Below, in pieces: positions 1-64,000 of a stretch of DNA of 64,000 nt. The notes below the pieces were generated by a model. That model was not told where the DNA came from. It saw only the letters and a program-made list of their open reading frames with translations, and searched no databases. Within the stretch, counting starts at the first letter, position 1; each line of letters begins with the position of its first letter. The stretch spans positions 171,181 through 235,180 of the forward strand of contig JAKVBU010000007.1 of assembly GCA_022446885.1 (NCBI GenBank), in the 5' to 3' direction. The position numbers and the translations under genes are program-made. This DNA comes from Phycisphaerales bacterium. Its GTDB lineage: Bacteria; Planctomycetota; Phycisphaerae; Phycisphaerales; SM1A02.

Positions 1-354
1 TATGCATGGACCGCCCTCGTCGCCATGCGCCGCACCTATCGGCTGGACGCTGAGGGCACACTGCACATGCCCGAAGGCTCGTGGATTTCACATGACATCG
101 CAGACATCGACATGAGCCGGTGGATGGCGAAGTCAAAGGCCTGGGTTGTGCATGAAGACGGCACTCGTGTGCTGCTCGACGACTACGTGTTCAAGGGCCT
201 GCACCGGATCGTCGGCCGGCTTGCTGCCCAGCGTCATCCTGATGACTGGACCGACGAAGCAAGGCCCGTCAAGCGAGCCAAGGCTTCGGCCCCAGACAGT
301 GAGGTGCCGGTCACCGGCGATACTGAGTCGCCTGATGACGAGGCCACCGGCTGA
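1..354 (+). CDS. Hypothetical membrane-associated protein, C-terminal part (5' end outside window)
   Basis: The reading frame is open from the first base, so this is the last 117 residues of a gene that begins outside the window. The fragment starts with a short hydrophobic stretch, then a compact domain with the pattern IDMSRW and LDDY about 25 residues apart, and ends in a charged disordered tail. The compact part reminds me of small PH-like membrane-associated domains, but that is only an impression and I assign no function. It ends 6 nt before lptB on the same strand, so the two are probably co-transcribed and it may serve the envelope. An internal ATG at 25 exists, but the upstream frame continues coherently, so it is unlikely to be the true start. 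Confidence 0.6.
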   Translation, partial: YAWTALVAMRRTYRLDAEGTLHMPEGSWISHDIADIDMSRWMAKSKAWVVHEDGTRVLLDDYVFKGLHRIVGRLAAQRHPDDWTDEARPVKRAKASAPDSEVPVTGDTESPDDEATG

Positions 355-360
355 TTCGGC

Positions 361-1098
361 ATGGCGCTGCTTGAAGTGCGCAATCTCGTGAAGTCATACA
401 ACGGCCGCAGAGTGGTCGATGAGGTTTCATTCGATGTCAATGCGGGCGAAATCGTGGGGCTGCTGGGCCGCAACGGCGCGGGCAAGACCACATCCTTCCG
501 CATAGCGATCGGCATGATCACGCCCGAAGGTGGATCGGTGCACTTCGACGGTGTAGATGTCACATTCGAACCCATGTACCGGCATGCTCGACGGGGGATG
601 GGCTACTTGAGCCAGGAGCCCAGCGTCTTTGGGCGACTCAGTGTTCGCGACAATCTGATGGCGATTCTCGAGACTCGCCCGATTGATGATGCCGCACGTC
701 GACGTCGCTGTGACGAACTGCTGAAGCAATTCGGGCTGGAGCACAAGTCGTCAGAGAAGGCCCGTACATGCAGCGGCGGTGAACGAAGGCGACTTGAGAT
801 CGCACGTGCCATGATCACCGAGCCAGCTCTGATGCTGCTTGATGAGCCCTTCGCCGCAGTTGACCCACACACGGTTGAAGAACTTCAGGATCAGGTTCGG
901 GCACTCACCGAGCGGGGCATCAGCGTGCTGGTAACAGACCACAACGTGCAGCAAACGCTGCGTATCTGTGATCGGGCGTACATCATTCACCATGGCCGCA
1001 ATCTTAAAGACGGCGACCCACGAACGATCATCAACGATCCCGATGTACGAGATGCGTATCTGGCCAGTACCTTCAAAGGCGATGAATTCGATGCCTGA
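361..1098 (+). CDS. lptB: LPS export ABC transporter ATP-binding protein LptB
   Basis: This is the cytoplasmic ATPase that powers extraction of lipopolysaccharide from the inner membrane by LptFG. At 245 residues it has the normal family length. Visible motifs are Walker A GRNGAGKT (36-43), the Q-loop in SQEPSVF (Q85), the signature CSGGE (137-141), Walker B LMLLDEP (157-163) and the H-loop in VTDHNV (H194). The combination of Q-loop context and TDHNV is typical of LptB rather than of general importers. No lptF, lptG, lptC or lptA is identifiable in the window. The next gene starts inside its last codons (8-nt overlap), indicating an operon. It implies a Gram-negative envelope with LPS. Confidence 0.93.
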   Translation: MALLEVRNLVKSYNGRRVVDEVSFDVNAGEIVGLLGRNGAGKTTSFRIAIGMITPEGGSVHFDGVDVTFEPMYRHARRGMGYLSQEPSVFGRLSVRDNLMAILETRPIDDAARRRRCDELLKQFGLEHKSSEKARTCSGGERRRLEIARAMITEPALMLLDEPFAAVDPHTVEELQDQVRALTERGISVLVTDHNVQQTLRICDRAYIIHHGRNLKDGDPRTIINDPDVRDAYLASTFKGDEFDA

Positions 1099-1528
1099 AC
1101 GATTGCTGGCCTTCTTGATCCTCTGCTCGAGCATGTTGCTGCTGCCCGGGTGTGTTCGACGATCGCTTGAGATCTCCTCCAGCCCGGAAGGCGCCTTGGT
1201 CTGGGTCAATGGCCGAGAGGTTGGCCGCACCCCGGTCACGGTGGACTTCATGCACTACGGCACGTACGACCTCATGATCAAGAAGCGAGGGTGGGAGCCC
1301 ATCATCGACAAGCGATCAGCACCCATTCCGATTGCGGACCTGCCCGGGCTGGATCTAGCCGTGGAGATTCTCCCGGTGGATGCCCACCATGTCGTGCAGT
1401 GGCATATTGAGATGGAACCCCGCGATGAGTCTCACGGAGGCCTGCTCAACAGGGCCAACACGCTTCGTGGCGAGTTGGAGGGGGGCGATGCCGCCGATTC
1501 TGGAAAGGCGCTCGACGAATCGCCCTGA
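1091..1528 (+). CDS. PEGA-domain lipoprotein
   Basis: A 145-residue exported protein. The N-terminus is a short signal peptide with a hydrophobic core ending LLLPGC, a plausible though non-ideal lipobox (Pro at -2). A PEGA domain follows at about residues 25-75: SSPEGALVWVNG, then GRTPVT and a GTYDLMIKKRGW strand, the usual pattern for this surface beta-domain. The remainder is a polar tail. I chose ATG 1091, which overlaps the end of lptB by 8 nt; ATG 1082 adds three residues and is equally possible. Location next to lptB and lipid anchoring suggest an envelope role. PEGA domains are common in Planctomycetota, but no specific function follows. Confidence 0.8.
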   Translation: MPERLLAFLILCSSMLLLPGCVRRSLEISSSPEGALVWVNGREVGRTPVTVDFMHYGTYDLMIKKRGWEPIIDKRSAPIPIADLPGLDLAVEILPVDAHHVVQWHIEMEPRDESHGGLLNRANTLRGELEGGDAADSGKALDESP

Positions 1529-1582
1529 ATTCGTAGGCTTTGGGGGGGCGTTGGGAAATTCTGGTTCGACCGGAGTCACGCC

Positions 1583-2491
1583 ATGCTTGAAACGATCCTG
1601 CTCACATCCGTTCTGACACTTGCCGAAGATGCCGACGCATCTGCCCAGCAGACGCAACGCGACCAGCGGGCTGTCGCCATTCATCGACTTGAACAAGAGG
1701 GAATCGACCCGACAACGCCTCGCCGTGAACTGCATCAGGCGTTGGTTGATCGCGAGGTTGAGGTGCGGGCGATGCGCAGTCGTCTCGCCGACATGGAGAT
1801 TCAGCTCGCCCAGCTGCAGGCGCAACTGACCGAGATGCAAACCTTCGTGCTGGACCATGATCGATATGGAACAGACTTCTCCCAGTACCAACAGGTACGT
1901 GAAGACGCCCGCAAAGAAGTGAGGCGGCGGGAGGCGCTTGAGCGACAGGCACGACGCGAACTTGCCAGGCAGCAGCAGGAAGAAGCCCGTGCCAAGCAGG
2001 AAGCCCAGAAGCAACTGGCCGCTCCCGGCAAAGACCTGCAAAGCACGCTTCAGAAGATGAACTTCGGCCACCTTGGCCAAGATGTGTGGCGCTCAAGAGC
2101 GGCCTACCACTATGCCGTCGTCGATCGCCCCGGCGAGACGATTACCTACCGCCCCTCGCCCTTTGGAGGCAAGCGTGTTGTCACCGAGCATCAGAAGGAA
2201 CTCGACTGGTCGGAAATGACCATCTCCGGCAGCCTTCTCAATGCCGCAAAGGAAACTCGCAACATCGGTATCGCCGTCGCCTTCTTCGACGAGTACGGCA
2301 ATCAGGTCGGCGCTGAGACGATTGTCGTCAACAATGCCCGGCCCGGTGTTCCCTATCCATTCACCCAGACCCTCGAGATGGCCGCCAACAAGCCCTTTGC
2401 CAGTGACACGGCCTGGGTGCTCTTTGCCGATCCCATCTCAACTGCAGCCGGCCAGCCTCCATCAACACCCTTGGCCCCGAACGCGCCGTGA
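1583..2491 (+). CDS. Periplasmic coiled-coil protein with C-terminal FxLYD-like beta domain
   Basis: A 302-residue protein that I cannot assign to a named family. It starts with a short hydrophobic leader ending near Ala-14. A long charged coiled coil follows (about 25-150) rich in Arg, Glu and Gln, including the run RRREALERQARRELARQQQ. The C-terminal 120 residues form a globular domain. Within it, a DWSEMTISGSLLN segment followed by a hydrophobic strand and FFDEYGNQVG resembles the FxLYD fold seen in bacterial surface proteins. It probably lies in the periplasm. The following gene begins at the GTG overlapping its stop codon (GTGA), so the two are translationally coupled. Confidence 0.7.
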   Translation: MLETILLTSVLTLAEDADASAQQTQRDQRAVAIHRLEQEGIDPTTPRRELHQALVDREVEVRAMRSRLADMEIQLAQLQAQLTEMQTFVLDHDRYGTDFSQYQQVREDARKEVRRREALERQARRELARQQQEEARAKQEAQKQLAAPGKDLQSTLQKMNFGHLGQDVWRSRAAYHYAVVDRPGETITYRPSPFGGKRVVTEHQKELDWSEMTISGSLLNAAKETRNIGIAVAFFDEYGNQVGAETIVVNNARPGVPYPFTQTLEMAANKPFASDTAWVLFADPISTAAGQPPSTPLAPNAP

Positions 2492-2973
2492 CCTCGACCG
2501 GGCCGGACAGGCCGGAACTGACTCGCGCCCAGGCAGACAAGGCTGCACGGCGACGGCGGCTCATCGTCATGCCGACGCTCATTTTGATCATCACCGCCGT
2601 GATGTGGTGGTGGTCTGATCGAGAAGAGCGACATCGACATGACGCGCTACACGACTCGGTGCAAGCGTTGGTGATCGGGCAGCTGCGGCAGATGAGTACA
2701 GCGCCGACAAAGATGCGTCTGCGGTGGGCCGACCCGGCGATGCAGGCGGTGTTCCTGGCGGGCCTACCTGATCTGGGCGAGCGAATACGAACGCCCCAAG
2801 TCATCGTCCACAGTGACGAGGCTGACCCCGCTGGCCGAACCCCAGTAGAGATCAAGGGATCGATGGGGTCGATCATCCTGGAGATCACGCCGATGGATGA
2901 TCTCCAACTGGGCGTGATTCAGTCGGTCGTTCGCCCGTCACATGAGGCGGCCTCGGCTTCGGCCACCCCCTGA
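2488..2973 (+). CDS. Single-pass membrane protein of unknown function
   Basis: A 161-residue protein with a positively charged N-terminal tail (AARRRR at about 20-25) followed by one transmembrane segment (about 26-43, ending VMWWWS), then an extracytoplasmic domain. This topology places the C-terminus outside the cytoplasm. The start is GTG at 2488, overlapping the upstream stop as GTGA. I recognise no family and see no catalytic motif. Being coupled to the coiled-coil protein, it may act with it in the envelope. Confidence 0.65.
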   Translation: MTSTGPDRPELTRAQADKAARRRRLIVMPTLILIITAVMWWWSDREERHRHDALHDSVQALVIGQLRQMSTAPTKMRLRWADPAMQAVFLAGLPDLGERIRTPQVIVHSDEADPAGRTPVEIKGSMGSIILEITPMDDLQLGVIQSVVRPSHEAASASATP

Positions 2974-2977
2974 TCGA

Positions 2978-2983
2978 TACAAT
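2978..2983 (+). promoter_or_regulatory. Candidate -10 box TACAAT, leaderless arrangement
   Basis: TACAAT ends 7 nt before the ATG at 2991. A transcription start about 6-8 nt after a -10 box would fall at or next to the start codon. No Shine-Dalgarno sequence is present. Confidence 0.4.
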
Positions 2984-2990
2984 CACCCTC

Positions 2991-3935
2991 ATGCAGGTCT
3001 GGCTCAACGGCGAATTCAAGAGCGACACCGAAGCCTCGATCGGGGTGTTTGATGCGGCAGTGCAGCACGCTGTGGGTCTGTTCGAGACCATGGCTGCCCG
3101 CAATGGCCGAGTCTTCCGGCTCGACAGGCACATCGATCGGCTTGTGACCTCGGCCCAGCTTCTGGCGCTGACCGATCGGCTGCAACCTGAGCCGTTGGCA
3201 GAGGCCGTTGAACGGGCTCTTGAACACAGTGGTCTGGAGAACGCCCGTATTCGGTTGACGGTGACTGGCGGCGACTTGGCCGCCCTGAGAGGCGGAGGAT
3301 CGGGCGGCGCCAATGATCCGACGGTGCTGGTCGTACCCCAGCCACCGACCGAATACCCCGAGGCCTTCTTCGCCAAAGGGGTTGATGTCATCATGGCCTC
3401 TGGGCGAGTGAACCCGTGGTCACCCTTTGCCGGGCACAAGACGGTCAACTACTGGGAGCGGATCCACGCGCTGCAGCAGGCCGCATCAGTAGGGGCGGGC
3501 GAGGCCTTGTGGGCGGACCCAGCAGCCGGTGTGGTCTCCGGTTCGGTGAGCAATATCTTCGTGGTTCGCGACGGTGTTCTGATGACGCCACCGGCACGAG
3601 GTGAGCAAAGCCGTGGCGAAGATGTCCCCCCGGTGCTCCCGGGCATCACCCGAGATGCAGTCTTGGAACTGGCCCACGACGCCGGAATCGAGACAAAGCA
3701 CCACACGCCTTCAATGGAAGACCTGCTCTCGGCTGAAGAAGTCTTTCTGACGAATGCTTCGTGGCACGTGCTGCCGGTGACCAGCCTGTTGCTGCGTGTG
3801 CGCAAGGAAGGGTCCCAAGACCCCGATGATGTTGAATTGCGGCAGCGGCACGTGGCCGACGGCGCGGTGGGTGCCATGACAGCAGACCTGCGTGGCAGCC
3901 TGTTGGCCCTGATCGAACGCGAGACGAGTTCGTAG
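2991..3935 (+). CDS. PLP-dependent class IV aminotransferase / aminodeoxychorismate lyase-like
   Basis: A 314-residue fold-type IV PLP enzyme, the group that includes branched-chain aminotransferase (IlvE), D-amino-acid transaminase and aminodeoxychorismate lyase (PabC). It opens with VWLNGEF and GVFDAAVQHAVGLFETM. It carries the catalytic lysine in GHKTVNYWE, and has the cofactor-binding SGSVSNIFVV and LPGITRDAVLELA segments, all in family order. The sequence alone does not separate IlvE, Dat and PabC. The rather free first half and the GSVSNIF motif fit a PabC-like or broad-specificity transaminase. It appears to start its own transcription unit, with a candidate -10 box just upstream. Confidence 0.85.
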   Translation: MQVWLNGEFKSDTEASIGVFDAAVQHAVGLFETMAARNGRVFRLDRHIDRLVTSAQLLALTDRLQPEPLAEAVERALEHSGLENARIRLTVTGGDLAALRGGGSGGANDPTVLVVPQPPTEYPEAFFAKGVDVIMASGRVNPWSPFAGHKTVNYWERIHALQQAASVGAGEALWADPAAGVVSGSVSNIFVVRDGVLMTPPARGEQSRGEDVPPVLPGITRDAVLELAHDAGIETKHHTPSMEDLLSAEEVFLTNASWHVLPVTSLLLRVRKEGSQDPDDVELRQRHVADGAVGAMTADLRGSLLALIERETSS

Positions 3936-3938
3936 GCC

Positions 3939-3952
3939 GCCTCCAGGGAGGC
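3939..3952. terminator. Weak hairpin between converging genes
   Basis: GCCTC and GAGGC form a 5-bp stem with loop CAGG just after the aminotransferase stop, in the short gap before the converging membrane protein. There is no T tract, so an intrinsic terminator is only possible. Confidence 0.25.
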
Positions 3953-3962
3953 CCAAGGCGAC

Positions 3963-4268
3963 TCAGGATCTCACCCTGACGTTTCGGCGGCCTTCATCAT
4001 CTGCCCCGGGGGGTGGCGGTGGCCCCTTGGGCCGCGCCCCGCTGACAGTGTTCATGAGGCTGCTCACCACGGTCAGTACGGCATAGACAACTGCCGACAC
4101 CAAACCGGCCGCCAAGACCAGCAGCACGATGGGCACGGCGATCACGGCCAGAAAGACAATGATGGCGGCCTTGGCTGCCGGCGATGGTCGACGGCCCATG
4201 GCTTGCACGAACTGTGCAGCGCCACCGACGCCCGGAACTGAAAATGGTGATCGAGGTTGCTCGGTCAT
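3963..4268 (-). CDS. Small membrane protein of unknown function
   Basis: A 101-residue protein with a polar N-terminus (MTEQPRSPFSVPGVGGAAQF), two closely spaced hydrophobic segments (about residues 33-70) and a C-terminal tail containing a run of five prolines before acidic and arginine-rich residues. The frame is open further upstream, but ATG 4268 has the candidate -10 box TACGAT 8 nt before it (4277-4282), which supports this start. It is divergent from dnaE. I recognise no family. Confidence 0.55.
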   Translation of the reverse strand: MTEQPRSPFSVPGVGGAAQFVQAMGRRPSPAAKAAIIVFLAVIAVPIVLLVLAAGLVSAVVYAVLTVVSSLMNTVSGARPKGPPPPPGADDEGRRNVRVRS

Positions 4269-4276
4269 GATCATCA

Positions 4277-4282
4277 ATCGTA
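4277..4282 (-). promoter_or_regulatory. Candidate -10 box TACGAT for the small membrane protein
   Basis: Read on the minus strand, TACGAT ends 8 nt before ATG 4268. It has the same geometry as several other unit-leading genes here. Confidence 0.35.
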
Positions 4283-4354
4283 GGCGGCCGGAGAGATCCA
4301 TGCCCAACTTGTCCCCCTTTCGCCTGTATCGACAGGATCCCGTCGTGGGCCCGG

Positions 4355-4360
4355 TACGAT
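4355..4360 (+). promoter_or_regulatory. Candidate -10 box TACGAT for dnaE
   Basis: TACGAT ends 12 nt before the dnaE ATG at 4373. That leaves little room for a leader, and no ribosome binding site is visible. Confidence 0.3.
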
Positions 4361-4372
4361 CGTCATGTAGAC

Positions 4373-7300
4373 ATGGAAACCAGCGCCCCGGTCTTCGCCC
4401 ACCTGCACCTGCACACCGAGTATTCACTGCTCGACGGCGGTAACACCGTCAAAAAACTGGTTCAGCGGGTCAGAGAATTGGGCATGGATGCCGTGGCCGT
4501 CACTGATCACGGCAATCTCCATGCTGCGGTCGAGTTTCATACAGCAGCCAAGGCTGAGGGCATCAAGCCGATATTGGGCATCGAGGCCTATGTCGCCCCG
4601 GGCGAACGCACGCTTCGGGCAAAGACCGACACCGGCCCCGCTGGTGGCTTTCATCTGGTGTTGCTTGCTGAGAACGAGACGGGGTGGCAGAACCTGCTTC
4701 GGCTCTCCAGCGATGCGTTTCTAAAGGGCTTCTATCACAAGCCCCGCATGGACAAGTCCACGCTGGCCCAATGGTCCGAAGGCATCATCGCCATCAACGG
4801 GCACCTGGGATCTTCGCTCGCCTGGCATCTGGTGAAGTTTGAAGAGACTGGCGATGAAGCCCACTTTGAGGCTGCATGCGATGAAGCTCGGTGGCATGCC
4901 GAGACCTTTGGCCCTAACGCTGATGGTGAGCCGTGCTTTTTCGTCGAGCTACAGATGCACGACGTCGAGATGCAACAGGCGATCAATCCGCATCTGGTGC
5001 GGCTGGCTCGTGAGCTGAATCTGCCCCTCGTAGGTGACAACGACGCCCACTATCTGGGAGCGGAAGATCACGATGCCCATGACACGCTTTGTTGCATTTC
5101 GATGGGCCGAACGAAAGACGACGACTCCCGGCTGAAGTACTCGCCGGAGTTGTGGGTGAAGTCGCCCGAGCAGATGGAGCGCCTGTTTCAGGATTGGCCC
5201 GAGGCGTATGAGAACGCGGGCCACATTGCTCGGCGCTGCAACGTCGATCTGGACTTTGACGCCAATCATGCGCCCGTCGTTGTGGCCAAGGGGCCAGATG
5301 AAGCGCCTGGTTGGGATGGCAAGACTGACCAGACAGACTGGTTCAACGAGTGGTGTACTCGCTTCGAGTTGCTTCCGTTCGATGCCGAGCGCGACACCCA
5401 TCTCGATGTCGAGACGCTGGAGCGCGATTGCGACCGTGTCTTGCGCCTGTTGTGTGAAGGTGGGTTGATCTGGCGATACGGTGATTCGGTAGACGCCCCG
5501 GTGCGAGCCCGCCTCGAGCGAGAACTGAAGATTCTCGCCGACAAGCACATCAGTGCCTACTTCCTGATCGTCTGGGATTTCGTCAACTGGGCTCGGCAGC
5601 GGGGCATTCCCGCAAATGCTCGCGGCAGTGGCGTGGGCACAATGGTGGGCTATGTGCTGGGCCTTTCCAACGCCTGCCCGGAGCAGTACGGCCTGCTCTT
5701 TGAACGATTCACCGATCCAGATCGGTCTGAGTACCCCGACATCGATATCGACATCTGCCAGAACGGCCGCGGCGATGTCATCAGGTATGTCCGCGAGAAG
5801 TACGGCCATGTCGCCCAGATCATCACGTTCGGGCGCCTCAAGGCCCGAGCGGCAATCAAGGATGTCTCACGTGTGTTCGGCCTGCTTCCCCAGGAAGGCC
5901 AGCGCATTGCGAATCTGGTTCCGCCGGAACTGAACATCACCATCGACGACGCGCTGGAGTCCGGCCAAGACTTCAAGGCCGAATACGAGGGCAACCCTCA
6001 GGCTCGCCGCGTGATCGACGAGGCCCGCAAACTCGAACACCATGCTCGCCACGCAGGCGTGCATGCGGCTGGTGTCGTGGTGGCCACCCAGCCGCTCGAC
6101 TCGATCGTGCCCCTGTGCCGAGTGTCTCAGAGCGATGATGCCGTGACCCAATGGGACGGGCCGACCTGTGAGCGCATGGGTCTGCTCAAGATGGACTTCC
6201 TCGGGCTACGCACCTTGTCCACGATGGAACTGGCCAAGCGGCTCATTCGTGAGACGCTGAGCGAAGAGGCCATTCATGAAGCCGTTGGGCGTAGCGCCTC
6301 CGATGAGGGGCCACATCCGCTGGATCTGGAACGCATCCCCTTCGATGATCAGAGAGTGCTGGGGCTGTTCCGACGCGGAGAGACCTCCGGCATCTTCCAG
6401 TTTGAGTCTGGCGGCATGCGGCAATTGCTTCGTGAGATGCGGCCTGACCGGCTGGAAGACCTCATCGCTGCCAATGCCCTCTATCGGCCCGGGCCGATGG
6501 ACCTCATCCCCGAGTATTGCGCCCGCAAGCACGGCGAGACAGAAGTGCCCGCAGTGCACGAGGTGGTTGACGCGTTCACTGAAGAGACCTACGGAATCAT
6601 GGTCTATCAGGAGCAGGTCATGCAGATCGTGCATGGTCTGGGTGATGTGCCGTTGCGGGAGGCATACTCGCTCATCAAGGCAATCTCCAAGAAGAAGGAG
6701 AAGGTCATTGACGCAGCGAGGCCCAAGTTCATCGAGGGTGCGGCGGCCAAGGGCATGCCCGAGCGTGAGGCGCAAAAGCTGTTCGACCTGATCCTGCGAT
6801 TCGCCGGATACGGCTTCAACAAGTCGCACAGCACCGGATACGCCATCATTGCCTACCAGACAGCCTGGCTGAAGACGTTCTACCCGGTGCAGTACATGGC
6901 AGCGGTACTCACGTTCGAGTCAGCTGCTCGCAAGACTGAGGAGTGGGCGCCCTATCTGGACGAGTGCCGCCACGTCCGATTCTCCGATGACACAGAGCAG
7001 GAACCTCACCGAGGTATCGAAATCCTGCCACCAGACATCAACCAGAGCCAGGCATCGTTCACGGTCATTCATCAGGATGGAGCCGACACGCCAACCTCAC
7101 TAGGTGGCTCCATCCGATTCGGTCTGGGTGCGATCAAAGGTGTGGGCACCGCTGCTGTGGAGGCCATTGCCGCCGAGCGTGAGCGTGGGGGCGAGTACCG
7201 ATCGGTCTGGGATCTGTGCGAACGTGTTTCGGGGCGATCTGCAAACAAGGGAACGCTCGAAGCGCTCGTCTCAGCCGGGGCGCTGGACTCGCTCCACGGC

Positions 7301-8191
7301 ACAGAACTCCGCGCTGGCTTGCACGCCACCATCGAGAAGGCGATGAAGGCTGGTGCCGAGCGGGCCCGCGATATCGCCTCTGGTCAAGGGGCGCTCTTTG
7401 GCGGCCCGGTCGAAGATGAAACAACTGCCCCCATGGAAGACCCGCCGCTGGAGCGAGCTGCGGCATGGACCAAGCGCCAGTTGCTTGCAGCTGAACGCGA
7501 GCACCTGGGCTTCCACATCTCGGGCCACCCACTCGACGAACACGAACGAGTGGTTCAGGTGTACGGCACCTCGACGATCTCCGCGCTCGGCGACAAGCGA
7601 GATGGGGCGAGAGTCGTGGTAGGGGGCATCGTGTCCGGGTGTCGCATCGTCACGCCATCCAAGGGTCGCAATGCCGGCCAACGCATGGCGATCATCACGC
7701 TTCAGGATCGGGCTGGTTCAATCGAGGCTGTGCTCTTCCCCGATGCCTTCCGCAACTGTGGTGAGCTGGCGGTGATCGATCAGGTGGTTCTGGCAGTGGC
7801 CGAAACCGGCGATCGCAATGGTGATCTGCAACTGGTCGTTGAGCGCCTCATTTCGCCAGCCGACGCACCAAGATTCCTGACGGAACGCATCGAGGTGCAC
7901 CTCGGCCGCATCGATGGTGGCTCTGAAGGCGAACTGCGGACACGTCTGGACATGGCCGCGGGTTTGTTGCGGCAATCTGGCGGCGCCCGGGTTGCAGATG
8001 GTGCCAGGCCTGCAGAGGTCTACCTGCACGGTGACAAGGGAGATTCATCCCTGATGTGGCGCAGCAATCTGCGGATCGTGCCGCACGATGAACTCATCGG
8101 CCAATTGCAGGGGCTGCTCGGTGGCGACAGGGTCCGTCTGGTGGGACGAGTGCCCGATCCCCCGAAAGACCGACGGCGTCCGCGGTACTGA
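4373..8191 (+). CDS. dnaE: DNA polymerase III alpha subunit
   Basis: The replicative DNA polymerase catalytic subunit, 1272 residues, about 110 longer than the E. coli enzyme. The N-terminal PHP domain begins HLHLHTEYSLLDG (from H10) and continues with VTDHGNLH. The palm carries YPDIDIDIC (454-462), where D456, D458 and D460 include the two metal-binding aspartates. These are followed by the REKYG, HARHAGVHAAG and NALYRPGPM segments typical of DnaE1. Next come the GFNKSHSTGYA helix-hairpin region and, near the C-terminus, an OB-fold segment (VVVGGIVSGCRIVTPSKG onwards). I see no internal exonuclease insertion of the PolC type. It appears monocistronic, facing the receiver-like gene. Confidence 0.97.
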   Translation: METSAPVFAHLHLHTEYSLLDGGNTVKKLVQRVRELGMDAVAVTDHGNLHAAVEFHTAAKAEGIKPILGIEAYVAPGERTLRAKTDTGPAGGFHLVLLAENETGWQNLLRLSSDAFLKGFYHKPRMDKSTLAQWSEGIIAINGHLGSSLAWHLVKFEETGDEAHFEAACDEARWHAETFGPNADGEPCFFVELQMHDVEMQQAINPHLVRLARELNLPLVGDNDAHYLGAEDHDAHDTLCCISMGRTKDDDSRLKYSPELWVKSPEQMERLFQDWPEAYENAGHIARRCNVDLDFDANHAPVVVAKGPDEAPGWDGKTDQTDWFNEWCTRFELLPFDAERDTHLDVETLERDCDRVLRLLCEGGLIWRYGDSVDAPVRARLERELKILADKHISAYFLIVWDFVNWARQRGIPANARGSGVGTMVGYVLGLSNACPEQYGLLFERFTDPDRSEYPDIDIDICQNGRGDVIRYVREKYGHVAQIITFGRLKARAAIKDVSRVFGLLPQEGQRIANLVPPELNITIDDALESGQDFKAEYEGNPQARRVIDEARKLEHHARHAGVHAAGVVVATQPLDSIVPLCRVSQSDDAVTQWDGPTCERMGLLKMDFLGLRTLSTMELAKRLIRETLSEEAIHEAVGRSASDEGPHPLDLERIPFDDQRVLGLFRRGETSGIFQFESGGMRQLLREMRPDRLEDLIAANALYRPGPMDLIPEYCARKHGETEVPAVHEVVDAFTEETYGIMVYQEQVMQIVHGLGDVPLREAYSLIKAISKKKEKVIDAARPKFIEGAAAKGMPEREAQKLFDLILRFAGYGFNKSHSTGYAIIAYQTAWLKTFYPVQYMAAVLTFESAARKTEEWAPYLDECRHVRFSDDTEQEPHRGIEILPPDINQSQASFTVIHQDGADTPTSLGGSIRFGLGAIKGVGTAAVEAIAAERERGGEYRSVWDLCERVSGRSANKGTLEALVSAGALDSLHGTELRAGLHATIEKAMKAGAERARDIASGQGALFGGPVEDETTAPMEDPPLERAAAWTKRQLLAAEREHLGFHISGHPLDEHERVVQVYGTSTISALGDKRDGARVVVGGIVSGCRIVTPSKGRNAGQRMAIITLQDRAGSIEAVLFPDAFRNCGELAVIDQVVLAVAETGDRNGDLQLVVERLISPADAPRFLTERIEVHLGRIDGGSEGELRTRLDMAAGLLRQSGGARVADGARPAEVYLHGDKGDSSLMWRSNLRIVPHDELIGQLQGLLGGDRVRLVGRVPDPPKDRRRPRY

Positions 8192-8215
8192 GAGGCAGAG
8201 GCCCTGATTGGTGAA

Positions 8216-9328
8216 TCAAGCGGCCTTGCCCCATGCGTCGCCCGAAGCATCGCCTGAGGGCTCGTCTGGCCATTCACACGTGTTGCGGCGATGGACACGC
8301 AGGATTCGGGCCATTTGTTCGCCCACGATTGTTCGCATGACGTCAAGTGCGGCGGCATGTTCATCTTCAAAGCCCTCTTCCGACTCACGGAAGAGTGTGA
8401 AGACGGCAAGGCAGTCATCACCACGGTGACAAGAGAAAGCAGCGATTTCGCTTCCCTCGAGCAGTGACATGTCGCCACCCTCGGACGCAGCGAACTCACC
8501 GGCATCATCGAAGCGAACCAGCCCGTGCTCCTTGGCCATGCCCGGGCCCACAACATCACCGAGCCGCTTGAGCATGGGCATGATGTCACGGTCTTGCCAC
8601 TGGTAGTTCACATACGCACCCACACCCCAGGTTCCCGGTGCCTCCTGCAGATAGACCGCGGCATTGACCGGGCCGATCCGCTGCATCATGGCTTCGAGCG
8701 CCGTACGGAGCATGGCTTCCAGGTCCAGTTCCTGTCCAAGCAAGGCTCGGTATTCACTGGCCAGTGCGACATCTGAAATCTGTTCCCGCATCGTGCGATA
8801 GGCGGATGCCAGATCGCCGCACAGCGTGTCAACGCGCTCGGACATCTCATCACGAGTGTTCTTGAGTTCGCTGCAGGCTTCGGCGAGGTCGGCCATGCGG
8901 CGCTCTCGCTCTCGGTGTGCTCGCACGCGATCGAGAACCTGATGTACTCGATCTGCGATTCGATCGAGGTCGCGGGGCACAGCGAGGAAGTCGCTGGCAC
9001 CGGCCCGTATCGCATCGACCACATCGGAGGGCGACGCCTTGGCCCCGTACACCAGTGCCCGGACACACGGGTCGGCCGCCTGGGCCTCACGGATGATCTC
9101 CAGCCCGGTGCGACCACACCCAGAGGCGATCAGCAGAAGATCGAATGCCCCGTCACCTGCCATGGCCTCCCGAGCGGCATCAATTGCGTTTGTTCGAGCA
9201 ACGTGGTGCCCCAGTCCCTTGAGACTGCCAGCAAGTTCATTGCGAACATCGGTTGCTTCACCAATGATCAGAATGCTCGCCGTGGTTGTCTTTGAGGATG
9301 AATTGGCCGTGTATTCGTGCGGACTCAT
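8216..9328 (-). CDS. Degenerate receiver domain fused to coiled coil and GAF-like domain
   Basis: A 370-residue signalling-type protein. Residues about 17-130 have the alternating strand/helix pattern of a response-regulator receiver, ending AGASDFLAVP, which corresponds to the usual GAxDYLxKP. However, the phospho-acceptor region reads LLLIASGCG, with no Asp after the strand, and the conserved Lys is Val, so phosphorylation is unlikely. A coiled coil (about 135-185) follows, then a GAF-like sensor domain (about 190-345). There is no kinase, HTH or cyclase output. It may be a scaffold or a regulator working by protein contact. AGGGAG (minus, 9338-9343) lies 9 nt before the ATG and is a reasonable ribosome binding site. 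Confidence 0.75.
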   Translation of the reverse strand: MSPHEYTANSSSKTTTASILIIGEATDVRNELAGSLKGLGHHVARTNAIDAAREAMAGDGAFDLLLIASGCGRTGLEIIREAQAADPCVRALVYGAKASPSDVVDAIRAGASDFLAVPRDLDRIADRVHQVLDRVRAHRERERRMADLAEACSELKNTRDEMSERVDTLCGDLASAYRTMREQISDVALASEYRALLGQELDLEAMLRTALEAMMQRIGPVNAAVYLQEAPGTWGVGAYVNYQWQDRDIMPMLKRLGDVVGPGMAKEHGLVRFDDAGEFAASEGGDMSLLEGSEIAAFSCHRGDDCLAVFTLFRESEEGFEDEHAAALDVMRTIVGEQMARILRVHRRNTCEWPDEPSGDASGDAWGKAA

Positions 9329-9401
9329 CGATCGCGTCTCCCTGCCAGCTTGGCCGGCATAGGGAACAATCGGCGCGACGGGGGGCGCGTTTCAGTCCAG
9401 A

Positions 9402-10100
9402 TCAGCCCTTTGTGGCATCTTGTTGGCCTTGTGCGGCCTTGGATCGCTCTTCAAAGAGCGTGACTGCTTCTGGCGCACGGGGATACAGCGGCGACAGGTC
9501 CATCGCATGCACCCCCTCACCTTGGCCTGCCAAGGCCTCAGCCACCTCCAAAGTCGCTTCCGGCTGAAACACTGGCGGGCTCATTGGGATCGCCAACGCC
9601 TCTGCAACTGACGTTATCGGGCCTGGCAGATGCTCGTCAGCCAACAGGTGCCGGCAACCAGACAACAAGGCCTCTGCCCCGGATTGGTCCACCAATTCGG
9701 CCCGCACCACACGCAGGCCATCGACGAGGGAGAGCCAGGTGTCGCCTCGCTTGGAAGCCAGCGCCACGGCCAATGGTCCACTCCCGCCGTGGGCCCGGGC
9801 GCAAGCAAGGGCGGTTTCGACGGCGATGAGGGTGCACCCGGTGACCTCACCGAGCATCTTGGCCGTTGCCACAGCGATCCGAAGGCCTGTGAAGCCCCCC
9901 GGGCCGATCGACACCCCTACGAGCGACAGGTCTTGTGGCCGGCAGCCAGCCTCCTTGGTGAGCGCCGCCAGCGAAGGCATGAGTTGGTCATCTATCCCAC
10001 TGCGTGACGAAAGCGAGGCGGTGTACACGACCCCATCGCTGCCACGCACCGCCAGCCCACCCGTGCCCTGCGACGTCTCGATGGCCAGATGCCAGCTCAC
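9402..10100 (-). CDS. tsaB: tRNA threonylcarbamoyladenosine biosynthesis protein TsaB
   Basis: TsaB pairs with TsaD and TsaE to transfer threonylcarbamoyl to A37 of ANN-decoding tRNAs. At 232 residues it has the usual length. The N-terminus LAIETSQGTGGLAV is the first ASKHA strand-loop, and GPGGFTGLRIAVATAK (66-81) is the diagnostic TsaB motif. The C-terminal half is short, as expected for the non-catalytic paralogue of TsaD. The start is GTG 10100, overlapping the metallophosphatase stop as GTGA. It is the last gene of a three-gene operon with a DNA methyltransferase and a phosphatase. tsaD and tsaE are not in the window. Confidence 0.93.
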   Translation of the reverse strand: MSWHLAIETSQGTGGLAVRGSDGVVYTASLSSRSGIDDQLMPSLAALTKEAGCRPQDLSLVGVSIGPGGFTGLRIAVATAKMLGEVTGCTLIAVETALACARAHGGSGPLAVALASKRGDTWLSLVDGLRVVRAELVDQSGAEALLSGCRHLLADEHLPGPITSVAEALAIPMSPPVFQPEATLEVAEALAGQGEGVHAMDLSPLYPRAPEAVTLFEERSKAAQGQQDATKG

Positions 10101-10987
10101 GAAAAGACACCCTCAGGAATCGCAATGGACTGCAGGGGCACCGCGGCTTGCTTGAGCCCCTTGGCCTCAAATGGCTGATTCGGCAACAGCTGTACAAGCA
10201 CGCCGTAGTCGTCTTCGGAATTCAGGATGACAGCTCGGCGCCCTCTGGCGGCGATGCCCATGTCCACATGCACATGCCCCAGCACGAATCCCTCTACCCG
10301 CCATGCCTCGGCGAGCGTGTCCAGCGACTCGTCGTCATGACCACGCCCCCACGTCAGGAGAAAGGCCGAACCAAATGGGCCATCGCGATCGATGTCGGTC
10401 AACGGCCGATCAAGCACCTCGGTGTCGAATCGCCCCATGAGTCGTGGCTCGGGCATGGAGTGGGCGCAGCAGATGCCCTCCGCTGTGATGAGCGCAAGGG
10501 GCATGGCCCGAATGAACGTGTCGATGGCATCGCTGACAAGCTGGGCTTCGTCGGCAAACACCATCTCCAGCCCGGACACGAATTGCTCGACGGAGTTTCC
10601 GCCGCCCTTGCTCACGCCTCGTCTGAGCAACTGGGCCAATTCGTGATTGCCCAGCAGTGGATGTACCTGGCCAGGATAGGCCTGCACAAGTGCCGCAATT
10701 CGCAGCAGCATGCGGTGGCTCATATCGCAGCCATGGGTGAGTTGCGGCCCGTGGATCAACTCCTGCACCACGACGTGATTGGCCGGCGAGTCCAGCTGGG
10801 CAGCGGAGACAATCCTCGCCAGATTGATCAGGTGATCGTGCAGATCGCCACTGACAGTTGTGCGCGACTGATCTGCCAATCGCACAACCGACCCCTGTCG
10901 GCCCGGGGTATTGAGCAGCGTCGCGGCCGCTTCATTCAGCAGCGCCGCGGCCTCGGTGGCATCACGGGGGGCCGAGGGCAGGCTCAC
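10097..10987 (-). CDS. Calcineurin-like (PPP-type) metallophosphoesterase
   Basis: A 296-residue predicted cytoplasmic phosphatase of the PPP/ApaH-like group. Motif 1 is SGDLHDH (46-52), the GNHE motif is at 113-116, and a late GHVH sits at 236-239, in the correct order and spacing. The second motif, normally GDxxDRG, reads QELIHG, so the bridging aspartate seems to be replaced by glutamate. Substrate could be a phosphoprotein or a dinucleoside polyphosphate, and the sequence does not decide. GTG 10987 overlaps the methyltransferase stop, and its own stop overlaps the tsaB start. Confidence 0.8.
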   Translation of the reverse strand: MSLPSAPRDATEAAALLNEAAATLLNTPGRQGSVVRLADQSRTTVSGDLHDHLINLARIVSAAQLDSPANHVVVQELIHGPQLTHGCDMSHRMLLRIAALVQAYPGQVHPLLGNHELAQLLRRGVSKGGGNSVEQFVSGLEMVFADEAQLVSDAIDTFIRAMPLALITAEGICCAHSMPEPRLMGRFDTEVLDRPLTDIDRDGPFGSAFLLTWGRGHDDESLDTLAEAWRVEGFVLGHVHVDMGIAARGRRAVILNSEDDYGVLVQLLPNQPFEAKGLKQAAVPLQSIAIPEGVFS

Positions 10988-12018
10988 GTCGCAGGCGTTC
11001 CCTTCTTGGAGGGCCGCTTGGCGTGGATGGCGCTGCTGCGTCCACTTGAAGCGCCCTTGCGCACCATGCCAACCTCGGTGATGCGGTTCCAGGCGCTCGT
11101 GGCGATCGACTCACTCTGTTCAATGCAGATGCTGCGTCGTCCATGAGCGCGAGCGACGGTCGAGGTTGTACCTGACCCGCAGAATGGATCGAGCACAAGA
11201 TCGCCTGGATTGGAGCAGGCGCTGATCACCCGCTCCAGATAGACCTCCGGAATCTGGTTCTCGTGGCCGGGCCGGCGCTCCTTGTTGTTCCCCTGAATAC
11301 GACCCCAGTACTGACCGTACCACACGTCCATGGGCACTCGCATGCCCTTGTTGGTGTCCTTGGCCATCGTCCGTGGGTCGTTGTAGATCGCAGCCCGATC
11401 GCTGGGTTCGAGCACGGCATCTGGATTCCAGATTCGAGCATCTGGGTCCTTACAGAAGTACAGCGCATGCACCTTGCTCATGATGAACGAGGTGTTGCGG
11501 CACTGGCCGAATCGGAAGTGCCAGACACACCAGTTCACCATCACGAGGCCGCGTCGCTTCAAGTGCAACACGATCTCCGCTGCAGTGTCATCAGGAATAT
11601 TCACCCACAGACTGCCTGTTGGAGAGAGCGCCTCGATGCACCCGTCAAGCCACTCGAACGTGAATCGCTCGTAGGCGGCGCGTTCCATACCGTCATTCCA
11701 GTCGCCTTCGTAGGGCACGTCCCAATTGAAGGGGGGGTCAGCAAACACCAAATCAACAGTGCCGCGGTCTGGCAGCGAGGCCAGCACGTTTCGGCAATCG
11801 CCCAGATAGAGCCGGGTGTCGGGCTCATGGGCCTCGAACGCCGGGGCGCAGATGAGTTGATCAGGCATGTAGGGGGGCGCCGCATCACCGAGCATCCGAA
11901 TGTCGGCTTCACGCACCGCTTGCCGGGCCCGGCGGCCAGCGGCGATGGCCCCACTCGGGCCCGCTTGGTCGCGAGTTTGGGCCTGTGATGCCCCTGTTGA
12001 ACTGGATTGAGCGGCCAT
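10984..12018 (-). CDS. Orphan beta-class DNA methyltransferase (N6-adenine or N4-cytosine)
   Basis: A 344-residue S-adenosylmethionine-dependent DNA methylase. Catalytic motif IV DPPFN lies at 94-98 and the SAM-binding motif I DPFCGSGTT at 277-285; this IV-before-I order marks the beta class that includes CcrM and many type II enzymes. The stretch between them contains target-recognition-like sequence. No restriction endonuclease lies beside it, so it looks solitary and may serve regulation or replication timing. A TTG at 12027 would add three residues; I prefer ATG 12018, although no Shine-Dalgarno is visible for either. It leads an operon with the phosphatase and tsaB. Confidence 0.85.
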   Translation of the reverse strand: MAAQSSSTGASQAQTRDQAGPSGAIAAGRRARQAVREADIRMLGDAAPPYMPDQLICAPAFEAHEPDTRLYLGDCRNVLASLPDRGTVDLVFADPPFNWDVPYEGDWNDGMERAAYERFTFEWLDGCIEALSPTGSLWVNIPDDTAAEIVLHLKRRGLVMVNWCVWHFRFGQCRNTSFIMSKVHALYFCKDPDARIWNPDAVLEPSDRAAIYNDPRTMAKDTNKGMRVPMDVWYGQYWGRIQGNNKERRPGHENQIPEVYLERVISACSNPGDLVLDPFCGSGTTSTVARAHGRRSICIEQSESIATSAWNRITEVGMVRKGASSGRSSAIHAKRPSKKGTPAT

Positions 12019-12065
12019 GGAATACAAGTACCAGAGTCCGGGTCGGCTTTTCGGCGCTGAATACC

Positions 12066-12071
12066 TAGAAT
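12066..12071 (+). promoter_or_regulatory. Candidate -10 box TAGAAT, leaderless arrangement
   Basis: TAGAAT ends 10 nt before ATG 12082 of the outer-membrane factor gene, and there is no ribosome binding site in between. It lies in the 63-bp divergent gap with the methyltransferase. Confidence 0.45.
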
Positions 12072-12081
12072 CGCTACTTCC

Positions 12082-13851
12082 ATGGGCATTCGCATAACTC
12101 GATGCGCGTGGGGGGGCCTCCCTGGGGCCGCGGTCATCTTGACCTCGGCCTGCAGCGATCCCTTCGCCACGATTGACGGCCGCGTCAACGAGTTGTTGGC
12201 TGAGGGAACGTCGAACGTCGGTGGGGGCGCCACCCTCCCCTATACCGACCCTTGGCCTGCAAACCGGGTTGAGGATCGTGGCGAGTTGGACATCGAGCGG
12301 CCCGCAACCTGGAACCCCTCGGCTGAGGAGATGACCTGGACGTCTCTGGTTTCAACCGAAGCGGGCTCAGTCATCGATCGACTGAACGCGGTGGATGCCA
12401 CAGATGAAGAGGCCCTCCTGACGCTTGACGAAGCCCTCCAGTGGGCCGTGGGCCACGCCTTCGACTACACCTACGCGGAGGAGGAGTTCGTTCTTGCCTG
12501 TTTGAACCTGCTCGTGCAGCGGCACCTCTGGACGCCCCAGATCGCCAATGACATCACAGCAGAGCACCAGCACTATGAGAGCTCGACCGCATTTGCGAAG
12601 TCGTCCTCCGCAATCGTCAACGATCTGTCGGTCACACAGAAACTGCCTTGGGGCGGACAGGTGGCGGCAAACTATTTGGCGACCTTCTCTCATCTGGTGC
12701 ACGGAGAGGGCTCATCAACCCCCGACGCCACGCAGGACAACGCGATCGGGCAGTTCACACTGTCAGCCTCAATCCCATTCCTGCGCAATGCCGGCCCCAT
12801 CGCCCGTGAGAGCATCATTCAATCTGAGCGCAATCTGATCTACGCGTCGCGAGCATTCGAGGGATTCAGGCGGCAATTCTTCGTTGATGTGGTTCAGGCC
12901 TATCTGGCCCTGCAGGTTCAGAAACAGGAACTCGACAACGCACTGGACACCATCTCCCTCTTGGAGCGAATGGCGGAGAGGCAACGGGCGCTATACGACG
13001 CTGGGCGAGCAAGGCTCTACGACGCCGCGGAGTCTGAGAACCAGGCACTTCAACAGCGCTCTCAAGTTGCTGGAATGCAGGAGGCGTACCGGCTGGCGGT
13101 TGATCGATTCAAGATCCTCATCAACTATCCCGTGCAGTTGCCAGTGCTGATCGAACGAGCCTCGTTCTCGATCGCACCACCCAGCATCGATCTGGAAAAC
13201 GCCGTCCAGATCGCCTTGGGCCAAAGGCTCGATTTGCAGAGCCGGCGCGATCAGTTGATCGACGGTCGCCGGCAAGTGCGAAATGCACTGAATCAACTGC
13301 TTCCAGATCTCGACCTGGCCGGATCGCTTCGGCTGGGCAGCGCAGATGAGTACTACTACTCGTTCACGATCCCCTCGGTGGAAGATCTTGAGACGGAGAT
13401 TTCGCTCACGCTTGGCCTGCCGCTCAATCGCACAAATGAACGGATCGCTGTCCGCCAGGCGCAGGTCGAGTTGGAACGCTCTCGCCGCCAATACAGTGAG
13501 TTCAGAGATGAGATCGCCGTCAATGTGCGCAATGCGGTGCGGACGATCGACGCATCGCTGCTGTCATACGACATTCAGCGACGCAATGTGGAGATCGCTC
13601 AACTGAACATCGAGTCCATCGATGCAGACCCGGACACATACACGGTGATCGATCAGACGCAGGCGATTCGTTCTCTACAGCAAGCCCGAAACGGACGAGC
13701 CCGCGCCTTCCGTACAGTTCAGCAGTCCATTCTGAACTACCTTCTGGACACTGGACAGTTGCGTGTTTCGCCCGAGGGGGGCATCATCGAGATTCCGGGA
13801 ATGAACATTGAACGAACGGCATCGCTCAGTTTTGAACAGGATGAAGCCTGA
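12082..13851 (+). CDS. TolC-family outer membrane efflux protein (lipoprotein type)
   Basis: A 589-residue protein with a short signal sequence ending VILTSACSD, a plausible lipoprotein cleavage site. The body shows the two-fold repeat of long amphipathic helices and short strands characteristic of outer-membrane efflux factors. Recognisable parts are SASIPFLRNAG, the FFVDVVQAYLAL helix, LEMAERQ-like helices and the second-half equivalents ISLTLGLPLNR and NVRNAVRTIDAS. It should form the outer-membrane channel of a tripartite exporter or type I secretion system. The N-terminal region before the first repeat is about 120 residues longer than usual. The adaptor gene follows immediately, but no inner-membrane pump gene is present. 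Confidence 0.85.
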   Translation: MGIRITRCAWGGLPGAAVILTSACSDPFATIDGRVNELLAEGTSNVGGGATLPYTDPWPANRVEDRGELDIERPATWNPSAEEMTWTSLVSTEAGSVIDRLNAVDATDEEALLTLDEALQWAVGHAFDYTYAEEEFVLACLNLLVQRHLWTPQIANDITAEHQHYESSTAFAKSSSAIVNDLSVTQKLPWGGQVAANYLATFSHLVHGEGSSTPDATQDNAIGQFTLSASIPFLRNAGPIARESIIQSERNLIYASRAFEGFRRQFFVDVVQAYLALQVQKQELDNALDTISLLERMAERQRALYDAGRARLYDAAESENQALQQRSQVAGMQEAYRLAVDRFKILINYPVQLPVLIERASFSIAPPSIDLENAVQIALGQRLDLQSRRDQLIDGRRQVRNALNQLLPDLDLAGSLRLGSADEYYYSFTIPSVEDLETEISLTLGLPLNRTNERIAVRQAQVELERSRRQYSEFRDEIAVNVRNAVRTIDASLLSYDIQRRNVEIAQLNIESIDADPDTYTVIDQTQAIRSLQQARNGRARAFRTVQQSILNYLLDTGQLRVSPEGGIIEIPGMNIERTASLSFEQDEA

Positions 13852-13852
13852 C

Positions 13853-15382
13853 ATGTCACACCTGCAACACAGGCAATCTCACCGTGGGGGTGCAGCGGCC
13901 GGTGTACTCATCGGTACGGCCTTGGCTGGTCTTGCAGTGGCCGGTGCGGCATGGATGCTCTCCGGAGTTGACTCCGCCGGAGACGGTTTTGCCGCTTCCG
14001 ACCTGTACATGGTCGAGCGGGGCGGATTCGAAGTCACCGTGCCGGCCTCCGGAAACTTGATCGCACAGGAACAGGTGGAGATTCGCAACACGCTTGACGG
14101 GAATGCCGTCATCGCTGAGATTGTGCCCGAAGGCACAGCGGTGAATACGGGTGACGTGCTCTTGCGTCTGGATGACGAAGCCGTCAAGGAACGAATCACG
14201 ACAGCAGAGGAAGAACTTGTCAAGGCCGAAGCAGCGGTCGAGGCAGATCAGGCGGCGTTGGAAATCGCGACCAAAAGTCGCGAGTCCAGCATGTCCGCGG
14301 CCGCCGTAGCGGTTGACCAGGCGAATCTGGCCCTGCTGGCCTGGCGAGAGGGCGAGGTTGTCGCTCAACGCAATGCGCTCGAGCTGGCGGTGCGCACCGC
14401 CACCAAAGACTACGACCGGCTCATGGACAAGTATGAGAAGTCACTGGAACTTCGATCGCGGGAGTTCATCAGCCAGAACGATCTTGAGCAGGATGAGATC
14501 GCAATGATTCGCGCTGAGGCGGCGCTCTCGAAGGCCCGTCTCGACAAGGAGGTGTACGAGAGTTACACCTTCCAGAAGGAGCAGCAGGCCAAGGAGTCTG
14601 CTTGGCAGCAAGCCAAAGAGGAGCAGGTGCGTGTAGACAAGCGCACCGCCGCTCAGGTACGCACCGCAGAGACAAAATTCGAGGCCACGCAGGCTGCACT
14701 GCTCTCAAAGCAGGAGCGTCTCACTCGATATGAAGCCCAACTCGAGGCCACGACCGTTCTTGCTCCGGCCTCGGGCATGGTCGTCTACGGCTCGACGATT
14801 CAGCGCGATCGCCGCCGAGAGAACGAGTCGGCGTTGCGGGTCGGAAGTGGGGTGTACCGGAACCAGTTGTTGATCGTGCTGCCCGACACCACGCGAATGG
14901 CTGCAGACGTCAAGGTGAATGAGGCCCTCAGTGGCCTCATCGAGTCAGGGCAAACCGCAGTCATACGCACAGATGCACTGCCCGATGTGGTCTTTGAGGG
15001 TGTGGTCCATTCCGTGGGCGTCCTTGCCGAAGATGGCGGGTGGCGTGATCCCAACAGGCGTGACTACTCCGTCCGGATCGATCTGGACGACATCGGTGAC
15101 CACCCCCTGAAGCCATCAATGCGGTGCACTGCCCGAGTGCTCGTAGACCGTGTGGATGACGTTCTGTTCATTCCAGTGCACGCCGTGCATCGTCGAGGGC
15201 GAACGACCTTTGTCCATGTAGGCCGCGACGGGCTCTTTGATGAGCGGCAAGTCACGCTCGGGAGAGCCAGTGACCGTTGGGTCGAGATTGTCGAAGGTCT
15301 CGAACCAGACGAGTCAGTGCTCCTGCGAGACCCGCCACCTGGCACGCTCGGCCGTTCTCTGGACGACGCCACTCCAGCTTGA
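13853..15382 (+). CDS. HlyD/RND-type periplasmic adaptor (membrane fusion protein)
   Basis: A 509-residue membrane-anchored adaptor. One N-terminal transmembrane helix (about 14-35) is followed by the first half of a lipoyl domain (PASGNLIAQEQVEI and GTAVNTGDVLLRLD). A long coiled-coil hairpin comes next (about 105-300, rich in Lys, Glu and Ala), then the second lipoyl half (TTVLAPASGMVVYG) and a beta-barrel with LKPSMRCTARVLVD and VLFIPVHAV. It bridges an inner-membrane transporter and the TolC-like protein encoded directly upstream (1-nt gap). ATG 13841, overlapping the upstream gene, would add four residues. No ABC or RND permease follows; the next gene converges. Confidence 0.88.
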   Translation: MSHLQHRQSHRGGAAAGVLIGTALAGLAVAGAAWMLSGVDSAGDGFAASDLYMVERGGFEVTVPASGNLIAQEQVEIRNTLDGNAVIAEIVPEGTAVNTGDVLLRLDDEAVKERITTAEEELVKAEAAVEADQAALEIATKSRESSMSAAAVAVDQANLALLAWREGEVVAQRNALELAVRTATKDYDRLMDKYEKSLELRSREFISQNDLEQDEIAMIRAEAALSKARLDKEVYESYTFQKEQQAKESAWQQAKEEQVRVDKRTAAQVRTAETKFEATQAALLSKQERLTRYEAQLEATTVLAPASGMVVYGSTIQRDRRRENESALRVGSGVYRNQLLIVLPDTTRMAADVKVNEALSGLIESGQTAVIRTDALPDVVFEGVVHSVGVLAEDGGWRDPNRRDYSVRIDLDDIGDHPLKPSMRCTARVLVDRVDDVLFIPVHAVHRRGRTTFVHVGRDGLFDERQVTLGRASDRWVEIVEGLEPDESVLLRDPPPGTLGRSLDDATPA

Positions 15383-15388
15383 CTGGGC

Positions 15389-16003
15389 TCAGCTGCGGCG
15401 CTGCTCCCACTGCGCCTGCGTGCCTTCCCAGCGGGGCAGATCATGCCCGCAGCCAAGGTGGTCCACGATGCGTCCGGCCATGAAGTCGACCAATTCCTCG
15501 ACCGACTCGGGCTGGTGATAGAAGCCCGGCGCCAGCGGCATGATGATCGCCCCGGAAGCTGCCAGCCTTTCCATATTGCCGATGTCGATTCGACTCAGGG
15601 GTGTCTCGCGGTGCGCCACCACGAGCGTACGCCGCTCCTTCAAGGCGACGGTGGCTGCCCGATGAACCAGTGAGTTGGTCAATCCCGCGGCGAGGTGCCC
15701 GAGCGTGTTGCTCGAGCAAGGCACGATCGCCATGCCGTCATGAAGAAATGAGCCGGAAGCGATACAAGCGCCCATGTCGGCGTCGCGATGCACCTGCACC
15801 AGGTCGGCGGGTGCTCGGTCGGCCACAAGGGCCTCGGGCTCCAGCGTCTTCACGCCGCACTCCTCGACCAGCAGCCGCCTCCCCATGGTCGTGGCCGCTA
15901 CGTGCACCTCGACGCCGGAGGAGGCCGCCAATTGAATGGACCGCAGTGCATAGGGAGCACCTGATGCCCCTGTAATGCCGATGACCACTCGTCCGTGCCG
16001 CAT
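15389..16003 (-). CDS. ubiX: Flavin prenyltransferase UbiX
   Basis: A 204-residue enzyme that prenylates FMN to make the prFMN cofactor used by UbiD-type decarboxylases. The FMN-binding start VVIGITGASGAPYALR is diagnostic. AIVPCSSNTLGHLAAGLTNSL contains the conserved Ser/Asn/Thr site, and RRTLVVAHRETPLS and IMPLAPGFYHQP complete the family pattern. The length is normal. No ubiD homologue lies in the window, so the decarboxylase must be elsewhere. Minus-strand TATCGT (16011-16016) lies 7 nt before the start. Confidence 0.94.
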   Translation of the reverse strand: MRHGRVVIGITGASGAPYALRSIQLAASSGVEVHVAATTMGRRLLVEECGVKTLEPEALVADRAPADLVQVHRDADMGACIASGSFLHDGMAIVPCSSNTLGHLAAGLTNSLVHRAATVALKERRTLVVAHRETPLSRIDIGNMERLAASGAIIMPLAPGFYHQPESVEELVDFMAGRIVDHLGCGHDLPRWEGTQAQWEQRRS

Positions 16004-16010
16004 GGGATCA

Positions 16011-16016
16011 ACGATA
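16011..16016 (-). promoter_or_regulatory. Candidate -10 box TATCGT for ubiX
   Basis: On the minus strand TATCGT ends 7 nt before the ubiX ATG (16003). There is no Shine-Dalgarno in the gap. Confidence 0.4.
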
Positions 16017-16040
16017 GCATCCTGCCGCCGGGTGGATAGC

Positions 16041-16066
16041 TAGAATTGTGCCGCCCGAGAAGGAGG
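16041..16066 (+). promoter_or_regulatory. Candidate promoter and ribosome binding site for the 16074 lipoprotein
   Basis: TAGAAT (16041-16046) is a good -10 box. AAGGAGG (16060-16066) is a near-perfect Shine-Dalgarno 7 nt before ATG 16074. This unit has a conventional short leader, in contrast to the leaderless-looking ones nearby. Confidence 0.5.
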
Positions 16067-16073
16067 CCTCCGG

Positions 16074-16607
16074 ATGCTTCGCTGTTCCCTGCTTTCGCTG
16101 CTGTTGATCATGGGTGCTTGTGGACCCAATGGAACCTGGACCCGCAGCGGCGCCTCGACCGACGCCCACGTCTACATGGCTCCGGCCCCACAGGCCCTTG
16201 CCAAGGCCATCGATTGGTGGGTTGCTCGTGAACATGGCGCCCCCCCGAAGGAAATCCCCATCTGGATGGTGCCTTCGCTCGACCCGGCAGCACCTAAGGT
16301 GCTCGAACTTGTGCCCGGGGCAAAGCTGGTAGACGCAACCGATCCTGCTGCTATCCGGATCGAAGCGCTTCGCCTGTCTTTCCAGAAGGCCAGCATCGAC
16401 CTGAGCGCACCACGCAAGGGCCTGCCGCGTCAGTTGATCACGATCGACATGGCGGGCTATGGAGGTCCATGGCGGGTCACTGGCGCCAACTGGTGGCGTT
16501 TCAACGAACGGCAGATTCGTGAGGTGCACGACGGTCTCAAGACTGCGAGCGATCAACAGGCTCCCGAGCAGAACGCCGAAGCAGCGCAGGCCGATGGGGA
16601 TTCCTGA
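16074..16607 (+). CDS. Hypothetical lipoprotein
   Basis: A 177-residue exported protein. The signal peptide is MLRCSLLSLLLIMGAC with a clear lipobox (MGAC), so it should be lipid-modified by Lgt. The mature part has no motif I recognise. A central region contains two or three short strands (IPIWMVPSL, IRIEALRLSF, QLITIDMAGYGG) and the tail is Gln/Ala-rich and probably disordered. The deaminase gene starts 14 nt before this gene ends, so they form a pair, though one product is an envelope protein and the other cytosolic. Confidence 0.7.
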   Translation: MLRCSLLSLLLIMGACGPNGTWTRSGASTDAHVYMAPAPQALAKAIDWWVAREHGAPPKEIPIWMVPSLDPAAPKVLELVPGAKLVDATDPAAIRIEALRLSFQKASIDLSAPRKGLPRQLITIDMAGYGGPWRVTGANWWRFNERQIREVHDGLKTASDQQAPEQNAEAAQADGDS

Positions 16608-17055
16608 GCCACTGGCCCGAACGTGGCTGCAGGCAGCGCTCGAAGAAGCCAGAACCGGCTGGGAAGCCGGTGGAATTCCAGTTGGCAGTGTGATCGGCGA
16701 TCCGCGAACAGGCGAGATCATCGCTCGTGGGCACAACCAGCGTGTACAGAAGGGTGACCCGACCGCCCATGGCGAGATGGACGCCATTCGCAAGGCCGGG
16801 CGGCGACGCGACTGGCATGAACTCGTGCTGGTCACCACACTCAGCCCATGTCCAATGTGCGCAGGAACCGCCGTACTGCTGGGCTTCAAGCAGGTGCTGA
16901 TCGGCGAACACGAGACTTTTCAGGGGGCTGAACACTGGTTGGAGGCCGCAGGCATCGAAACCACCGTGGTGGGGTGCCAGGATTGCATCGACCTCATGAC
17001 AAAGATGCAGCGCGAGCGGGCCGACCTGTGGGCCGAGGACATCGCCGAACCTTGA
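16594..17055 (+). CDS. Cytosine/nucleoside deaminase family protein
   Basis: A 153-residue zinc-dependent deaminase. The active site is THG-E type: H59 with catalytic E61 in AHGEMD, and the zinc cysteines C86 and C89 in PCPMC. The preceding GGIPVGSVI and GHNQRVQKGDPTAHGE order fits the yeast cytosine deaminase/guanine deaminase/TadA superfamily. Lack of the TadA-typical C-terminal helix residues makes free-base or nucleoside deamination more likely than tRNA editing. I chose ATG 16594, overlapping the upstream lipoprotein end by 14 nt, because it gives the family-typical N-terminus. Confidence 0.85.
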   Translation: MGIPEPLARTWLQAALEEARTGWEAGGIPVGSVIGDPRTGEIIARGHNQRVQKGDPTAHGEMDAIRKAGRRRDWHELVLVTTLSPCPMCAGTAVLLGFKQVLIGEHETFQGAEHWLEAAGIETTVVGCQDCIDLMTKMQRERADLWAEDIAEP

Positions 17056-17058
17056 TCC

Positions 17059-18324
17059 TCAGGCGAGTTTCTGCACGACAATCCAGATGAAGAAGCCCAA
17101 CACGACGCACAGACTCACCGTGCCCAAGCCGCCAGAGCGATGTACGCCCATGTGGGATCTGCGCAGTGTCAGCAGCAGCAGCGCCAAGGCAAGCAAGGGC
17201 AGGAAGAAGGCCCCGGTCACGGTGTAGAGCTTCTGCACATGGGCAAATGGTGCGGCCACCTGAACCAGTGGGATTGTTGCCAGAAGCACCATCACGACTC
17301 GGGTTGAACCAAGCCGCTCCAGATCGTCAGCGCCCATCGGCGATCGGCCGCGCAGGGTTCGCCAGGTGTCGGCCACGATGATGGGCACGCTCTGCCAGAC
17401 GCCCAGGACACTCGAGACAATGGCTGACCATGCTCCGATCAGGAACAACCAGAACGCCCAAGGGCCTAACGCGCCATCCAGCCGCCGTGCGATCCCCTCA
17501 AGCAACCCCACGCCAGTCTCGCCGCTGCCGGGCTCAAGAACCGAGGCAATGAACAACATTGCCACACCGAACACGGCTGTGAGCAGGTAGCCGGCGGCCA
17601 GATCAATGCGACATGTTCCGATTGACTGGACACCCGTGCGGCCACGTTGGCGAATCCAGTAGCCGTAACAGAGCAGAGTGACGGTACCGCCAACACCTCC
17701 GATGAGGCCCATGGTCCAGATCACGCCTTCTGGGTGATCTGGAATCGACGGCAGGAACAGGCCGCGTGCGGCTTGGGTCCAGTCGATGTCTACTGTCGCC
17801 GCTGTGATGAGAACGGCCACCGTCATGACACCAATGCACACGGCCATGACTCGCTCGAAGATGCGGTAGCCGCCCACCCAGACGGTTGCGAGCGCGAGCA
17901 CGCTGATGACACCACCCCATACAACCCGAGCCGCGTCGGGCTCAAGTGGAAGTGGGATGAGCGCCTGCGTGGCCGCCCCTGCGGCGCTGAGCAAGGCTGC
18001 ACCAACCACCCAGCACCATGGGATCAGGTAGATCAAGAACAGGCCTGTGACCCACCTGCCCAACACGACGCCGCTACCTTCAAGAACCGTGGTGCCGGTC
18101 GACAACTGCCAGCGAGAGAGCGCTTCAGTCAACACGTACTTGAAGAGAGCGCCAACCACCACAGCCCAAGCAATCGCGACGCCCAGCCGCTGTCCGGCCA
18201 GTGATGCCGCCGCCAAATCGCCCGCACCCACACCTGTAGCGGCAACAAGCAGCCCTGGCCCTATCGCCCCAAGCAGGCCAGATCGCTTCTGCACATTGGT
18301 CATCTGATCATCACTGGCGGGCAT
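17059..18324 (-). CDS. Nramp-related membrane transporter with altered metal site
   Basis: A 421-residue protein with about 11 hydrophobic segments. The opening GPGLLVAATGVGAGD is the Nramp TM1 region, but the DPGN metal-binding motif is replaced by GVGAGD (31-36). In the TM6 region I see MGLIGGVGGTVTLL instead of the canonical MPH. LeuT-fold architecture and family membership look sound, yet Mn/Fe transport is doubtful. Divergent Nramp relatives of this kind have been linked to other substrates or to none. ATG 18324 has TACCGT 6 nt upstream; ATG 18303 is an alternative. It converges with the deaminase gene. Confidence 0.75.
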   Translation of the reverse strand: MPASDDQMTNVQKRSGLLGAIGPGLLVAATGVGAGDLAAASLAGQRLGVAIAWAVVVGALFKYVLTEALSRWQLSTGTTVLEGSGVVLGRWVTGLFLIYLIPWCWVVGAALLSAAGAATQALIPLPLEPDAARVVWGGVISVLALATVWVGGYRIFERVMAVCIGVMTVAVLITAATVDIDWTQAARGLFLPSIPDHPEGVIWTMGLIGGVGGTVTLLCYGYWIRQRGRTGVQSIGTCRIDLAAGYLLTAVFGVAMLFIASVLEPGSGETGVGLLEGIARRLDGALGPWAFWLFLIGAWSAIVSSVLGVWQSVPIIVADTWRTLRGRSPMGADDLERLGSTRVVMVLLATIPLVQVAAPFAHVQKLYTVTGAFFLPLLALALLLLTLRRSHMGVHRSGGLGTVSLCVVLGFFIWIVVQKLA

Positions 18325-18330
18325 CGCCAG

Positions 18331-18336
18331 ACGGTA
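18331..18336 (-). promoter_or_regulatory. Candidate -10 box TACCGT for the Nramp-like gene
   Basis: On the minus strand TACCGT ends 6 nt before ATG 18324, in the divergent gap with the frameshifted lipoprotein gene. Confidence 0.3.
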
Positions 18337-18364
18337 CTTGGGCTGGCGGCATCTATCCAACTGG

Positions 18365-18370
18365 TAGCAT
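18365..18370 (+). promoter_or_regulatory. Candidate -10 box TAGCAT before the 18399 lipoprotein gene
   Basis: TAGCAT lies 28 nt before the ATG. CCGGAGG follows close to the start (about 18391-18397) and could act as ribosome binding site. Confidence 0.3.
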
Positions 18371-18398
18371 CATCTTCACCTGTTGAACTACCGGAGGC

Positions 18399-19605
18399 AT
18401 GATGCGGAACCTGATCTGTTGCTTGATGCTCTTGGGGCTGGCGGCCTGTACGAACGGGCCCACGCTCATCATCAACAGCCACGTTGATTACAACAAGGCT
18501 GTTCGTCAGGTCATGAATGAGGAACTGCTCCTGAACATCGTCCGCATGCGATATGCGGAGGCGCCCCAGTTTGTCGAGGTGTCAGGCATCACAACCAGTT
18601 TCTCGACCAAGAGTGGGCTCGGCGTTGAAGGCGGCGCAGTCACATCATCTGGGAGCACGCTCGGCATCAACGGAGCGCTTGAGTTCACCGACAATCCCGC
18701 GATCACCATGACGCCGCGTCAGGGCCGCGAGACTGCGACCCAGTTGCTGGGTTCCATCAGCGTCACCGACATGCCCTATCTCACTGGCGCGGGCTACCGC
18801 CTCGATCATCTGCTCGTGCTTCTGGCAGAGAACATCAACGGCGTTCGTTCATTCGACATCGGTGGGGCGTTGCCCACCCGAGGTGGCGAGCGGGCCTTCA
18901 TTGATGCCATCCACGCTATTGGCGAACTGCAGATGCGAGATGACATCATCTGCGGGTTCCTGAAGGCCTACGACGACTACGACGGTGGATTCCCTGAGGC
19001 GGAGTTGCGCCCCCACCGACCTTCTGGCTGCAGTCCAGAGCGGCAAGCGTTGGCGACCGATCCACGGGCAGCCTGAAAAGTGGGCGCTGCACACCTACGA
19101 CCTGGAGCCGGTGATCTGGATCTCGCCAGAGGGGATAGCCTCGGAGGAGGGGCAGACGCTGGTCAAAGTGCTGAATCTGGACCCAACGGCCGACTTCTAC
19201 TGGCTTGGTGATCTGAAATTCCAGACACCCCCGACCCAACCAACCGAATCTATTCGAATTCGCATGCGGTCCTTCTACGGCGTGATGAACTTCCTCGCAC
19301 ACGCGGTCGAAGTGCCGCAGTCCGACAAGGATGAGCAACGAGCCATTCCCGACAGGCCAGAAGAGGGCGGCATGGCCAAGCACCTGTTCCGCTATCTGGG
19401 CCGAATCCTCCACATTCACGGGTCAAAGGGTGAGCCTGAGAATGCCTTTGTCGCCGTCAAGCACCGCAACACGTGGTTCTACATCGATGATCGTGAGGTC
19501 GCTTCAAAGCGGGCCTTCACACTTGCCATCGAGTTGATGAACCTCGAGATCAGCGGCGGCCCCAGCACCTCACCGAGCCCGATCCTCACCATTCCAGTTG
19601 GTTGA
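18399..19605 (+). pseudogene. Lipoprotein gene split by a frameshift at a C5 run
   Basis: Two adjacent reading frames look like halves of one protein of about 400 residues. The first (18399-19076) has signal peptide MMRNLICCLMLLGLAACTN with a lipobox and reads sensibly up to PEAELRP. The frame then turns into low-quality sequence and stops. The +1-shifted frame continues with TDLLAAVQSGKRWR and reads through to 19605 (LTIPVG). The switch falls at CCCCC (19010-19014); removing one C joins the halves as ELRPTDLLAA. This may be a sequencing error in a homopolymer, a real disruption or, less likely, programmed slippage. The product family is unknown to me. Part of the first half (GITTSFSTKSGLGVEGG) looks beta-rich. 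Confidence 0.75.
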
Positions 19606-19624
19606 TTCAACCGCCAGACCTGGT

Positions 19625-20797
19625 TCAGGCTTCCAGCAGCATGCTCACAGCGTTGCCGCCGCCGAGGCAAAGGCTCACGATGCCTCGCTTGGCGCCAGTT
19701 CGCCGCATTTGATGCACCAGTGTGACAAGGACACGAGTGCCTGAAGCGCCGATCGGGTGCCCCAGCGCGATGCCGCCGCCGCAGATGTTGAGACGGTCCA
19801 TGGGCACATTCAAGTGCTTCACATTTGCAAGCGCCTGCGCCGCAAAGGCCTCGTTGATCTCGAACAGATCAATGTCGTCCACGCTCAGGCCGCTGTCTGA
19901 TAGCAGTGACTCAATTCCCAATCCGGGCGCCTCGAACAGATCACGCGGCTCAACACCCCACGTGTTTGAGGCCGTGATTCTCGCAAGTGGATCGCATCCC
20001 AACTCAGAGGCCGCCTCAGCTGAAGCGACCACAACTGCTGCGGCGCCATCGCTGATCTGTGAGGCGTTTCCAGCCGTCACAGAACCTTCTTTGGAGAATG
20101 CCGGCCGCAGCTTGGCCAAGCCATCAGCCGTCGAGTCACCGCGGACACCTTCGTCCGAAGTGACGTCTGCCCTTTGCTTGATGCGATCGGCTGGACATGC
20201 AACCAACTCAGCCTCGAAGTGCCCGGCCTCAGCAGCAGCGGTCGCAAGTTGGTGAGATCTAGCTGCGAACGCATCCATGTCCGCACGGCTGATGCCACAC
20301 TTTTCAGCAGTGTGCTCCGCCGCGCATCCCATGGGCCAGCTCTCAAAGGCACAGGTCAAACCATCGGCCAACATGTGATCGACAAGCTCGCCATTGCCGA
20401 ACTTGATTCCGCTACGAACGCTCGCCATGTGAGGGGCGCGAGACATGTTCTCCAGCCCACCAGCAACCACGACCGAGTTGTCGCCCGCGCGGATGGACTG
20501 ATCGGCAAGCATGACGGACTGCAGCCCGCTGCCGCAGACCTTGTTCACCGTCTGGGCGCTGAGGCTCACTGGCAATCCAGCCCCAAGCCCGGCCTGCCGG
20601 GCGGGATTCTGCCCGAGGGCCGCCTGCAGCACGCATCCCATGATGCACTCGTCCACACGGTCGATGGAGCCAGGCGCATCTGCCAGCGCCGCTTCGATGG
20701 CGATCGACCCCAGCGTTGTCGCTGGAACACGACTGAATCCCCCCAGCATGCGGCCAACAGGGGTACGACGAGCGGACAGAATCACAGACTGGGTCAT
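19625..20797 (-). CDS. Acetyl-CoA C-acetyltransferase (thiolase)
   Basis: A 390-residue biosynthetic/degradative thiolase. The nucleophile is C88 in NKVCGSGLQSV, the general base His sits in GHPIGASGTR, and the second catalytic Cys is in SLCLGGGNAVSM. NEAFAAQAL is also conserved. It condenses or cleaves acetoacetyl-CoA. I chose ATG 20797 (MTQSVILSARRTPVGR, the family-typical start); ATG 20821 adds eight residues. No 3-hydroxyacyl-CoA dehydrogenase or CoA-transferase accompanies it, so the pathway (beta-oxidation, ketone or polyhydroxyalkanoate metabolism) is open. Confidence 0.94.
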   Translation of the reverse strand: MTQSVILSARRTPVGRMLGGFSRVPATTLGSIAIEAALADAPGSIDRVDECIMGCVLQAALGQNPARQAGLGAGLPVSLSAQTVNKVCGSGLQSVMLADQSIRAGDNSVVVAGGLENMSRAPHMASVRSGIKFGNGELVDHMLADGLTCAFESWPMGCAAEHTAEKCGISRADMDAFAARSHQLATAAAEAGHFEAELVACPADRIKQRADVTSDEGVRGDSTADGLAKLRPAFSKEGSVTAGNASQISDGAAAVVVASAEAASELGCDPLARITASNTWGVEPRDLFEAPGLGIESLLSDSGLSVDDIDLFEINEAFAAQALANVKHLNVPMDRLNICGGGIALGHPIGASGTRVLVTLVHQMRRTGAKRGIVSLCLGGGNAVSMLLEA

Positions 20798-20842
20798 GGT
20801 TGAGCTCCCGAGAGGTGACATGCGGCCGAGGGTGATGCGACG

Positions 20843-20848
20843 TAGAAT
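20843..20848 (+). promoter_or_regulatory. Candidate -10 box TAGAAT upstream of fbp
   Basis: TAGAAT lies 65 nt before the fbp ATG, which would give an untranslated leader of roughly 58 nt. Confidence 0.35.
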
Positions 20849-20913
20849 GCCCTACCCCGGCAGGGTCAGACGGGACATCGTACCCGCCTCAACGCCCTGC
20901 TGCCCAAACCGCA

Positions 20914-21948
20914 ATGAGCCAGCCACAGACCACACCCGCATGGACCGACGACAACCTCATGTCGTTGCAGAGCCACATTCTCTCTGAGGAGCGGCATCAC
21001 CCCTCGGCCACAGGCGACTTCTCCTGGATCCTCTCAGGCATCTCGCTGGCCACCAAGACGATTGCGTCCAAAGTGCGGCGTGCTCGAATCGAAGATGTCA
21101 TCGGCGATGCCGCCGGGCGGCCTTTCGGCGAGCGTGACGGCATCAACGTGCAAGGTGAGCAACAACTCAAACTGGATGTCATTGCCAACGAGGTCATCAA
21201 GGCTTGTCTTGGATCACGGGCCAACATCGCCGCACTTGTGTCGGAAGAAGATCAAGAACCCACCATTCTCCGGAACCGTGAGAGTGGTGGGCGGTATGCG
21301 GTCTTCTTTGACCCACTCGATGGCTCAAGCAACATTGATGTCAGCGTCGGCGTGGGCACGATCTTCGGCATCGTCCGGCTGCCCGATGAGCGGCGTGTGT
21401 CGGGCACCGAGGCAATTCTGCACGAGAAGGCTACGGTCGCAGCCGCGGGGTATGTGCTCTACGGGTCGTCCACGGTCATGGTGCTTACCACCGGCAATGG
21501 TGTAGACATGTTCGTACTCGATCAGTCGATCGGCGCGTATGTGTTGGTGAAGTCCAAGATCAAACTGCCCGATAGCAGACGGATCTACTCCATCAACGAA
21601 GCCTATGCGTCTCGCTTCCCGGCCGGCGTCAGCCGCTGGCTGCAATGGGCCCATGAGAACGACTACACGAGCCGGTACATCGGATCCATGGTCGCAGATG
21701 TCCATCGAACCCTCCTCAAGGGCGGTGTATTCCTGTACCCACAAACCAATGACCGCCCGGAAGGAAAGCTCCGGCTGCTGTATGAGGCCATGCCCATGGC
21801 CATGATCATTGAGCAGGCAGGTGGCGCCGCTGTAACAGGCAGTGGTCGAATTCTCGACGTCGCACCTGAAGCCCTGCACCAACGGGTGCCGGTGATCCTC
21901 GGATCAAAGGAAGAGGTCGCGCACATTCAGCGCTGCCTCGACAACTGA
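20914..21948 (+). CDS. fbp: Class I fructose-1,6-bisphosphatase
   Basis: The gluconeogenic enzyme that removes the C1 phosphate of fructose-1,6-bisphosphate, 344 residues. The metal and substrate site FFDPLDGSSNID spans 131-142, preceded by the acidic EEDQEP (111-116). YIGSMVADVHRTLLKGG and GKLRLLYEAMPMA complete the class I signature. ATG 20914 gives the usual N-terminal helix. The PrpD-family gene follows after 32 nt on the same strand, so they may be co-transcribed. Confidence 0.95.
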   Translation: MSQPQTTPAWTDDNLMSLQSHILSEERHHPSATGDFSWILSGISLATKTIASKVRRARIEDVIGDAAGRPFGERDGINVQGEQQLKLDVIANEVIKACLGSRANIAALVSEEDQEPTILRNRESGGRYAVFFDPLDGSSNIDVSVGVGTIFGIVRLPDERRVSGTEAILHEKATVAAAGYVLYGSSTVMVLTTGNGVDMFVLDQSIGAYVLVKSKIKLPDSRRIYSINEAYASRFPAGVSRWLQWAHENDYTSRYIGSMVADVHRTLLKGGVFLYPQTNDRPEGKLRLLYEAMPMAMIIEQAGGAAVTGSGRILDVAPEALHQRVPVILGSKEEVAHIQRCLDN

Positions 21949-21980
21949 GTTAACAGGCCAAGTAACAGATCAGGACTGCC

Positions 21981-23528
21981 ATGAGCGCCATCGCCACCGA
22001 AACAACCATCACCCTTCCCCGAGACTCCAACCAGGCATTGGGCATCGGTCAATTCGCCTGTGACTGGATGTCGGGCAAACTCGGCACACCAGATGAGTCC
22101 GTCAAGCATCGCACGGTGCAGTTCTTCGTGGATAGTGTGCTGTGTGGCCTGTCGGCACTGGCGATGCAGACCAACGCGCCAACTGTGCTTCGTGATGAGG
22201 CGCATGCCTATCCTCGAACTGGCGGCGCAACCTGTTTTGGATCTTCAACGACGGTCGCCCCGGAGAAAGCAATTGCCGCAAATGCCTCCGCTGTTCGTGA
22301 GTGGGACAGCAACGGCACCAACTTCGGTTACAACCCAACGCTGGGGCACACGGCAGGGGAGTTTGGCCACAACGACTTCTACGCCGTTCCATTGGCCGCC
22401 GCTCAAGTAGGCGGACTCGATGGCGCAGCGGCCCTCTCCGGCATGATGTTGCTTGACGAAATCAGAGGCCGCCTGGCAGAGGTGTTCAGTCTGAAGTCGT
22501 ACAAGATCGATCACGTCGTGCACGGTGCGATTGCTTCCGCCGCTACTTGGGGCGCCATGTCTGGCGCCACTCCGGAGCAGATCGAAAGTGCCATCGGCAT
22601 GGTGGTCGCCCACTACATCCCCTGGCGGGCCATCCGAGCAGGCAAGCAGCTCAGCGACTCCAAGGGGGCCAGTGCCGCCATCAGTACTGAGGTTGCCGTG
22701 CTGGCAATGCAGCGAAGTATGCGGGGGTTCATTGGCCCCAAGGACATCTTCCGCAACCCTGAGGCGATCTGGCGGCAGTTCGAGCCCACCAACGGCGACA
22801 GCCCATTCGACCTGGTGCTGAGCCACGCCGGCGACGACTTCGCTGTGATGGGCATGCACTTCAAACTCGGCCTGTACGAGCACCAAAGCGCCGGGGCGCT
22901 GCAGGGCTTGATTGACCTGCTTCGTGCCAACCCAGACGTACTTGACAAGGCAGAGTTGATCGACCGCATTGCCATTCGCGCATATGAACCGGCCTTTGGC
23001 ATCATCGGCGACCCGGCAAAGCGAGATCCGCACACCCGTCAGAGCGCTGATCACTCAATGGTGTACATCGTCTCCACGATGTTGCGCAAAGCCATTGAGC
23101 TTGGAGCCCCCGAAGGGGAGAACGATGACTGGTGGAAGCAGCTCATGCTCATGCCCGCCGACTATGGTCGAGACGCCATCGACAACGCCCACACCAGATC
23201 GCTCATGGAGAAGATCGAGTTCGAGCACGGTGGCGCCGAGTATGACGCGCGGTACCCCGACGGCATTCCCACGAGCATGGTCATCACACTCTCAGATGGC
23301 CGGTCATTCGACAGCGGTCTCGTGATGTACCCCAGTGGACATGCCAGAAACATCACTGCCGATCTTGAAGACATCTTGTCGCACAAGGCCTCTTTGATGG
23401 GCGCCATTGCCGTCGATGGCGATGCTGCCGCGGTCATAGAGCGATTCCGCTCGATCGAGTCGGCTGATGTCGCGGCGATCTCCAACCTCATGCAGTTCGA
23501 CATTGCTCAACGCGATCCGGTGGATTGA
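21981..23528 (+). CDS. MmgE/PrpD family protein (2-methylcitrate dehydratase-like)
   Basis: A 515-residue member of the MmgE/PrpD family, whose characterised members dehydrate 2-methylcitrate or cis-aconitate-type substrates without an iron-sulfur cluster. Visible family segments are REWDSNGTNFGYN, HTAGEFGHNDFYAVPLAAA, KSYKIDHVVHGAIASAA and RQSADHSMVYIV. No prpB or prpC lies nearby, so the 2-methylcitrate cycle is not established. In this window the only other candidate for propionate metabolism is the B12/MeaB protein at 35-36 kb. The gene probably shares a transcript with fbp. Confidence 0.87.
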   Translation: MSAIATETTITLPRDSNQALGIGQFACDWMSGKLGTPDESVKHRTVQFFVDSVLCGLSALAMQTNAPTVLRDEAHAYPRTGGATCFGSSTTVAPEKAIAANASAVREWDSNGTNFGYNPTLGHTAGEFGHNDFYAVPLAAAQVGGLDGAAALSGMMLLDEIRGRLAEVFSLKSYKIDHVVHGAIASAATWGAMSGATPEQIESAIGMVVAHYIPWRAIRAGKQLSDSKGASAAISTEVAVLAMQRSMRGFIGPKDIFRNPEAIWRQFEPTNGDSPFDLVLSHAGDDFAVMGMHFKLGLYEHQSAGALQGLIDLLRANPDVLDKAELIDRIAIRAYEPAFGIIGDPAKRDPHTRQSADHSMVYIVSTMLRKAIELGAPEGENDDWWKQLMLMPADYGRDAIDNAHTRSLMEKIEFEHGGAEYDARYPDGIPTSMVITLSDGRSFDSGLVMYPSGHARNITADLEDILSHKASLMGAIAVDGDAAAVIERFRSIESADVAAISNLMQFDIAQRDPVD

Positions 23529-23532
23529 AGTC

Positions 23533-23646
23533 ATGGAAACTACACGGCCTGTGGGCATCAGAGTGTTGAGTTGGGTGCTGCGGCTCATCGTCGCAGCCAT
23601 CTTGGGTGGTGGGACCGGCCCTGAAACCTGCACCAAACAAAGCTGA
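23533..23646 (+). CDS. Possible small membrane peptide or gene remnant
   Basis: A 37-residue frame starting 4 nt after the PrpD stop, with one hydrophobic stretch (VLRLIVAAILGGG). The start of DoxX-like membrane proteins often has a similar RLIVAAIL helix, so this could be the front end of a decayed gene. It could also be chance. It occupies most of the 154-nt gap before the converging gene, in which I see nothing else. Confidence 0.25.
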   Translation: METTRPVGIRVLSWVLRLIVAAILGGGTGPETCTKQS

Positions 23647-23682
23647 CCTGCTCTGGGCTGGCCCTGTTCGGATCACGCCTGT

Positions 23683-25338
23683 TCAGTCTGAGGCCTTGGG
23701 CACGGCGAATCGCGGTCGGTGCCGCTTGATCCAGCCCTTGAGCATTCCCCAGAGGGACATGCCACGCAAGCCGCGCCTGCGATTGGCGTAGCCGATTCGC
23801 CAGCCCTCGCGCAGTTGCCTTGCAAGAATGCTCCAACTGCGCCAAGCGCTGTAACTTGGGTCGTAGATGTTTGTGCTCTCGCTAGCGGCACCGTTGAGTT
23901 CGATGATGACGAATCCCTCCCCGCGACGGAGCCGCTCCGGGCACTCATACCGCACATCCAAACGACCGTAGGTGTATCCCTCGATCTCACCCAACACTTC
24001 TTCGAGCCGGTCTTGGAGCGCTTGCGACCACAGGTGAGCGCCATCAAGGAACATCGCGCCTTGGCAGTGATTGCCCACTTGCCCCAATTGCACAGTGGCT
24101 CCGGCTTCGGGAACCTCGTCGAGTCGCCCCTGTAGACGTCTGAAGAACACCCGCCACTGCATCGACAGGCGGCGGTCTCTCCAGACGAGTTCCTCAAGAG
24201 AGGATTCGCCATCGCCTGTCACTGTGGGCATCACCTTGTCGGTGATCGAGTAGATCCGGCCCCTTGGTTGATCTGGATGTCGCATCCAGAAAATGCCTGC
24301 CTCGTAGGGCCCGGGGTGCCAAGGCTGCGCGACCAGATCGAGGGTTGCTGCAGCGAGCACTTCATGGGCCCGCTCTCGGGTGTGGGCAACGCGCACGGAT
24401 GACCCTCGATCGCCGCGATCGGGTTTGAGTACAAGGGGCAAGCCAAACTGTGGGTCACTCAACAAGTCGTCCAGCACCTGTGGATCACAACCTGCAGGCA
24501 ACAGCACGCTGGGTGACCCCCATGGGTCGCTCACCTGAGTCTGAATGTCGTACTTGGATGTGTCGAGAAAGCCCCCGTGGCACATGGCTGGTGTGGCGAA
24601 GGTGATGGTGGACGGGCCCCGGTAACGCAACCAAAGCCAGAACATCCAAGGCCACAGCGGCAGGTAGACCATGAACGTCGGCCAGAACTCGAAGGTCACC
24701 AATCTTCGCAGCTTGACCCGCAACCGGCGCCGGCCCTCACTCGTCAATGCAAGTGCGGCAGTTCGCAAGGTGAGCACGAACACCACCATTGCAAGTACGA
24801 ACGCCAGCCAAGTACTGCCTACCCATCGCACAAGCGGATCCCAGATGCCTTCGCCAAGAATGAGCACCGACGCGATGATCACGGGTGCCCAGATACACAC
24901 GGCCAGCAGCGTCCACAGCGCGAACCGACCAGGCCTTCGGGCTACGATTCCAGCGCCGGTGTACACCGGGACACGCATGCCCGGCACAAATCGGGACATG
25001 AGCACCAGCCCCCAGCCGCGGCGGTCGAACCAATCAGAGAGCTGATCCACTCGCTGTGCCGGAAGCTTGTCTGCAACCCAGTGCCATTTGAGTACTCGCC
25101 TACCGAACACACGACCGAGCATGTACAGAGCGAAGTCGCCGCTGAACAAGGCGATGCTCAAACCCACTACGCCCGTGATCAGACCCAATTCTCCTGCCTG
25201 AATCAGCAGGCCCACACCGATGCTTGTGGGATCTTCCAGAATCCAGGCCGCAACGGTGATCAGCAACACTGCGAGCACCGGGTGCATGCCCGAGTGAATC
25301 TCGATGCCACCAGGCAGAACTGTGGCGAGGTACTCCAT
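23683..25338 (-). CDS. DedA/VTT membrane protein fused to an ATP-grasp domain
   Basis: A 551-residue two-part protein. Residues 1-210 form a DedA-type (VTT/SNARE-associated) membrane domain with GDFALYMLGRVFG (67-79) and the conserved SRFVPGMRVPVYTGAG (115-130). DedA proteins are implicated in polyprenyl-phosphate or phospholipid flipping. Two further hydrophobic segments (about 170-195 and 215-237) follow. Residues about 275-500 look like an ATP-grasp ligase: LVLKPDRGDRGSSV (302-315, nucleotide-binding Lys and glycine loop), GRLDVR (458-463) and the metal-binding IIELNG (478-483). The substrate is unknown. It is the third gene of an operon with a DinB-like and an NRDE protein (2-nt gap). Confidence 0.8.
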   Translation of the reverse strand: MEYLATVLPGGIEIHSGMHPVLAVLLITVAAWILEDPTSIGVGLLIQAGELGLITGVVGLSIALFSGDFALYMLGRVFGRRVLKWHWVADKLPAQRVDQLSDWFDRRGWGLVLMSRFVPGMRVPVYTGAGIVARRPGRFALWTLLAVCIWAPVIIASVLILGEGIWDPLVRWVGSTWLAFVLAMVVFVLTLRTAALALTSEGRRRLRVKLRRLVTFEFWPTFMVYLPLWPWMFWLWLRYRGPSTITFATPAMCHGGFLDTSKYDIQTQVSDPWGSPSVLLPAGCDPQVLDDLLSDPQFGLPLVLKPDRGDRGSSVRVAHTRERAHEVLAAATLDLVAQPWHPGPYEAGIFWMRHPDQPRGRIYSITDKVMPTVTGDGESSLEELVWRDRRLSMQWRVFFRRLQGRLDEVPEAGATVQLGQVGNHCQGAMFLDGAHLWSQALQDRLEEVLGEIEGYTYGRLDVRYECPERLRRGEGFVIIELNGAASESTNIYDPSYSAWRSWSILARQLREGWRIGYANRRRGLRGMSLWGMLKGWIKRHRPRFAVPKASD

Positions 25339-25340
25339 CG

Positions 25341-26069
25341 TCAGAGAGTGCGCCTGATCGGGTCACTTGCGAATGACGGGCGATCGTTCCAGAGCGTCAT
25401 GGTGCCGCTGTCGGGCTCAACAAGGGTCAGGCTCGTCGTGGCTGCCGCCGACCGACTCATTGAAGGCGACAGATGTGATCGATCAGGCCAGAAGGTCCGG
25501 TGGAATGTGCTTTGGGCGGCCGGTCGGTCTTCCAATGCAGCGGCCAGGACGAGTTCCTCAAACAGGGCCGAGCGGGGCGCATCTACGAGGTGGTCGCCGA
25601 GACCTGATGAACACCAGACTCGGGCCACCTTCGCCTTGAGCGGCTCAAGAGAGAGCGACAGTCCAAGCGATGCATGCCAAGCAGCCACGAGCAAGGTGGT
25701 GGAGTCATGCAGAACAAGACGGAACGGGCCCATGCCTGAGAAGTCCAGCGCCTCAAGCTTGGTCTTGACATCAGCGACCGATGAAGCGGAGGCCAGATCG
25801 AGCAACACAGAGCCGCGGCTGCGTGTCGGTGTGGCGGACGTGAGATCCGGCAGAGTCCGATTGAGCAAGGTGCCAGCGACTCCGTGCTCATTCATCATCA
25901 CCCACGTGCCGCCTGCAACCTCGTCGCGCGGTGCGATCAGCCTGACACCTTCTCGTAGTTGCACGCTTGGCCCCGACCAGGGCCGATCTTGCGCCTCATC
26001 ACGACTGCAGCACATGCGCCGCACGGGGTGCTCCACCCCGGGATGGGTGATGAGCGAAACAGTGCACAT
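25341..26069 (-). CDS. NRDE family protein (TANGO2-like)
   Basis: A 242-residue protein of the NRDE/TANGO2 family. It begins MCTVSLI, with Cys at position 2 as in Ntn-hydrolase-like members, and has SRDEAQDRPW in place of the name-giving NRDE. GGTWVMMNEHGVAGTLLNR is the other conserved block. In bacteria the family has no firm biochemical role, though eukaryotic members are tied to lipid/CoA or haem handling. Its start ATG directly abuts the stop of the DinB-like gene (0-nt spacing). Confidence 0.82.
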   Translation of the reverse strand: MCTVSLITHPGVEHPVRRMCCSRDEAQDRPWSGPSVQLREGVRLIAPRDEVAGGTWVMMNEHGVAGTLLNRTLPDLTSATPTRSRGSVLLDLASASSVADVKTKLEALDFSGMGPFRLVLHDSTTLLVAAWHASLGLSLSLEPLKAKVARVWCSSGLGDHLVDAPRSALFEELVLAAALEDRPAAQSTFHRTFWPDRSHLSPSMSRSAAATTSLTLVEPDSGTMTLWNDRPSFASDPIRRTL

Positions 26070-26591
26070 TCAAGAAGCCGACAGCGCCCGAACCGTGGCA
26101 GGCGCCAGGCCGAATCCCTCGGGAACCGGTTGCTGAGCTCGCTGCAAAGCCAGTGCGATCAACGCTTCGTGGTGAATCGTGTGGCTGAGTACGAATGCCA
26201 GTTCACGGGAGAGCGTTGAACCGCACTGCACATCGGTGCCAGCAGCATCGACCGCCACTTCCACCTCAAGGGCCCGATCTTCATCTGGCAGCTGGTGCAG
26301 GCGGTTTGTGATCTGTTCCAGACGGCATCGGGCCGCCTCGGCACATGCCTCGTCATCGGTGCCGCGCTTGCGTCGATCGTAGGCCACCAACTCTTCACGC
26401 TCAATGGCAATGAGCACCGCCTCGACGTGATCCAAACAGTGCCGCACATGTGGCCCGATGGCGCCGCCACCATGCTCGGAAGCCGCCTGAGCCAGCACTT
26501 GGTCATCCACATCGTGTAGCGCTTGGCTGAGCCGATTCAGCACTGCCAGCAGCGCCTGGCGCAGTGAGTCAATAGTCGTAGTGGGTGTCAT
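26070..26591 (-). CDS. DinB-like four-helix bundle protein
   Basis: A 173-residue all-helical protein with the metal-binding histidine layout of the DinB/YfiT superfamily. One His lies in GPHVRHCLDH on the second helix and a pair in VLSHTIHHEALIA near the C-terminus. Members include thiol-dependent S-transferases and many of unknown function. The frame is open upstream, but ATG 26591 (MTPTTTIDSLRQALL) starts the first helix. First gene of the DinB-NRDE-DedA operon. Confidence 0.78.
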   Translation of the reverse strand: MTPTTTIDSLRQALLAVLNRLSQALHDVDDQVLAQAASEHGGGAIGPHVRHCLDHVEAVLIAIEREELVAYDRRKRGTDDEACAEAARCRLEQITNRLHQLPDEDRALEVEVAVDAAGTDVQCGSTLSRELAFVLSHTIHHEALIALALQRAQQPVPEGFGLAPATVRALSAS

Positions 26592-26683
26592 AGCGGAGGT
26601 GGTCCAAGTTCTGGGTGCGGCCCCGGGAGATCTGGTACACCATAACGACCACCCAGTATCTCCTGCATTCAACTGCCTTCCCC

Positions 26684-26800
26684 ATGATCCTCTTCGCTCA
26701 GATTCTCTTGATTGTGATGGCTCTTTGGATGTCGATCGGTGTTGTCTTTGCGTTCATGTACCTGACTCGCATCGCACCCCGACGCCATCAATCAGATTGA
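26684..26800 (+). CDS. 38-residue single-pass membrane protein
   Basis: A tiny protein made almost entirely of one transmembrane helix (MILFAQILLIVMALWMSIGV...), ending in a positively charged tail RRHQSD. A GTG at 26615 would extend it, but the extra residues look non-coding. The following Cys-rich small protein begins in another frame about 10 nt after its stop, and the two may be parts of one unit. Confidence 0.5.
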   Translation: MILFAQILLIVMALWMSIGVVFAFMYLTRIAPRRHQSD

Positions 26801-26810
26801 GAACATCTCC

Positions 26811-27068
26811 TTGACGGAGATCCCCTCCAGAGCAATCGGCGAGGTCACGCTCGTCGGAGAGGTTGTGGACCCCAAGTGTTGGCTCGGTGACATGAAGCCT
26901 GGTGATGGAAAGGCCCATGCCGCTTGTGCCCGCCTGTGCATTGAAGGGGGCATTCCACCGATGCTCCGAGTTCGCACTGACTCATCACTGTCACCAGTTG
27001 AGGAGACTCTGGACACGGACCACGAAGAAGTGATCCTCCTGGTTACCGAATCTGGAGCAGCGAGGTGA
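26811..27068 (+). CDS. Small Cys/His-containing protein (TTG start or frameshifted extension of the preceding gene)
   Basis: An 85-residue frame without an ATG; TTG 26811 is the only usual start. The core is EVVDPKCWLGDMKPGDGKAH followed by AACARLCIEGGIPPML. The single Cys, the Cys-x3-Cys and the His recall a small conserved domain that I have seen as the C-terminus of longer planctomycete membrane proteins (from memory, not checked). The frame is open upstream to 26766 and overlaps the end of the 38-residue membrane peptide. A frameshift joining the two would give a tail-anchored Cys domain. A metal or redox role is only a guess. Confidence 0.55.
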   Translation: MTEIPSRAIGEVTLVGEVVDPKCWLGDMKPGDGKAHAACARLCIEGGIPPMLRVRTDSSLSPVEETLDTDHEEVILLVTESGAAR

Positions 27069-27080
27069 TCTGCTTGTGCT

Positions 27081-27371
27081 CTACGTACGGTCATTGGCCT
27101 TTGCAGCAGATGGCTGACCGTCTTCGCTTGCGCGCCGCCGAATAGCCCTTGTATTGAGCAGTGTGAACCCGATCAGGGCCAAGCCGAACAGTGCGACGCC
27201 CAACCAGGTAGCCCACGCCCCATCTCCTATCACCATGAGTACACAACCGCCCAGGCCACAGCCCGCCCAAAGCAGTGCACAGGGCCCATGGACTGCCGAG
27301 CCTGGAACCTCTCCACTCCACTCCTGCTCCGGCTTGAGCAGATTCAGTTTCCGTAGATCACTCAAACTCAC
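27081..27371 (-). CDS. Small two-helix membrane protein
   Basis: A 96-residue protein with a polar N-terminus (LSDLRKLNLLKPEQEW), two hydrophobic segments (about 28-48 and 52-72, rich in Gly, Leu and Trp) and a basic C-terminal tail. Its ATG overlaps the stop codon of the permease gene (4 nt), so it is translated from the same message and may act with the permease. No family recognised. Confidence 0.65.
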   Translation of the reverse strand: MSLSDLRKLNLLKPEQEWSGEVPGSAVHGPCALLWAGCGLGGCVLMVIGDGAWATWLGVALFGLALIGFTLLNTRAIRRRASEDGQPSAAKANDRT

Positions 27372-29752
27372 TCAACCGGCTCCTTGGAAACGAGGAAGTC
27401 GATGGTCCGTTGCGCCACAAATCGAGCCGTGCCCGGCCGCATGCGCACGAGCAACAGCGGCCCTGGCCATCGCTCTGCCACTCGGTAGTGCAACTGAGTG
27501 AACGATCGCTTGGAGATGCCGTCGCCCGATGCGCCCAGCACGAGCAGATCGGCACCTGATGCCGCCTCGAGAATGCCCGAGACAATGCCGTCGGCCGGAA
27601 CCGCCTCAGCCTGCACATCTCCTGGAAGCCCATCGCCGTTGGATAGATCTCTTCGAAGCGCCTCTCGAATCTCGTCGAGATCATCTTGTGGCGAAGCGAT
27701 GCGGACCGCCTCCACCGAACCTCCGCCCATGAGCAGTTCCCGTGCAACCGAAACGGCATATCGGCCCTGACGTGGCTGAGCGATTGGAACCACGATACGG
27801 CGGCAGTTCTTGGGCACCGATCCCTTCAGAACGAGTGTGTGACAGTCGGCCTGACGAATCACACCGTCGATGTCGGTGCCGAAGGTGAAGTGGCGCATGC
27901 CCAGAGGCCGCCGCTTCGGGCCGGTCCATCCCATCACCAGCATGTCTACGTTGCGTTCGTTGACCGTGTCTACCACGCACTGCGCCGGAGAGCGGCCCAC
28001 ACGAACGAGCCCGGCGATGTCCGCACCGGAGGCCGCTTCAATCGCCTTCTCCACTACGGCTCGGCCTTCAGCCACAAACTGGCCGGTTGATTCCACGGGC
28101 AGTTGCTCGGGCACCCGCACCACGTTGACCACTGTGATGTGTCGGTCGGCATCCGAGAGTCGAACCGCCAGATCAACCAGCGCTCCAGCTGTCGTTGGAT
28201 TCGCAACTGGAACCAGCATCTCCTTGGCTCCATGCGGACGAATTGGTGCCTGCTCGAAGATCACCGGCGTTGCGCGGTGGGCCGACTCCTGCCGTCGAGA
28301 CCACGAGTAGTACACGATCAACCCTGCCACAACCCATCCCACTGTGAGCCAGAGTGTCAGTGGCTGCGAGGCCAGCAACCAAGCCGCGATGGCTACTTGG
28401 CCAACAGCCGCGACCACTGGAATGACCGGGCCTCCGGGCACGATGTAGCCGTATCGGAGTTTGTCTCCGTACTTGCGCCGGATGACGATCGACGCGATGT
28501 TGACTTGGGCAAACACCAGCAAGAACATCGCGCAAGTGGCCGCGGCGACCTTCTCCGCCGGCAGCAAAAGAGCTACGGCGACGATGATGACACCACTAGC
28601 CGCAAGAGCAGCGGACGGTGTACGAGTTCGTGGGTGAATCCAAGCCAGTCGTGCTGGCAGCAGTCGATCTCGACCCATCGCGAACGACACGCGGGTTGAG
28701 CTGAAGGTGGTGGCGTTGAGGGCACTCATCGTGGATAGCACCGCCCCGATCACCAGCAAGATTGCCCCTGTGCCCCAGGGCAGGAACTCGTTTGCCGCGA
28801 CTGCTACCCCAGTTTCGCCCAGCCCCGCCAGATAACGCCAAGTCTCACCAACGCCCCAGCCTGTCTCCGCAACGACATCAGGTGGGATGTTGAGTGCCCC
28901 CAGACACACGATGGCCACCAGCACGTAGATGGGTATCACGATCAGGAGCGACAGAAAGACCGCCTTGGGAATGGTGCGGCGTGGCTCGATCACTTCTTCG
29001 CCGGCCTGCACGATGATCTCGTAGCCCTCGAAGGCGATGAATGTCAGGCCCATGGCGATGAGTACGCCACCGAGCCCCTCTGGCAGGAAGGGGGTGAACT
29101 TCTCGCCGACGGCGACATCGTGTTCGCCTGTCATGGCGATGGCACCAGCCAGAATGAAAATCGCGATGACCACGATCTTGGCAACTGTGATGATGTTGCC
29201 CGCCTTGCCGGTCTCGCTGGAGCCTCGGTGGTTGATGTACAAGAAGCCCAAGCAGACCAGAAGTGTCAGCCCTTTGGCCCAAGGCCACGCTTCCATGCCA
29301 AAGAGCGTGCCCATGCCGTGTTCATGGCCGGCGCCAGTGGGAGGGTCGCCCCAACCGAAAACGGTTTGCATACCCCAAACCAGATAAGCCCCGAAGATGA
29401 CCGCGTAGAGCGACCCGGCTACCGCATGCGCCAACCAGTCCATCCATCCGGCGAGAAAGGCCGCCGGACCTGGCAGCCCGAGCCGCGCCCACAGGTATCC
29501 ACCGCCGGCTGCCGGAACAGCGCTTCCCACCTCGGCATAGACCATTGCCGTACAGAGCGTGAGCACACCATTGAGACAGAAGGCCAGAATCAGACCGGGG
29601 CCAGCCTTGCCCGCGGCGATCCCGGTGAGCGCGAAGATCCCCGCGCCGATCATGGCGCCGACGCCAACCATCGTGACGTCAAAGAGCCGCAGGGAGCGAC
29701 TCAGTTCGGTAACCGGGGCGCCCGCTTGAGCGGGTGCTGGGGCTTCGCTCAT
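27368..29752 (-). CDS. APC-superfamily amino acid permease with two C-terminal Usp domains
   Basis: A 794-residue protein. The first about 475 residues form a 12-helix APC transporter: TMVGVGAMIGAGIFALTG is the canonical unwound TM1 substrate site, and GFEGYEIIVQAGEEV-type sequence marks TM6. Two universal-stress-protein domains follow in the cytoplasm: residues about 495-640 (MLVPVANP and LVMGWTG) and about 650-775 (RRIVVPIAQP and LVLGASGDG). Permeases with Usp tails are known, and the tails are thought to bind nucleotide and tune activity. Minus-strand TACACT (29762-29767) sits 9 nt before the ATG. Confidence 0.9.
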   Translation of the reverse strand: MSEAPAPAQAGAPVTELSRSLRLFDVTMVGVGAMIGAGIFALTGIAAGKAGPGLILAFCLNGVLTLCTAMVYAEVGSAVPAAGGGYLWARLGLPGPAAFLAGWMDWLAHAVAGSLYAVIFGAYLVWGMQTVFGWGDPPTGAGHEHGMGTLFGMEAWPWAKGLTLLVCLGFLYINHRGSSETGKAGNIITVAKIVVIAIFILAGAIAMTGEHDVAVGEKFTPFLPEGLGGVLIAMGLTFIAFEGYEIIVQAGEEVIEPRRTIPKAVFLSLLIVIPIYVLVAIVCLGALNIPPDVVAETGWGVGETWRYLAGLGETGVAVAANEFLPWGTGAILLVIGAVLSTMSALNATTFSSTRVSFAMGRDRLLPARLAWIHPRTRTPSAALAASGVIIVAVALLLPAEKVAAATCAMFLLVFAQVNIASIVIRRKYGDKLRYGYIVPGGPVIPVVAAVGQVAIAAWLLASQPLTLWLTVGWVVAGLIVYYSWSRRQESAHRATPVIFEQAPIRPHGAKEMLVPVANPTTAGALVDLAVRLSDADRHITVVNVVRVPEQLPVESTGQFVAEGRAVVEKAIEAASGADIAGLVRVGRSPAQCVVDTVNERNVDMLVMGWTGPKRRPLGMRHFTFGTDIDGVIRQADCHTLVLKGSVPKNCRRIVVPIAQPRQGRYAVSVARELLMGGGSVEAVRIASPQDDLDEIREALRRDLSNGDGLPGDVQAEAVPADGIVSGILEAASGADLLVLGASGDGISKRSFTQLHYRVAERWPGPLLLVRMRPGTARFVAQRTIDFLVSKEPVE

Positions 29753-29761
29753 GTCACCGCA

Positions 29762-29767
29762 AGTGTA
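29762..29767 (-). promoter_or_regulatory. Candidate -10 box TACACT for the APC permease
   Basis: On the minus strand TACACT ends 9 nt before ATG 29752, with no Shine-Dalgarno between. Confidence 0.4.
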
Positions 29768-29819
29768 CTTGCCCCCACACCTTTGGCCGGGTCACTTGGG
29801 GGCAAGGGGTGCTGGAAAC

Positions 29820-32800
29820 CTAGTTGGACCAGTTACGGATCAGGGTGATCAGGTCAATGATGTCCACATTGCCATTTCCATCAAGGTCGCCGGTATGTGC
29901 CTCTGCCTGATTGAATGACTGGATCATCAAGATCAGATCGTTGCGATCAACCGAACCATCGCCATCAAGATCGCCCATCAGCTCTGTATCAGGAACCCAG
30001 TTGTTGTCCACGTCTTGCAGAGATCCAGAGACAATGCCCAGAAGATCAGCTTCAGAGGTGCACACTGAGAGCTCCAAGTCGCCGCCAAGGCTGACAGCGA
30101 TGCCGAGATTGTTGACGACGGTGCCGACAGAACAGCTGACGGTGTCAACATAACTGCCCCCCACACCGTTGCTTATGGTCACAGCTGTGGCTGGGCTATT
30201 CGCGACGTAGCAGTTGTCCATCGTCAGCATTGAAAGGTCGGCCGTCCCGACAATGGCCATCGCATCCGTATCGCCACCGGTTGACATGTTGCTGTTGAAA
30301 GCCACCTTGCTGAAGTTGTGGGTGCCGCCCTTGAGGTAGACAGCCCCACCGTTGTAACTACTAATGTTGCCATTGAAGAGGCAGTTGCTCGCCGTCACCA
30401 TTGAGTTATGGCCATACATCGCTGATCCCCAGGAGGCCGTGTTGTCCGTAAAGGAACAGCCGCCTTGGAGCGTCAACATGGACTCCCACATGTAGATAGC
30501 GCCGCCACTAGGACAGAAGTTGCCCTCCAGTGAACAGCCATCCAATGACACTTCGGAGTCCTCAAATGAAGCAATCCCGGCCCCATGGATGGAGGAGGTG
30601 TTGTTCATGAAGACCACGTCCGTAATGGTGGCACTGGCAGCATCGGACACGTGCAGACCGCCACCACGAGATGCGGCGTTGGACTGCATGAGCCCACCAG
30701 TCCAGTTCAGCTGCGCCGACGCAAATGGCTGGAGATAGATCCCACCACCGCGTACCTGCGCCGTATTCGATATGTACTGCGATCCAGCCATCGTCACGGT
30801 TGAGTTCTGTTCGATGTACGTGCCTGCACCGTAGTAGGTGGCTGTGCAGTTCGATGTGATCGTGCTGAGTGTGGGGCTCGCTCCAGCCACGTAAGCACCG
30901 CCGCCGTACATGGCGCCAGTACAACCGGAGATAGCCGTATTGCTCATGGTGAGCGTTCCAGCAGCGCCCTCAAGATAAAGGCCGGCCCCCAGTGTCGGGT
31001 TTGGTGAGAGGTCGTGCACCAGATTGCAGTTGTTCACGCTCCCGTTGGTGAACTGGGGCTGCGCCAATGCATCGGTCGTCAAGATGTACAGGCCGCAACC
31101 AATCAACCCGGAAACGGTCGCTGCGTTGATGTCTGTATCTGAGACTGTGAGGGATGCATCAGACAGATACATGCCGCCACCTGCGGAGGCTTGTGGCTGA
31201 TCGAACGTGCAGGATTGAAACTCTGTCTGCGCATTCAGCCCAGCCCAGACACCGCCGCCCTCAGCGGTAGCGATGGCATCCGTGAATGTGTAGTTGCTGA
31301 ATGACCCAAGAGAGGCGGGCTCACAGTGCACGCCTCCGCCGGTTGTCCCCGCGCTCTGCGTGTCAAATGTGCCTGTGCCGCCAAACGCCGGGTTGGCGCC
31401 GGCGTCCAAGAACACCGCGCCACCACGCCTGCCGGCACTGGAGTTGCTGAAGTCGCAATCGGTCATCGTCCCGCTGCTGTTTTGGCCAAAGAACATATGG
31501 CCGCCATCGATAACAGCAGTGCTGTCATCAACTGGGACATTGGTCATGCTCAGAGAAGCGCCTGTGTCGACATAGGCCGTGCCGCCGCTCGCACCTGCGT
31601 CTCCGTTGTTGAAACTGCAATCAGTCAGAGACCCACTGCTGTCTTGGCCAAAGAACATGTGACCGCCGTTGGACCCTGCGTTGCTCGAATCAACCGGAAC
31701 ATCGGTCATCGTGAACGCGCCATCGATGACGCGAATAGCGCCACCTTCCGCTGCTGAGGTGTTGAGACTCATCTCGCCGGTGCGGAATGTCATTGCAGCG
31801 CCGCCATCAATCACGATGCCACTGCCAGCATTGTTCTCGATGATGCAACGCTCAAGATCAAGGAAGGTGCCATCACCTGACTGGTACACGCCACCGTGAT
31901 GGCCGTTTCCGGCGTCTTCCACACCGCCCGTGATCGAGACACACTCAATCCAAACTTCAGAGGTGCCGCGCACGGCAACCGCAGCGCCCAGGATCCCGCC
32001 CTGCAGAATGGTCTCAGTGGGCTCGTCACCCTCACCGACGATGATCACGTCCTTGGAGTTGATGTCGGCTGTGCCCGGATTCATGACATAGGTGCCCGGA
32101 TCAACCTCGATCAATCTCCTGCCAAAGAGCGGGACGGCCTCGATCGCCTCCGCTGGATCGAGGAAGTCGCCGGTTCCATCTGTTCTGACAACAACAATCC
32201 CTGCTTCCACACAAGGGCCCAGGCCACCAAGCCCGAAGTCGTTGATGCCGTCATCAACTACCGCAGGGGCTGTTGGTGAGAGTGATCCAGACACAGAGGT
32301 TGGAGAGATCTGGTCCGGCGTGTTCTCGCAAATGCCGCAAGCCCGCAACATCGCCATTGCATTCGACTCGGTGGAGATGTTCACCCCGCCGCCGACGCCG
32401 AAGCTGACATTGCCTTCATCGTCATTGCCGCTACCAATAGCGGAGCCACCGATTCGGCAATTGCGGAAACGAACCGATCCACTCTCGACATGTGCGCCGC
32501 CGCCATTGCTCAAGTTCGCGGCATCGCCGGCGATGTTTGCAGCAATGCCGCAATTGCGAACGTACGCCGGCCCACCATCGAGCCACAGGCCGCCACCATT
32601 ACCCAAGGCGCTGTTGTTCACAACCTGAATGGAGTCCACTCGCAGCCCTTGCCTGAACGCAGTCCCTCGCAAGGTGCCGCCACAGACAAGATCACTTGGT
32701 TCCCAAACGATGCCGCCGCCCACACCATTCACTGCAGTATTGCCGGTCACCCGGGCCTGAAATGCGGGGTCGAGTACTTCATCAACACTCCACTTCACTA

Positions 32801-35039
32801 GGGGTCCGGCCAGTGGCAGCGAAGACTGCACCAGAACCAGATCACCTCCGGCGAGTGCCATGCCTCCGCCGTTCTGTTGGGCAGTGTTGGATGTGACGAG
32901 TGTGTCCTCAATCGTCACTGTTGTGCAGTCGCCAACCTCCAACCAGAGCCCGCCGCCGTCCATGCCGGCATCATTGTTGTCCAGTGTGCTCGTCGTCAGG
33001 GTGACCGAATCAGGCGTGCCAGACAGTGCAACGGCGCCGCCATTTCCAGCCGTGGCCTCACACATGGTGGCTGTTAGATCCGCCACCGACATGATCATCG
33101 TGTCTGACACATTCTTCACTGAAATGGCGCCGCCGTCAGTTCCAGCAACCTGACCCAAGAATGCACAGTTCGAGATGGAAACGGACCCCGATGTCATACC
33201 GGAAACGGATACCGCGCCACCGTCATTGCCCGCAGTGTTCTCACTACCACCGATCATGCCATTGAGAAAGAGGCCGGACAGGGTCACGTTGCCATCTGCA
33301 GCAGCCACACTCATTGCGCCGCCGTCTACGCCTGCTGAGTTACCCGTAAGCGTGATTGTCTGCACTGCTCCGTCCAAAGCAACCAGATTCAACGCCCCTG
33401 AGGCCGGGCCAACAGCCAATGCGCCGCCACTGCCACCAGCCGCGGTGTTGCCACTGAGTGTTGGAGAGCCATTGGCAGTGCCGGTCTCTCCGATGTCGAT
33501 CGTGCAGTCACTCATCGATCCCAGATACAAGCCGCCGCCATCCCCTGTAACGGAAATGTTGTTCGTGATTGAGACATCGGCGATTGTCACCACTGTGGCA
33601 GCCCCCAGCGTGTCGATCGCCAAAGCGCCGCCGTCTGCCTGAGCGATGTTCTGATCGAACGTCACCGAGTCAAGCGTGATGGTTGAGTTGGCTCCAACTG
33701 AGGTGAAGTACAACGCCCCGCCACTACCACCACCGGCCGTGTTGGCCTGCAGGTCTGCGTTGCTGAATGACAGTTGGAAGTTGTCACCCGTGTCCTCCAC
33801 CGAGATTGCCCCGCCGCTGCCCCCGGCCGAGTTTGCCGAACAAGTCAGGGCCCCAGTTCCGGTGTTGTTCAGGGCGATACTTGCGCCGTCTTCAAGGTTC
33901 GGAAGACGGATTGCACCGCCACTGCTTGTGTCCGCGCTGTTGGACTGCAGCGTGACATTGCCCGTACCTCCCGCACTGATCGTGCATGAGAGCACAGCGC
34001 CGCCATCGCCAATGTAGATCGCTCCACCAGAGTCAACCGCTGCCCCAAGTGCAGGAATCGGGCCGTTGCCCTCGATCATGACATCGCTGTCTTGAGCCGA
34101 AATCTGCAGCTGGGCCCGAGCCCCTGTCGTTCCGACACCGATGGCACCACCTGATCCCGATGCAATGCCATTATTGGATATCGTCGTTCCGCCCCCGGCC
34201 GTGGACTCAATCATCAAGGTGAAGTCGTCACCAACCGTGCCAATATGCATGGCGCCGCCACCAGCAATCGCGGTGTTGTCTGAGAGGGTTGAGTCAACAA
34301 TCTCGACGCTTGCCGAGTCTGCCGCTGAAACCACTCCGACGCCGCCGCCCGTGCTCCCTGCTCCACTGGCCGTGCAATCGGTGATCGATGCCCCATCCAG
34401 TCGGAGCGTTCCGTTCAAGGTGCCACTGACTCGAATAGCGCCGCCACCATCACTGTTCGTATCGCAGTCAGCGAAGGTGCAGTTGATGAACGTCAGTGGG
34501 GTGGCGGCGGTGTCGGTAACGGCAACGGCGCCAGCAGTACATGCCTCAAAGGTGCAGTCCGTAAACGTGCCTGACGCACTTTGAATGTCCACCGGGTTTT
34601 CAGTGGTGAAGTAGACGAAGCCCAAGCCGGAGATCGTGCAGTCGTCGGTCAGCGTCAAGACCGTGTTCGTATCGCCAGTTCCGTCGCCATTGTTCGACGT
34701 GATTGCGACGGGGGGCGTGGTTACTCCGTTCAGCGCCTGAATTGTGATACCGGAGATCGTTCGAGACTCCGCTGCGCTGGGAAAATTGATCTCAGGAACA
34801 GTCGCACCGCCGGGCAAGTCAACCGTATCGACCAGATCAGGAACACTGATGCGAACAGTGTCGCCGGGTACGGCCAGGTCAATGGCCTCCCAGAGCGTTG
34901 CCGCCGTGTTCGTCGTGGTGCCGTCGATCGCCACAGGGGTATCGATGACTGCTTGGCCGTGGGAAGCATGCTCAGTCAGCCCTATGGCTGTCAGACAGAG
35001 CACCATCACACTGATCACGGACGTCGGTCGAAGAACCAT
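29820..35039 (-). CDS. Giant secreted beta-helix protein with Pmp-like repeats and C-terminal dockerin-type calcium loops
   Basis: A 1739-residue secreted protein. A signal peptide (about 1-30, hydrophobic core VMVLCLTAIGL) leads into a very long right-handed parallel beta-helix. It contains dozens of short repeats built around GGA-[IVLM] or GGG-[LIV] and N-[TS]-A or N-N motifs, as in chlamydial polymorphic membrane proteins. Examples are SGGAIRL, DGGALAI, RGGGIYL and HGAGI. Around residues 965-1050 a distinct pectin-lyase-like stretch (VDPGTYVMNPG) divides the molecule. The last 60 residues carry two EF-hand-like loops, GDLDGDGSVDRND and GDLDGNGNVDIID, spaced like type I dockerins. It is probably an envelope-exposed adhesin or scaffold. 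AGGAGAGGA (minus, 35046-35054) is its ribosome binding site. Confidence 0.85.
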   Translation of the reverse strand: MVLRPTSVISVMVLCLTAIGLTEHASHGQAVIDTPVAIDGTTTNTAATLWEAIDLAVPGDTVRISVPDLVDTVDLPGGATVPEINFPSAAESRTISGITIQALNGVTTPPVAITSNNGDGTGDTNTVLTLTDDCTISGLGFVYFTTENPVDIQSASGTFTDCTFEACTAGAVAVTDTAATPLTFINCTFADCDTNSDGGGAIRVSGTLNGTLRLDGASITDCTASGAGSTGGGVGVVSAADSASVEIVDSTLSDNTAIAGGGAMHIGTVGDDFTLMIESTAGGGTTISNNGIASGSGGAIGVGTTGARAQLQISAQDSDVMIEGNGPIPALGAAVDSGGAIYIGDGGAVLSCTISAGGTGNVTLQSNSADTSSGGAIRLPNLEDGASIALNNTGTGALTCSANSAGGSGGAISVEDTGDNFQLSFSNADLQANTAGGGSGGALYFTSVGANSTITLDSVTFDQNIAQADGGALAIDTLGAATVVTIADVSITNNISVTGDGGGLYLGSMSDCTIDIGETGTANGSPTLSGNTAAGGSGGALAVGPASGALNLVALDGAVQTITLTGNSAGVDGGAMSVAAADGNVTLSGLFLNGMIGGSENTAGNDGGAVSVSGMTSGSVSISNCAFLGQVAGTDGGAISVKNVSDTMIMSVADLTATMCEATAGNGGAVALSGTPDSVTLTTSTLDNNDAGMDGGGLWLEVGDCTTVTIEDTLVTSNTAQQNGGGMALAGGDLVLVQSSLPLAGPLVKWSVDEVLDPAFQARVTGNTAVNGVGGGIVWEPSDLVCGGTLRGTAFRQGLRVDSIQVVNNSALGNGGGLWLDGGPAYVRNCGIAANIAGDAANLSNGGGAHVESGSVRFRNCRIGGSAIGSGNDDEGNVSFGVGGGVNISTESNAMAMLRACGICENTPDQISPTSVSGSLSPTAPAVVDDGINDFGLGGLGPCVEAGIVVVRTDGTGDFLDPAEAIEAVPLFGRRLIEVDPGTYVMNPGTADINSKDVIIVGEGDEPTETILQGGILGAAVAVRGTSEVWIECVSITGGVEDAGNGHHGGVYQSGDGTFLDLERCIIENNAGSGIVIDGGAAMTFRTGEMSLNTSAAEGGAIRVIDGAFTMTDVPVDSSNAGSNGGHMFFGQDSSGSLTDCSFNNGDAGASGGTAYVDTGASLSMTNVPVDDSTAVIDGGHMFFGQNSSGTMTDCDFSNSSAGRRGGAVFLDAGANPAFGGTGTFDTQSAGTTGGGVHCEPASLGSFSNYTFTDAIATAEGGGVWAGLNAQTEFQSCTFDQPQASAGGGMYLSDASLTVSDTDINAATVSGLIGCGLYILTTDALAQPQFTNGSVNNCNLVHDLSPNPTLGAGLYLEGAAGTLTMSNTAISGCTGAMYGGGAYVAGASPTLSTITSNCTATYYGAGTYIEQNSTVTMAGSQYISNTAQVRGGGIYLQPFASAQLNWTGGLMQSNAASRGGGLHVSDAASATITDVVFMNNTSSIHGAGIASFEDSEVSLDGCSLEGNFCPSGGAIYMWESMLTLQGGCSFTDNTASWGSAMYGHNSMVTASNCLFNGNISSYNGGAVYLKGGTHNFSKVAFNSNMSTGGDTDAMAIVGTADLSMLTMDNCYVANSPATAVTISNGVGGSYVDTVSCSVGTVVNNLGIAVSLGGDLELSVCTSEADLLGIVSGSLQDVDNNWVPDTELMGDLDGDGSVDRNDLILMIQSFNQAEAHTGDLDGNGNVDIIDLITLIRNWSN

Positions 35040-35285
35040 CTCGCATCCTCTCCTGAATCACACACTGAGCCAATCTTCCGGCCCTCGGGGTGCGACAGCC
35101 AAGCGACCGTTCACCAGAAACTGGATCGCATGCCGCTTGGGGCTTGTTGAATGTCTGCTGACCGCCAAGGGTGTCAGATTCGCCTGCTGCCAGCAATGAA
35201 AGTGTGCACGAGCAGCCTGTTGGATTTCAACAGCCAAACCCTGCGTGCATCAGTGTTTTTGCCCCCTCCAGAGCCTGGCTGGGCC
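35040..35285. other. 246-nt intergenic region upstream of the giant beta-helix gene
   Basis: It holds the Shine-Dalgarno of the downstream gene (35046-35054) and one clear inverted repeat: CTGTTG (35217-35222), loop GATTT, CAACAG (35228-35233). No T tract follows on either strand, so the repeat may be an operator or a weak terminator for the MeaB gene. I see no small gene. Confidence 0.35.
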
Positions 35286-36404
35286 TCAGCCGAACAGGGA
35301 CTGGGCCAATTCGTCCACGCCTTTGCCCATGGTGGCGACGGTTTCAAGAATCGGCCGGCCCTGAGCGATGTCGGTGAGCTCCCGGACCACCTTGTGCTCA
35401 CCGGCGAAATCCGCCTTATTGACCACAAACAGGTCTGCGATCTCAAGAATGCCAGCCTTGTCCATTTGCACGGCGTCGCCCATGCCCGGAACGACGACCA
35501 CAGCCGTGGCATCCACATGTGACCGAATCGCCACATCGCTCTGGCCGGCCCCAACCGTCTCCACAATGACGTGATCGAATCCTGCGCCGCCCAGCAACTC
35601 GATGATGTCGGGAAGGTGCCTGTAGTCCTCGCCAACAACCGCCAGGGAGCGGTAGAAGCATGATTCGCCCACGGCGTTGAAATCGACTCGGAGGCGATCT
35701 CCCAACAAGGCCCCGCTTGTGATCGGGCTCATCGGGTCGAATGCCACCACGGCCAGACGTTCACCCCGGCCATGCAGCACAGATGCCAAGGCGGCCACCA
35801 GTGTGCTCTTGCCCGCCCCCGGCGAACCGGTGAGGCCGACAATACGGGCCGGTCTTCGACGCGGCTGGTCAACCTCCAGGCCATCACAAAGCCGGCTCAG
35901 GCTGCGGGCAAGCACGGCAGCATCCGGCGCCCCCTCGGGTAACTGGTCATGAGGCTTCACCGCATCTCGGACAGCATCAACCAGATCCTGCATTGATGTG
36001 CCGGTGTGGAAGACCCTGTGCACGCCTGCATCGAGCATGCCCTGCACGTCCTCTTGAGGGATGATCCCGCCAATGTCCACCAGCATGTCTGGGCGCCCAA
36101 CCGACTCACAGGCCTCCAGCAATCGCGGCACGAGCACATTGTGTGAATTGCTCATCATCGAGGCAGCGATCAGATCGACGTCCTCATCGCGAGCGGCTTG
36201 GGCCAGGCTGAGAGGTGTCTGCCAGAGGCCCGAGTAGATCACGTGCACTCCACTGTCTCGAAGGGCCCTCGCGATGAGCTTGACGCCACGATCATGCCCA
36301 TCCAGCCCCATCTTGCCCAGCAATACGCGAGGGCGATGGGCGAGGTCTCCACAGCGGTCAACCTTCTCAAGAACGGTCGTAGGCTCGGTTGTTGGATTGG
36401 CCAT
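35286..36404 (-). CDS. Fusion of a cobalamin-binding domain with a MeaB/ArgK-type GTPase
   Basis: A 372-residue protein. The N-terminal 130 residues are a B12-binding domain of the acyl-CoA mutase type: GLDGHDRGVKL (the DxHxxG motif that supplies the cobalt-ligating His), MMSNSHN and IGGIIP. The rest is a MeaB-family G protein that loads and protects mutase cofactor: P-loop GSPGAGKST, FDPMSPITSGALLGDR, VETVGAGQSDVAI and NKADF (NKxD). MeaB is normally separate; fused B12-GTPase modules are known within IcmF, which also has a catalytic barrel that is absent here. ATG 36404 is preferred because TATCAT lies 10 nt before it; ATG 36416 adds four residues. Confidence 0.88.
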   Translation of the reverse strand: MANPTTEPTTVLEKVDRCGDLAHRPRVLLGKMGLDGHDRGVKLIARALRDSGVHVIYSGLWQTPLSLAQAARDEDVDLIAASMMSNSHNVLVPRLLEACESVGRPDMLVDIGGIIPQEDVQGMLDAGVHRVFHTGTSMQDLVDAVRDAVKPHDQLPEGAPDAAVLARSLSRLCDGLEVDQPRRRPARIVGLTGSPGAGKSTLVAALASVLHGRGERLAVVAFDPMSPITSGALLGDRLRVDFNAVGESCFYRSLAVVGEDYRHLPDIIELLGGAGFDHVIVETVGAGQSDVAIRSHVDATAVVVVPGMGDAVQMDKAGILEIADLFVVNKADFAGEHKVVRELTDIAQGRPILETVATMGKGVDELAQSLFG

Positions 36405-36414
36405 TGGGGGAGGC

Positions 36415-36420
36415 ATGATA
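36415..36420 (-). promoter_or_regulatory. Candidate -10 box TATCAT for the B12/MeaB gene
   Basis: On the minus strand TATCAT ends 10 nt before ATG 36404. It overlaps the alternative ATG 36416, which would be impossible as a start if this is the promoter. Confidence 0.35.
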
Positions 36421-36463
36421 TCCGCAAACCACTGCCTGCAAGCGAAACGAGGCCCTTCGTTCG

Positions 36464-36469
36464 TATACT
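36464..36469 (+). promoter_or_regulatory. Candidate -10 box TATACT for argS
   Basis: TATACT ends 9 nt before the argS ATG (36479). This is the best -10 match in the window, and there is no ribosome binding site in the gap. Confidence 0.45.
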
Positions 36470-36478
36470 CCTCGGCCC

Positions 36479-38308
36479 ATGAACATGGACCCCGAGTCAC
36501 GCCTCCGCAGGGCATTTGAAGCGGCCATGAAGCAGGTCGGTGGCGACGACGCCATAGGCATGGATCCCGCTGTTCGACCTGCCGGGAAGCCGGAGTTTGG
36601 CGATTTCCAATGCAATGGTGCTCTCGGGCTGGCCAAGCGGCTGTCTCGCCCCCCACGAGAGGTTGCGCAGGCCCTCATCGATGCTGTGGATCTGACAGAC
36701 CTCTGCGAGCCACCTGACATCGCTGGGCCCGGCTTCATCAATCTGCGCCTGTCGCCACAGGCGTTGGCAGGTGCCATCGAAGCTATGGACACGCCCGATC
36801 TGGGCGTGACACCAGACGATGACCCCGGTGTAGTCGTGATTGACTTATGCGGTGTCAATGTCGCCAAACAGATGCACGTAGGGCACTTGCGATCCACGAT
36901 CATTGGCGACGCACTGGCCCGGATTCTGGAACGGATCGGACATGATGTTCACCGCGAGAACCACCTTGGCGACTGGGGCCTACCGATCGCGATGGTGCTG
37001 CACCAGTTACGAAGCGATGGAGTCGATCTGAACGCACTCGATCTGCCGACATTGGACGAGGCCTACCGCTCCGCTCAAGCAATCGCTCGGCCCGACCACG
37101 CTGGTTTGGATGCTGCTCGAGCTCGACACAGCGGGCCACACCGGATAGCCGAACTCGAGGCGCAGAACGAGGGTGCCATGGCCGCGCGTGGGGCGGCTGC
37201 CGAGACACTGGTAAACCTGCAGGCTGGCGACGAGTCGCTTCGGGCTGACTGGCAGAAGCTCATCGACGTCACCATGGATGCCGTGCAAGACGCCTCCGAT
37301 CGCCTTGGCGTAACACTGGGCCCGGAACACAATTGTGGCGAGTCCACCTACCGCACCGAGCTGCAAGGGGTGATCGACCACCTGCAAGCGTGCTCGATGG
37401 CACGTGAAGATCAAGGTGCACTTGTCGTGGATTTCCCCGACCGTGAACGCCCCTTGCTGGTGCGAAAGTCCGACGGGGGCTTCCTCTACGCGACGACCGA
37501 TCTCGCCGCTATCCGACGCCGAACTCAGGTGACAGACGCCATTGAGTGCATCTATGTCGTGGACGCGAGGCAGAAGGACCACTTCCGAGACGTGTTTGAC
37601 GCGGCCGACCAAGCCGGTTGGTGCACCAATGCTGGTGGGCACACGGTTCAGTTGCGGCATGCTGCGTTTGGGTCGGTGCTGGGCCCTGACAAGCGGCCCC
37701 TGAAAACCCGCGCCGGTACGAATGCCACGCTTGCCAGCCTGCTTGATGAGGCTATTGATCGAGGCACCACCGAGGTGCGTCGCCGAAGCGAGAGTGAAGC
37801 CTCACCCACCCATGGCCTCAGCGACGAAGCCCTGAACCAGATCGGCCGGGCCGTGGGCATCGGCGCCGTGAAGTACGCCGATCTCTCAGGCGATGCCGTC
37901 AAGGACTACGTCTTCGACATGGACCGCATGGTCGCCTTCGAGGGAGATACCGGACCCTATCTGCAATACGCCCACGCCCGGATGTGCTCCATTCTTCGTC
38001 GGGCCGAAGATGACGGCTGCGGCGCCGACCTGCGCCTCGATGAGCCACAAGAGCGGCAATTGGCGCTTGGGTTGCTCAAATGGGACGCCACTGTGCATGC
38101 CGCAGCAGGAAATTTGCAGCCGCATCGAATTGCTGGCTATCTGCGTGAAATTGCCGAAGCGTTCTCGGCGTTCTATCAAGCCTGCCCAGTGATGCAGGCG
38201 GGGTCGGATGATCGCAAGCGCTCAAGGCTGCGGCTGTGCGACCTCACGAGGCGGGTGTTGGCAGATGGCCTGAACCTGCTGGGAGTCGAGGCGCCGGAGC
38301 GAATGTGA
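36479..38308 (+). CDS. argS: Arginyl-tRNA synthetase
   Basis: A 609-residue class I aminoacyl-tRNA synthetase that charges tRNA-Arg. The N-terminal Add1-like region contains PEFGDFQCN. The HIGH motif is HVGHLRSTIIGD (133-144), preceded by NVAKQMH, a hallmark of ArgS. ENHLGDWGLPIAM, DKRPLKTRAGTN (in place of KMSKS, as in most ArgS) and the DALR anticodon domain (YAHARMCSILRR) follow. Length and motif order are normal. The VKOR/DsbA gene follows 31 nt later on the same strand. Confidence 0.96.
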   Translation: MNMDPESRLRRAFEAAMKQVGGDDAIGMDPAVRPAGKPEFGDFQCNGALGLAKRLSRPPREVAQALIDAVDLTDLCEPPDIAGPGFINLRLSPQALAGAIEAMDTPDLGVTPDDDPGVVVIDLCGVNVAKQMHVGHLRSTIIGDALARILERIGHDVHRENHLGDWGLPIAMVLHQLRSDGVDLNALDLPTLDEAYRSAQAIARPDHAGLDAARARHSGPHRIAELEAQNEGAMAARGAAAETLVNLQAGDESLRADWQKLIDVTMDAVQDASDRLGVTLGPEHNCGESTYRTELQGVIDHLQACSMAREDQGALVVDFPDRERPLLVRKSDGGFLYATTDLAAIRRRTQVTDAIECIYVVDARQKDHFRDVFDAADQAGWCTNAGGHTVQLRHAAFGSVLGPDKRPLKTRAGTNATLASLLDEAIDRGTTEVRRRSESEASPTHGLSDEALNQIGRAVGIGAVKYADLSGDAVKDYVFDMDRMVAFEGDTGPYLQYAHARMCSILRRAEDDGCGADLRLDEPQERQLALGLLKWDATVHAAAGNLQPHRIAGYLREIAEAFSAFYQACPVMQAGSDDRKRSRLRLCDLTRRVLADGLNLLGVEAPERM

Positions 38309-38339
38309 CCCGGCACGAGGGCCAAGGAGCACACGAGAG

Positions 38340-40193
38340 ATGAGCAGCAAAAAGGCATCGCCCGAACAATCGCTGGACAACTATTCAATTGGATCTGCCC
38401 TGTGGGCCGTGGCCCTGCTGCTGTTGGTTGGCGCTGCCGCCGCCGCAGGTGTGATGACGCTCAAGGGGATGGGGGTGCTGGGGGAGTCGTTGCCAGGCTG
38501 CGGCCCTCAGAGTGCCTGTGACGCCATCACAAATGGTCCCTTCGGCTCGATTCCAGGGCTCAACTGGCCCGTGTCGTTCCTTGGCTTCGCTTGGTTCACC
38601 GGGTTGATCGTGGCCTGGTCCGCTTGTCTGGGCGGTGTGCCGCAAGGGCTCAAGTGGCTTGTGCGAATTGGCGTGGTCTTCTCGCTGATGTTCCTCGTTG
38701 TCATGGTGGTTGAAGGCGCCCTGTGCCCGTACTGCCTGACGACCCACCTGTGCAATATTGCGTTCTGGGGGCTGGTCGAGCTCTCGCCCAACAAGGAAGA
38801 CCAACCCACCTCACCAGCGTTGGTGGTGTGGCTTGCGAGCTTCGCCGTCGTCAGCCTGTTCCTGGGGCTGGGTGATGCGCACCGAATCTCCATTCAAGCG
38901 GAGGTTCATCAAGAAGCCGCCAACCAGAACATGCAGGAGATGCAAGAGGCTCAAGCGGCCCCTGAGTTCACTGGTCGATACCTGATGGGGCCTGAAGATG
39001 CCGCCGTCAAGATCGTGATGTTCACCGATTACCAGTGCCCGGACTGCAATCGGTTCGAGCGACAGATTCAGAACATCATGAATCGACGTGACGACGTCTC
39101 ACTGTCGATCAAGCACAACCCGTTCAACACAGACTGCAATCCATACGTGCCCATGACACGCCACTCGATGGCCTGCGCCGCGGCGCAGGCTGCCGAGGCT
39201 GCCGGCATCCTCGGCGGCGAAGAGGCCTTCTGGCAGTGGCACGAATTCCTCATGATGAACAAGGGGGAGTTTGAGCCGGGCAAGCGACAGCAGCGTCTGC
39301 CCTCTCTCGTCGAAGAGATGGGCTTTGATCGCCAGAACTTCATGCAGGTCATGGCCTCTCAAGCAGTCCAGGACCTCATCACTGAAGATGTCGAAGAGGC
39401 GCAGGAACTTGGCATCTTCTTCACGCCGATGATCTTCATCAATGGTGTGCAGTGGAAGTGGGCCATTCCAGGCGCCCCGGGCCTGAATACGGTTGTCGAT
39501 CAGGTGGCCGAGGCTGTCGCCGCCGGGCAACAGAAATCCGGACCACGCCAGCCCGACACCAAGGCCCAGAAGATCGTGGCTGACTGGCGCGACTCCGTAG
39601 TCGAGCGTGAAAACATCAGCCCTGCGGGATTGCGAATGAACGATGTGCCCGGCGCTGTGCGAGTCACGGTGTACGGAGACTACGCCTCCGATGTCACCAA
39701 GAGACTGCTCGACGATCTGGAGCAGGCCACTGCTGACACAGGTGTCCCCATTTCACTCTCACTGCGCGTCTACCCCTTCGAGCACGCCTGCAACAGCCGG
39801 CTGCCTCAGCGGTTTGAGGATCGAGCTGGCTCCTGTCTGGCTGCCCATGCGGCCAAGGCCGCGGCGTTGGCTGGTGGCGAGGCAGCCCACAAGGCCGTGC
39901 ACGACTACGCCCTGGCGAATCAGGCCCATCTGGGCCAGATGGACGAGGGTGACTGGGCCGCCATCGCAGCTGGTCAGGGTGCGAATCCCGCCGAGTTCAT
40001 CGAGCTCCTCTCCAGCGAAGAGGTTGAAGTGATGGTGCAGGACGACATCAACGAGTATCGACGTCTACGACACCGCCACCTGCCCACGCTCCGAGTCGAA
40101 CAGAAGATCATGCCCCGCTGGCAAATGGACGGCGAGCCCGTGATTCAGCGTGTGTTGGAAGAAGCGGCGCAGACCAAGGCTGCTCAAGACTGA
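38340..40193 (+). CDS. VKOR family oxidoreductase fused to two DsbA-like domains
   Basis: A 617-residue inner-membrane protein for disulfide formation. Residues 1-180 are a bacterial vitamin K epoxide reductase homologue with four or five helices, loop cysteines C54/C60 (CGPQSACDAI) and the quinone-side active site CPYC (129-132). A periplasmic DsbA-like domain follows with catalytic CPDC (233-236) and the distal NTDCNPYVP and MACAAAQAA cysteines. A second thioredoxin-fold domain (about 430-600) keeps the distal pair (HACNSRLP and GSCLAAHA) but has YGDYASDV where CxxC should be. VKOR-DsbA fusions are known; the third, CxxC-less module is unusual. AAGGAG precedes the ATG. Confidence 0.9.
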   Translation: MSSKKASPEQSLDNYSIGSALWAVALLLLVGAAAAAGVMTLKGMGVLGESLPGCGPQSACDAITNGPFGSIPGLNWPVSFLGFAWFTGLIVAWSACLGGVPQGLKWLVRIGVVFSLMFLVVMVVEGALCPYCLTTHLCNIAFWGLVELSPNKEDQPTSPALVVWLASFAVVSLFLGLGDAHRISIQAEVHQEAANQNMQEMQEAQAAPEFTGRYLMGPEDAAVKIVMFTDYQCPDCNRFERQIQNIMNRRDDVSLSIKHNPFNTDCNPYVPMTRHSMACAAAQAAEAAGILGGEEAFWQWHEFLMMNKGEFEPGKRQQRLPSLVEEMGFDRQNFMQVMASQAVQDLITEDVEEAQELGIFFTPMIFINGVQWKWAIPGAPGLNTVVDQVAEAVAAGQQKSGPRQPDTKAQKIVADWRDSVVERENISPAGLRMNDVPGAVRVTVYGDYASDVTKRLLDDLEQATADTGVPISLSLRVYPFEHACNSRLPQRFEDRAGSCLAAHAAKAAALAGGEAAHKAVHDYALANQAHLGQMDEGDWAAIAAGQGANPAEFIELLSSEEVEVMVQDDINEYRRLRHRHLPTLRVEQKIMPRWQMDGEPVIQRVLEEAAQTKAAQD

Positions 40194-40252
40194 GGCTTGA
40201 TCGGTCGAGAAAGCCCTGCTCTGCCTGTAGGAAGGTCGTCCCTTCGAGCGAC

Positions 40253-41464
40253 TCAGGGTGAAGGGCCCACGAGCCGGTAGATTCGACCCTTGCTCTGATA
40301 AGGCGCAACGAAGGCTGCTACATAGAGTTCGCCATCGGATCCGCGTCCAAAGCTGCTCACGGGCTTGCGGGCGCCCCGTAGCACCTCACCCACCTTCACA
40401 GTGCCGTCTTCAAGCCTACGCAAGCCCCACATCCGACCGCTCATGTAGTCGGCGTACAGGTACACGCCGTCCCACGGGCTGCCCTCTTGACGAATGACCT
40501 CACCGCCAGTGATGGAGCCACCCTCAGACCGGCCGTACTCCGCGATCGGCTCGATCAACTTCACACCCTCAGCTGCGTTGTCGGGCCTGAATGGATGGGC
40601 GCCTTCTCTGGCATTCCATCCGTAGTTGCCACCTCGCGTAATGACATCAACCTCTTCCCACTTGTTCTGGCCCACGTCGCCAGCCCAGAGCTCACCCGTC
40701 TTTGGATCGAAGCTCATTCGCCAGATATTGCGCAGCCCATACGCCCAAATCTCGCCACGGGCACCCTCCGTTCCAACAAATGGATTGTCTTCCGGAATGG
40801 CGTAGGGCGTCGTCTCGCCCTTCTTTGAAACGTCCAGTCGCACGACCGTACCCAGCAGTGTGCCCAAGTTCTGCCCGTGGTTGAGCGGGTCATTGGCACT
40901 GCCGCCATCGCCGATGGACAAATACAGCATGCCGTCGGGGCCGAACACCACTGTGCCCCCGTTGTGATTCCAATAAGGCTGGTCAACCTTGAGCAGTTGT
41001 TCCTCAGACTTGTCGTCCATGCGGCCCAGCACGTCGGTCTTGAATCTAGACAGAATGGTCTGCCGGGGCCGGCGGGTTGAGTACCAGACGTAGGCCTCAG
41101 GCACAGCAGGCCAGTTGGGGTGGAACGCAAGCGACAACAGCCCCTCTTCGCTGTTGCGATCGTTCACCGTTTGCCTCAGATCGATCAATTCAAGCGGATC
41201 ACCGCCCGACAGTGCGGCCCGATACACCCGGCCGCTGCGTTCGACGATCACGAGAGAGTCAGAATCTCCGGGCACCCCCAGCACCTGAATGGGCTCCCGG
41301 AATGTCCGGCCGGAAAACACCGGCTCCATCCGCACCTGCGGCAGCGACTGTGCCTTGGCTTGTTCGCCTTGGGTGTCGTGATCCCGGCCGTGTTCATCAT
41401 CATCCAGCATCGTTGGGGCAATGGGATTCGCCAACAACATGCACGTGAGCAGCAGTGCGTTCAT
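40253..41464 (-). CDS. PQQ-dependent sugar dehydrogenase-like protein (GSDH family)
   Basis: A 403-residue secreted six-bladed propeller of the soluble glucose/sorbosone dehydrogenase family. The start has a signal peptide (MNALLLTCMLLANPIAPT). Family motifs include EEGLLSLAFHPNW, DQPYWNHNGGTVVFGPDGMLY, IGDGGSANDP, AYGLRNIWRMSFDP and GELWAGDVGQNKWEEVD. The NHNGG histidine is the likely catalytic base region. The substrate may be a sugar or another alcohol. GTG 41506 extends the frame, but ATG 41464 gives the signal peptide and has TACAGT 6 nt upstream. Confidence 0.88.
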   Translation of the reverse strand: MNALLLTCMLLANPIAPTMLDDDEHGRDHDTQGEQAKAQSLPQVRMEPVFSGRTFREPIQVLGVPGDSDSLVIVERSGRVYRAALSGGDPLELIDLRQTVNDRNSEEGLLSLAFHPNWPAVPEAYVWYSTRRPRQTILSRFKTDVLGRMDDKSEEQLLKVDQPYWNHNGGTVVFGPDGMLYLSIGDGGSANDPLNHGQNLGTLLGTVVRLDVSKKGETTPYAIPEDNPFVGTEGARGEIWAYGLRNIWRMSFDPKTGELWAGDVGQNKWEEVDVITRGGNYGWNAREGAHPFRPDNAAEGVKLIEPIAEYGRSEGGSITGGEVIRQEGSPWDGVYLYADYMSGRMWGLRRLEDGTVKVGEVLRGARKPVSSFGRGSDGELYVAAFVAPYQSKGRIYRLVGPSP

Positions 41465-41470
41465 CCAACC

Positions 41471-41476
41471 ACTGTA
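41471..41476 (-). promoter_or_regulatory. Candidate -10 box TACAGT for the sugar dehydrogenase-like gene
   Basis: On the minus strand TACAGT ends 6 nt before ATG 41464. It lies directly after the comEC stop codon. Confidence 0.4.
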
Positions 41477-41477
41477 C

Positions 41478-42917
41478 TCACACAGTACCCAGTGCTGCGA
41501 CGACACAACCGACCATGATCCAAGCCCATCGCCCTGGCCGAATGCACAGCCACAAGACCGCTGCCAATGCAGCCAAGGCCCACCAGAGCGGCTGAGGGGT
41601 GCCCACCACGGCGGATCCGGGAATCAAGGCGATCACATCGACCGCCCAGAGCAGACCTTGAGCCGTCACCTCCAGCACCCATCCGGTCAGAACATCAAGT
41701 GGGCTATCAGGTGAAAGCACTCGAATCCACCCTGCTGCAAGAAGCGCCGTCAACACGGGCACCATGGCGATTGCGGCGGGCACTGCCAATGGGCCAGCCC
41801 GTCCAAAGTGCGCCATGATGATGGGTGTCGAAACAGCCCAAGCGACCCAACCTGCCCTCCAAGCTCGCTTGAGAGGACCGCCGGCATTCAGGTTCTCCCG
41901 AGCACGCGCCTCGACCACAGGAAGCACCCACACCAACGCGCCGACTACGGCGAAGGACAACTGTGGCCCGGGTCGAAACACGATCATCGGATCGATGATC
42001 AACGCCACCAGCAGCGCCGCTGACAGCGCCGTTCCTCCGGCCAGCCGTCGGTGCAACATCGGCCCAGCCGCCAGCACCAGCGCCATCACGGCGGATCGCG
42101 CAAGAGGTGGCCTGACTTCCACCAAGAGCAACATGATGATCGCAGTGATCGCCAGAATCAGGGCGTCGCAACGAGGTGGTGCTGACACCAATCTCCGCAC
42201 ACATAGACCAAGCGCTGCCAGCAGGGCCAGATGTAGACCACTCACAGCAAGAAGATGGGCTGTGCCTGTTTCAAGAAAGGGGCGGTACAGCTTGTGGAAT
42301 GCGCCGTTTCGACGACCGAGTACAGAGGCTTGCACGAGCGCCTCAGCCGATCCCTCCGGCCCCGGGGATGCAGCCAATCGACGTGACGCCGCCTCATGCA
42401 GGGACCGCAACACACCTGAGACTGTGCCTGTGGAAGGGCGGTGAAATCTCGTCGCACGGCGTCCCCCACATCGCAATCGCAGCCTTCCACGTTCGTCTTG
42501 CTGAACCAGCACAAGGCCGCAGATGTGTGTTCCAGATGGCTGGGGGGCTCCTGAAACACGGGCGAGTGCATGGCATTGGCCAGATCCCTCAATCCACCAC
42601 ACGCGCACGTTTGGCCAGTCGATGACCTGAGCTCGAATCTCGACCAATCGACCGACCAGAGGCTCCAACTTTCGGTTGAGTGATTGTGCATGGTCGCCAC
42701 GCCAGGCAGACCATCCAGCAAACGTGGCGGTGGTGATCAGGAGCAGGGCAATCGTGCGGTGACCGAGCCCCCCGACCAACACCCAGCCGGTCGAGCCCAC
42801 GGCGATCATCAGCCACCACCACGCTTCTGCAATGCCCCACAGACCCAGGAACGTACCTGCCAGAGCGGACACGGCAAGAGGCACCAACAGAGCAGGGCGG
42901 GCGCGTGATCGAGTCAC
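41478..42917 (-). CDS. ComEC/Rec2-type competence membrane protein lacking the nuclease domain
   Basis: A 479-residue polytopic protein with the ComEC core: GTAHLLAVSGLHLALLAAL is the signature of the channel domain. RPPLARSAVMALVLA and FRPGPQLSFAVVGAL follow in the usual order. An N-terminal OB-like region (about 75-145) precedes it. In naturally competent bacteria ComEC imports single-stranded DNA. The C-terminal metallo-beta-lactamase domain found in long ComEC is absent: the protein ends with helices and a short basic tail. The start is GTG 42917, and no good ribosome binding site is visible. Confidence 0.85.
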   Translation of the reverse strand: MTRSRARPALLVPLAVSALAGTFLGLWGIAEAWWWLMIAVGSTGWVLVGGLGHRTIALLLITTATFAGWSAWRGDHAQSLNRKLEPLVGRLVEIRAQVIDWPNVRVWWIEGSGQCHALARVSGAPQPSGTHICGLVLVQQDERGRLRLRCGGRRATRFHRPSTGTVSGVLRSLHEAASRRLAASPGPEGSAEALVQASVLGRRNGAFHKLYRPFLETGTAHLLAVSGLHLALLAALGLCVRRLVSAPPRCDALILAITAIIMLLLVEVRPPLARSAVMALVLAAGPMLHRRLAGGTALSAALLVALIIDPMIVFRPGPQLSFAVVGALVWVLPVVEARARENLNAGGPLKRAWRAGWVAWAVSTPIIMAHFGRAGPLAVPAAIAMVPVLTALLAAGWIRVLSPDSPLDVLTGWVLEVTAQGLLWAVDVIALIPGSAVVGTPQPLWWALAALAAVLWLCIRPGRWAWIMVGCVVAALGTV

Positions 42918-43014
42918 ATGGACAGCATGCCGCTCCCGAGGGCAATCCCCACGAGAGGTGGCACAAAGGCCGCCGAGATTGCGTGTGCCCTCGAATCAGC
43001 GATGCTCGCCTCGG

Positions 43015-43020
43015 TATGCT
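43015..43020 (+). promoter_or_regulatory. Candidate -10 box TATGCT for holB
   Basis: TATGCT ends 9 nt before ATG 43030, in the divergent gap with comEC. There is no ribosome binding site. Confidence 0.4.
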
Positions 43021-43029
43021 CGGGCCCTC

Positions 43030-44100
43030 ATGCTCATTCATGGCCACAAAGACGCGATCGACACGCTGTCGCGAGCCATCGCCTCGGGGCGGATGCCGCA
43101 CGCATGGGTGTTCGCGGGCCCCCCGGGAGTCGGCAAGTGCACACTTGCCATGGAAGCTGCCCGGATTCTGTTGGATGCCGATGTGCCACCGTCCGAGTTG
43201 GGCACCCAGACTGGCTCACCAACTTCAAAGGCCGGCATCGCGATCGAAGCAGGCACACACCCAGACCTTCACGTGATCCGGCGGGAGCTGGCCGCATACA
43301 GCAATAACGCCCAATTGCGTGATCGCAAACAGATGAGCATTCCCATTGATCTGCTTCGAGAGCACATCATTGGTGGTCGAACAAGCGATGGGGCTGTGCA
43401 TGAAGCCCCAGCGTGGCACCGGCCGGTGTTGGGCCACGCCAAGGTGTTCATCATCGACGAAGCGCAATATCTCGACAAGGCGGGTCAGAATGCGCTCCTC
43501 AAGACGCTTGAGGAGCCTCCGCCGGCCACTACGTTCTTTCTCGTGACTGATCGGCCCGAGCGGTTGTTGCCAACTATCCACAGCCGTTGCCAAGTGCTGC
43601 ACTTGTCGCCTGTAGGCGATGAAGACATGCAGCACTGGTTCGTGTCGCAAGGGGTTCGAGATGGAGATCGGCCATGGTTGGCGAGTTGGTCAGAAGGCGC
43701 GCCGGGCATGGCTGCTCGGGCGATCGACTGGGACCTGCGCGAGTGGGATGAACTGCTCGGCTCCATCGTTGATCGTCTTGACCGTGGGATCTGGACGGCA
43801 GATGCGGCGGAGTCGATTCAGTCAACGCTCGAGTCATGGACCGACGCCCGTGTTTCCGAAAACCCGCGAGCCAGCAAAGAAGCGACAGGGCGCGAAGGTG
43901 TCGATCTGCTCATTCGAATGTTGACGCGACGCGTTCAAGTTTCGATGCGCCAGTGCGCTGACCAAGGCGATCATGCTGGCGCAGCTCGATCAGCCAACCT
44001 CATCGACCTGCTGGCGCAGACCGAACGCCGTGTCGGCAGCAATCTCAATCGCAAGCATGTGCTCGACAGTCTGGTCGCATCATGGGCCGCGATGTCATGA
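43030..44100 (+). CDS. holB: DNA polymerase III delta' subunit
   Basis: A 356-residue AAA+ clamp-loader subunit. It starts IHGHKDAIDTLSRAIASGRMPHAWVFAGPPGVGK. The P-loop region ends GKC-T instead of GK[ST], suggesting weak or no ATP binding, as expected of delta'. AKVFIIDEAQYLDKAGQNALLKTLEEPP and the SRC motif (HSRCQ) are diagnostic. The four zinc-binding cysteines usual in delta'/gamma after the first helix are not present. The frame is open upstream to 42832, but ATG 43030 fits the family start. Its last 6 nt overlap the lgt stop on the other strand. Confidence 0.88.
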   Translation: MLIHGHKDAIDTLSRAIASGRMPHAWVFAGPPGVGKCTLAMEAARILLDADVPPSELGTQTGSPTSKAGIAIEAGTHPDLHVIRRELAAYSNNAQLRDRKQMSIPIDLLREHIIGGRTSDGAVHEAPAWHRPVLGHAKVFIIDEAQYLDKAGQNALLKTLEEPPPATTFFLVTDRPERLLPTIHSRCQVLHLSPVGDEDMQHWFVSQGVRDGDRPWLASWSEGAPGMAARAIDWDLREWDELLGSIVDRLDRGIWTADAAESIQSTLESWTDARVSENPRASKEATGREGVDLLIRMLTRRVQVSMRQCADQGDHAGAARSANLIDLLAQTERRVGSNLNRKHVLDSLVASWAAMS

Positions 44101-45117
44101 GTCGGATGGCTCTTGCGTCGTCTTCGCCGAGCCTGCTGGGGCAGGCCTGAAGCCGCCCACGTATCGCCCACCTGAACGAGCGGACAGAATCCACAAAACG
44201 CCGCCGGCCAGCATCATCCCGACGCTGAGCAGCTGGCCCCGTTGCAGGCCGAGTATGAGATCCACTCCGACGTCCGCCTGTCGAAACACCTCGGTGGCGA
44301 TCCGAAGGGCTCCATAGAACACCAGAAAGCCACCGGCGATCACGCCGGGTCGACGCGGTACCCACCAGAGTGCAATCAGCATCGCCGCCAACACCGGGCC
44401 CTCGGCCAGTGCTTGAATCAACTGTGAGGGATACATCGCCGTCAGACGAGGCACGACGGCTTCAACAACCACAGGATCACCTCTGTGTAGCGCCTCCAGT
44501 GTTGATTGGTAGAACTCGGGTGATGGTGGATGTGGCACCAAGTCGGACAGGTCTACAGTGCCTTGCGTCACCTCCTGTGGGTACTTGATGCTCCACCAGG
44601 GCGGATCCGCTTGCATGGACTCGGGCAAGGGCTTTCCCCACAGCTCGCCGTTCACGAAGTTTGCGATCCGGCCCAAGAACAAGCCGGGTGGCGCGGCAAT
44701 TGCCACGAGATCAAATCCATGCAGCAGCGGAACACGTTGACGGCGTGAGAAGAGCACGGTCGCAATGGCCACGCCGATCATGCCGCCGTGGCTGGACATG
44801 CCGCCCCTCCAGATCGCAAGTGGCTCCCACCAAGGGAATGAGGGAGAGAATGTCCAGAACATCGAGGGGTCGTAGAACAGCGCCGAGCCAAACCGACCCC
44901 CGACGACAACGCCGATGACGCAGTACACCAGCATGTCCCCCACACATCGCTCGGGCACGAGGCTCCGCTTGGTGCGAGACATCCACTTGAGCAGCAACCA
45001 GGCCAGCAGAAATCCGGACAGATAGGCCAGCCCATACCAACGAATCTGTAGATCCGAGGAGAGTGAAATCGCGACGGGATCAAGATCATGCAGGGTGGAC
45101 TCGGCCAGAAAGAACAT
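44095..45117 (-). CDS. lgt: Prolipoprotein diacylglyceryl transferase
   Basis: A 340-residue polytopic enzyme that transfers diacylglycerol to the lipobox cysteine of prolipoproteins. It serves the several lipoproteins encoded in this window. RWYGLAYLSGFLLAW is the typical first helix, GRFGSALFYD and the catalytic-site GGMSSHGGMIG follow, and GLFLGRIANFVNGELWGKP is the Lgt signature. A sizeable insertion (about 180-250) lies before MYPSQLIQA. I chose ATG 45117 because DLDPVAISL starts right after it as in relatives. ATG 45162 is possible but its codon overlaps the trpD start codon on the other strand. Confidence 0.93.
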   Translation of the reverse strand: MFFLAESTLHDLDPVAISLSSDLQIRWYGLAYLSGFLLAWLLLKWMSRTKRSLVPERCVGDMLVYCVIGVVVGGRFGSALFYDPSMFWTFSPSFPWWEPLAIWRGGMSSHGGMIGVAIATVLFSRRQRVPLLHGFDLVAIAAPPGLFLGRIANFVNGELWGKPLPESMQADPPWWSIKYPQEVTQGTVDLSDLVPHPPSPEFYQSTLEALHRGDPVVVEAVVPRLTAMYPSQLIQALAEGPVLAAMLIALWWVPRRPGVIAGGFLVFYGALRIATEVFRQADVGVDLILGLQRGQLLSVGMMLAGGVLWILSARSGGRYVGGFRPAPAGSAKTTQEPSDS

Positions 45118-45123
45118 CGGCGA

Positions 45124-45129
45124 AAGGTA
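45124..45129 (-). promoter_or_regulatory. Candidate -10 box TACCTT for lgt
   Basis: On the minus strand TACCTT ends 6 nt before ATG 45117, inside the 43-bp gap shared with trpD. Confidence 0.3.
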
Positions 45130-45147
45130 CCGCAGAAGTTGGTCCGA

Positions 45148-45153
45148 TACTGT
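45148..45153 (+). promoter_or_regulatory. Candidate -10 box TACTGT for trpD
   Basis: TACTGT ends 7 nt before ATG 45161, face to face with the lgt box 18 bp away. Confidence 0.35.
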
Positions 45154-45160
45154 CTGCACC

Positions 45161-46225
45161 ATGGTGCATGCCCCAACGGATCCCCCGGAATTTTCAGAAG
45201 GCGGAGCTATCGACCTGCAGCCGGCACTTGAAGTGCTGTTGAACGGTGGTGTTCTGAATCGCACACAAGCCGAGCAGGCCTTCGAGGCGATGATGTCAGG
45301 CAGCGTGCATCACGGGGAGATGGGGGCGCTATTGGCCTTGTTGGCCGCCAGAAAGCCTGATCCTGAGGAAGTCGCCGGAGCGACGTCGGTCATGCGAAGG
45401 CATGTCACGGCGGTGCCCTGGAGCGGCGATCCTGCAATCTTGCTCGATACAGCAGGCACTGGAGGGGCGCCAAAGACATTCAATGTCTCCACTGCGGCCG
45501 CCATCATCGTTGCGGCCTGTGGTTCTCCCGTTGCCAAACATGGAAACCGCTCGCGAACCGGCAGGGGTAGCGCGGAAGTTCTGGCGGCGCTGGGCGTGAA
45601 TGTGGATGCCCCCCTGGATCGGCAAACACGTTGCCTGGAAGAAGCGGGGGTGTGCTTCTGCTTTGCGGTCAATCATCACCCGGCAACTCGACATGTCATG
45701 CCTGTGCGCAAGGCACTGGGGTTTCCCACAATCTTCAATCTGCTTGGACCATTGACCAATCCTGCCGGTGCGGGCAGACAGATCATGGGCGTATGGGATC
45801 CAACCCTGGCACCAATCGCGGCTGAGACACTGCATCGACTCGGCACCGTTCGAAGCATCGTCCTGCACTCCGACGATGGGCTTGACGAGGCCTCCATCGC
45901 GGCGCCCACCAGGCTGTGGATTGCCACCGCTGACGGGGTGTGTGAGTCCAGCATTGAACCTGAAGCGCTCGCTTTGACGCCAGCGCCGCTGGAGTCCGTC
46001 CGGGCAGGGAGCCTCGATGAAGCTGCCGCCATGGTGAAGGCATCACTCGCTGGAACTGCCGCAGAGGGGGTTCAGGACATGGTTCGCCTCAACGCTGCCT
46101 TGGCGCTCATGGCTGCCAGAGACGATGTGGATGCCCCCGATGCCCTGATCATGATCGATGATGCCATCAGCTCCGGGCGGCCACTGGCGACTCTTGAGTC
46201 GCTGATCCGTATCTCAACGAGTTGA
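45161..46225 (+). CDS. trpD: Anthranilate phosphoribosyltransferase
   Basis: A 354-residue enzyme catalysing the second step of tryptophan synthesis, joining anthranilate to PRPP. The PRPP-binding loop DTAGTGGAPKTFNVSTAAA and the KHGNRSRTGRGSAEVLAALG segment are diagnostic, followed by HPATRHVMPVRKALGFPTIFN and LGPLTNPA. The first 20 residues vary in the family, so ATG 45161 is accepted with moderate certainty. No other trp gene lies nearby. Its 3' end overlaps the converging hypothetical gene by 12 bp. Confidence 0.95.
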   Translation: MVHAPTDPPEFSEGGAIDLQPALEVLLNGGVLNRTQAEQAFEAMMSGSVHHGEMGALLALLAARKPDPEEVAGATSVMRRHVTAVPWSGDPAILLDTAGTGGAPKTFNVSTAAAIIVAACGSPVAKHGNRSRTGRGSAEVLAALGVNVDAPLDRQTRCLEEAGVCFCFAVNHHPATRHVMPVRKALGFPTIFNLLGPLTNPAGAGRQIMGVWDPTLAPIAAETLHRLGTVRSIVLHSDDGLDEASIAAPTRLWIATADGVCESSIEPEALALTPAPLESVRAGSLDEAAAMVKASLAGTAAEGVQDMVRLNAALALMAARDDVDAPDALIMIDDAISSGRPLATLESLIRISTS

Positions 46226-47335
46226 GCTGTCTGTCGGGGGCCCGATCAGAACGCCGTTAGTGAGTTCGACAGTTGCGCCGACCTCACCCAGTGGGCCACC
46301 TGTTCTTCGAATGATCACCTCGTTGCCCTCGGCAATCTCCACGTCTATGAACATGGGCGCTTCCCCACGCTTTGGGCGGCCCAATTGAACGTGTGCCCGA
46401 ACCACTCCGTCTGCTTCGACACTCAATGCGCCCCCTGAAAGATGTCGCAGGTGAGGCGGTACATGCACCTGGGCTCGAAGGCGGCTCATTCCCTCAGGCA
46501 CATGCACCTTCCATGCACCCAGACCCACAAGCCGAACCGGGCCTGTGTTGAACAAGTGGCCATCTGATGATGGCCCCTCGAGAGCGTCGCCAATTGGCTC
46601 AATGCCAACCTCGCCCAAAGGAACGACATCGCCCAGGGCAAGTGCTGCCCAACCCTGTGCTGGGGCACCAATTCCCGGCGCCGTGGACAGAGGGTGCGGC
46701 GCGTGCCGAAGAATGTCGTCGGCGCCTCTGCGCAGCCCCTGAATCTTGGCCACAGTGCCGTCAGAAAATGCGCTGCATCCAACGGGAGGCCGACGGTGTG
46801 AATCGGCCAAGCGCAATGATCGGATCTTTCGCCACGGAATCGACATGGTGTGCTCGGACCCGTCCGGCAACAACACCTCAATCACAACCTCAGGACCGAT
46901 CGAGGCACAAAAACCCTCCAACCGATCACCATCTTCAAGTTCAATCACATCATGCCTGGCATCTGGATCATCAAGTGGGGATGTCCGTCCAAGTGAGCAG
47001 ACTGAATCCAACGAGACCTCCAGTCGTCCGAGCCATGGGTGCCGCCATGCCAACATGTCCGGACTTGATGTCGCCTCAATCGTCCCTGGAAACGCTTCAC
47101 CGGATCGCAAGTGCAGGCGCAGGCCCGATAGAGGCCCCAGAGAGCGGTTTGACACAACCAGAATCGGATGTGGCCTGTTCAGCTGCGCCCACTCACCGTC
47201 ATGGTCCCTCAGAACCACCACATGCGCGTCACTGACTTCCGTGATCGCCCTGATCCCAACAGGCTCAACCGGACCCAAGATCACCATCGGCGCTTGGGGG
47301 GTGCATAACACCACCATGAGAGTGAGGAGCGTCAT
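46214..47335 (-). CDS. Hypothetical secreted protein, last gene of the moxR operon
   Basis: A 373-residue protein with a short N-terminal hydrophobic segment (TLLTLMVVLCTP), beta-rich throughout. The pattern HDVIELEDGDRLEGF resembles small SH3-like repeats seen in planctomycete exported proteins. The C-terminal 130 residues (LGAWKVHVPEGMSRLRAQV and the following strands) resemble an NPCBM-like carbohydrate-binding beta sandwich. No catalytic motif is seen. ATG 47335 overlaps the previous stop by 4 nt (ATGA). It may be the exported partner of the machine encoded upstream. Confidence 0.65.
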   Translation of the reverse strand: MTLLTLMVVLCTPQAPMVILGPVEPVGIRAITEVSDAHVVVLRDHDGEWAQLNRPHPILVVSNRSLGPLSGLRLHLRSGEAFPGTIEATSSPDMLAWRHPWLGRLEVSLDSVCSLGRTSPLDDPDARHDVIELEDGDRLEGFCASIGPEVVIEVLLPDGSEHTMSIPWRKIRSLRLADSHRRPPVGCSAFSDGTVAKIQGLRRGADDILRHAPHPLSTAPGIGAPAQGWAALALGDVVPLGEVGIEPIGDALEGPSSDGHLFNTGPVRLVGLGAWKVHVPEGMSRLRAQVHVPPHLRHLSGGALSVEADGVVRAHVQLGRPKRGEAPMFIDVEIAEGNEVIIRRTGGPLGEVGATVELTNGVLIGPPTDSSTR

Positions 47336-48348
47336 CGTTGCATGATGGGCAAGAGCCCCTCAGGAAGTTGCAGTGAGATCAATGCCATGGCCGTCCCGTA
47401 AGCGGTTCCAACATGTGGGTCTACCCAGGCACCATTGGAAGACTGCCTACTCAATAGTGTCTGCTGCGCCGCAGGCCACCAGTTCTTCCAGCGGTCTCCG
47501 CCAGCCTGATACATGGCCTGGGCCGCGTAGTATTGGCCATAGAACCAGTGGCTCTGCCGCGCTGTTCCTTTGCCCGGCATCGCATTGGCCATGAGCCAGT
47601 CGAGCCCCTGCTCAATGGCCTCGTCTTCGTAGATGCCCGCGTAGTACAACGTGGCGACTCCAGCCGCTGTTCTTGGCCAGGCGGCTGGCCCTTCACGGAG
47701 CATGTAGCGGAACCCACCATCTGGGTTTTGACATCGCTTCACATAGGCAACCGCCCGATCGATCGTCTCACGTGGCACTGCGATACCAGCTGTCCGAGCG
47801 CTTCTGAGCGCCATCACCTGGCAGATCGTCACTGATACATCAGCATCTGCCGGAACGGGTTGGTACCGCCAACCACCTTCTTCGTTTTGAGTTCGAACGA
47901 TCAGGTCTATCGCGCGTGCCAGTGCTTCCCGAACATCGTCGTCGCGGTGCGAACTGCCATAGATCTCTGCGAGCAGCAGCGTTGCGAAACCGTGTCCGTA
48001 CATGGGGCCATGTGACGTCTCGGCAGCGATGAGCCCTGAAGGTTGAACATGGCCAAGAAGAAAGTCCACAACGCTTCTCACTTGCGGTGCCCACCGGCCA
48101 CGATCACACAGACTTCCATTCGACATGAACGCCATGCCCGCCACCGCACTGACGCCCGCGTGTTGTGCATATCGACCTGTGCCGAAACTCCCATCCTCTA
48201 CCTGCATGTCGGCCAGTGCGATGAGCCCTTGTTCGACGGATCTCATGATCGACTCGGATCGAGGCCCCTCGCTCTGGTGGGGCGACTCTGGCGGGGCGTC
48301 TTGCGCCAAAAGGAACAGTGCACTTGTGAGCATGATGGAAGTCAACAT
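47332..48348 (-). CDS. Secreted alpha/alpha-toroid (prenyltransferase/squalene cyclase repeat) protein
   Basis: A 338-residue protein with a signal peptide (MLTSIMLTSALFLLAQDAP). It has several QW-like repeats typical of the terpene cyclase/prenyltransferase toroid: DGSFGTGRYA, NEEGGWRYQP, NPDGGFRYML and SSNGAWVDPH. The aspartate-rich catalytic DxDD motif of squalene-hopene cyclase is not seen, and export makes terpenoid chemistry unlikely. Such toroids in Planctomycetota are often binding proteins. ATG 48348 overlaps the previous stop by 1 nt (TGATG). Confidence 0.8.
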   Translation of the reverse strand: MLTSIMLTSALFLLAQDAPPESPHQSEGPRSESIMRSVEQGLIALADMQVEDGSFGTGRYAQHAGVSAVAGMAFMSNGSLCDRGRWAPQVRSVVDFLLGHVQPSGLIAAETSHGPMYGHGFATLLLAEIYGSSHRDDDVREALARAIDLIVRTQNEEGGWRYQPVPADADVSVTICQVMALRSARTAGIAVPRETIDRAVAYVKRCQNPDGGFRYMLREGPAAWPRTAAGVATLYYAGIYEDEAIEQGLDWLMANAMPGKGTARQSHWFYGQYYAAQAMYQAGGDRWKNWWPAAQQTLLSRQSSNGAWVDPHVGTAYGTAMALISLQLPEGLLPIMQR

Positions 48349-51300
48349 CACTCGGGTGCCTCCAGCAACGTCTGAAAGTAGCGGCCGCAGATATCGGCAT
48401 ACATCACCGACGACCCGTCTCGCCGACCTTGTTCCAGCATGGCACGCAGTCTTGGCGGCAGATTCCCCCAACTATCGGCCCGGTGTTCGAGCGCTCCGCC
48501 TAGAGCACCCGCCCGCTTGGGTGACCTTGGGGCCGCCTCTCCTTCGCCATCCGCATCACGCCCAGAACTCGCCGATGCACTGGATGCTCCTGTGGCACGC
48601 TCTCCAGATTCAGATGTGGCGTCAGTGGTGGATGAGGTGGAAGATGAACTGCTCTGACCACGATCGGTCTGCTCCATTGCTTGACGGAGCAATGCGTCTA
48701 TTCGCTCCAGGGCGTCCTCTTGCAGCCGTGCTGCCATACGTTCATTCGACTCGTCAAGCGCCTCGGCCGCCTGCGCAAGTCGAGTGGAAAGTGCCTGCAG
48801 TGAGTCACCCGACACCGGTGGCATTGGCAACTGACCACTTCCAGGCGCCTGTAGGCCAAGGAGCTCATCCAATGACGGCAGGTCGCCGGAAGGGGGAATC
48901 GGCTTGGGATCCTCGCTCCAAAGGAAGAACTCTGGAACAAGATCCTGGGAGTGTCTCACCCCTGAAGAACCAGCTGCGCCGCCTGAGGCCACTGACTCGA
49001 CAAGGGATGCGCCTATCTGCGCCAGATCGCGCTGCTCATGCGCAATTGTGGCGATCTGCTGCTCGTCACTTCGGGAAATCGCTTCCCGCGTCTGGTCCAG
49101 CAGATCGGCCTGCATCGCTCGCAGTAGTCTCAGTTCCGCCAAAGGGGGGATGCCGCCAGCGGACTGTCCGGCCGCACCAGCTGAAGCTCCCCCTGCCTGT
49201 GGCTCTGAAGAAAATGGTGTGTCTCCCCTCGCAGCTCCACCGGACGATGCCTGTATCGCATTGGCCACATGTTGTAGATCACGAACGACCCTCTGCTGCA
49301 AGATCGTAGACCGGTCGTCTCGCTGCCCTGTGTCCAGCAGATCTGCCGCCTGCATGCCGGTCTCTGCTGCGCGACTTACAACGACGCCCGCAAGCGTGGA
49401 GCCCTTCAGCAGTTCACTATCTGCGGCAAGGTTGGAGATCTCGCCCGTCAGTTCCCGCTGATGGACGCCGATCCGACGGAGTTCAAAGCGGCGACGGCGA
49501 GTAGACGTTTGCTCGTCTTCCATGGCGGATGCAGTTTGATCTTGAATCTCAGCCTGCCGCTGGGCAAGTGCTTGAACTGTCGTCACCAAACGGGCCTGCG
49601 CCTGTTCATGATCTCGACTGACAAGCGCCCCAGAGGCTGACTCAACCAGTTCGATGGCGCGTTGCAGATCGTCTCGCGCCGCTTCTACCGCAACTGAGGC
49701 TGGTTCAACCTGCGGTGGATCAGACAATAGCGCCAGCACAGCATCGCTCTGAAAAGACGCAGCTGTTCGCAGCGTGCTCTGAATCTCTACCGAGTCAAAT
49801 GCCGACCTGATCGCCCGCTGAACAGCTGTCAACATGCCGCGTCGAATTCGTTGCAGGCGCTGCACCATCGTCTGTTGGGGCGACTCGCCATCGGTGTGGG
49901 ACAAGTCCACACTTGCCCCCTCTTGACGTTCAAGGAGGCGTTGCAGCAGTGTGTGAAGATCCGCCAAACGGCGCTGTAACACTGCAATCTGGGCCCCTTC
50001 TTGCGACTTGGCCTGCAGCAGGCTGGAGTGCAGTTCCTCTAGAGCCTTGGTCGCTGTGGCCTGCGCTGCACGTGCCAAACCAAGACGGCCACGGAACGTC
50101 TCGTCTGCAGCTCGTTGCATCTCCGCGGCAACGTGACTGTCTTCGAGGGCGTCTGCTACCTGCTCACTTCCAGCTCTTCGCAAAGCATCGATCGTGCCAG
50201 ACACGGATCTGGACAGTTCGCTCTGGTCTTCACTGATCGCACGAGCGTCCCGGCCAGGCACAGCATCACCACTGCGAGCATGTTCGGCCAACCTGTTCTG
50301 TAGTGCTCTCTGTCGCTCCAGAAGATCTCGCATCGAGCGGCGGGCAAGCCACTGTTCCTGATCATCCAGCATCCGGTCCGCCAGAGATCGGAGTGTGTCC
50401 CGAATCGCAGACTGAAGACGAATTCGATCAGCAAAGACAGATGCGCTGTTGTCCCTTGGGGTGTCAGCACCTAGTGCTCCTCCCTCCGAGGTAAGATCAG
50501 CCGCTTCCCGCAGCACCAAAACTGCTTCATCGATCACCAGTTGAGTGGCAGGGGAGTCAACCCTGGATGCACTGAGCTCTGAGCCCAGGTCCACTACCCG
50601 ACGTTCCAAACTCCGCACATCTGTGGCAATACGGCGCTGGTCTGCTTGGTCCGCTGGTGTCCATCGACTCTCCATGGATGCATCCAGCAATGACTCCTGA
50701 CGATGTTGAAGGGCCCGCACTCGTTCCCCGGACTCGGCCAACACAGCTTGCAGATCATCGATGAACTGCTCCGGGCTGACCACCTGAACAACGCGAGACT
50801 TGCTGTGCACAACTCGACGGCCAGTAGACGCATCACCACGATCCACCGCAAAGGCGGTCAGTTTCAATGAGTCACCAGGGCGAGCCGACAATGACTCCAG
50901 TGACAGTTCCCGCTCGAGCAAGATGTGTGTTCCTGGATTGTTCTGAACTACTTGCCATGCATCACAAGATCCAGCCTGCGGGATCGCTTCAAAGCCAAAG
51001 GTGTGCAGCGGATAGTCATCTTGGGCTGTCCCGATAACTCGGACCATCCCAGACGGGGGCATTCTCAAGTCATGAGCTGGAAGGCGTAAATCCAACAGAG
51101 GACGGCGGTCCTCTTGGGTTGTCAACTCCAGTTGAGGTCTGACCAGCGCTTGAAGTGCGTCGGGATCTTCCAGCAACAACCGCAACTGTCTGGTCTCGTC
51201 AGCGACCCACTTCAATGACCATTGAGTCGGCGTGCTGGCCAATCTCGGTGGCGCAGCGCCTGACCACCCCAGGTGCTTGGCTGCCCAAGAGGTGGCTGCC

Positions 51301-52352
51301 AATACATCCTCTGGAGGAGATACGACCACGGAGTTGAAGTTGACATTCACCGTGATGGTGGACCCAACAAGCACAGGATTCTGCAATGACGGAAGATCAC
51401 CTGTGGCCTCAAGGGTCACTGGTTCCAGCACATCATCGTGTGTCCAGGGTGGAGCCACGGTGATGGAAGACTGACTGACTTGGGGAAGTGGTCTGATCTC
51501 CATGACCTGCTGGGATGTCTTTGCGTCTTCTGTTGTGAAGTGGAGAGACACTTCCACGGCGTCTTGAGGCAGGTCTATCAGGGCTTGATGTAGATCGCTC
51601 CCCTGATGAATGAGTGGTTGTGTCATGTGCACAACATCACCTGATCCATGCGACACCCTCAAGACGGCTTCGACAGTTTCATGCTCACCATCAGGGGTGG
51701 TGTTTCGAGCCGACACGGGAAGAGGAATGCCCTGTCCATGAACCAGTTTCTCACCCATGTTGGATTCCACGGAAGTCCGTGGCGGCCATTGGGTCGAACC
51801 CAATGGCAGCAGTAGTCGCGTCGCCGCTGTAGTGGTCGCCACTGGTTGAAGCGCAAACAGAGCGGAAATCCCGGCCAACAGCACAAACAACACCAGCACA
51901 CACAAGAGAGGTGCTGATCGATCAACTCGAATCGGACCAGACGCTGTCAGTCGATCTGATGCGCCCTCGACACATGTACGGGCTGAATCCGATCGACTGC
52001 GACGCAGGTCTACGGCAGCGGCGAGCCACCCTCGCAATGCTGGTCGATGCTGCTCCAAGTGCAGTGCCACCGCGAGCGTGTCTTCCCGCCGAGGCCTTCC
52101 AGAACGAACACAACGAACCGCAGCCAAGACCAATCCGATGAACAGTGCCGCGAGCAGAACCAGTCTCACCCATCCGGATAACGGCACAAGAAAGTCGAGC
52201 AGAGCAATCAAGCTTGTGGCCACCAGAGTGCTGCACAGCAACGCTGTGACAAAGATCCATGACCGACGTCGATACATGGCAGCCACAACCGAATCCAGCA
52301 CACGCAGACCATCTGGAGGCATCACACTGGAATTGTCCCCTTGATTCATCAT
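48348..52352 (-). CDS. Very large membrane-anchored coiled-coil protein (DUF4175-like) of the moxR operon
   Basis: A 1334-residue protein. Two adjacent transmembrane helices (about 32-54 and 60-80) and a third (about 140-162) are followed by a large periplasmic region. Residues 200-540 are beta-rich. About 540-1050 are predicted coiled coil, with many Arg, Gln and Glu and segments such as LQHRQESLLDASMESRW. The last 250 residues are low-complexity, Gly/Ser/Ala-rich stretches. This architecture matches the DUF4175-like giant proteins that accompany MoxR/BatA clusters. Start candidates are 52367, 52352 and 52349; ATG 52352 overlaps the upstream stop as ATGA, like its neighbours. Confidence 0.75.
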   Translation of the reverse strand: MMNQGDNSSVMPPDGLRVLDSVVAAMYRRRSWIFVTALLCSTLVATSLIALLDFLVPLSGWVRLVLLAALFIGLVLAAVRCVRSGRPRREDTLAVALHLEQHRPALRGWLAAAVDLRRSRSDSARTCVEGASDRLTASGPIRVDRSAPLLCVLVLFVLLAGISALFALQPVATTTAATRLLLPLGSTQWPPRTSVESNMGEKLVHGQGIPLPVSARNTTPDGEHETVEAVLRVSHGSGDVVHMTQPLIHQGSDLHQALIDLPQDAVEVSLHFTTEDAKTSQQVMEIRPLPQVSQSSITVAPPWTHDDVLEPVTLEATGDLPSLQNPVLVGSTITVNVNFNSVVVSPPEDVLAATSWAAKHLGWSGAAPPRLASTPTQWSLKWVADETRQLRLLLEDPDALQALVRPQLELTTQEDRRPLLDLRLPAHDLRMPPSGMVRVIGTAQDDYPLHTFGFEAIPQAGSCDAWQVVQNNPGTHILLERELSLESLSARPGDSLKLTAFAVDRGDASTGRRVVHSKSRVVQVVSPEQFIDDLQAVLAESGERVRALQHRQESLLDASMESRWTPADQADQRRIATDVRSLERRVVDLGSELSASRVDSPATQLVIDEAVLVLREAADLTSEGGALGADTPRDNSASVFADRIRLQSAIRDTLRSLADRMLDDQEQWLARRSMRDLLERQRALQNRLAEHARSGDAVPGRDARAISEDQSELSRSVSGTIDALRRAGSEQVADALEDSHVAAEMQRAADETFRGRLGLARAAQATATKALEELHSSLLQAKSQEGAQIAVLQRRLADLHTLLQRLLERQEGASVDLSHTDGESPQQTMVQRLQRIRRGMLTAVQRAIRSAFDSVEIQSTLRTAASFQSDAVLALLSDPPQVEPASVAVEAARDDLQRAIELVESASGALVSRDHEQAQARLVTTVQALAQRQAEIQDQTASAMEDEQTSTRRRRFELRRIGVHQRELTGEISNLAADSELLKGSTLAGVVVSRAAETGMQAADLLDTGQRDDRSTILQQRVVRDLQHVANAIQASSGGAARGDTPFSSEPQAGGASAGAAGQSAGGIPPLAELRLLRAMQADLLDQTREAISRSDEQQIATIAHEQRDLAQIGASLVESVASGGAAGSSGVRHSQDLVPEFFLWSEDPKPIPPSGDLPSLDELLGLQAPGSGQLPMPPVSGDSLQALSTRLAQAAEALDESNERMAARLQEDALERIDALLRQAMEQTDRGQSSSSSTSSTTDATSESGERATGASSASASSGRDADGEGEAAPRSPKRAGALGGALEHRADSWGNLPPRLRAMLEQGRRDGSSVMYADICGRYFQTLLEAPE

Positions 52353-54466
52353 GCGAGGGAACTCCATCGTCTCAATGCCCACTCAGCCCCTGCTAGAGCG
52401 GTAAAGACCAACCAAAGCGGCCAAGACAGGGCCGGTCCCTCGGAGAAGGATGTCGTCACCTCTCTGGACCTGTGAGGTAGTTGCCCAAGCAGTTGACCCA
52501 ACTCGGACATGTCCGCGATCGACCCACCCGACTGCTCAGCCAAGCGCCTCAACTCCTCAATGTCCGCCCCCAGACGCATGTCCTCTTGAACTCCGGGGTG
52601 TACTTGCGTGTCATGATGGACCAAGTGATCCTGAATACTCAGCTGCAAACTCCGTTGCCCGGAGGACATTGGCTTCCACTGGCCTTGATAGAGGCGGCCT
52701 GAAGCGTCTCTTGTCAATGCCACCTCTTCACGCAGCACGCCACGCTCGTCATGCACTTGCACGATGAGTGGATCGCCGCCCTCCACATGATCCACACCCT
52801 GCAGAGTGATGCTCACTGTTCGTCCAAGGGCAGGGTCTGGCTTGACCCGCAGCACAGGCTCCTCAGGTGCGACCTCACGAGACAACAACCGGGCGATGCT
52901 CAACAACAGCCTGGATCCGTGATTCGCCTCTGAGGGCCACCGCCAGACATCATCGGTCGCCAACCACGCCGACCGGCCCCTGCCGGCAGGCATCAGGAGC
53001 AGGCCGGGGGTTCGGCGGCCTTCATGGGTGTACATCTCCAGCAGTGCCCGCGCCTGTGGTCGTCCAGCCTCGGGTGCATGTGCCCACTCGATGGGTGTTA
53101 CATCGGGGAGCGCCAGCCCAAGCGACTCGCCTTCTGGTGAGAGCTGCATGGAGCCGCTCGTCACGACCCGGTCAGTCGATGGGCTTACAGGCAGCAGACC
53201 TGCCAGTGGAGTGTCAATCCAGTGCTCGGCCGGCACACCGGATCCAGGAATCCACAGTAGCCCTGCCCCCTCCAAAACATGTTCTCTCAGATCGCTGAGT
53301 TGAGACTCAGTAAAGCCGCGCGGGTCAACATCTCCAATGAGGATGAGATCGAATGGGTCAAGTTCATCCCCTCCAGCAGGCAATCGGCGAATCGGCGTGT
53401 TGCCCTCTGGGGCTGCGTGTTCATCTGCACTCTGCAGCAGAATTGAGACGTCTATCGACCGCTCACGTGTGAGCATCGGCCCGAGAAATCGATACAACAC
53501 CCTCGGCCTGCCCTCCAAGTACAACACGCGCATCGGCCGATCATGGATCTCCACCTCGATCAACTCAGACACAACAGTCTTGTCAGCGGAAACAATCTCC
53601 AGCAGCCACCGTGCCCTTCCAGGCAGCTCAGGAAGGACAGACAGGCTCTCACGAACTGTCCCACCGGGCGTGATTTGGTGGCGAGATGACTCCAGTAGGC
53701 GCCCATCTTCGACATCGGTCAGTTTGATCAGAATCGACTGGGAGTGAGATGTTCCGTCTTCATCAGAGCGATCCAATTGAATGTCAATCGGCACTGGGTC
53801 ATCAGCGAACGCCCCTGCAGGCGCACTGACCTTGGCAATCCTGATGTCTGCCGGGGGGTCAGAATCCCCGATCGGAACGACCCAGACCCCAACTCCACGC
53901 TGCCGCAGCGCTGCCGTGGCGATTGACAGTGGACCCCTGCCATCAGTCATCAAGATCAGGCCGGAGACAGGAAGATCGACGACTCGATCCAGTGCTGACT
54001 CGATTGCAACTCCAATCTGAGTAGGGCCGCCAGCGGGCTCTGGCAAGAATGGGCGACCATCGGATCTTGTGCGTAGCGGCTCGAGTGTGTCGGAGAAGCC
54101 ATACCACTCAAAGTGACGTGAACTTTTGGCGCCTGTCACCAACTGATCGGCCGCAGCCTGAACAGCGTCTATCCGCCTGCCCTCGAGTGTGTCTTGTATC
54201 GCCATCGACCCACTGTGATCGAGAAGCACTGGAACAACATCTGTTCGCGTTTGAGTTTGCGATCTTGTCCAGGTCGGCCCGGCGATCATGACCAGTGCGG
54301 TAGCCACAAGGCACATCCTGATCCCCCGCAACAGAGCCCGGGTGGTTGCACTTGTGTGAACTGGCGTTCGGACAAGAAACACCGTCAAAATCCCCACCAA
54401 GGCACACAGGGACAGCAACCAAGTCGGCAGGTCTGGATCAAAGCTCAGGTGAAGCGTCGAGATCAT
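52349..54466 (-). CDS. Membrane protein with VWA domain, GATase-like region and periplasmic exposure
   Basis: A 705-residue protein. Two N-terminal helices (about 14-32 and 50-64) precede a von Willebrand A domain with an intact MIDAS start DHSGSM (83-88) and a GLILMTDGRG strand (about 170-180). After it come a beta-rich segment and a region around RVLYLEGRPRVLYRFLGPML typical of the class I glutamine-amidotransferase-like fold in BatA relatives. There is one C-terminal helix (about 682-700). The protein should bind a metal-dependent ligand in the periplasm. ATG 54466 overlaps the previous stop by 4 nt. Confidence 0.82.
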   Translation of the reverse strand: MISTLHLSFDPDLPTWLLSLCALVGILTVFLVRTPVHTSATTRALLRGIRMCLVATALVMIAGPTWTRSQTQTRTDVVPVLLDHSGSMAIQDTLEGRRIDAVQAAADQLVTGAKSSRHFEWYGFSDTLEPLRTRSDGRPFLPEPAGGPTQIGVAIESALDRVVDLPVSGLILMTDGRGPLSIATAALRQRGVGVWVVPIGDSDPPADIRIAKVSAPAGAFADDPVPIDIQLDRSDEDGTSHSQSILIKLTDVEDGRLLESSRHQITPGGTVRESLSVLPELPGRARWLLEIVSADKTVVSELIEVEIHDRPMRVLYLEGRPRVLYRFLGPMLTRERSIDVSILLQSADEHAAPEGNTPIRRLPAGGDELDPFDLILIGDVDPRGFTESQLSDLREHVLEGAGLLWIPGSGVPAEHWIDTPLAGLLPVSPSTDRVVTSGSMQLSPEGESLGLALPDVTPIEWAHAPEAGRPQARALLEMYTHEGRRTPGLLLMPAGRGRSAWLATDDVWRWPSEANHGSRLLLSIARLLSREVAPEEPVLRVKPDPALGRTVSITLQGVDHVEGGDPLIVQVHDERGVLREEVALTRDASGRLYQGQWKPMSSGQRSLQLSIQDHLVHHDTQVHPGVQEDMRLGADIEELRRLAEQSGGSIADMSELGQLLGQLPHRSREVTTSFSEGPALSWPLWLVFTALAGAEWALRRWSSLA

Positions 54467-56409
54467 GCCGGTCTCCTCACTGCCGAGAATCCGGACCGAC
54501 GATTGTCAATGCATCTGGTCAGCACGGACTCCAACAGCAGGAGCATGAGCAACACCAGACCCATCAAGGGGCCCAGACCGCTTCGGGCAATCTGAGTCTT
54601 GGAGGTGTCCAACTGAACCCAGTTCAATTCGGCAAGTCTGTCAGAGGCAGACTTGTCCATGGGCCGTTGCGCTTCACTGGTGATGTCGGGCAGCGTGATG
54701 CGGCCATCCAACACGCCTGCTTCAGGGCCCGAGGTTGCGCTGGCAGTCAGAGGATCAGGCATACCTGTATGAGCGCCAGACCGGATCAACTCCTGGAGAA
54801 TCGCCGGTGCTGCCGGTCGTAGTGGCAGGTCTGACCAAGAGGGGTGCCAAGCCAACGCGGAGATGATGGAAGATCTTCCCGACTCCCGTGGGAGCATCAC
54901 CAGCAGCGGGTGTTCGTCAATCATCACAAGAGATTTGGCACCATCCAAGCCCAGCAATGGGCGAAGGTCCAACATGCGATCAATACGAAGCTGCTCCAGC
55001 AGTGATGGCAGTTCCCCTTGCAGCACAGCCAATGGACCACCTTCAGAAGGAACCGGAGGAAGCTCAATAGGTATGTGCCCGGATCGGGTCAGGATCCGTT
55101 CCACATCAGCTGATCCTGAACCAACCAGAAAGCTCTGCATCGACAACTCGTCGGATGAGGTTCGTGGAAGAACGATCACAGGAGACGAGTTCGGTTGATC
55201 CAACAGGGCAGACCATGAGGACGCTGGCAGTAGTTCTGGGCCCACGACGACAATTGGTGTGGGCCTGTCAAGCGTGTCTATCTGAACTCCGGTTGGCGAC
55301 CTGTGTTGTACCGTTAGCTGATTGGGCTGTAATCCAGCCTCAATCGCAGTCTGAACCCACGACGACTGCAGCCCTGGGTCAAAATCGCTCCGGGGTTCGT
55401 CGGTGATCATGGTCACTGAGGCATGAGAACGTTGCTCCAATGAGATCCACCAACTGGCTGCTGGTGATGGAAACTCCGGCAAGTGCACATGCGCAATTGC
55501 ACTCTCTGGCAGCTCCAACTCAACATCAATCGAAGCCGTGACACGCCGAGCGCCTGATGGCCAATGCACCTTGGAGGTTGCTGTCTCTCCAGTGGGTTGT
55601 CCTGAGGAGTCCAACAGGTCTATCTGGATCTGTATTGAGCTCTCGGCTTCAGGGCGGCCACGTTCAAGCATGACCGTGATCTGACTTGATGTGAGAGGAT
55701 CGCCCGGAAGCGACACCGCTCTGGAGCTACGAACACCTGTGATCCATACTGTGTCTCGTTCATCCTGAGCTGGTTGGTCAAACTCGACCACAGGAAGGTC
55801 GGTCAGTTCATCAATTGACCGCACAAGATCATGCCGCATGCCGCTGATCGCCACGATCTTGGAATCTGGGTTGCTTGCCATGAATCGACGCACACGATCT
55901 CTAACACTGTTCCAATCAGGCCCATGCGCTACTTCATGAAGCTGGCTCCTCAAATCGGATCGCAAGTCGTGCACGACCTGTCCAGATAGCGGAACCACCA
56001 CCAAGGGCTTGCCATCTGAGTATTGGGACTGAATCTCGTCGATGCGATCCAGATGATCGTCAATGTCACGGCCACCTGAAGCGTCGGGCATCCAAGCGGT
56101 AATCGTGTCGTCCAGCAGAATGATCGGCGGCCGACCACCCCGTCCTGACTCACCAGTCGTGAACAAGCCAACCAGTAACAGTGCGGCGATCGGACAGACT
56201 GCCATGCGAACCGTCAGAAGCAACAGACGAAGCAATCTCAGTGGTGCTCGCCTCTTCAGTGTCTCTTGCACAAGTCCAATGGCCCCCCAAGACATTGCCT
56301 GAGATCGACGACGGATCAACAAGAGAATCAGTAACGGAAAGACCGCGCTGATCAGACCTGTTGTCAAGAGACCGGGCAAAAAGACTCCAGCAGTGATCAG
56401 GGGAACCAC
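54463..56409 (-). CDS. BatA-type N-terminal domain protein
   Basis: A 648-residue protein starting with the BatA (aerotolerance regulator) N-terminal module: two helices (about 7-32 and 58-82) separated by RRRSQAMSWGAIGLVQET. The following domain has the first strand of a VWA fold (PPIILLDDT) but lacks the DxSxS metal site. A late helix (about 613-630) anchors the C-terminus. The start is GTG 56409, 5 nt after the DUF58 stop; no ATG fits better. Together with the next gene it would form the membrane-embedded VWA pair of the operon. Confidence 0.78.
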   Translation of the reverse strand: MVPLITAGVFLPGLLTTGLISAVFPLLILLLIRRRSQAMSWGAIGLVQETLKRRAPLRLLRLLLLTVRMAVCPIAALLLVGLFTTGESGRGGRPPIILLDDTITAWMPDASGGRDIDDHLDRIDEIQSQYSDGKPLVVVPLSGQVVHDLRSDLRSQLHEVAHGPDWNSVRDRVRRFMASNPDSKIVAISGMRHDLVRSIDELTDLPVVEFDQPAQDERDTVWITGVRSSRAVSLPGDPLTSSQITVMLERGRPEAESSIQIQIDLLDSSGQPTGETATSKVHWPSGARRVTASIDVELELPESAIAHVHLPEFPSPAASWWISLEQRSHASVTMITDEPRSDFDPGLQSSWVQTAIEAGLQPNQLTVQHRSPTGVQIDTLDRPTPIVVVGPELLPASSWSALLDQPNSSPVIVLPRTSSDELSMQSFLVGSGSADVERILTRSGHIPIELPPVPSEGGPLAVLQGELPSLLEQLRIDRMLDLRPLLGLDGAKSLVMIDEHPLLVMLPRESGRSSIISALAWHPSWSDLPLRPAAPAILQELIRSGAHTGMPDPLTASATSGPEAGVLDGRITLPDITSEAQRPMDKSASDRLAELNWVQLDTSKTQIARSGLGPLMGLVLLMLLLLESVLTRCIDNRRSGFSAVRRPA

Positions 56410-56414
56410 GACCG

Positions 56415-57326
56415 TTATCCAGACAGACTTGTCATGCCAGTGCCGCCAGATCGGCGCTGTAGCAGCTCTCTCAGCGCAGGAATTGGTGACTCATGAGGAT
56501 CGAGCAGTACATGATCCACATGCAGTCCACGGCAAACACTCAAAATCTCGTCTTGGTGGGCTTGTAGAACTCGCAGGTAGTCATCTCGAATGTGCGCGGC
56601 AGTCACTCGATGCGATCCGCCGCCTTCCAGATCCTGCAACAAGACTTGCTCAGGCACATCGAACAGGCGTTCTGACTGGTCCAGAATCTGCAGAACAAGA
56701 ACATCATGACCGGCATGTCGAAGACGGCCCAGGGCCCGACGAAACGCGATGTTGGGATCCAGCAAGTCAGAACAAATCAACACAAGGCCTGGATGGCGCA
56801 TACACCTGACAACAACTTGTGCCGAGGCATCTAGATCCATCTTGAGTCCATTGGCTGGTGTTCTGGACAGCATGTGGACCACATTTGACAGCCCATCCAC
56901 CCCGCCGCTCATTGCTGTTGGTTGAGGCGCAGATACATGACAAGGGCACGCGGCAACACGATCGCCTGAATCCGCGGCCAGCCAAGCCAACGCTTCAGCC
57001 ACTGCCGAGGCCAACTCTTGCTTTGATCCCCACACGCCGCCCGACTCAAACTGCATCGAACCTGACCCATCCATCATGAACATGACATCGAGGGCTGTCT
57101 CCATTCTCGCTCTCTTGAGCACGAGGCGATCGGAACGGGCGAAGACACGCCAGTCCAGATGTCGAAGATCATCACCAGGTTGATATGCCCGATGTCGATC
57201 AAACTCGACAGCGGCGCCGGCTCTGTTTGATGGGTGGGCGCCGGATCGAATGCCGTCGATGATCCGTCGAGCCCTGACATCCAGTCCATCAAGGGCACTT
57301 CGAAGAGCTGCCTGCCCCAAATTCAA
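56415..57326 (-). CDS. DUF58 domain-containing protein
   Basis: A 303-residue cytoplasmic protein of the DUF58 family, the usual partner of MoxR ATPases. The hallmark YQPGDDLRHLDWRVFARSDR lies at 48-67, and a VWA-like MIDAS DGSGSM follows at 86-91. The start is TTG 57326, which overlaps the moxR stop as TTGA; no ATG upstream or nearby keeps the conserved N-terminus. It probably recruits the ATPase to the membrane components encoded next. Confidence 0.9.
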   Translation of the reverse strand: MNLGQAALRSALDGLDVRARRIIDGIRSGAHPSNRAGAAVEFDRHRAYQPGDDLRHLDWRVFARSDRLVLKRARMETALDVMFMMDGSGSMQFESGGVWGSKQELASAVAEALAWLAADSGDRVAACPCHVSAPQPTAMSGGVDGLSNVVHMLSRTPANGLKMDLDASAQVVVRCMRHPGLVLICSDLLDPNIAFRRALGRLRHAGHDVLVLQILDQSERLFDVPEQVLLQDLEGGGSHRVTAAHIRDDYLRVLQAHQDEILSVCRGLHVDHVLLDPHESPIPALRELLQRRSGGTGMTSLSG

Positions 57327-58345
57327 CTGACGATTCCGTTAGGTGCCATCCCTGCATCGATGATCGACTCTTGGGTGACTTGAGTCTGAATGTCGTTCAA
57401 GATCGTCGCCATGGAAACGGATTCAGATTGAGCCGTGAAGTTCAACAACACACGATGTCGAAGAACAGCATGTATCACACTGTCGAGATCGTCGGTGTTG
57501 ACATGGGAGCGGCCTTCCAGCAATGCTCGTGCCTTCGATACAAGGATGATCGCCTGACTTGCTCGGGGGCCAGCGCCCCAAGACACACAGCGTCTCACAA
57601 GATCAGTAGCGCGCACATCGTCGGGTCGAGTTGCACGCACAATGGCTACAGCACGAGCTGTGATGTGATCTGGAACGCTGATGCTGCGAACAACTTTCTG
57701 TAGTTGAAGCACGTCCTCTGCACTCATGACTGGAGACGGAGACTCAACAGGAGACTCTGTCGTTCGTTTGACAATCTCACACTCTTGAGACTCACTGGGA
57801 TACTCAACGCGAATCGAGATCAGAAATCGATCGAGTTGAGCCTCGGGTAGTGGGTACGTCCCTTGCTGTTCGATTGGGTTCTGTGTGGCCAGTACAAAGA
57901 ACGGCGGAGTCAGTGGCCGCCGAACGCCACTTGCTGACACCTGACGTTCCTGCATGGCCTCAAGCAGCGCTGCTTGTGTTCTGGGAGGCGTTCGATTGAT
58001 CTCGTCTGCGAGCAGAATGTTTGTGAACACTGGGCCCTGAACAAATCGCATCTCCCGCGAGCCACTGCTTCGATCTTCCTGAATAATCTCGGTTCCTGTG
58101 AGATCACTGGGCATGAGATCGGGGGTGAACTGCACACGGGCAAAGGACAGGTCAAGACAATTGGCCAAGGTCGAGATAGACAGTGTCTTGGCGAGGCCAG
58201 GAACACCCTCCACCAGAACATGTCCATCAGCAAGCAGAGCCAACAGAAGATGGTCAACCAACGCCTGCTGGCCGACAAGAACGGTGCCCATCGCGGATCG
58301 AAGTGCATCAATCTTTGATGCGATCACGTCCTGCTCAACAGTCAT
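57323..58345 (-). CDS. MoxR family AAA+ ATPase
   Basis: A 340-residue AAA+ chaperone-type ATPase. Walker A is GVPGLAKT (47-54), Walker B LLADEINR (111-118), sensor 1 LATQNPIEQQGTYPLPEAQLDRF and an arginine-finger region follow, and the C-terminal lid contains GAGPRASQAI. MoxR proteins act with VWA proteins to activate or load cofactors into other proteins. The frame is open upstream, but ATG 58345 has AAGAGGAGA (minus, 58352-58360) at the right distance. First gene of a seven-gene, 12-kb operon. Confidence 0.93.
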   Translation of the reverse strand: MTVEQDVIASKIDALRSAMGTVLVGQQALVDHLLLALLADGHVLVEGVPGLAKTLSISTLANCLDLSFARVQFTPDLMPSDLTGTEIIQEDRSSGSREMRFVQGPVFTNILLADEINRTPPRTQAALLEAMQERQVSASGVRRPLTPPFFVLATQNPIEQQGTYPLPEAQLDRFLISIRVEYPSESQECEIVKRTTESPVESPSPVMSAEDVLQLQKVVRSISVPDHITARAVAIVRATRPDDVRATDLVRRCVSWGAGPRASQAIILVSKARALLEGRSHVNTDDLDSVIHAVLRHRVLLNFTAQSESVSMATILNDIQTQVTQESIIDAGMAPNGIVS

Positions 58346-58351
58346 CTCGAA

Positions 58352-58373
58352 TCTCCTCTTGCCCGATAGGATA
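58352..58373 (-). promoter_or_regulatory. Ribosome binding site and candidate -10 box of the moxR operon
   Basis: On the minus strand a -10-like TATCCT (58368-58373) is followed by AAGAGGAGA (58352-58360), a strong Shine-Dalgarno 6 nt before ATG 58345. This is a conventional leader of about 15 nt. Confidence 0.45.
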
Positions 58374-58423
58374 GGACGCCTAGAACCCCGTAACCCTGGA
58401 ACTTCGGAACCGGGACCTCGCTC

Positions 58424-59251
58424 ATGCCGGAACTTCCAGAAGTTGAGTCCATTCGTCGCAGCTTGGAAGCCCATCTTGTGGGCCGAAAGGTCGTTCGGGT
58501 GCGAATTGAGCGTCAGGACATCGTGTGTGCCCCATCTGGAGGCAGTCATCTAGACCTGCTTGCTTCAAGTCACATCAAATCACTGAGGCGTCATGGAAAG
58601 CAGATGGCAATCATCGCCGATGACCGTCGTGCGTTGGTGATTCAACTTGGGATGACTGGGCGAATGCACCTGATGCCCAAGGGGCGACATCTGCGGGGTT
58701 CCGATGCGCGACACTGCCACGTCAAGTGGTTGCTCGATGATGGCACTCGGCTCATCTATCAAGACTCACGCCGATTCGGCCGGCTGACCCCTTGTGCCTC
58801 TGTTGACCATCTGGAAGACCGATGGAGCCAACTGGGCCCAGATGCACTGCTAGCTCGCCCTGAGCGACTCCGAAACCAACTCGTGAAAGGCCAGCGGGCA
58901 GTGAAAGCAGTGCTGCTGGATCAGCGTCGAATTGCCGGAGTAGGGAACATCTACGCTGACGAAGCACTGTTCGGTGCACGGCTGAATCCCATGAGGCCTC
59001 TTGATTCCCTCTCTGAGCCTGATCGGCACCGGCTTGTTCACCATGTGCGAGTCAGGCTTCGCAGTGCACTACGCCATGGAGGTACGACCTTCAGTGACCA
59101 CCGAACACCAGATGGCTCAGTCGGTAGCTGGGGAAGCAAGCGACAAGTGCACGGCCGAAGGGGAGCACCTTGTGTGAATTGTGCTCATCCACTGTCGAGC
59201 GGGACTGTTGCGAGCCGTACCACAGTCTGGTGCGACCGATGTCAGGCATGA
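58424..59251 (+). CDS. mutM: Formamidopyrimidine-DNA glycosylase
   Basis: A 275-residue base-excision repair enzyme that removes 8-oxoguanine and formamidopyrimidines and cuts the strand. It begins MPELPEVE with the catalytic Pro2 and Glu3. LRRHGKQM supplies the conserved lysine. AGVGNIYADEALFGARLNP is the helix-two-turn-helix. The C-terminal zinc finger is intact (CVNCAHPL and CDRCQ, four cysteines) with RTTVWC in the family position. A possible -10 box TAGAAC lies at 58381-58386. It is divergent from the moxR operon. Confidence 0.96.
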   Translation: MPELPEVESIRRSLEAHLVGRKVVRVRIERQDIVCAPSGGSHLDLLASSHIKSLRRHGKQMAIIADDRRALVIQLGMTGRMHLMPKGRHLRGSDARHCHVKWLLDDGTRLIYQDSRRFGRLTPCASVDHLEDRWSQLGPDALLARPERLRNQLVKGQRAVKAVLLDQRRIAGVGNIYADEALFGARLNPMRPLDSLSEPDRHRLVHHVRVRLRSALRHGGTTFSDHRTPDGSVGSWGSKRQVHGRRGAPCVNCAHPLSSGTVASRTTVWCDRCQA

Positions 59252-59591
59252 TGAACGCAGGCCTCTGAGGGTCTTTTTTCTGCTGATAGACAGATAGTTC
59301 TCCCTCTTCTCTAGTAACAGCCCTGTTGTCATGTGGATCTTGTGTGTGGCCATGTGTGCAAGCGGTTGTGCGACACGATGTTGAATCAGACTCTGAACAC
59401 GTGGAAGACCTGTCGCTTGCCCGGTTGGTAAAAGTCAGCCATGGTCTCTGGTCAGGTTCATCATGGCACCTTGGGCCGCCACAGACATCAATTGCTGGCG
59501 TCAAGGAGCCAGTGTCAGACAGTGTGGCGACAGGTTATGCACCAGCCATACAGCCCAAGCGACAGGTGTCGATGGCTCCAGCCGGGCCGCC
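59252..59591. other. 340-nt gene-free gap between converging mutM and dnaA; possible replication-origin remnant or terminator region
   Basis: No convincing gene lies here. A T6 tract (TCTTTTTTC, about 59272-59279) follows a weak G/C inverted repeat just after mutM and may end its transcript. TTATGCACC (59535-59543) matches the DnaA-box consensus at 8 of 9 positions. TGTGGATCT and TGTGTGCAA, about 59331-59359, match at 7 of 9 on the other strand. There is no clear AT-rich unwinding stretch, so an origin call is tentative. Confidence 0.25.
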
Positions 59592-60941
59592 TCAGATGGC
59601 GTCTTGTCCGGTGAGGGCCTCTTCAAGGCGGACGAGGTCTCGGTCAAGGCCGTCGTCATTGACCCGCTTTCCGTCGATGGTCTTGATCGCGTGCATGACG
59701 GTGGTGTGATCACGGCCACCAAAGTACCCGCCGATCTCTCCAAGGCTGAATCGGGTGTGCCGGCGGGCCAGATACATGCCAATCTGTCTTGGTAGAGCGA
59801 TGCTTCTCTGCCGCCTCTTGGAGAGCAGATCACCCACCCGCAACCCATAGAAGCCACTCACCGTATCGAGAATGGACTGCACGGAAACCGACACCTGGGC
59901 GGATGAGTCCACCTGAGCCTGCCCACCAATGCACTGCTTGGCCAAGGCTAGATCGATCTCTCTGCTGTCGATCTTGGCGAGGCTCTGCAGGGTGGTCAGG
60001 GCACCCTCCAGTTCGCGGATGTTTGAGTCGACTCGAGCGGCCACGTAGCCAGCAACCTCATCAGGCACGTCGATTCCACGGAGTGTGGCCTTGCTCTTGA
60101 GAATGGCGACGCGGGTTTCGTAGCAAGGCTTCTCAATCGGCGCGACCAGACCACTGTTGAACCGGCTGGTGAGCCGTTCCTCCAGATCCGGAATCTCATT
60201 CGGGGGCGCGTCTGAACTGAGCACCACTTGTCGGCCAGACTGGTACAGCGAGTTGAAGGTGTGGAAGAACTCTTCCTGTGACGGCCCACGATTGGTGATG
60301 TCATGAATGTCATCGACCACCAGCACGTCGTAGGTGCGGAACCGATGACGGAAGTCCTTCATCTTGCCCTCTTGAACAGCGTCCATGAAGTTGTTCATGA
60401 AACTGTTGCAGGAGATGTAGCAGATGCGCATGTCTGGGTTGGTGCGCATTGCGGTCTGGCAGATGGCCTGCAACAGATGCGTCTTTCCCAACCCCACTCC
60501 ACCATGGATGAAGAACGGGTTGTAGGCCCGGCCAGGTTGTTCGGCAACAGCCAGAGCGGCAGCATGAGCCAGTCGATTGTCCGGACCAACAACAAACGTG
60601 TCGAAGGTGTAGTCAGGGCTCAGGAGGATCTCATCTTCACCACCATCATCCTGATGTTTGAAGACGCCACCAGGCATGGACGTTTCGATCTGAGGAACTT
60701 CACCGACAAACGACACAGGCAACAGCCGCCCTGTAACGGATTGGGCCGCTTCAGTGAACGCATCGATGCACTGTCGTTGCAGATATCGCCGTCGCACATC
60801 TTCGGTCACGAGCAAGTGCAACGTGCCGTCGATCACATCGACGATCTCAATCTCTGAAAACCAGTGTCTGCACGCGGCGGGGTAATGTTCGCGCAAGTAG
60901 GCGAGCACACCCTCAAGTACAGCTCTGTCGATGACGGCCAT
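59592..60941 (-). CDS. dnaA: Chromosomal replication initiator protein DnaA
   Basis: A 449-residue initiator. Domain I (about 1-80) contains HWFSEIEI; a short linker leads to FDTFVVGPDNRLAHAAALAVAE. Walker A is GGVGLGKT (147-154), Walker B VLVVDDIH and sensor 1 SSDAPPNEI. The C-terminal DNA-binding domain has MYLARRHTRFSLGEIGGYFGGRDHTTVMHA, the DnaA-box-reading helix-turn-helix. The ATG is preceded by GAGAAGGG. It is not followed by dnaN or recF, unlike many bacteria. Upstream genes on the same strand are 60 nt away. Confidence 0.97.
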   Translation of the reverse strand: MAVIDRAVLEGVLAYLREHYPAACRHWFSEIEIVDVIDGTLHLLVTEDVRRRYLQRQCIDAFTEAAQSVTGRLLPVSFVGEVPQIETSMPGGVFKHQDDGGEDEILLSPDYTFDTFVVGPDNRLAHAAALAVAEQPGRAYNPFFIHGGVGLGKTHLLQAICQTAMRTNPDMRICYISCNSFMNNFMDAVQEGKMKDFRHRFRTYDVLVVDDIHDITNRGPSQEEFFHTFNSLYQSGRQVVLSSDAPPNEIPDLEERLTSRFNSGLVAPIEKPCYETRVAILKSKATLRGIDVPDEVAGYVAARVDSNIRELEGALTTLQSLAKIDSREIDLALAKQCIGGQAQVDSSAQVSVSVQSILDTVSGFYGLRVGDLLSKRRQRSIALPRQIGMYLARRHTRFSLGEIGGYFGGRDHTTVMHAIKTIDGKRVNDDGLDRDLVRLEEALTGQDAI

Positions 60942-61001
60942 CTGTTTCCCTTCTCTCCACGATCGGCGGGCCGATCAATGTGGACGGTACGCCCCCTCGC
61001 C

Positions 61002-61910
61002 TCACGCGTCAACCGCCGACTCGCGCTGTTCATCCCATCGCGCACGGTTTGCCCGGTGATCCATGAGGAAGTGCACCCGCTTTGCCTGTGCCTCGCCCAC
61101 TAGATCTCTGAGGGCAGCCTTCGCCGCCTCCAGCGGAGTCCGTCGAGAGACATGCAGCAGCACCACGTCTCGGGCCTCCCAGGCTTCCAGCAAGCCAGCC
61201 AGATCTCGCATGTGCAGGTGCCGACCGATCCGGGCCCGATCGCGGTGTTCTTCGTCGAAAAACGTGCACTCAGTGAGTATCAGCGGGGCCTTGACAAACT
61301 CATCACAGAGCAGGCCCGGGTGCATGTCGGTGTCACCGGTGTATGCCACCAACGGAATCTGCATGTCGTAGGTGATCGTCTCGCCAGCCAATCGCCGCTC
61401 CTTGAGCGCTTGTTGAGATTGGCCAACAAGTTCTGGGCGAAGCTTGCTTCGCCGCTCAAGGGCCACATAACCCAGTGCGGGAACGGCGTGGCTCATCTGG
61501 ATCGCCTTCAGAAACACGGACGGTTTGAGGTCAATCTCGTCGCCTGGGCTCATTCCATCAATCTGGAATGGCGTCCGTTGCTGCTCAACATCCACCCACT
61601 GTTCCATCATTCGCTGTAGTGGCCCTGCCAGTGGCTTGGGGCACACAAGACGACCTTCGGGCATCTTCTGGAAGTTCCTCTGGCTGAACCAGTAAGGAAT
61701 CCCCCCGACATGATCCATGTGTCCATGTGAGATGGCGGCAACAGTTGCTGAGATCGCGAACCGCGGGGCTGACCCAAGATCGAAGACCACATCCAGTTCA
61801 GGAACCTGAACAACGGTGTGCTCTCCGCCAATGGAGATGCCTTGAACTCGGTACGGGGGGCAGTAGAGGAATCCGGCTCGATCGCCGGACACCGGTCGCC
61901 TGGGAATCAT
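61002..61910 (-). CDS. Metallo-beta-lactamase-fold hydrolase, RNase Z-like
   Basis: A 302-residue zinc hydrolase. The metal motif is SHGHMDHVGGIPYW (HxHxDH), with a later MSHAVPALGY, VAYTGDTD and a C-terminal HVSRR. The arrangement, including the AxDxGT-like YTGDTD and ECTFFDEEH, resembles short-form tRNase Z, which cleaves the 3' trailer of tRNA precursors. The flexible arm of classical RNase Z is not obvious, so a related phosphodiesterase is possible. GGGAGG (minus, 61917-61922) precedes ATG 61910 by 6 nt. Confidence 0.78.
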   Translation of the reverse strand: MIPRRPVSGDRAGFLYCPPYRVQGISIGGEHTVVQVPELDVVFDLGSAPRFAISATVAAISHGHMDHVGGIPYWFSQRNFQKMPEGRLVCPKPLAGPLQRMMEQWVDVEQQRTPFQIDGMSPGDEIDLKPSVFLKAIQMSHAVPALGYVALERRSKLRPELVGQSQQALKERRLAGETITYDMQIPLVAYTGDTDMHPGLLCDEFVKAPLILTECTFFDEEHRDRARIGRHLHMRDLAGLLEAWEARDVVLLHVSRRTPLEAAKAALRDLVGEAQAKRVHFLMDHRANRARWDEQRESAVDA

Positions 61911-61993
61911 GTCGAACCTCCCGCGGAGACGCCTTCACGTGTCCGGGAATGCAGTGGGTAAGGCGACAAGTGTACTCGCCCCAAAGACCAGTG

Positions 61994-62989
61994 TCAGACG
62001 CGACGGGTTAGAACGCCCGCAGCAAGCACGTGCAGCATGGCACGGGCAGGTGAATCGGGCAGTACGTCCAGCCGTTGCCGAGCGGAGTTGACCAGGTCTG
62101 CTGCCGTTACTCGTGCGGCATCCAGCCACCCACCTTCCTCCAGCACCTGATGGAGGTCTCCGCGGTCATGCCGCTTGATGATGTCCACCAGACGGCTCCG
62201 AAGCGGCTCACCTGCGGCTGCGAGCGCCCGAATCGTGGGCAACGTGAGCTTCCCCTTGGCCAGATCACGGCCCACGGGCTTACCGACAGTCTCCTCCTGC
62301 CCCTCAAGATCAAGGAGGTCATCTGTGATCTGGAATGCCACCCCCAGATCCTGTCCATATCCAGCCAGAGCCTGTCGAACAGCTGGCTCATTTCTTGTCA
62401 GCAACGCCCCGATCTCGCAGGCTGAAGAGATGAGCGAGGCGGTCTTTCGGCTCACGATCTCCATATAGGTGCGTTCGTCGAGGTCCAGGTCACCACGATG
62501 ATGCAACTGAACAACCTCGCCTTCACAGAGCGTGTTGGTTGTTCGGCCCAGAAGCACGTTGATCGAGGGATCACCGAGCGTAGAACACATGTGGAATGCG
62601 TTGGAGATCAGATAGTCGCCGAGCATCACTGATGTCTCGACGCCATGCAGGCGATTTACGGTTTCGCCCCCTCGCCTGAAGGTGGCCTCATCCAGCACAT
62701 CATCATGCACCAGTGTGGCCAGATGGATCAGCTCCACGACGCCGGCCATGGTTCGGTGGGCATCTCTTGGCCGGGTCAGTGACCCATCTGCAGCCATGCC
62801 CGAGAGCATGACCAACAGGGGCCGAAGCATCTTGCCGTGGTATCGACCTACGTGCAGGCAAAGGGTGTTGACCGGGGCGAAGTCGCTTGCAACCTGCGTC
62901 TCGATACGACGCACAATCTCTTCCAGCTCCTGTTCCAGCAATTGGCCCAGAGCCGGGTCGATGGCCGTGAGGTCGAGTGGGTGTGCCAT
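61994..62989 (-). CDS. Polyprenyl diphosphate synthase (long-chain type)
   Basis: A 331-residue isoprenoid chain elongase. The first aspartate-rich motif is HDDVLDEA (D96, D97, D100) and the second DDLLDLEG. GKMLRPLLVML and GETVNRLHGVETSVMLGDYLISNAF are typical of medium/long-chain synthases (IspB/HepT) that supply quinone side chains. GKPVGRDLAKGKLTLPTI is also conserved. ATG 62989 is chosen from family alignment by eye, although the frame extends upstream. It lies 13 nt after the methyltransferase stop, and together they may be an operon. Confidence 0.93.
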   Translation of the reverse strand: MAHPLDLTAIDPALGQLLEQELEEIVRRIETQVASDFAPVNTLCLHVGRYHGKMLRPLLVMLSGMAADGSLTRPRDAHRTMAGVVELIHLATLVHDDVLDEATFRRGGETVNRLHGVETSVMLGDYLISNAFHMCSTLGDPSINVLLGRTTNTLCEGEVVQLHHRGDLDLDERTYMEIVSRKTASLISSACEIGALLTRNEPAVRQALAGYGQDLGVAFQITDDLLDLEGQEETVGKPVGRDLAKGKLTLPTIRALAAAGEPLRSRLVDIIKRHDRGDLHQVLEEGGWLDAARVTAADLVNSARQRLDVLPDSPARAMLHVLAAGVLTRRV

Positions 62990-63002
62990 CGGCTTTCGGT
63001 AC

Positions 63003-63854
63003 TCAGGGTGTCGCGACGAGATAGGCCACCCAGCCCTCGTCCGCATCCCCAGATTGAACCTGTGCCCAGACACCGTTTCCCTCCCCGGACTCCTCATCTG
63101 TTCCCTCCCAGTAGATCCGGACCTCACTAAACCCCGCTTCGAGCAGCAACTCCTGTAACTCCGGCAGTGTCCAAAGACGCCACTCGTAGGTGAAGGCGTT
63201 CCTGATCTTGGTGCTGTCTGGAAAGACGAAGTGGATGTGGTTGACGACGTCCCCGGTCACCGGGTCGTAGTGATGTTGGTCCCAGATGTATGTGAACCCA
63301 TCAACATCTCGTTCTTCCTCCATTTCAAGGAACGAGTCAGACCCCCCATAGGCGTCGAGCATGAAGATGCCGTCTTCCTTGATCGCGGATCGGGCCGTCT
63401 CGAAATACCGCCGGAGCTGATCACGGGTCTTGAAGATGAAGTAGGAAAAGTTCGTCGCAAGCAGGCACTCCGCCGGCTCACATGGGGACGTGAGCACGTC
63501 GCCATGAAGCAGCGAGACCCGCTCTATTTGCTCAGGTGTGAGTTCACCAGCCATCTTGGAGCGGGCCCAGTCGAGTGTTGGCTGATCAAGGTCTACGCCT
63601 ACAGCGGTGTTGTCCGGATGCTGGCCAACCCATGCCCGGCACACGGCAGCCGTTCCACAGAAGTCCTCTCGAATATGGGTGCAGCGGCGGCCGCGGATCT
63701 CATTCCAGACCTGGGTGATGAGGCTCACCTCATGGTCGGTGTCCTGAACGGATCGTTCGTACAAGTCGAGAATGTCAGCCTCGTCGGCCGTGAGGTGCCG
63801 AGGCTTGCCCTGCTTCTTCTTCTCAAGTCTCGATGCGGCCATGGTGCTCGTCAT
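63003..63854 (-). CDS. Class I SAM-dependent methyltransferase
   Basis: A 283-residue methyltransferase. The SAM site is REDFCGTAAVCRAW (motif I), followed by VGVDLDQPTLDWAR (acidic loop), LHGDVL and LLATNFSYFIFKTRDQLRRYF. A basic N-terminus (LEKKKQGKPRH) precedes an acidic helix. The C-terminal half is beta-rich with WRLWTLPELQELLLEAGF. The substrate is unknown; the neighbour makes polyprenyl diphosphate, so a quinone or lipid substrate is conceivable but unproven. GTG 63857 (overlapping the upstream stop as GTGA) and ATG 63854 and 63842 are all possible starts. Confidence 0.82.
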   Translation of the reverse strand: MTSTMAASRLEKKKQGKPRHLTADEADILDLYERSVQDTDHEVSLITQVWNEIRGRRCTHIREDFCGTAAVCRAWVGQHPDNTAVGVDLDQPTLDWARSKMAGELTPEQIERVSLLHGDVLTSPCEPAECLLATNFSYFIFKTRDQLRRYFETARSAIKEDGIFMLDAYGGSDSFLEMEEERDVDGFTYIWDQHHYDPVTGDVVNHIHFVFPDSTKIRNAFTYEWRLWTLPELQELLLEAGFSEVRIYWEGTDEESGEGNGVWAQVQSGDADEGWVAYLVATP

Positions 63855-64000
63855 CACCGAAGTGTAGATCCCCTCGGCAGGTTGTGGTGCAGTGAGACGT
63901 CATGAATGCGCAGCCACTCAATCGCTTCGCGCCATGTCTGCACCAATTCGACGTGTTTGGGATCGATGACATAGGCCTCATACGCCTCAGCATCGGGATA
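63854..64000 (-). CDS. Partial gene, C-terminal 48 residues (5' end outside window)
   Basis: On the minus strand the frame is open from the window edge and stops at 63854-63856, giving 48 residues that end WLRIHDVSLHHNL then PRGSTLR. The fragment is charged and Trp/His-containing, with no motif I can name. Its stop overlaps the first possible start of the methyltransferase gene, so it belongs to the same operon. Confidence 0.55.
   Translation of the reverse strand, partial: YPDAEAYEAYVIDPKHVELVQTWREAIEWLRIHDVSLHHNLPRGSTLR

Follow-up and report, generated by a model that had tools for sequence, protein, structure and literature searches.

Transporters coupled to lipid-modifying enzymes are a known kind of system. 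In MprF and LplT-Aas, an enzyme acting on a lipid in one leaflet is either fused to a membrane transporter or works alongside one, and the DedA proteins whose substrate is known carry lipids. The locus described here would work like MprF or LplT-Aas, but it uses other transporter and enzyme families and brings in addition a TANGO2 relative, a DinB-like protein and a hydrolase with a predicted outer location. Its central protein shares the VTT domain with the DedA lipid transporters (UptA, YqjA/YghB) and with the eukaryotic VTT scramblases TMEM41B and VMP1, and differs from that family in that its chain continues into a ligase and often has a hydrolase ahead of the VTT domain. With CphA1, RimK, LysX/ArgX and Ddl it has in common the ATP-grasp fold, the lysine loop, the D...ExN site and a GDGxS-like loop. 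The parts are known families and their combination is apparently undescribed. Among the titles listed, we found no description of the gene set or of a DedA-ATP-grasp fusion in the open-licence PubMed Central literature; nor did we find there a paper dealing with TANGO2 and DedA together or with DedA and ornithine lipid together, and where ornithine lipid and ATP-grasp are mentioned in the same text, the only occurrence of ATP-grasp is in a reference list.

The gene lies in a stretch of 64,000 nucleotides from a Phycisphaerales bacterium (contig JAKVBU010000007.1, positions 171,181 to 235,180), hereafter the window, and its features are collected in Table 1. The initial annotation had read a single uninterrupted frame encoding a DedA domain and an ATP-grasp domain. 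The frame is indeed open throughout, and the two-domain reading is borne out by a Pfam VTT match, by a profile of 76 sequences and by an AlphaFold model of the whole protein (mean pLDDT 92.7, pTM 0.84). A family search for the same fusion, which the initial annotation had proposed, recovered 75 homologues from other genomes that align over both domains at 30-44% identity. Because these homologues align and the model is of this quality, a chance frame is ruled out; the overlapping frame of 519 residues on the plus strand (24577-26136) is taken as a high-GC shadow of the fusion gene. We tentatively read the protein as a membrane-bound carboxylate-amine ligase joined to a DedA-type lipid transporter and placed at the centre of a conserved system that would process envelope lipids, an explanation that we hold to be possible rather than probable.

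Table 1. Features of the locus, in coordinates of the window
Feature	Position	Strand	Details and basis
DedA(VTT)-ATP-grasp fusion gene	23683..25338	(-)	551 aa, ATG start; Pfam, profile, AlphaFold model
DedA/VTT membrane domain	24739..25281	(-)	residues about 20-200; Pfam match 40-155, helices in model, column counts
Helix 221-238, hydrophobic and aromatic, lying between the cores of the two domains	24625..24678	(-)	sequence and model helix
ATP-grasp ligase domain	23770..24687	(-)	residues about 218-523; profile, Foldseek, structure alignment
ATP-binding lysine loop LVLKPDRGDRGSS (302-314, K305)	24397..24435	(-)	K305 in 76/76
GRLDVR motif (458-463; D461 the expected metal ligand)	23950..23967	(-)	R459, D461 and R463 each 76/76
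Predicted ExN metal-binding motif ELN (480-482; E480, N482)	23893..23901	(-)	each 76/76
TANGO2/NRDE-family gene	25341..26069	(-)	242 aa, Met-Cys start; 2 bases upstream of the fusion
DinB-like gene	26070..26672	(-)	called with a TTG start, though the real one may be internal; directly adjoins the TANGO2 gene

A search of genome contigs with the single protein gave no match. An alignment-based search for relatives, which used the patterns GNHxQG and HPGPxEAG, confirmed 208; the best-scoring 80 of these 208 were kept, share ancestry, and belong to Planctomycetota, Verrucomicrobiota, Leptospiraceae, Acidobacteriota and a few other groups. For the neighbourhoods, 99 stretches (98 loci and the window) gave 90 usable frames and, once duplicates were removed, 80 loci, so that every count out of 80 includes the window. 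The 76-sequence alignment holds 76 of these 80 loci, with L051, L052, L053 and L124 left out.

The Pfam match in the membrane part is to VTT_dom (PF09335; E 1.1e-15, 58.6 bits against a cut-off of 33.9), and the helices break at places expected for the re-entrant loops of the DedA family. All motifs quoted in the initial annotation could be located, including the proposed DedA signature residues SRFVPGMR (115-122) and G128/G130. G130 is invariant among the 76 sequences, but G128 is no signature residue, since it is Gly in just seven of them and Ala in 60. E35, R116 and R122 are invariant (76 of 76), as are D36 and D68. When aligned by eye, the first three correspond to E39, R130 and R136 of Escherichia coli YqjA, which are given together with D51 as essential charged residues of that protein (PMC7818093). 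Compared with YqjA, the first re-entrant loop of the fusion seems shorter and has no clear counterpart of D51; the latter counts against the reading we favour.

Pfam gives no match in the C-terminal half of the protein, and a single-sequence search of the PDB with the ATP-grasp part returned a weak match (E 0.07). The 76-sequence profile matches cyanophycin synthetase from the lysine loop through the ExN motif (E 9.1e-7). Structure prediction, suggested earlier as a check, gives an ATP-grasp fold in this part: residues 222-515 of the model align with CphA1 (Z 16.9, rmsd 4.1, 271 residues), followed by a bifunctional glutathione synthetase (3ln6, Z 14.5), LysX/ArgX, RimK and Ddl, with Z about 12-14.5. 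The best Foldseek E-value for the two-domain model, 2.2e-8, also falls on the ATP-grasp fold, and the rows of the structural alignment cover residues 218-523 only, with the DedA part barely covered. The presence of the catalytic residues in homologues, a further point raised by the initial annotation, could be verified, as K305, D461, E480 and N482 are kept in all 76 sequences and were absent from the patterns that gathered the relatives. The conservation of GNHxQG and HPGPxEAG is partly built in because both were search patterns; together with ANPGIPxGGxVGESK, they are motifs of the family's own when compared with CphA1, RimK, LysX and Ddl.

Membership of two annotated ligase families was considered and rejected. 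The cyanophycin synthetase model (TIGR02068) has no match at E 0.1 to the window protein, and a stand-alone Salinivibrio ATP-grasp enzyme reaches 28.6 of 850 bits; compared with that group, the fusion lacks the Mur-ligase-like second half and follows a membrane domain. For D-alanine--D-alanine ligase, neither the window protein nor the Salinivibrio enzyme annotated as such has a Pfam or NCBIfam Ddl match. By analogy with its relatives, the ATP-grasp part would have carboxylate-amine ligase chemistry, and the suggestion that the membrane domain hands a lipid to the fused ligase, which would then form an amide at the expense of ATP, is plausible as a hypothesis. The helix between the two cores probably sits at the membrane surface, as judged from the sequence and the model.

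Ddl among the structural neighbours (Z about 12-13) brings up a cell-wall alternative, in which the ligase would modify a polyprenyl-phosphate-linked or peptidoglycan-type precursor: undecaprenyl phosphate, or an adduct of it, would be flipped by the DedA part, while the ATP-grasp part, resembling Ddl and CphA, would add an amino acid to a carrier-linked peptide. DedA proteins are described as C55-P flippases (PMC12893004), and among NCBIfam models the DedA part comes closest to the undecaprenyl-phosphate transporter UptA (NF052604, E 1.3e-11), although the score of 45 bits stays below the equivalog cut-off of 250. Moreover, no cell-wall gene appears among the subset of recurrent neighbour clusters scanned with Pfam, whereas TANGO2, DinB and acyl-lipid genes do. 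We consider this alternative unlikely.

The gene order on the minus strand is DinB-like, TANGO2 and, last, the fusion; the DinB-like stop directly adjoins the TANGO2 start, and the three genes, we infer, are co-transcribed. Pfam DinB_2 scores the first of them just under its cut-off (E 7.1e-5, 23.7 bits against 24.8), the protein matches the corresponding Salinivibrio operon gene (blastp 2e-13), and six His columns are kept in 32 or in all of the 33 neighbour copies. A six-frame profile search finds a same-strand TANGO2 gene no more than 2 kb away in 60 of the 80 loci, upstream of the fusion in 43 and downstream in 17; this count was used instead of that of the ORF caller (49 of 80), which misses genes under longer opposite-strand frames. 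A DinB-like gene lies upstream in 59 of 80 loci, and both partners are present in 56. Outside this count, nine further stretches comprise seven with TANGO2 and DinB beside the fusion and two that begin at a contig end.

The idea that the fusion acts alone, with TANGO2 and DinB as mere fellow members of a stress-response cluster and no shared substrate, can be weighed against this layout. In its favour, and counting against the lipid-processing explanation, 20 of 80 loci carry the fusion without a same-strand TANGO2 gene within 2 kb (some of them with short flanks: L101, L107, L119 and L124), and 58 of the 77 TANGO2-bearing genomes in a sample of the phylum are without the fusion. It fits poorly with the spacing, as the TANGO2 and fusion frames are at most 40 bases apart in 37 of 49 pairs, or with the swap of gene order between two clades: all 17 loci with a downstream TANGO2 fall into one group of 19 rows (SH-aLRT 99, quick tree), so that the change of order coincides with one of the deep divisions of the tree. 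It also accounts badly for the Vibrionaceae, in which an unfused version keeps the same four parts together. Taking both sides, independent action seems to us improbable.

These unfused versions come from plasmids. Eight of 28 plasmid records with the ATP-grasp were looked at; four of them are Vibrionaceae loci, out of eight Vibrionaceae records (two Salinivibrio, one Vibrio and one Photobacterium were covered), and in every one of the four the genes for VTT, ATP-grasp, DinB and TANGO2 follow one another in this order on a single strand. The stand-alone ATP-grasp of Salinivibrio proteolyticus TGB10 has 370 residues. In Salinivibrio kushneri they are annotated as VTT domain-containing protein, D-alanine--D-alanine ligase, DinB family protein and NRDE family protein. 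In one Paracoccus, the ATP-grasp, a hydrolase and the VTT protein are three neighbouring genes, with VTT on the opposite strand. The Azospirillum record has the fusion with no TANGO2 within 6 kb, and Komagataeibacter and Variovorax have just the ATP-grasp part at the locus within 6 kb.

The linkage can also be followed across genomes. A match that extends into the ATP-grasp part is present in 21 of 61 related genomes and, within the family of the window genome, in 2 of 37, one of these being divided between two contigs. Its genus has two further genomes, and these contain neither fusion nor TANGO2, which speaks against our preferred explanation. PF05742 occurs in 13 of the 61 genomes, and 12 of these 13 hold the fusion, G025 being the exception (Fisher 1.8e-6). 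By coordinates read by eye, TANGO2 is beside the fusion in 11 of the 12, including G015, where it stands beside the DedA end of a fusion gene split over contigs (as is that of G231), and about 6 kb away in one. In the 294 genomes of the phylum sample, 32 have a match reaching the ATP-grasp part, of which two are not clean fusions (G335 has a stand-alone ATP-grasp and the frame in G311 contains two stops); PF05742 is found in 19 of the 32 versus 58 of the 262 others (Fisher 2.5e-5), with the pair within 10 kb in 14 of the 19 and on different contigs in five. The Fisher tests ignore kinship, and adjacency is the stronger evidence of linkage. PF05742 also misses some members: the G058 copy (L049) was found only by the operon-built profile, and G054 was detected in the 61-genome scan and not in the phylum scan. 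The TANGO2 family is wider than this operon, and the five top-scoring TANGO2 genes of the phylum sample are all in genomes without the fusion.

The window's TANGO2 gene matches Pfam TANGO2 (PF05742) with E 6.2e-10 and 40.1 bits against a cut-off of 22.6, and the family profile matches human TANGO2 (PDB 8sv7) with E 9.6e-6. The human structure has been solved and is reported to resemble Cys Ntn hydrolases, with acid ceramidase and NAAA among them; the source proposes such a hydrolase, with Cys2, Asn25, Asp27 and Asn157 as putative active-site residues, and speaks of no known substrate (PMC13044924). The operon copies share with the human protein the Met-Cys start and the (N/S)RDE, GTW, N and SRG motifs. 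A Cys follows the start codon in 58 of 60 operon copies (those reaching E 1e-25 or better with the profile, counting the window); in the other two none was seen, L100 being cut by the contig end and L122 having none that was found. This is the unbiased count, because the 57 listed neighbour copies were picked for a readable Met/Val-Cys start. In the 43-row alignment (the window, 41 of those 57 copies and one Salinivibrio copy), Cys2 and Asp27 are present in all 43 sequences and RDE is invariant, while the Asn25 column holds N in 37 and S in six, the window copy among the latter. The column placed at human Asn157 is Ser in 43 of 43; it was placed by MAFFT via seven other bacterial TANGO2 proteins (N in six, D in one) and not via the human sequence.

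The operon copies, as a subfamily of 43 aligned sequences, do not carry the complete putative set and, with Ser for Asn at the Asn157 column, form a divergent group relative to human TANGO2. On sequence, they are related to TANGO2 but their active site is altered, and the N-terminal Cys is the putative Ntn nucleophile. Since Ser occupies the Asn157 column throughout, and in the window also replaces Asn25, an amidase activity of this partner is uncertain and we treat it as a hypothesis. The altered active site counts against the lipid-processing explanation. Human TANGO2 binds acyl-CoA, and mutation of the NRDE motif abolishes that binding (PMC11867700); that the same paper reports binding and excludes acyltransferase activity counts against the explanation as well.

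In 32 of the 80 loci, the frame is longer at its start, where a membrane helix is followed by an alpha/beta hydrolase ahead of the DedA and ATP-grasp parts. The Ser152, Asp256 and His283 triad is complete in the 29 of these 32 copies that were aligned (29 of 29), the Pfam alpha/beta hydrolase match in L009 reaches E 7.8e-32, and Foldseek with a three-domain model returns mainly alpha/beta hydrolases among the matches listed. The window protein itself has no hydrolase domain and no close copy of one was found in its genome, the best other match being weak (5.8e-7). In the three-domain homologues, the mean net charge falls from +3.6 ahead of the N-terminal helix to -0.6 behind it, and those DedA loops that should lie inside carry positive charge (+6.6 and +3.3). 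Based on these charges and on the inverted-repeat topology proposed for DedA (PMC7818093), the membrane-anchored serine hydrolase is predicted to face outside and the ATP-grasp part inside. A one-frame fusion of TANGO2 with DedA-ATP-grasp, which could have served as Rosetta-stone proof, was found in L092 (Gemmata sp. IIL30) only, and we do not use it as evidence because it stands alone, is at odds with the topology predicted above and might stem from a frameshift; in L083, whose length had suggested a fusion, TANGO2 turned out to occupy a different frame.

What the system acts on may be hinted at by its neighbours, for which the counts rest on the undercounting ORF caller and are probably low. 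OlsF-like genes occur near the fusion in 17 of 80 loci, in all of them convergent on the opposite strand and in 11 directly adjoining it, and GH3-type genes in 10 of 80. OlsF and GlsBA are amino-acid lipid synthases, and the lipid class is the one expected for the fusion; they differ from it in being acyltransferases without DedA or ATP-grasp. The OlsF-like copy that was scored has orn_lipid_OlsF as its best model (E 4.9e-112), with 375 bits, below the equivalog cut-off of 620. A strong OlsF-like match (E below 1e-50) is found in 14 of 21 fusion genomes versus 10 of 40 without the fusion (Fisher 0.002), leaving seven fusion genomes with no such match. Aminolipids are favoured as substrate because of these neighbours, although their convergent orientation, their presence at 17 loci only, the seven fusion genomes with no strong match and the location of the window genome's own OlsF-like gene on another contig count against the explanation.

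A second group of neighbours suggests stress. Loci in three phyla share parts of a neighbourhood with Rieske/ferric reductase, YHS/redoxin, DoxX, glyoxalase and ECF sigma genes, which the lipid-processing explanation leaves unaccounted for at several loci and which therefore counts against it. They would fit a detoxification or thiol-conjugate system, in which the ATP-grasp part would build a peptide- or thiol-like conjugate, the DinB-like protein would transfer it, TANGO2 and the hydrolase would cleave adducts, and DedA would export or import the product. DinB-fold enzymes include thiol S-transferases, and the bifunctional glutathione synthetase is a close structural neighbour of the ligase. 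However, the redox genes form a minority (redoxin/YHS in 13 of 80 loci and DoxX in seven), DedA proteins of known substrate are lipid carriers, and human TANGO2 is reported to bind acyl chains (PMC11867700). A system of this kind appears unlikely.

Returning to the envelope-lipid processing system, its flip-and-modify core draws support from the confirmation of both domains, the invariant catalytic residues, the linkage to TANGO2 and DinB and the separate-gene versions; its lipid theme is supported by the OlsF-like neighbours, acyl-CoA binding by human TANGO2 and the resemblance of the latter to acid ceramidase and NAAA. With the operon and the third domain, neither of which the initial annotation noted, the protein is likely to be more than a simple ligase and to belong to a lipid-processing system of several parts. 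We picture it, most economically, as follows, the substrate, the direction of flipping and the membrane sides being those that we infer. The DedA part would move an amphipathic molecule, most likely an acid-headed lipid or lyso-lipid, across the inner membrane. At the cytoplasmic leaflet, the ATP-grasp part would turn a carboxylate into an acyl phosphate and join it to an amine. The cytosolic TANGO2-type protein would oppose the ligase as an N-acyl amidase through its N-terminal Cys, and the DinB-like protein may be a metal-dependent helper. Where present, the fused serine hydrolase would trim an ester of the same molecule outside, before or after flipping. The most likely class of substrate would be N-acyl amino-acid lipids of the ornithine or glycine type.

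It is tempting to speculate further that the set constitutes a trans-membrane lipid-amide editing machine, new to bacteria, with a serine hydrolase outside, a DedA flippase and an ATP-grasp ligase inside in one chain and an opposing Ntn amidase of the TANGO2 family, even though we regard this as unlikely. If it were true, the ancestral job of TANGO2 would be the hydrolysis of an N-acylated lipid head, and the operon would be a pointer to the substrate of the human disease protein.

Both families, DedA/VTT and TANGO2, are conserved as far as humans, where TANGO2 is a disease protein. The bacterial set, in which a relative of TANGO2 is linked with a transporter of lipid type and with a ligase driven by ATP, offers a genetic and biochemical route to the TANGO2 substrate. 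The marine Salinivibrio, Vibrio and Photobacterium, which carry the four parts as separate genes, provide a handle for such study. Moreover, a reaction class is suggested for an ATP-grasp family whose stand-alone form bears the annotation D-alanine--D-alanine ligase.

In Gemmata sp. IIL30, a single frame that starts with GTG-Cys covers both TANGO2 and the DedA-ATP-grasp protein. This frame may be a genuine fusion or may result from a frameshift; it conflicts with the predicted topology, which places the ATP-grasp domain inside. In a Terriglobia genome, a SpoIIE-type phosphatase gene lies between the fusion and TANGO2.

The flanks of the module are partly alike across Planctomycetota, Verrucomicrobiota and Acidobacteriota (loci L048, L069, L074, L112, L113, L118, L128 and L132), with gene types that vary by locus: Rieske-ferric reductase, YHS/redoxin, DoxX, DUF1223, GMC oxidoreductase, aquaporin-type, glyoxalase and ECF sigma. 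A GH3-family gene is found near the fusion in ten loci (L040, L049, L079, L080, L087, L094, L096, L099, L103 and L105), seven of which carry a further alpha/beta hydrolase gene preceding it. In the window itself, a 794-aa frame joins an amino-acid permease (AA_permease_2 in Pfam, 4.9e-48) to two stretches of universal stress protein (Usp) domains. An MmgE/PrpD-family gene and its neighbour occupy the strand opposite to the operon.

Features around the fusion and its relatives
Feature	Location	Strand
TANGO2-DedA-ATP-grasp frame	L092 (Gemmata sp. IIL30): 5236-7569	+
SpoIIE-type phosphatase	L118 (Terriglobia): 7602-8369	+
Permease-Usp frame	window 27368-29752	-
MmgE/PrpD-family protein and adjoining class 1 fructose-bisphosphatase	window 21981-23528 and 20914-21948	+

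Finally, the window fusion protein may be a divergent version, because three of its residues depart from the family motif ANPGIPxGGxVGESK: T at 249 (N in 70 of the 76 aligned sequences), D at 259 (G in 71/76) and T at 260 (E in 75/76).
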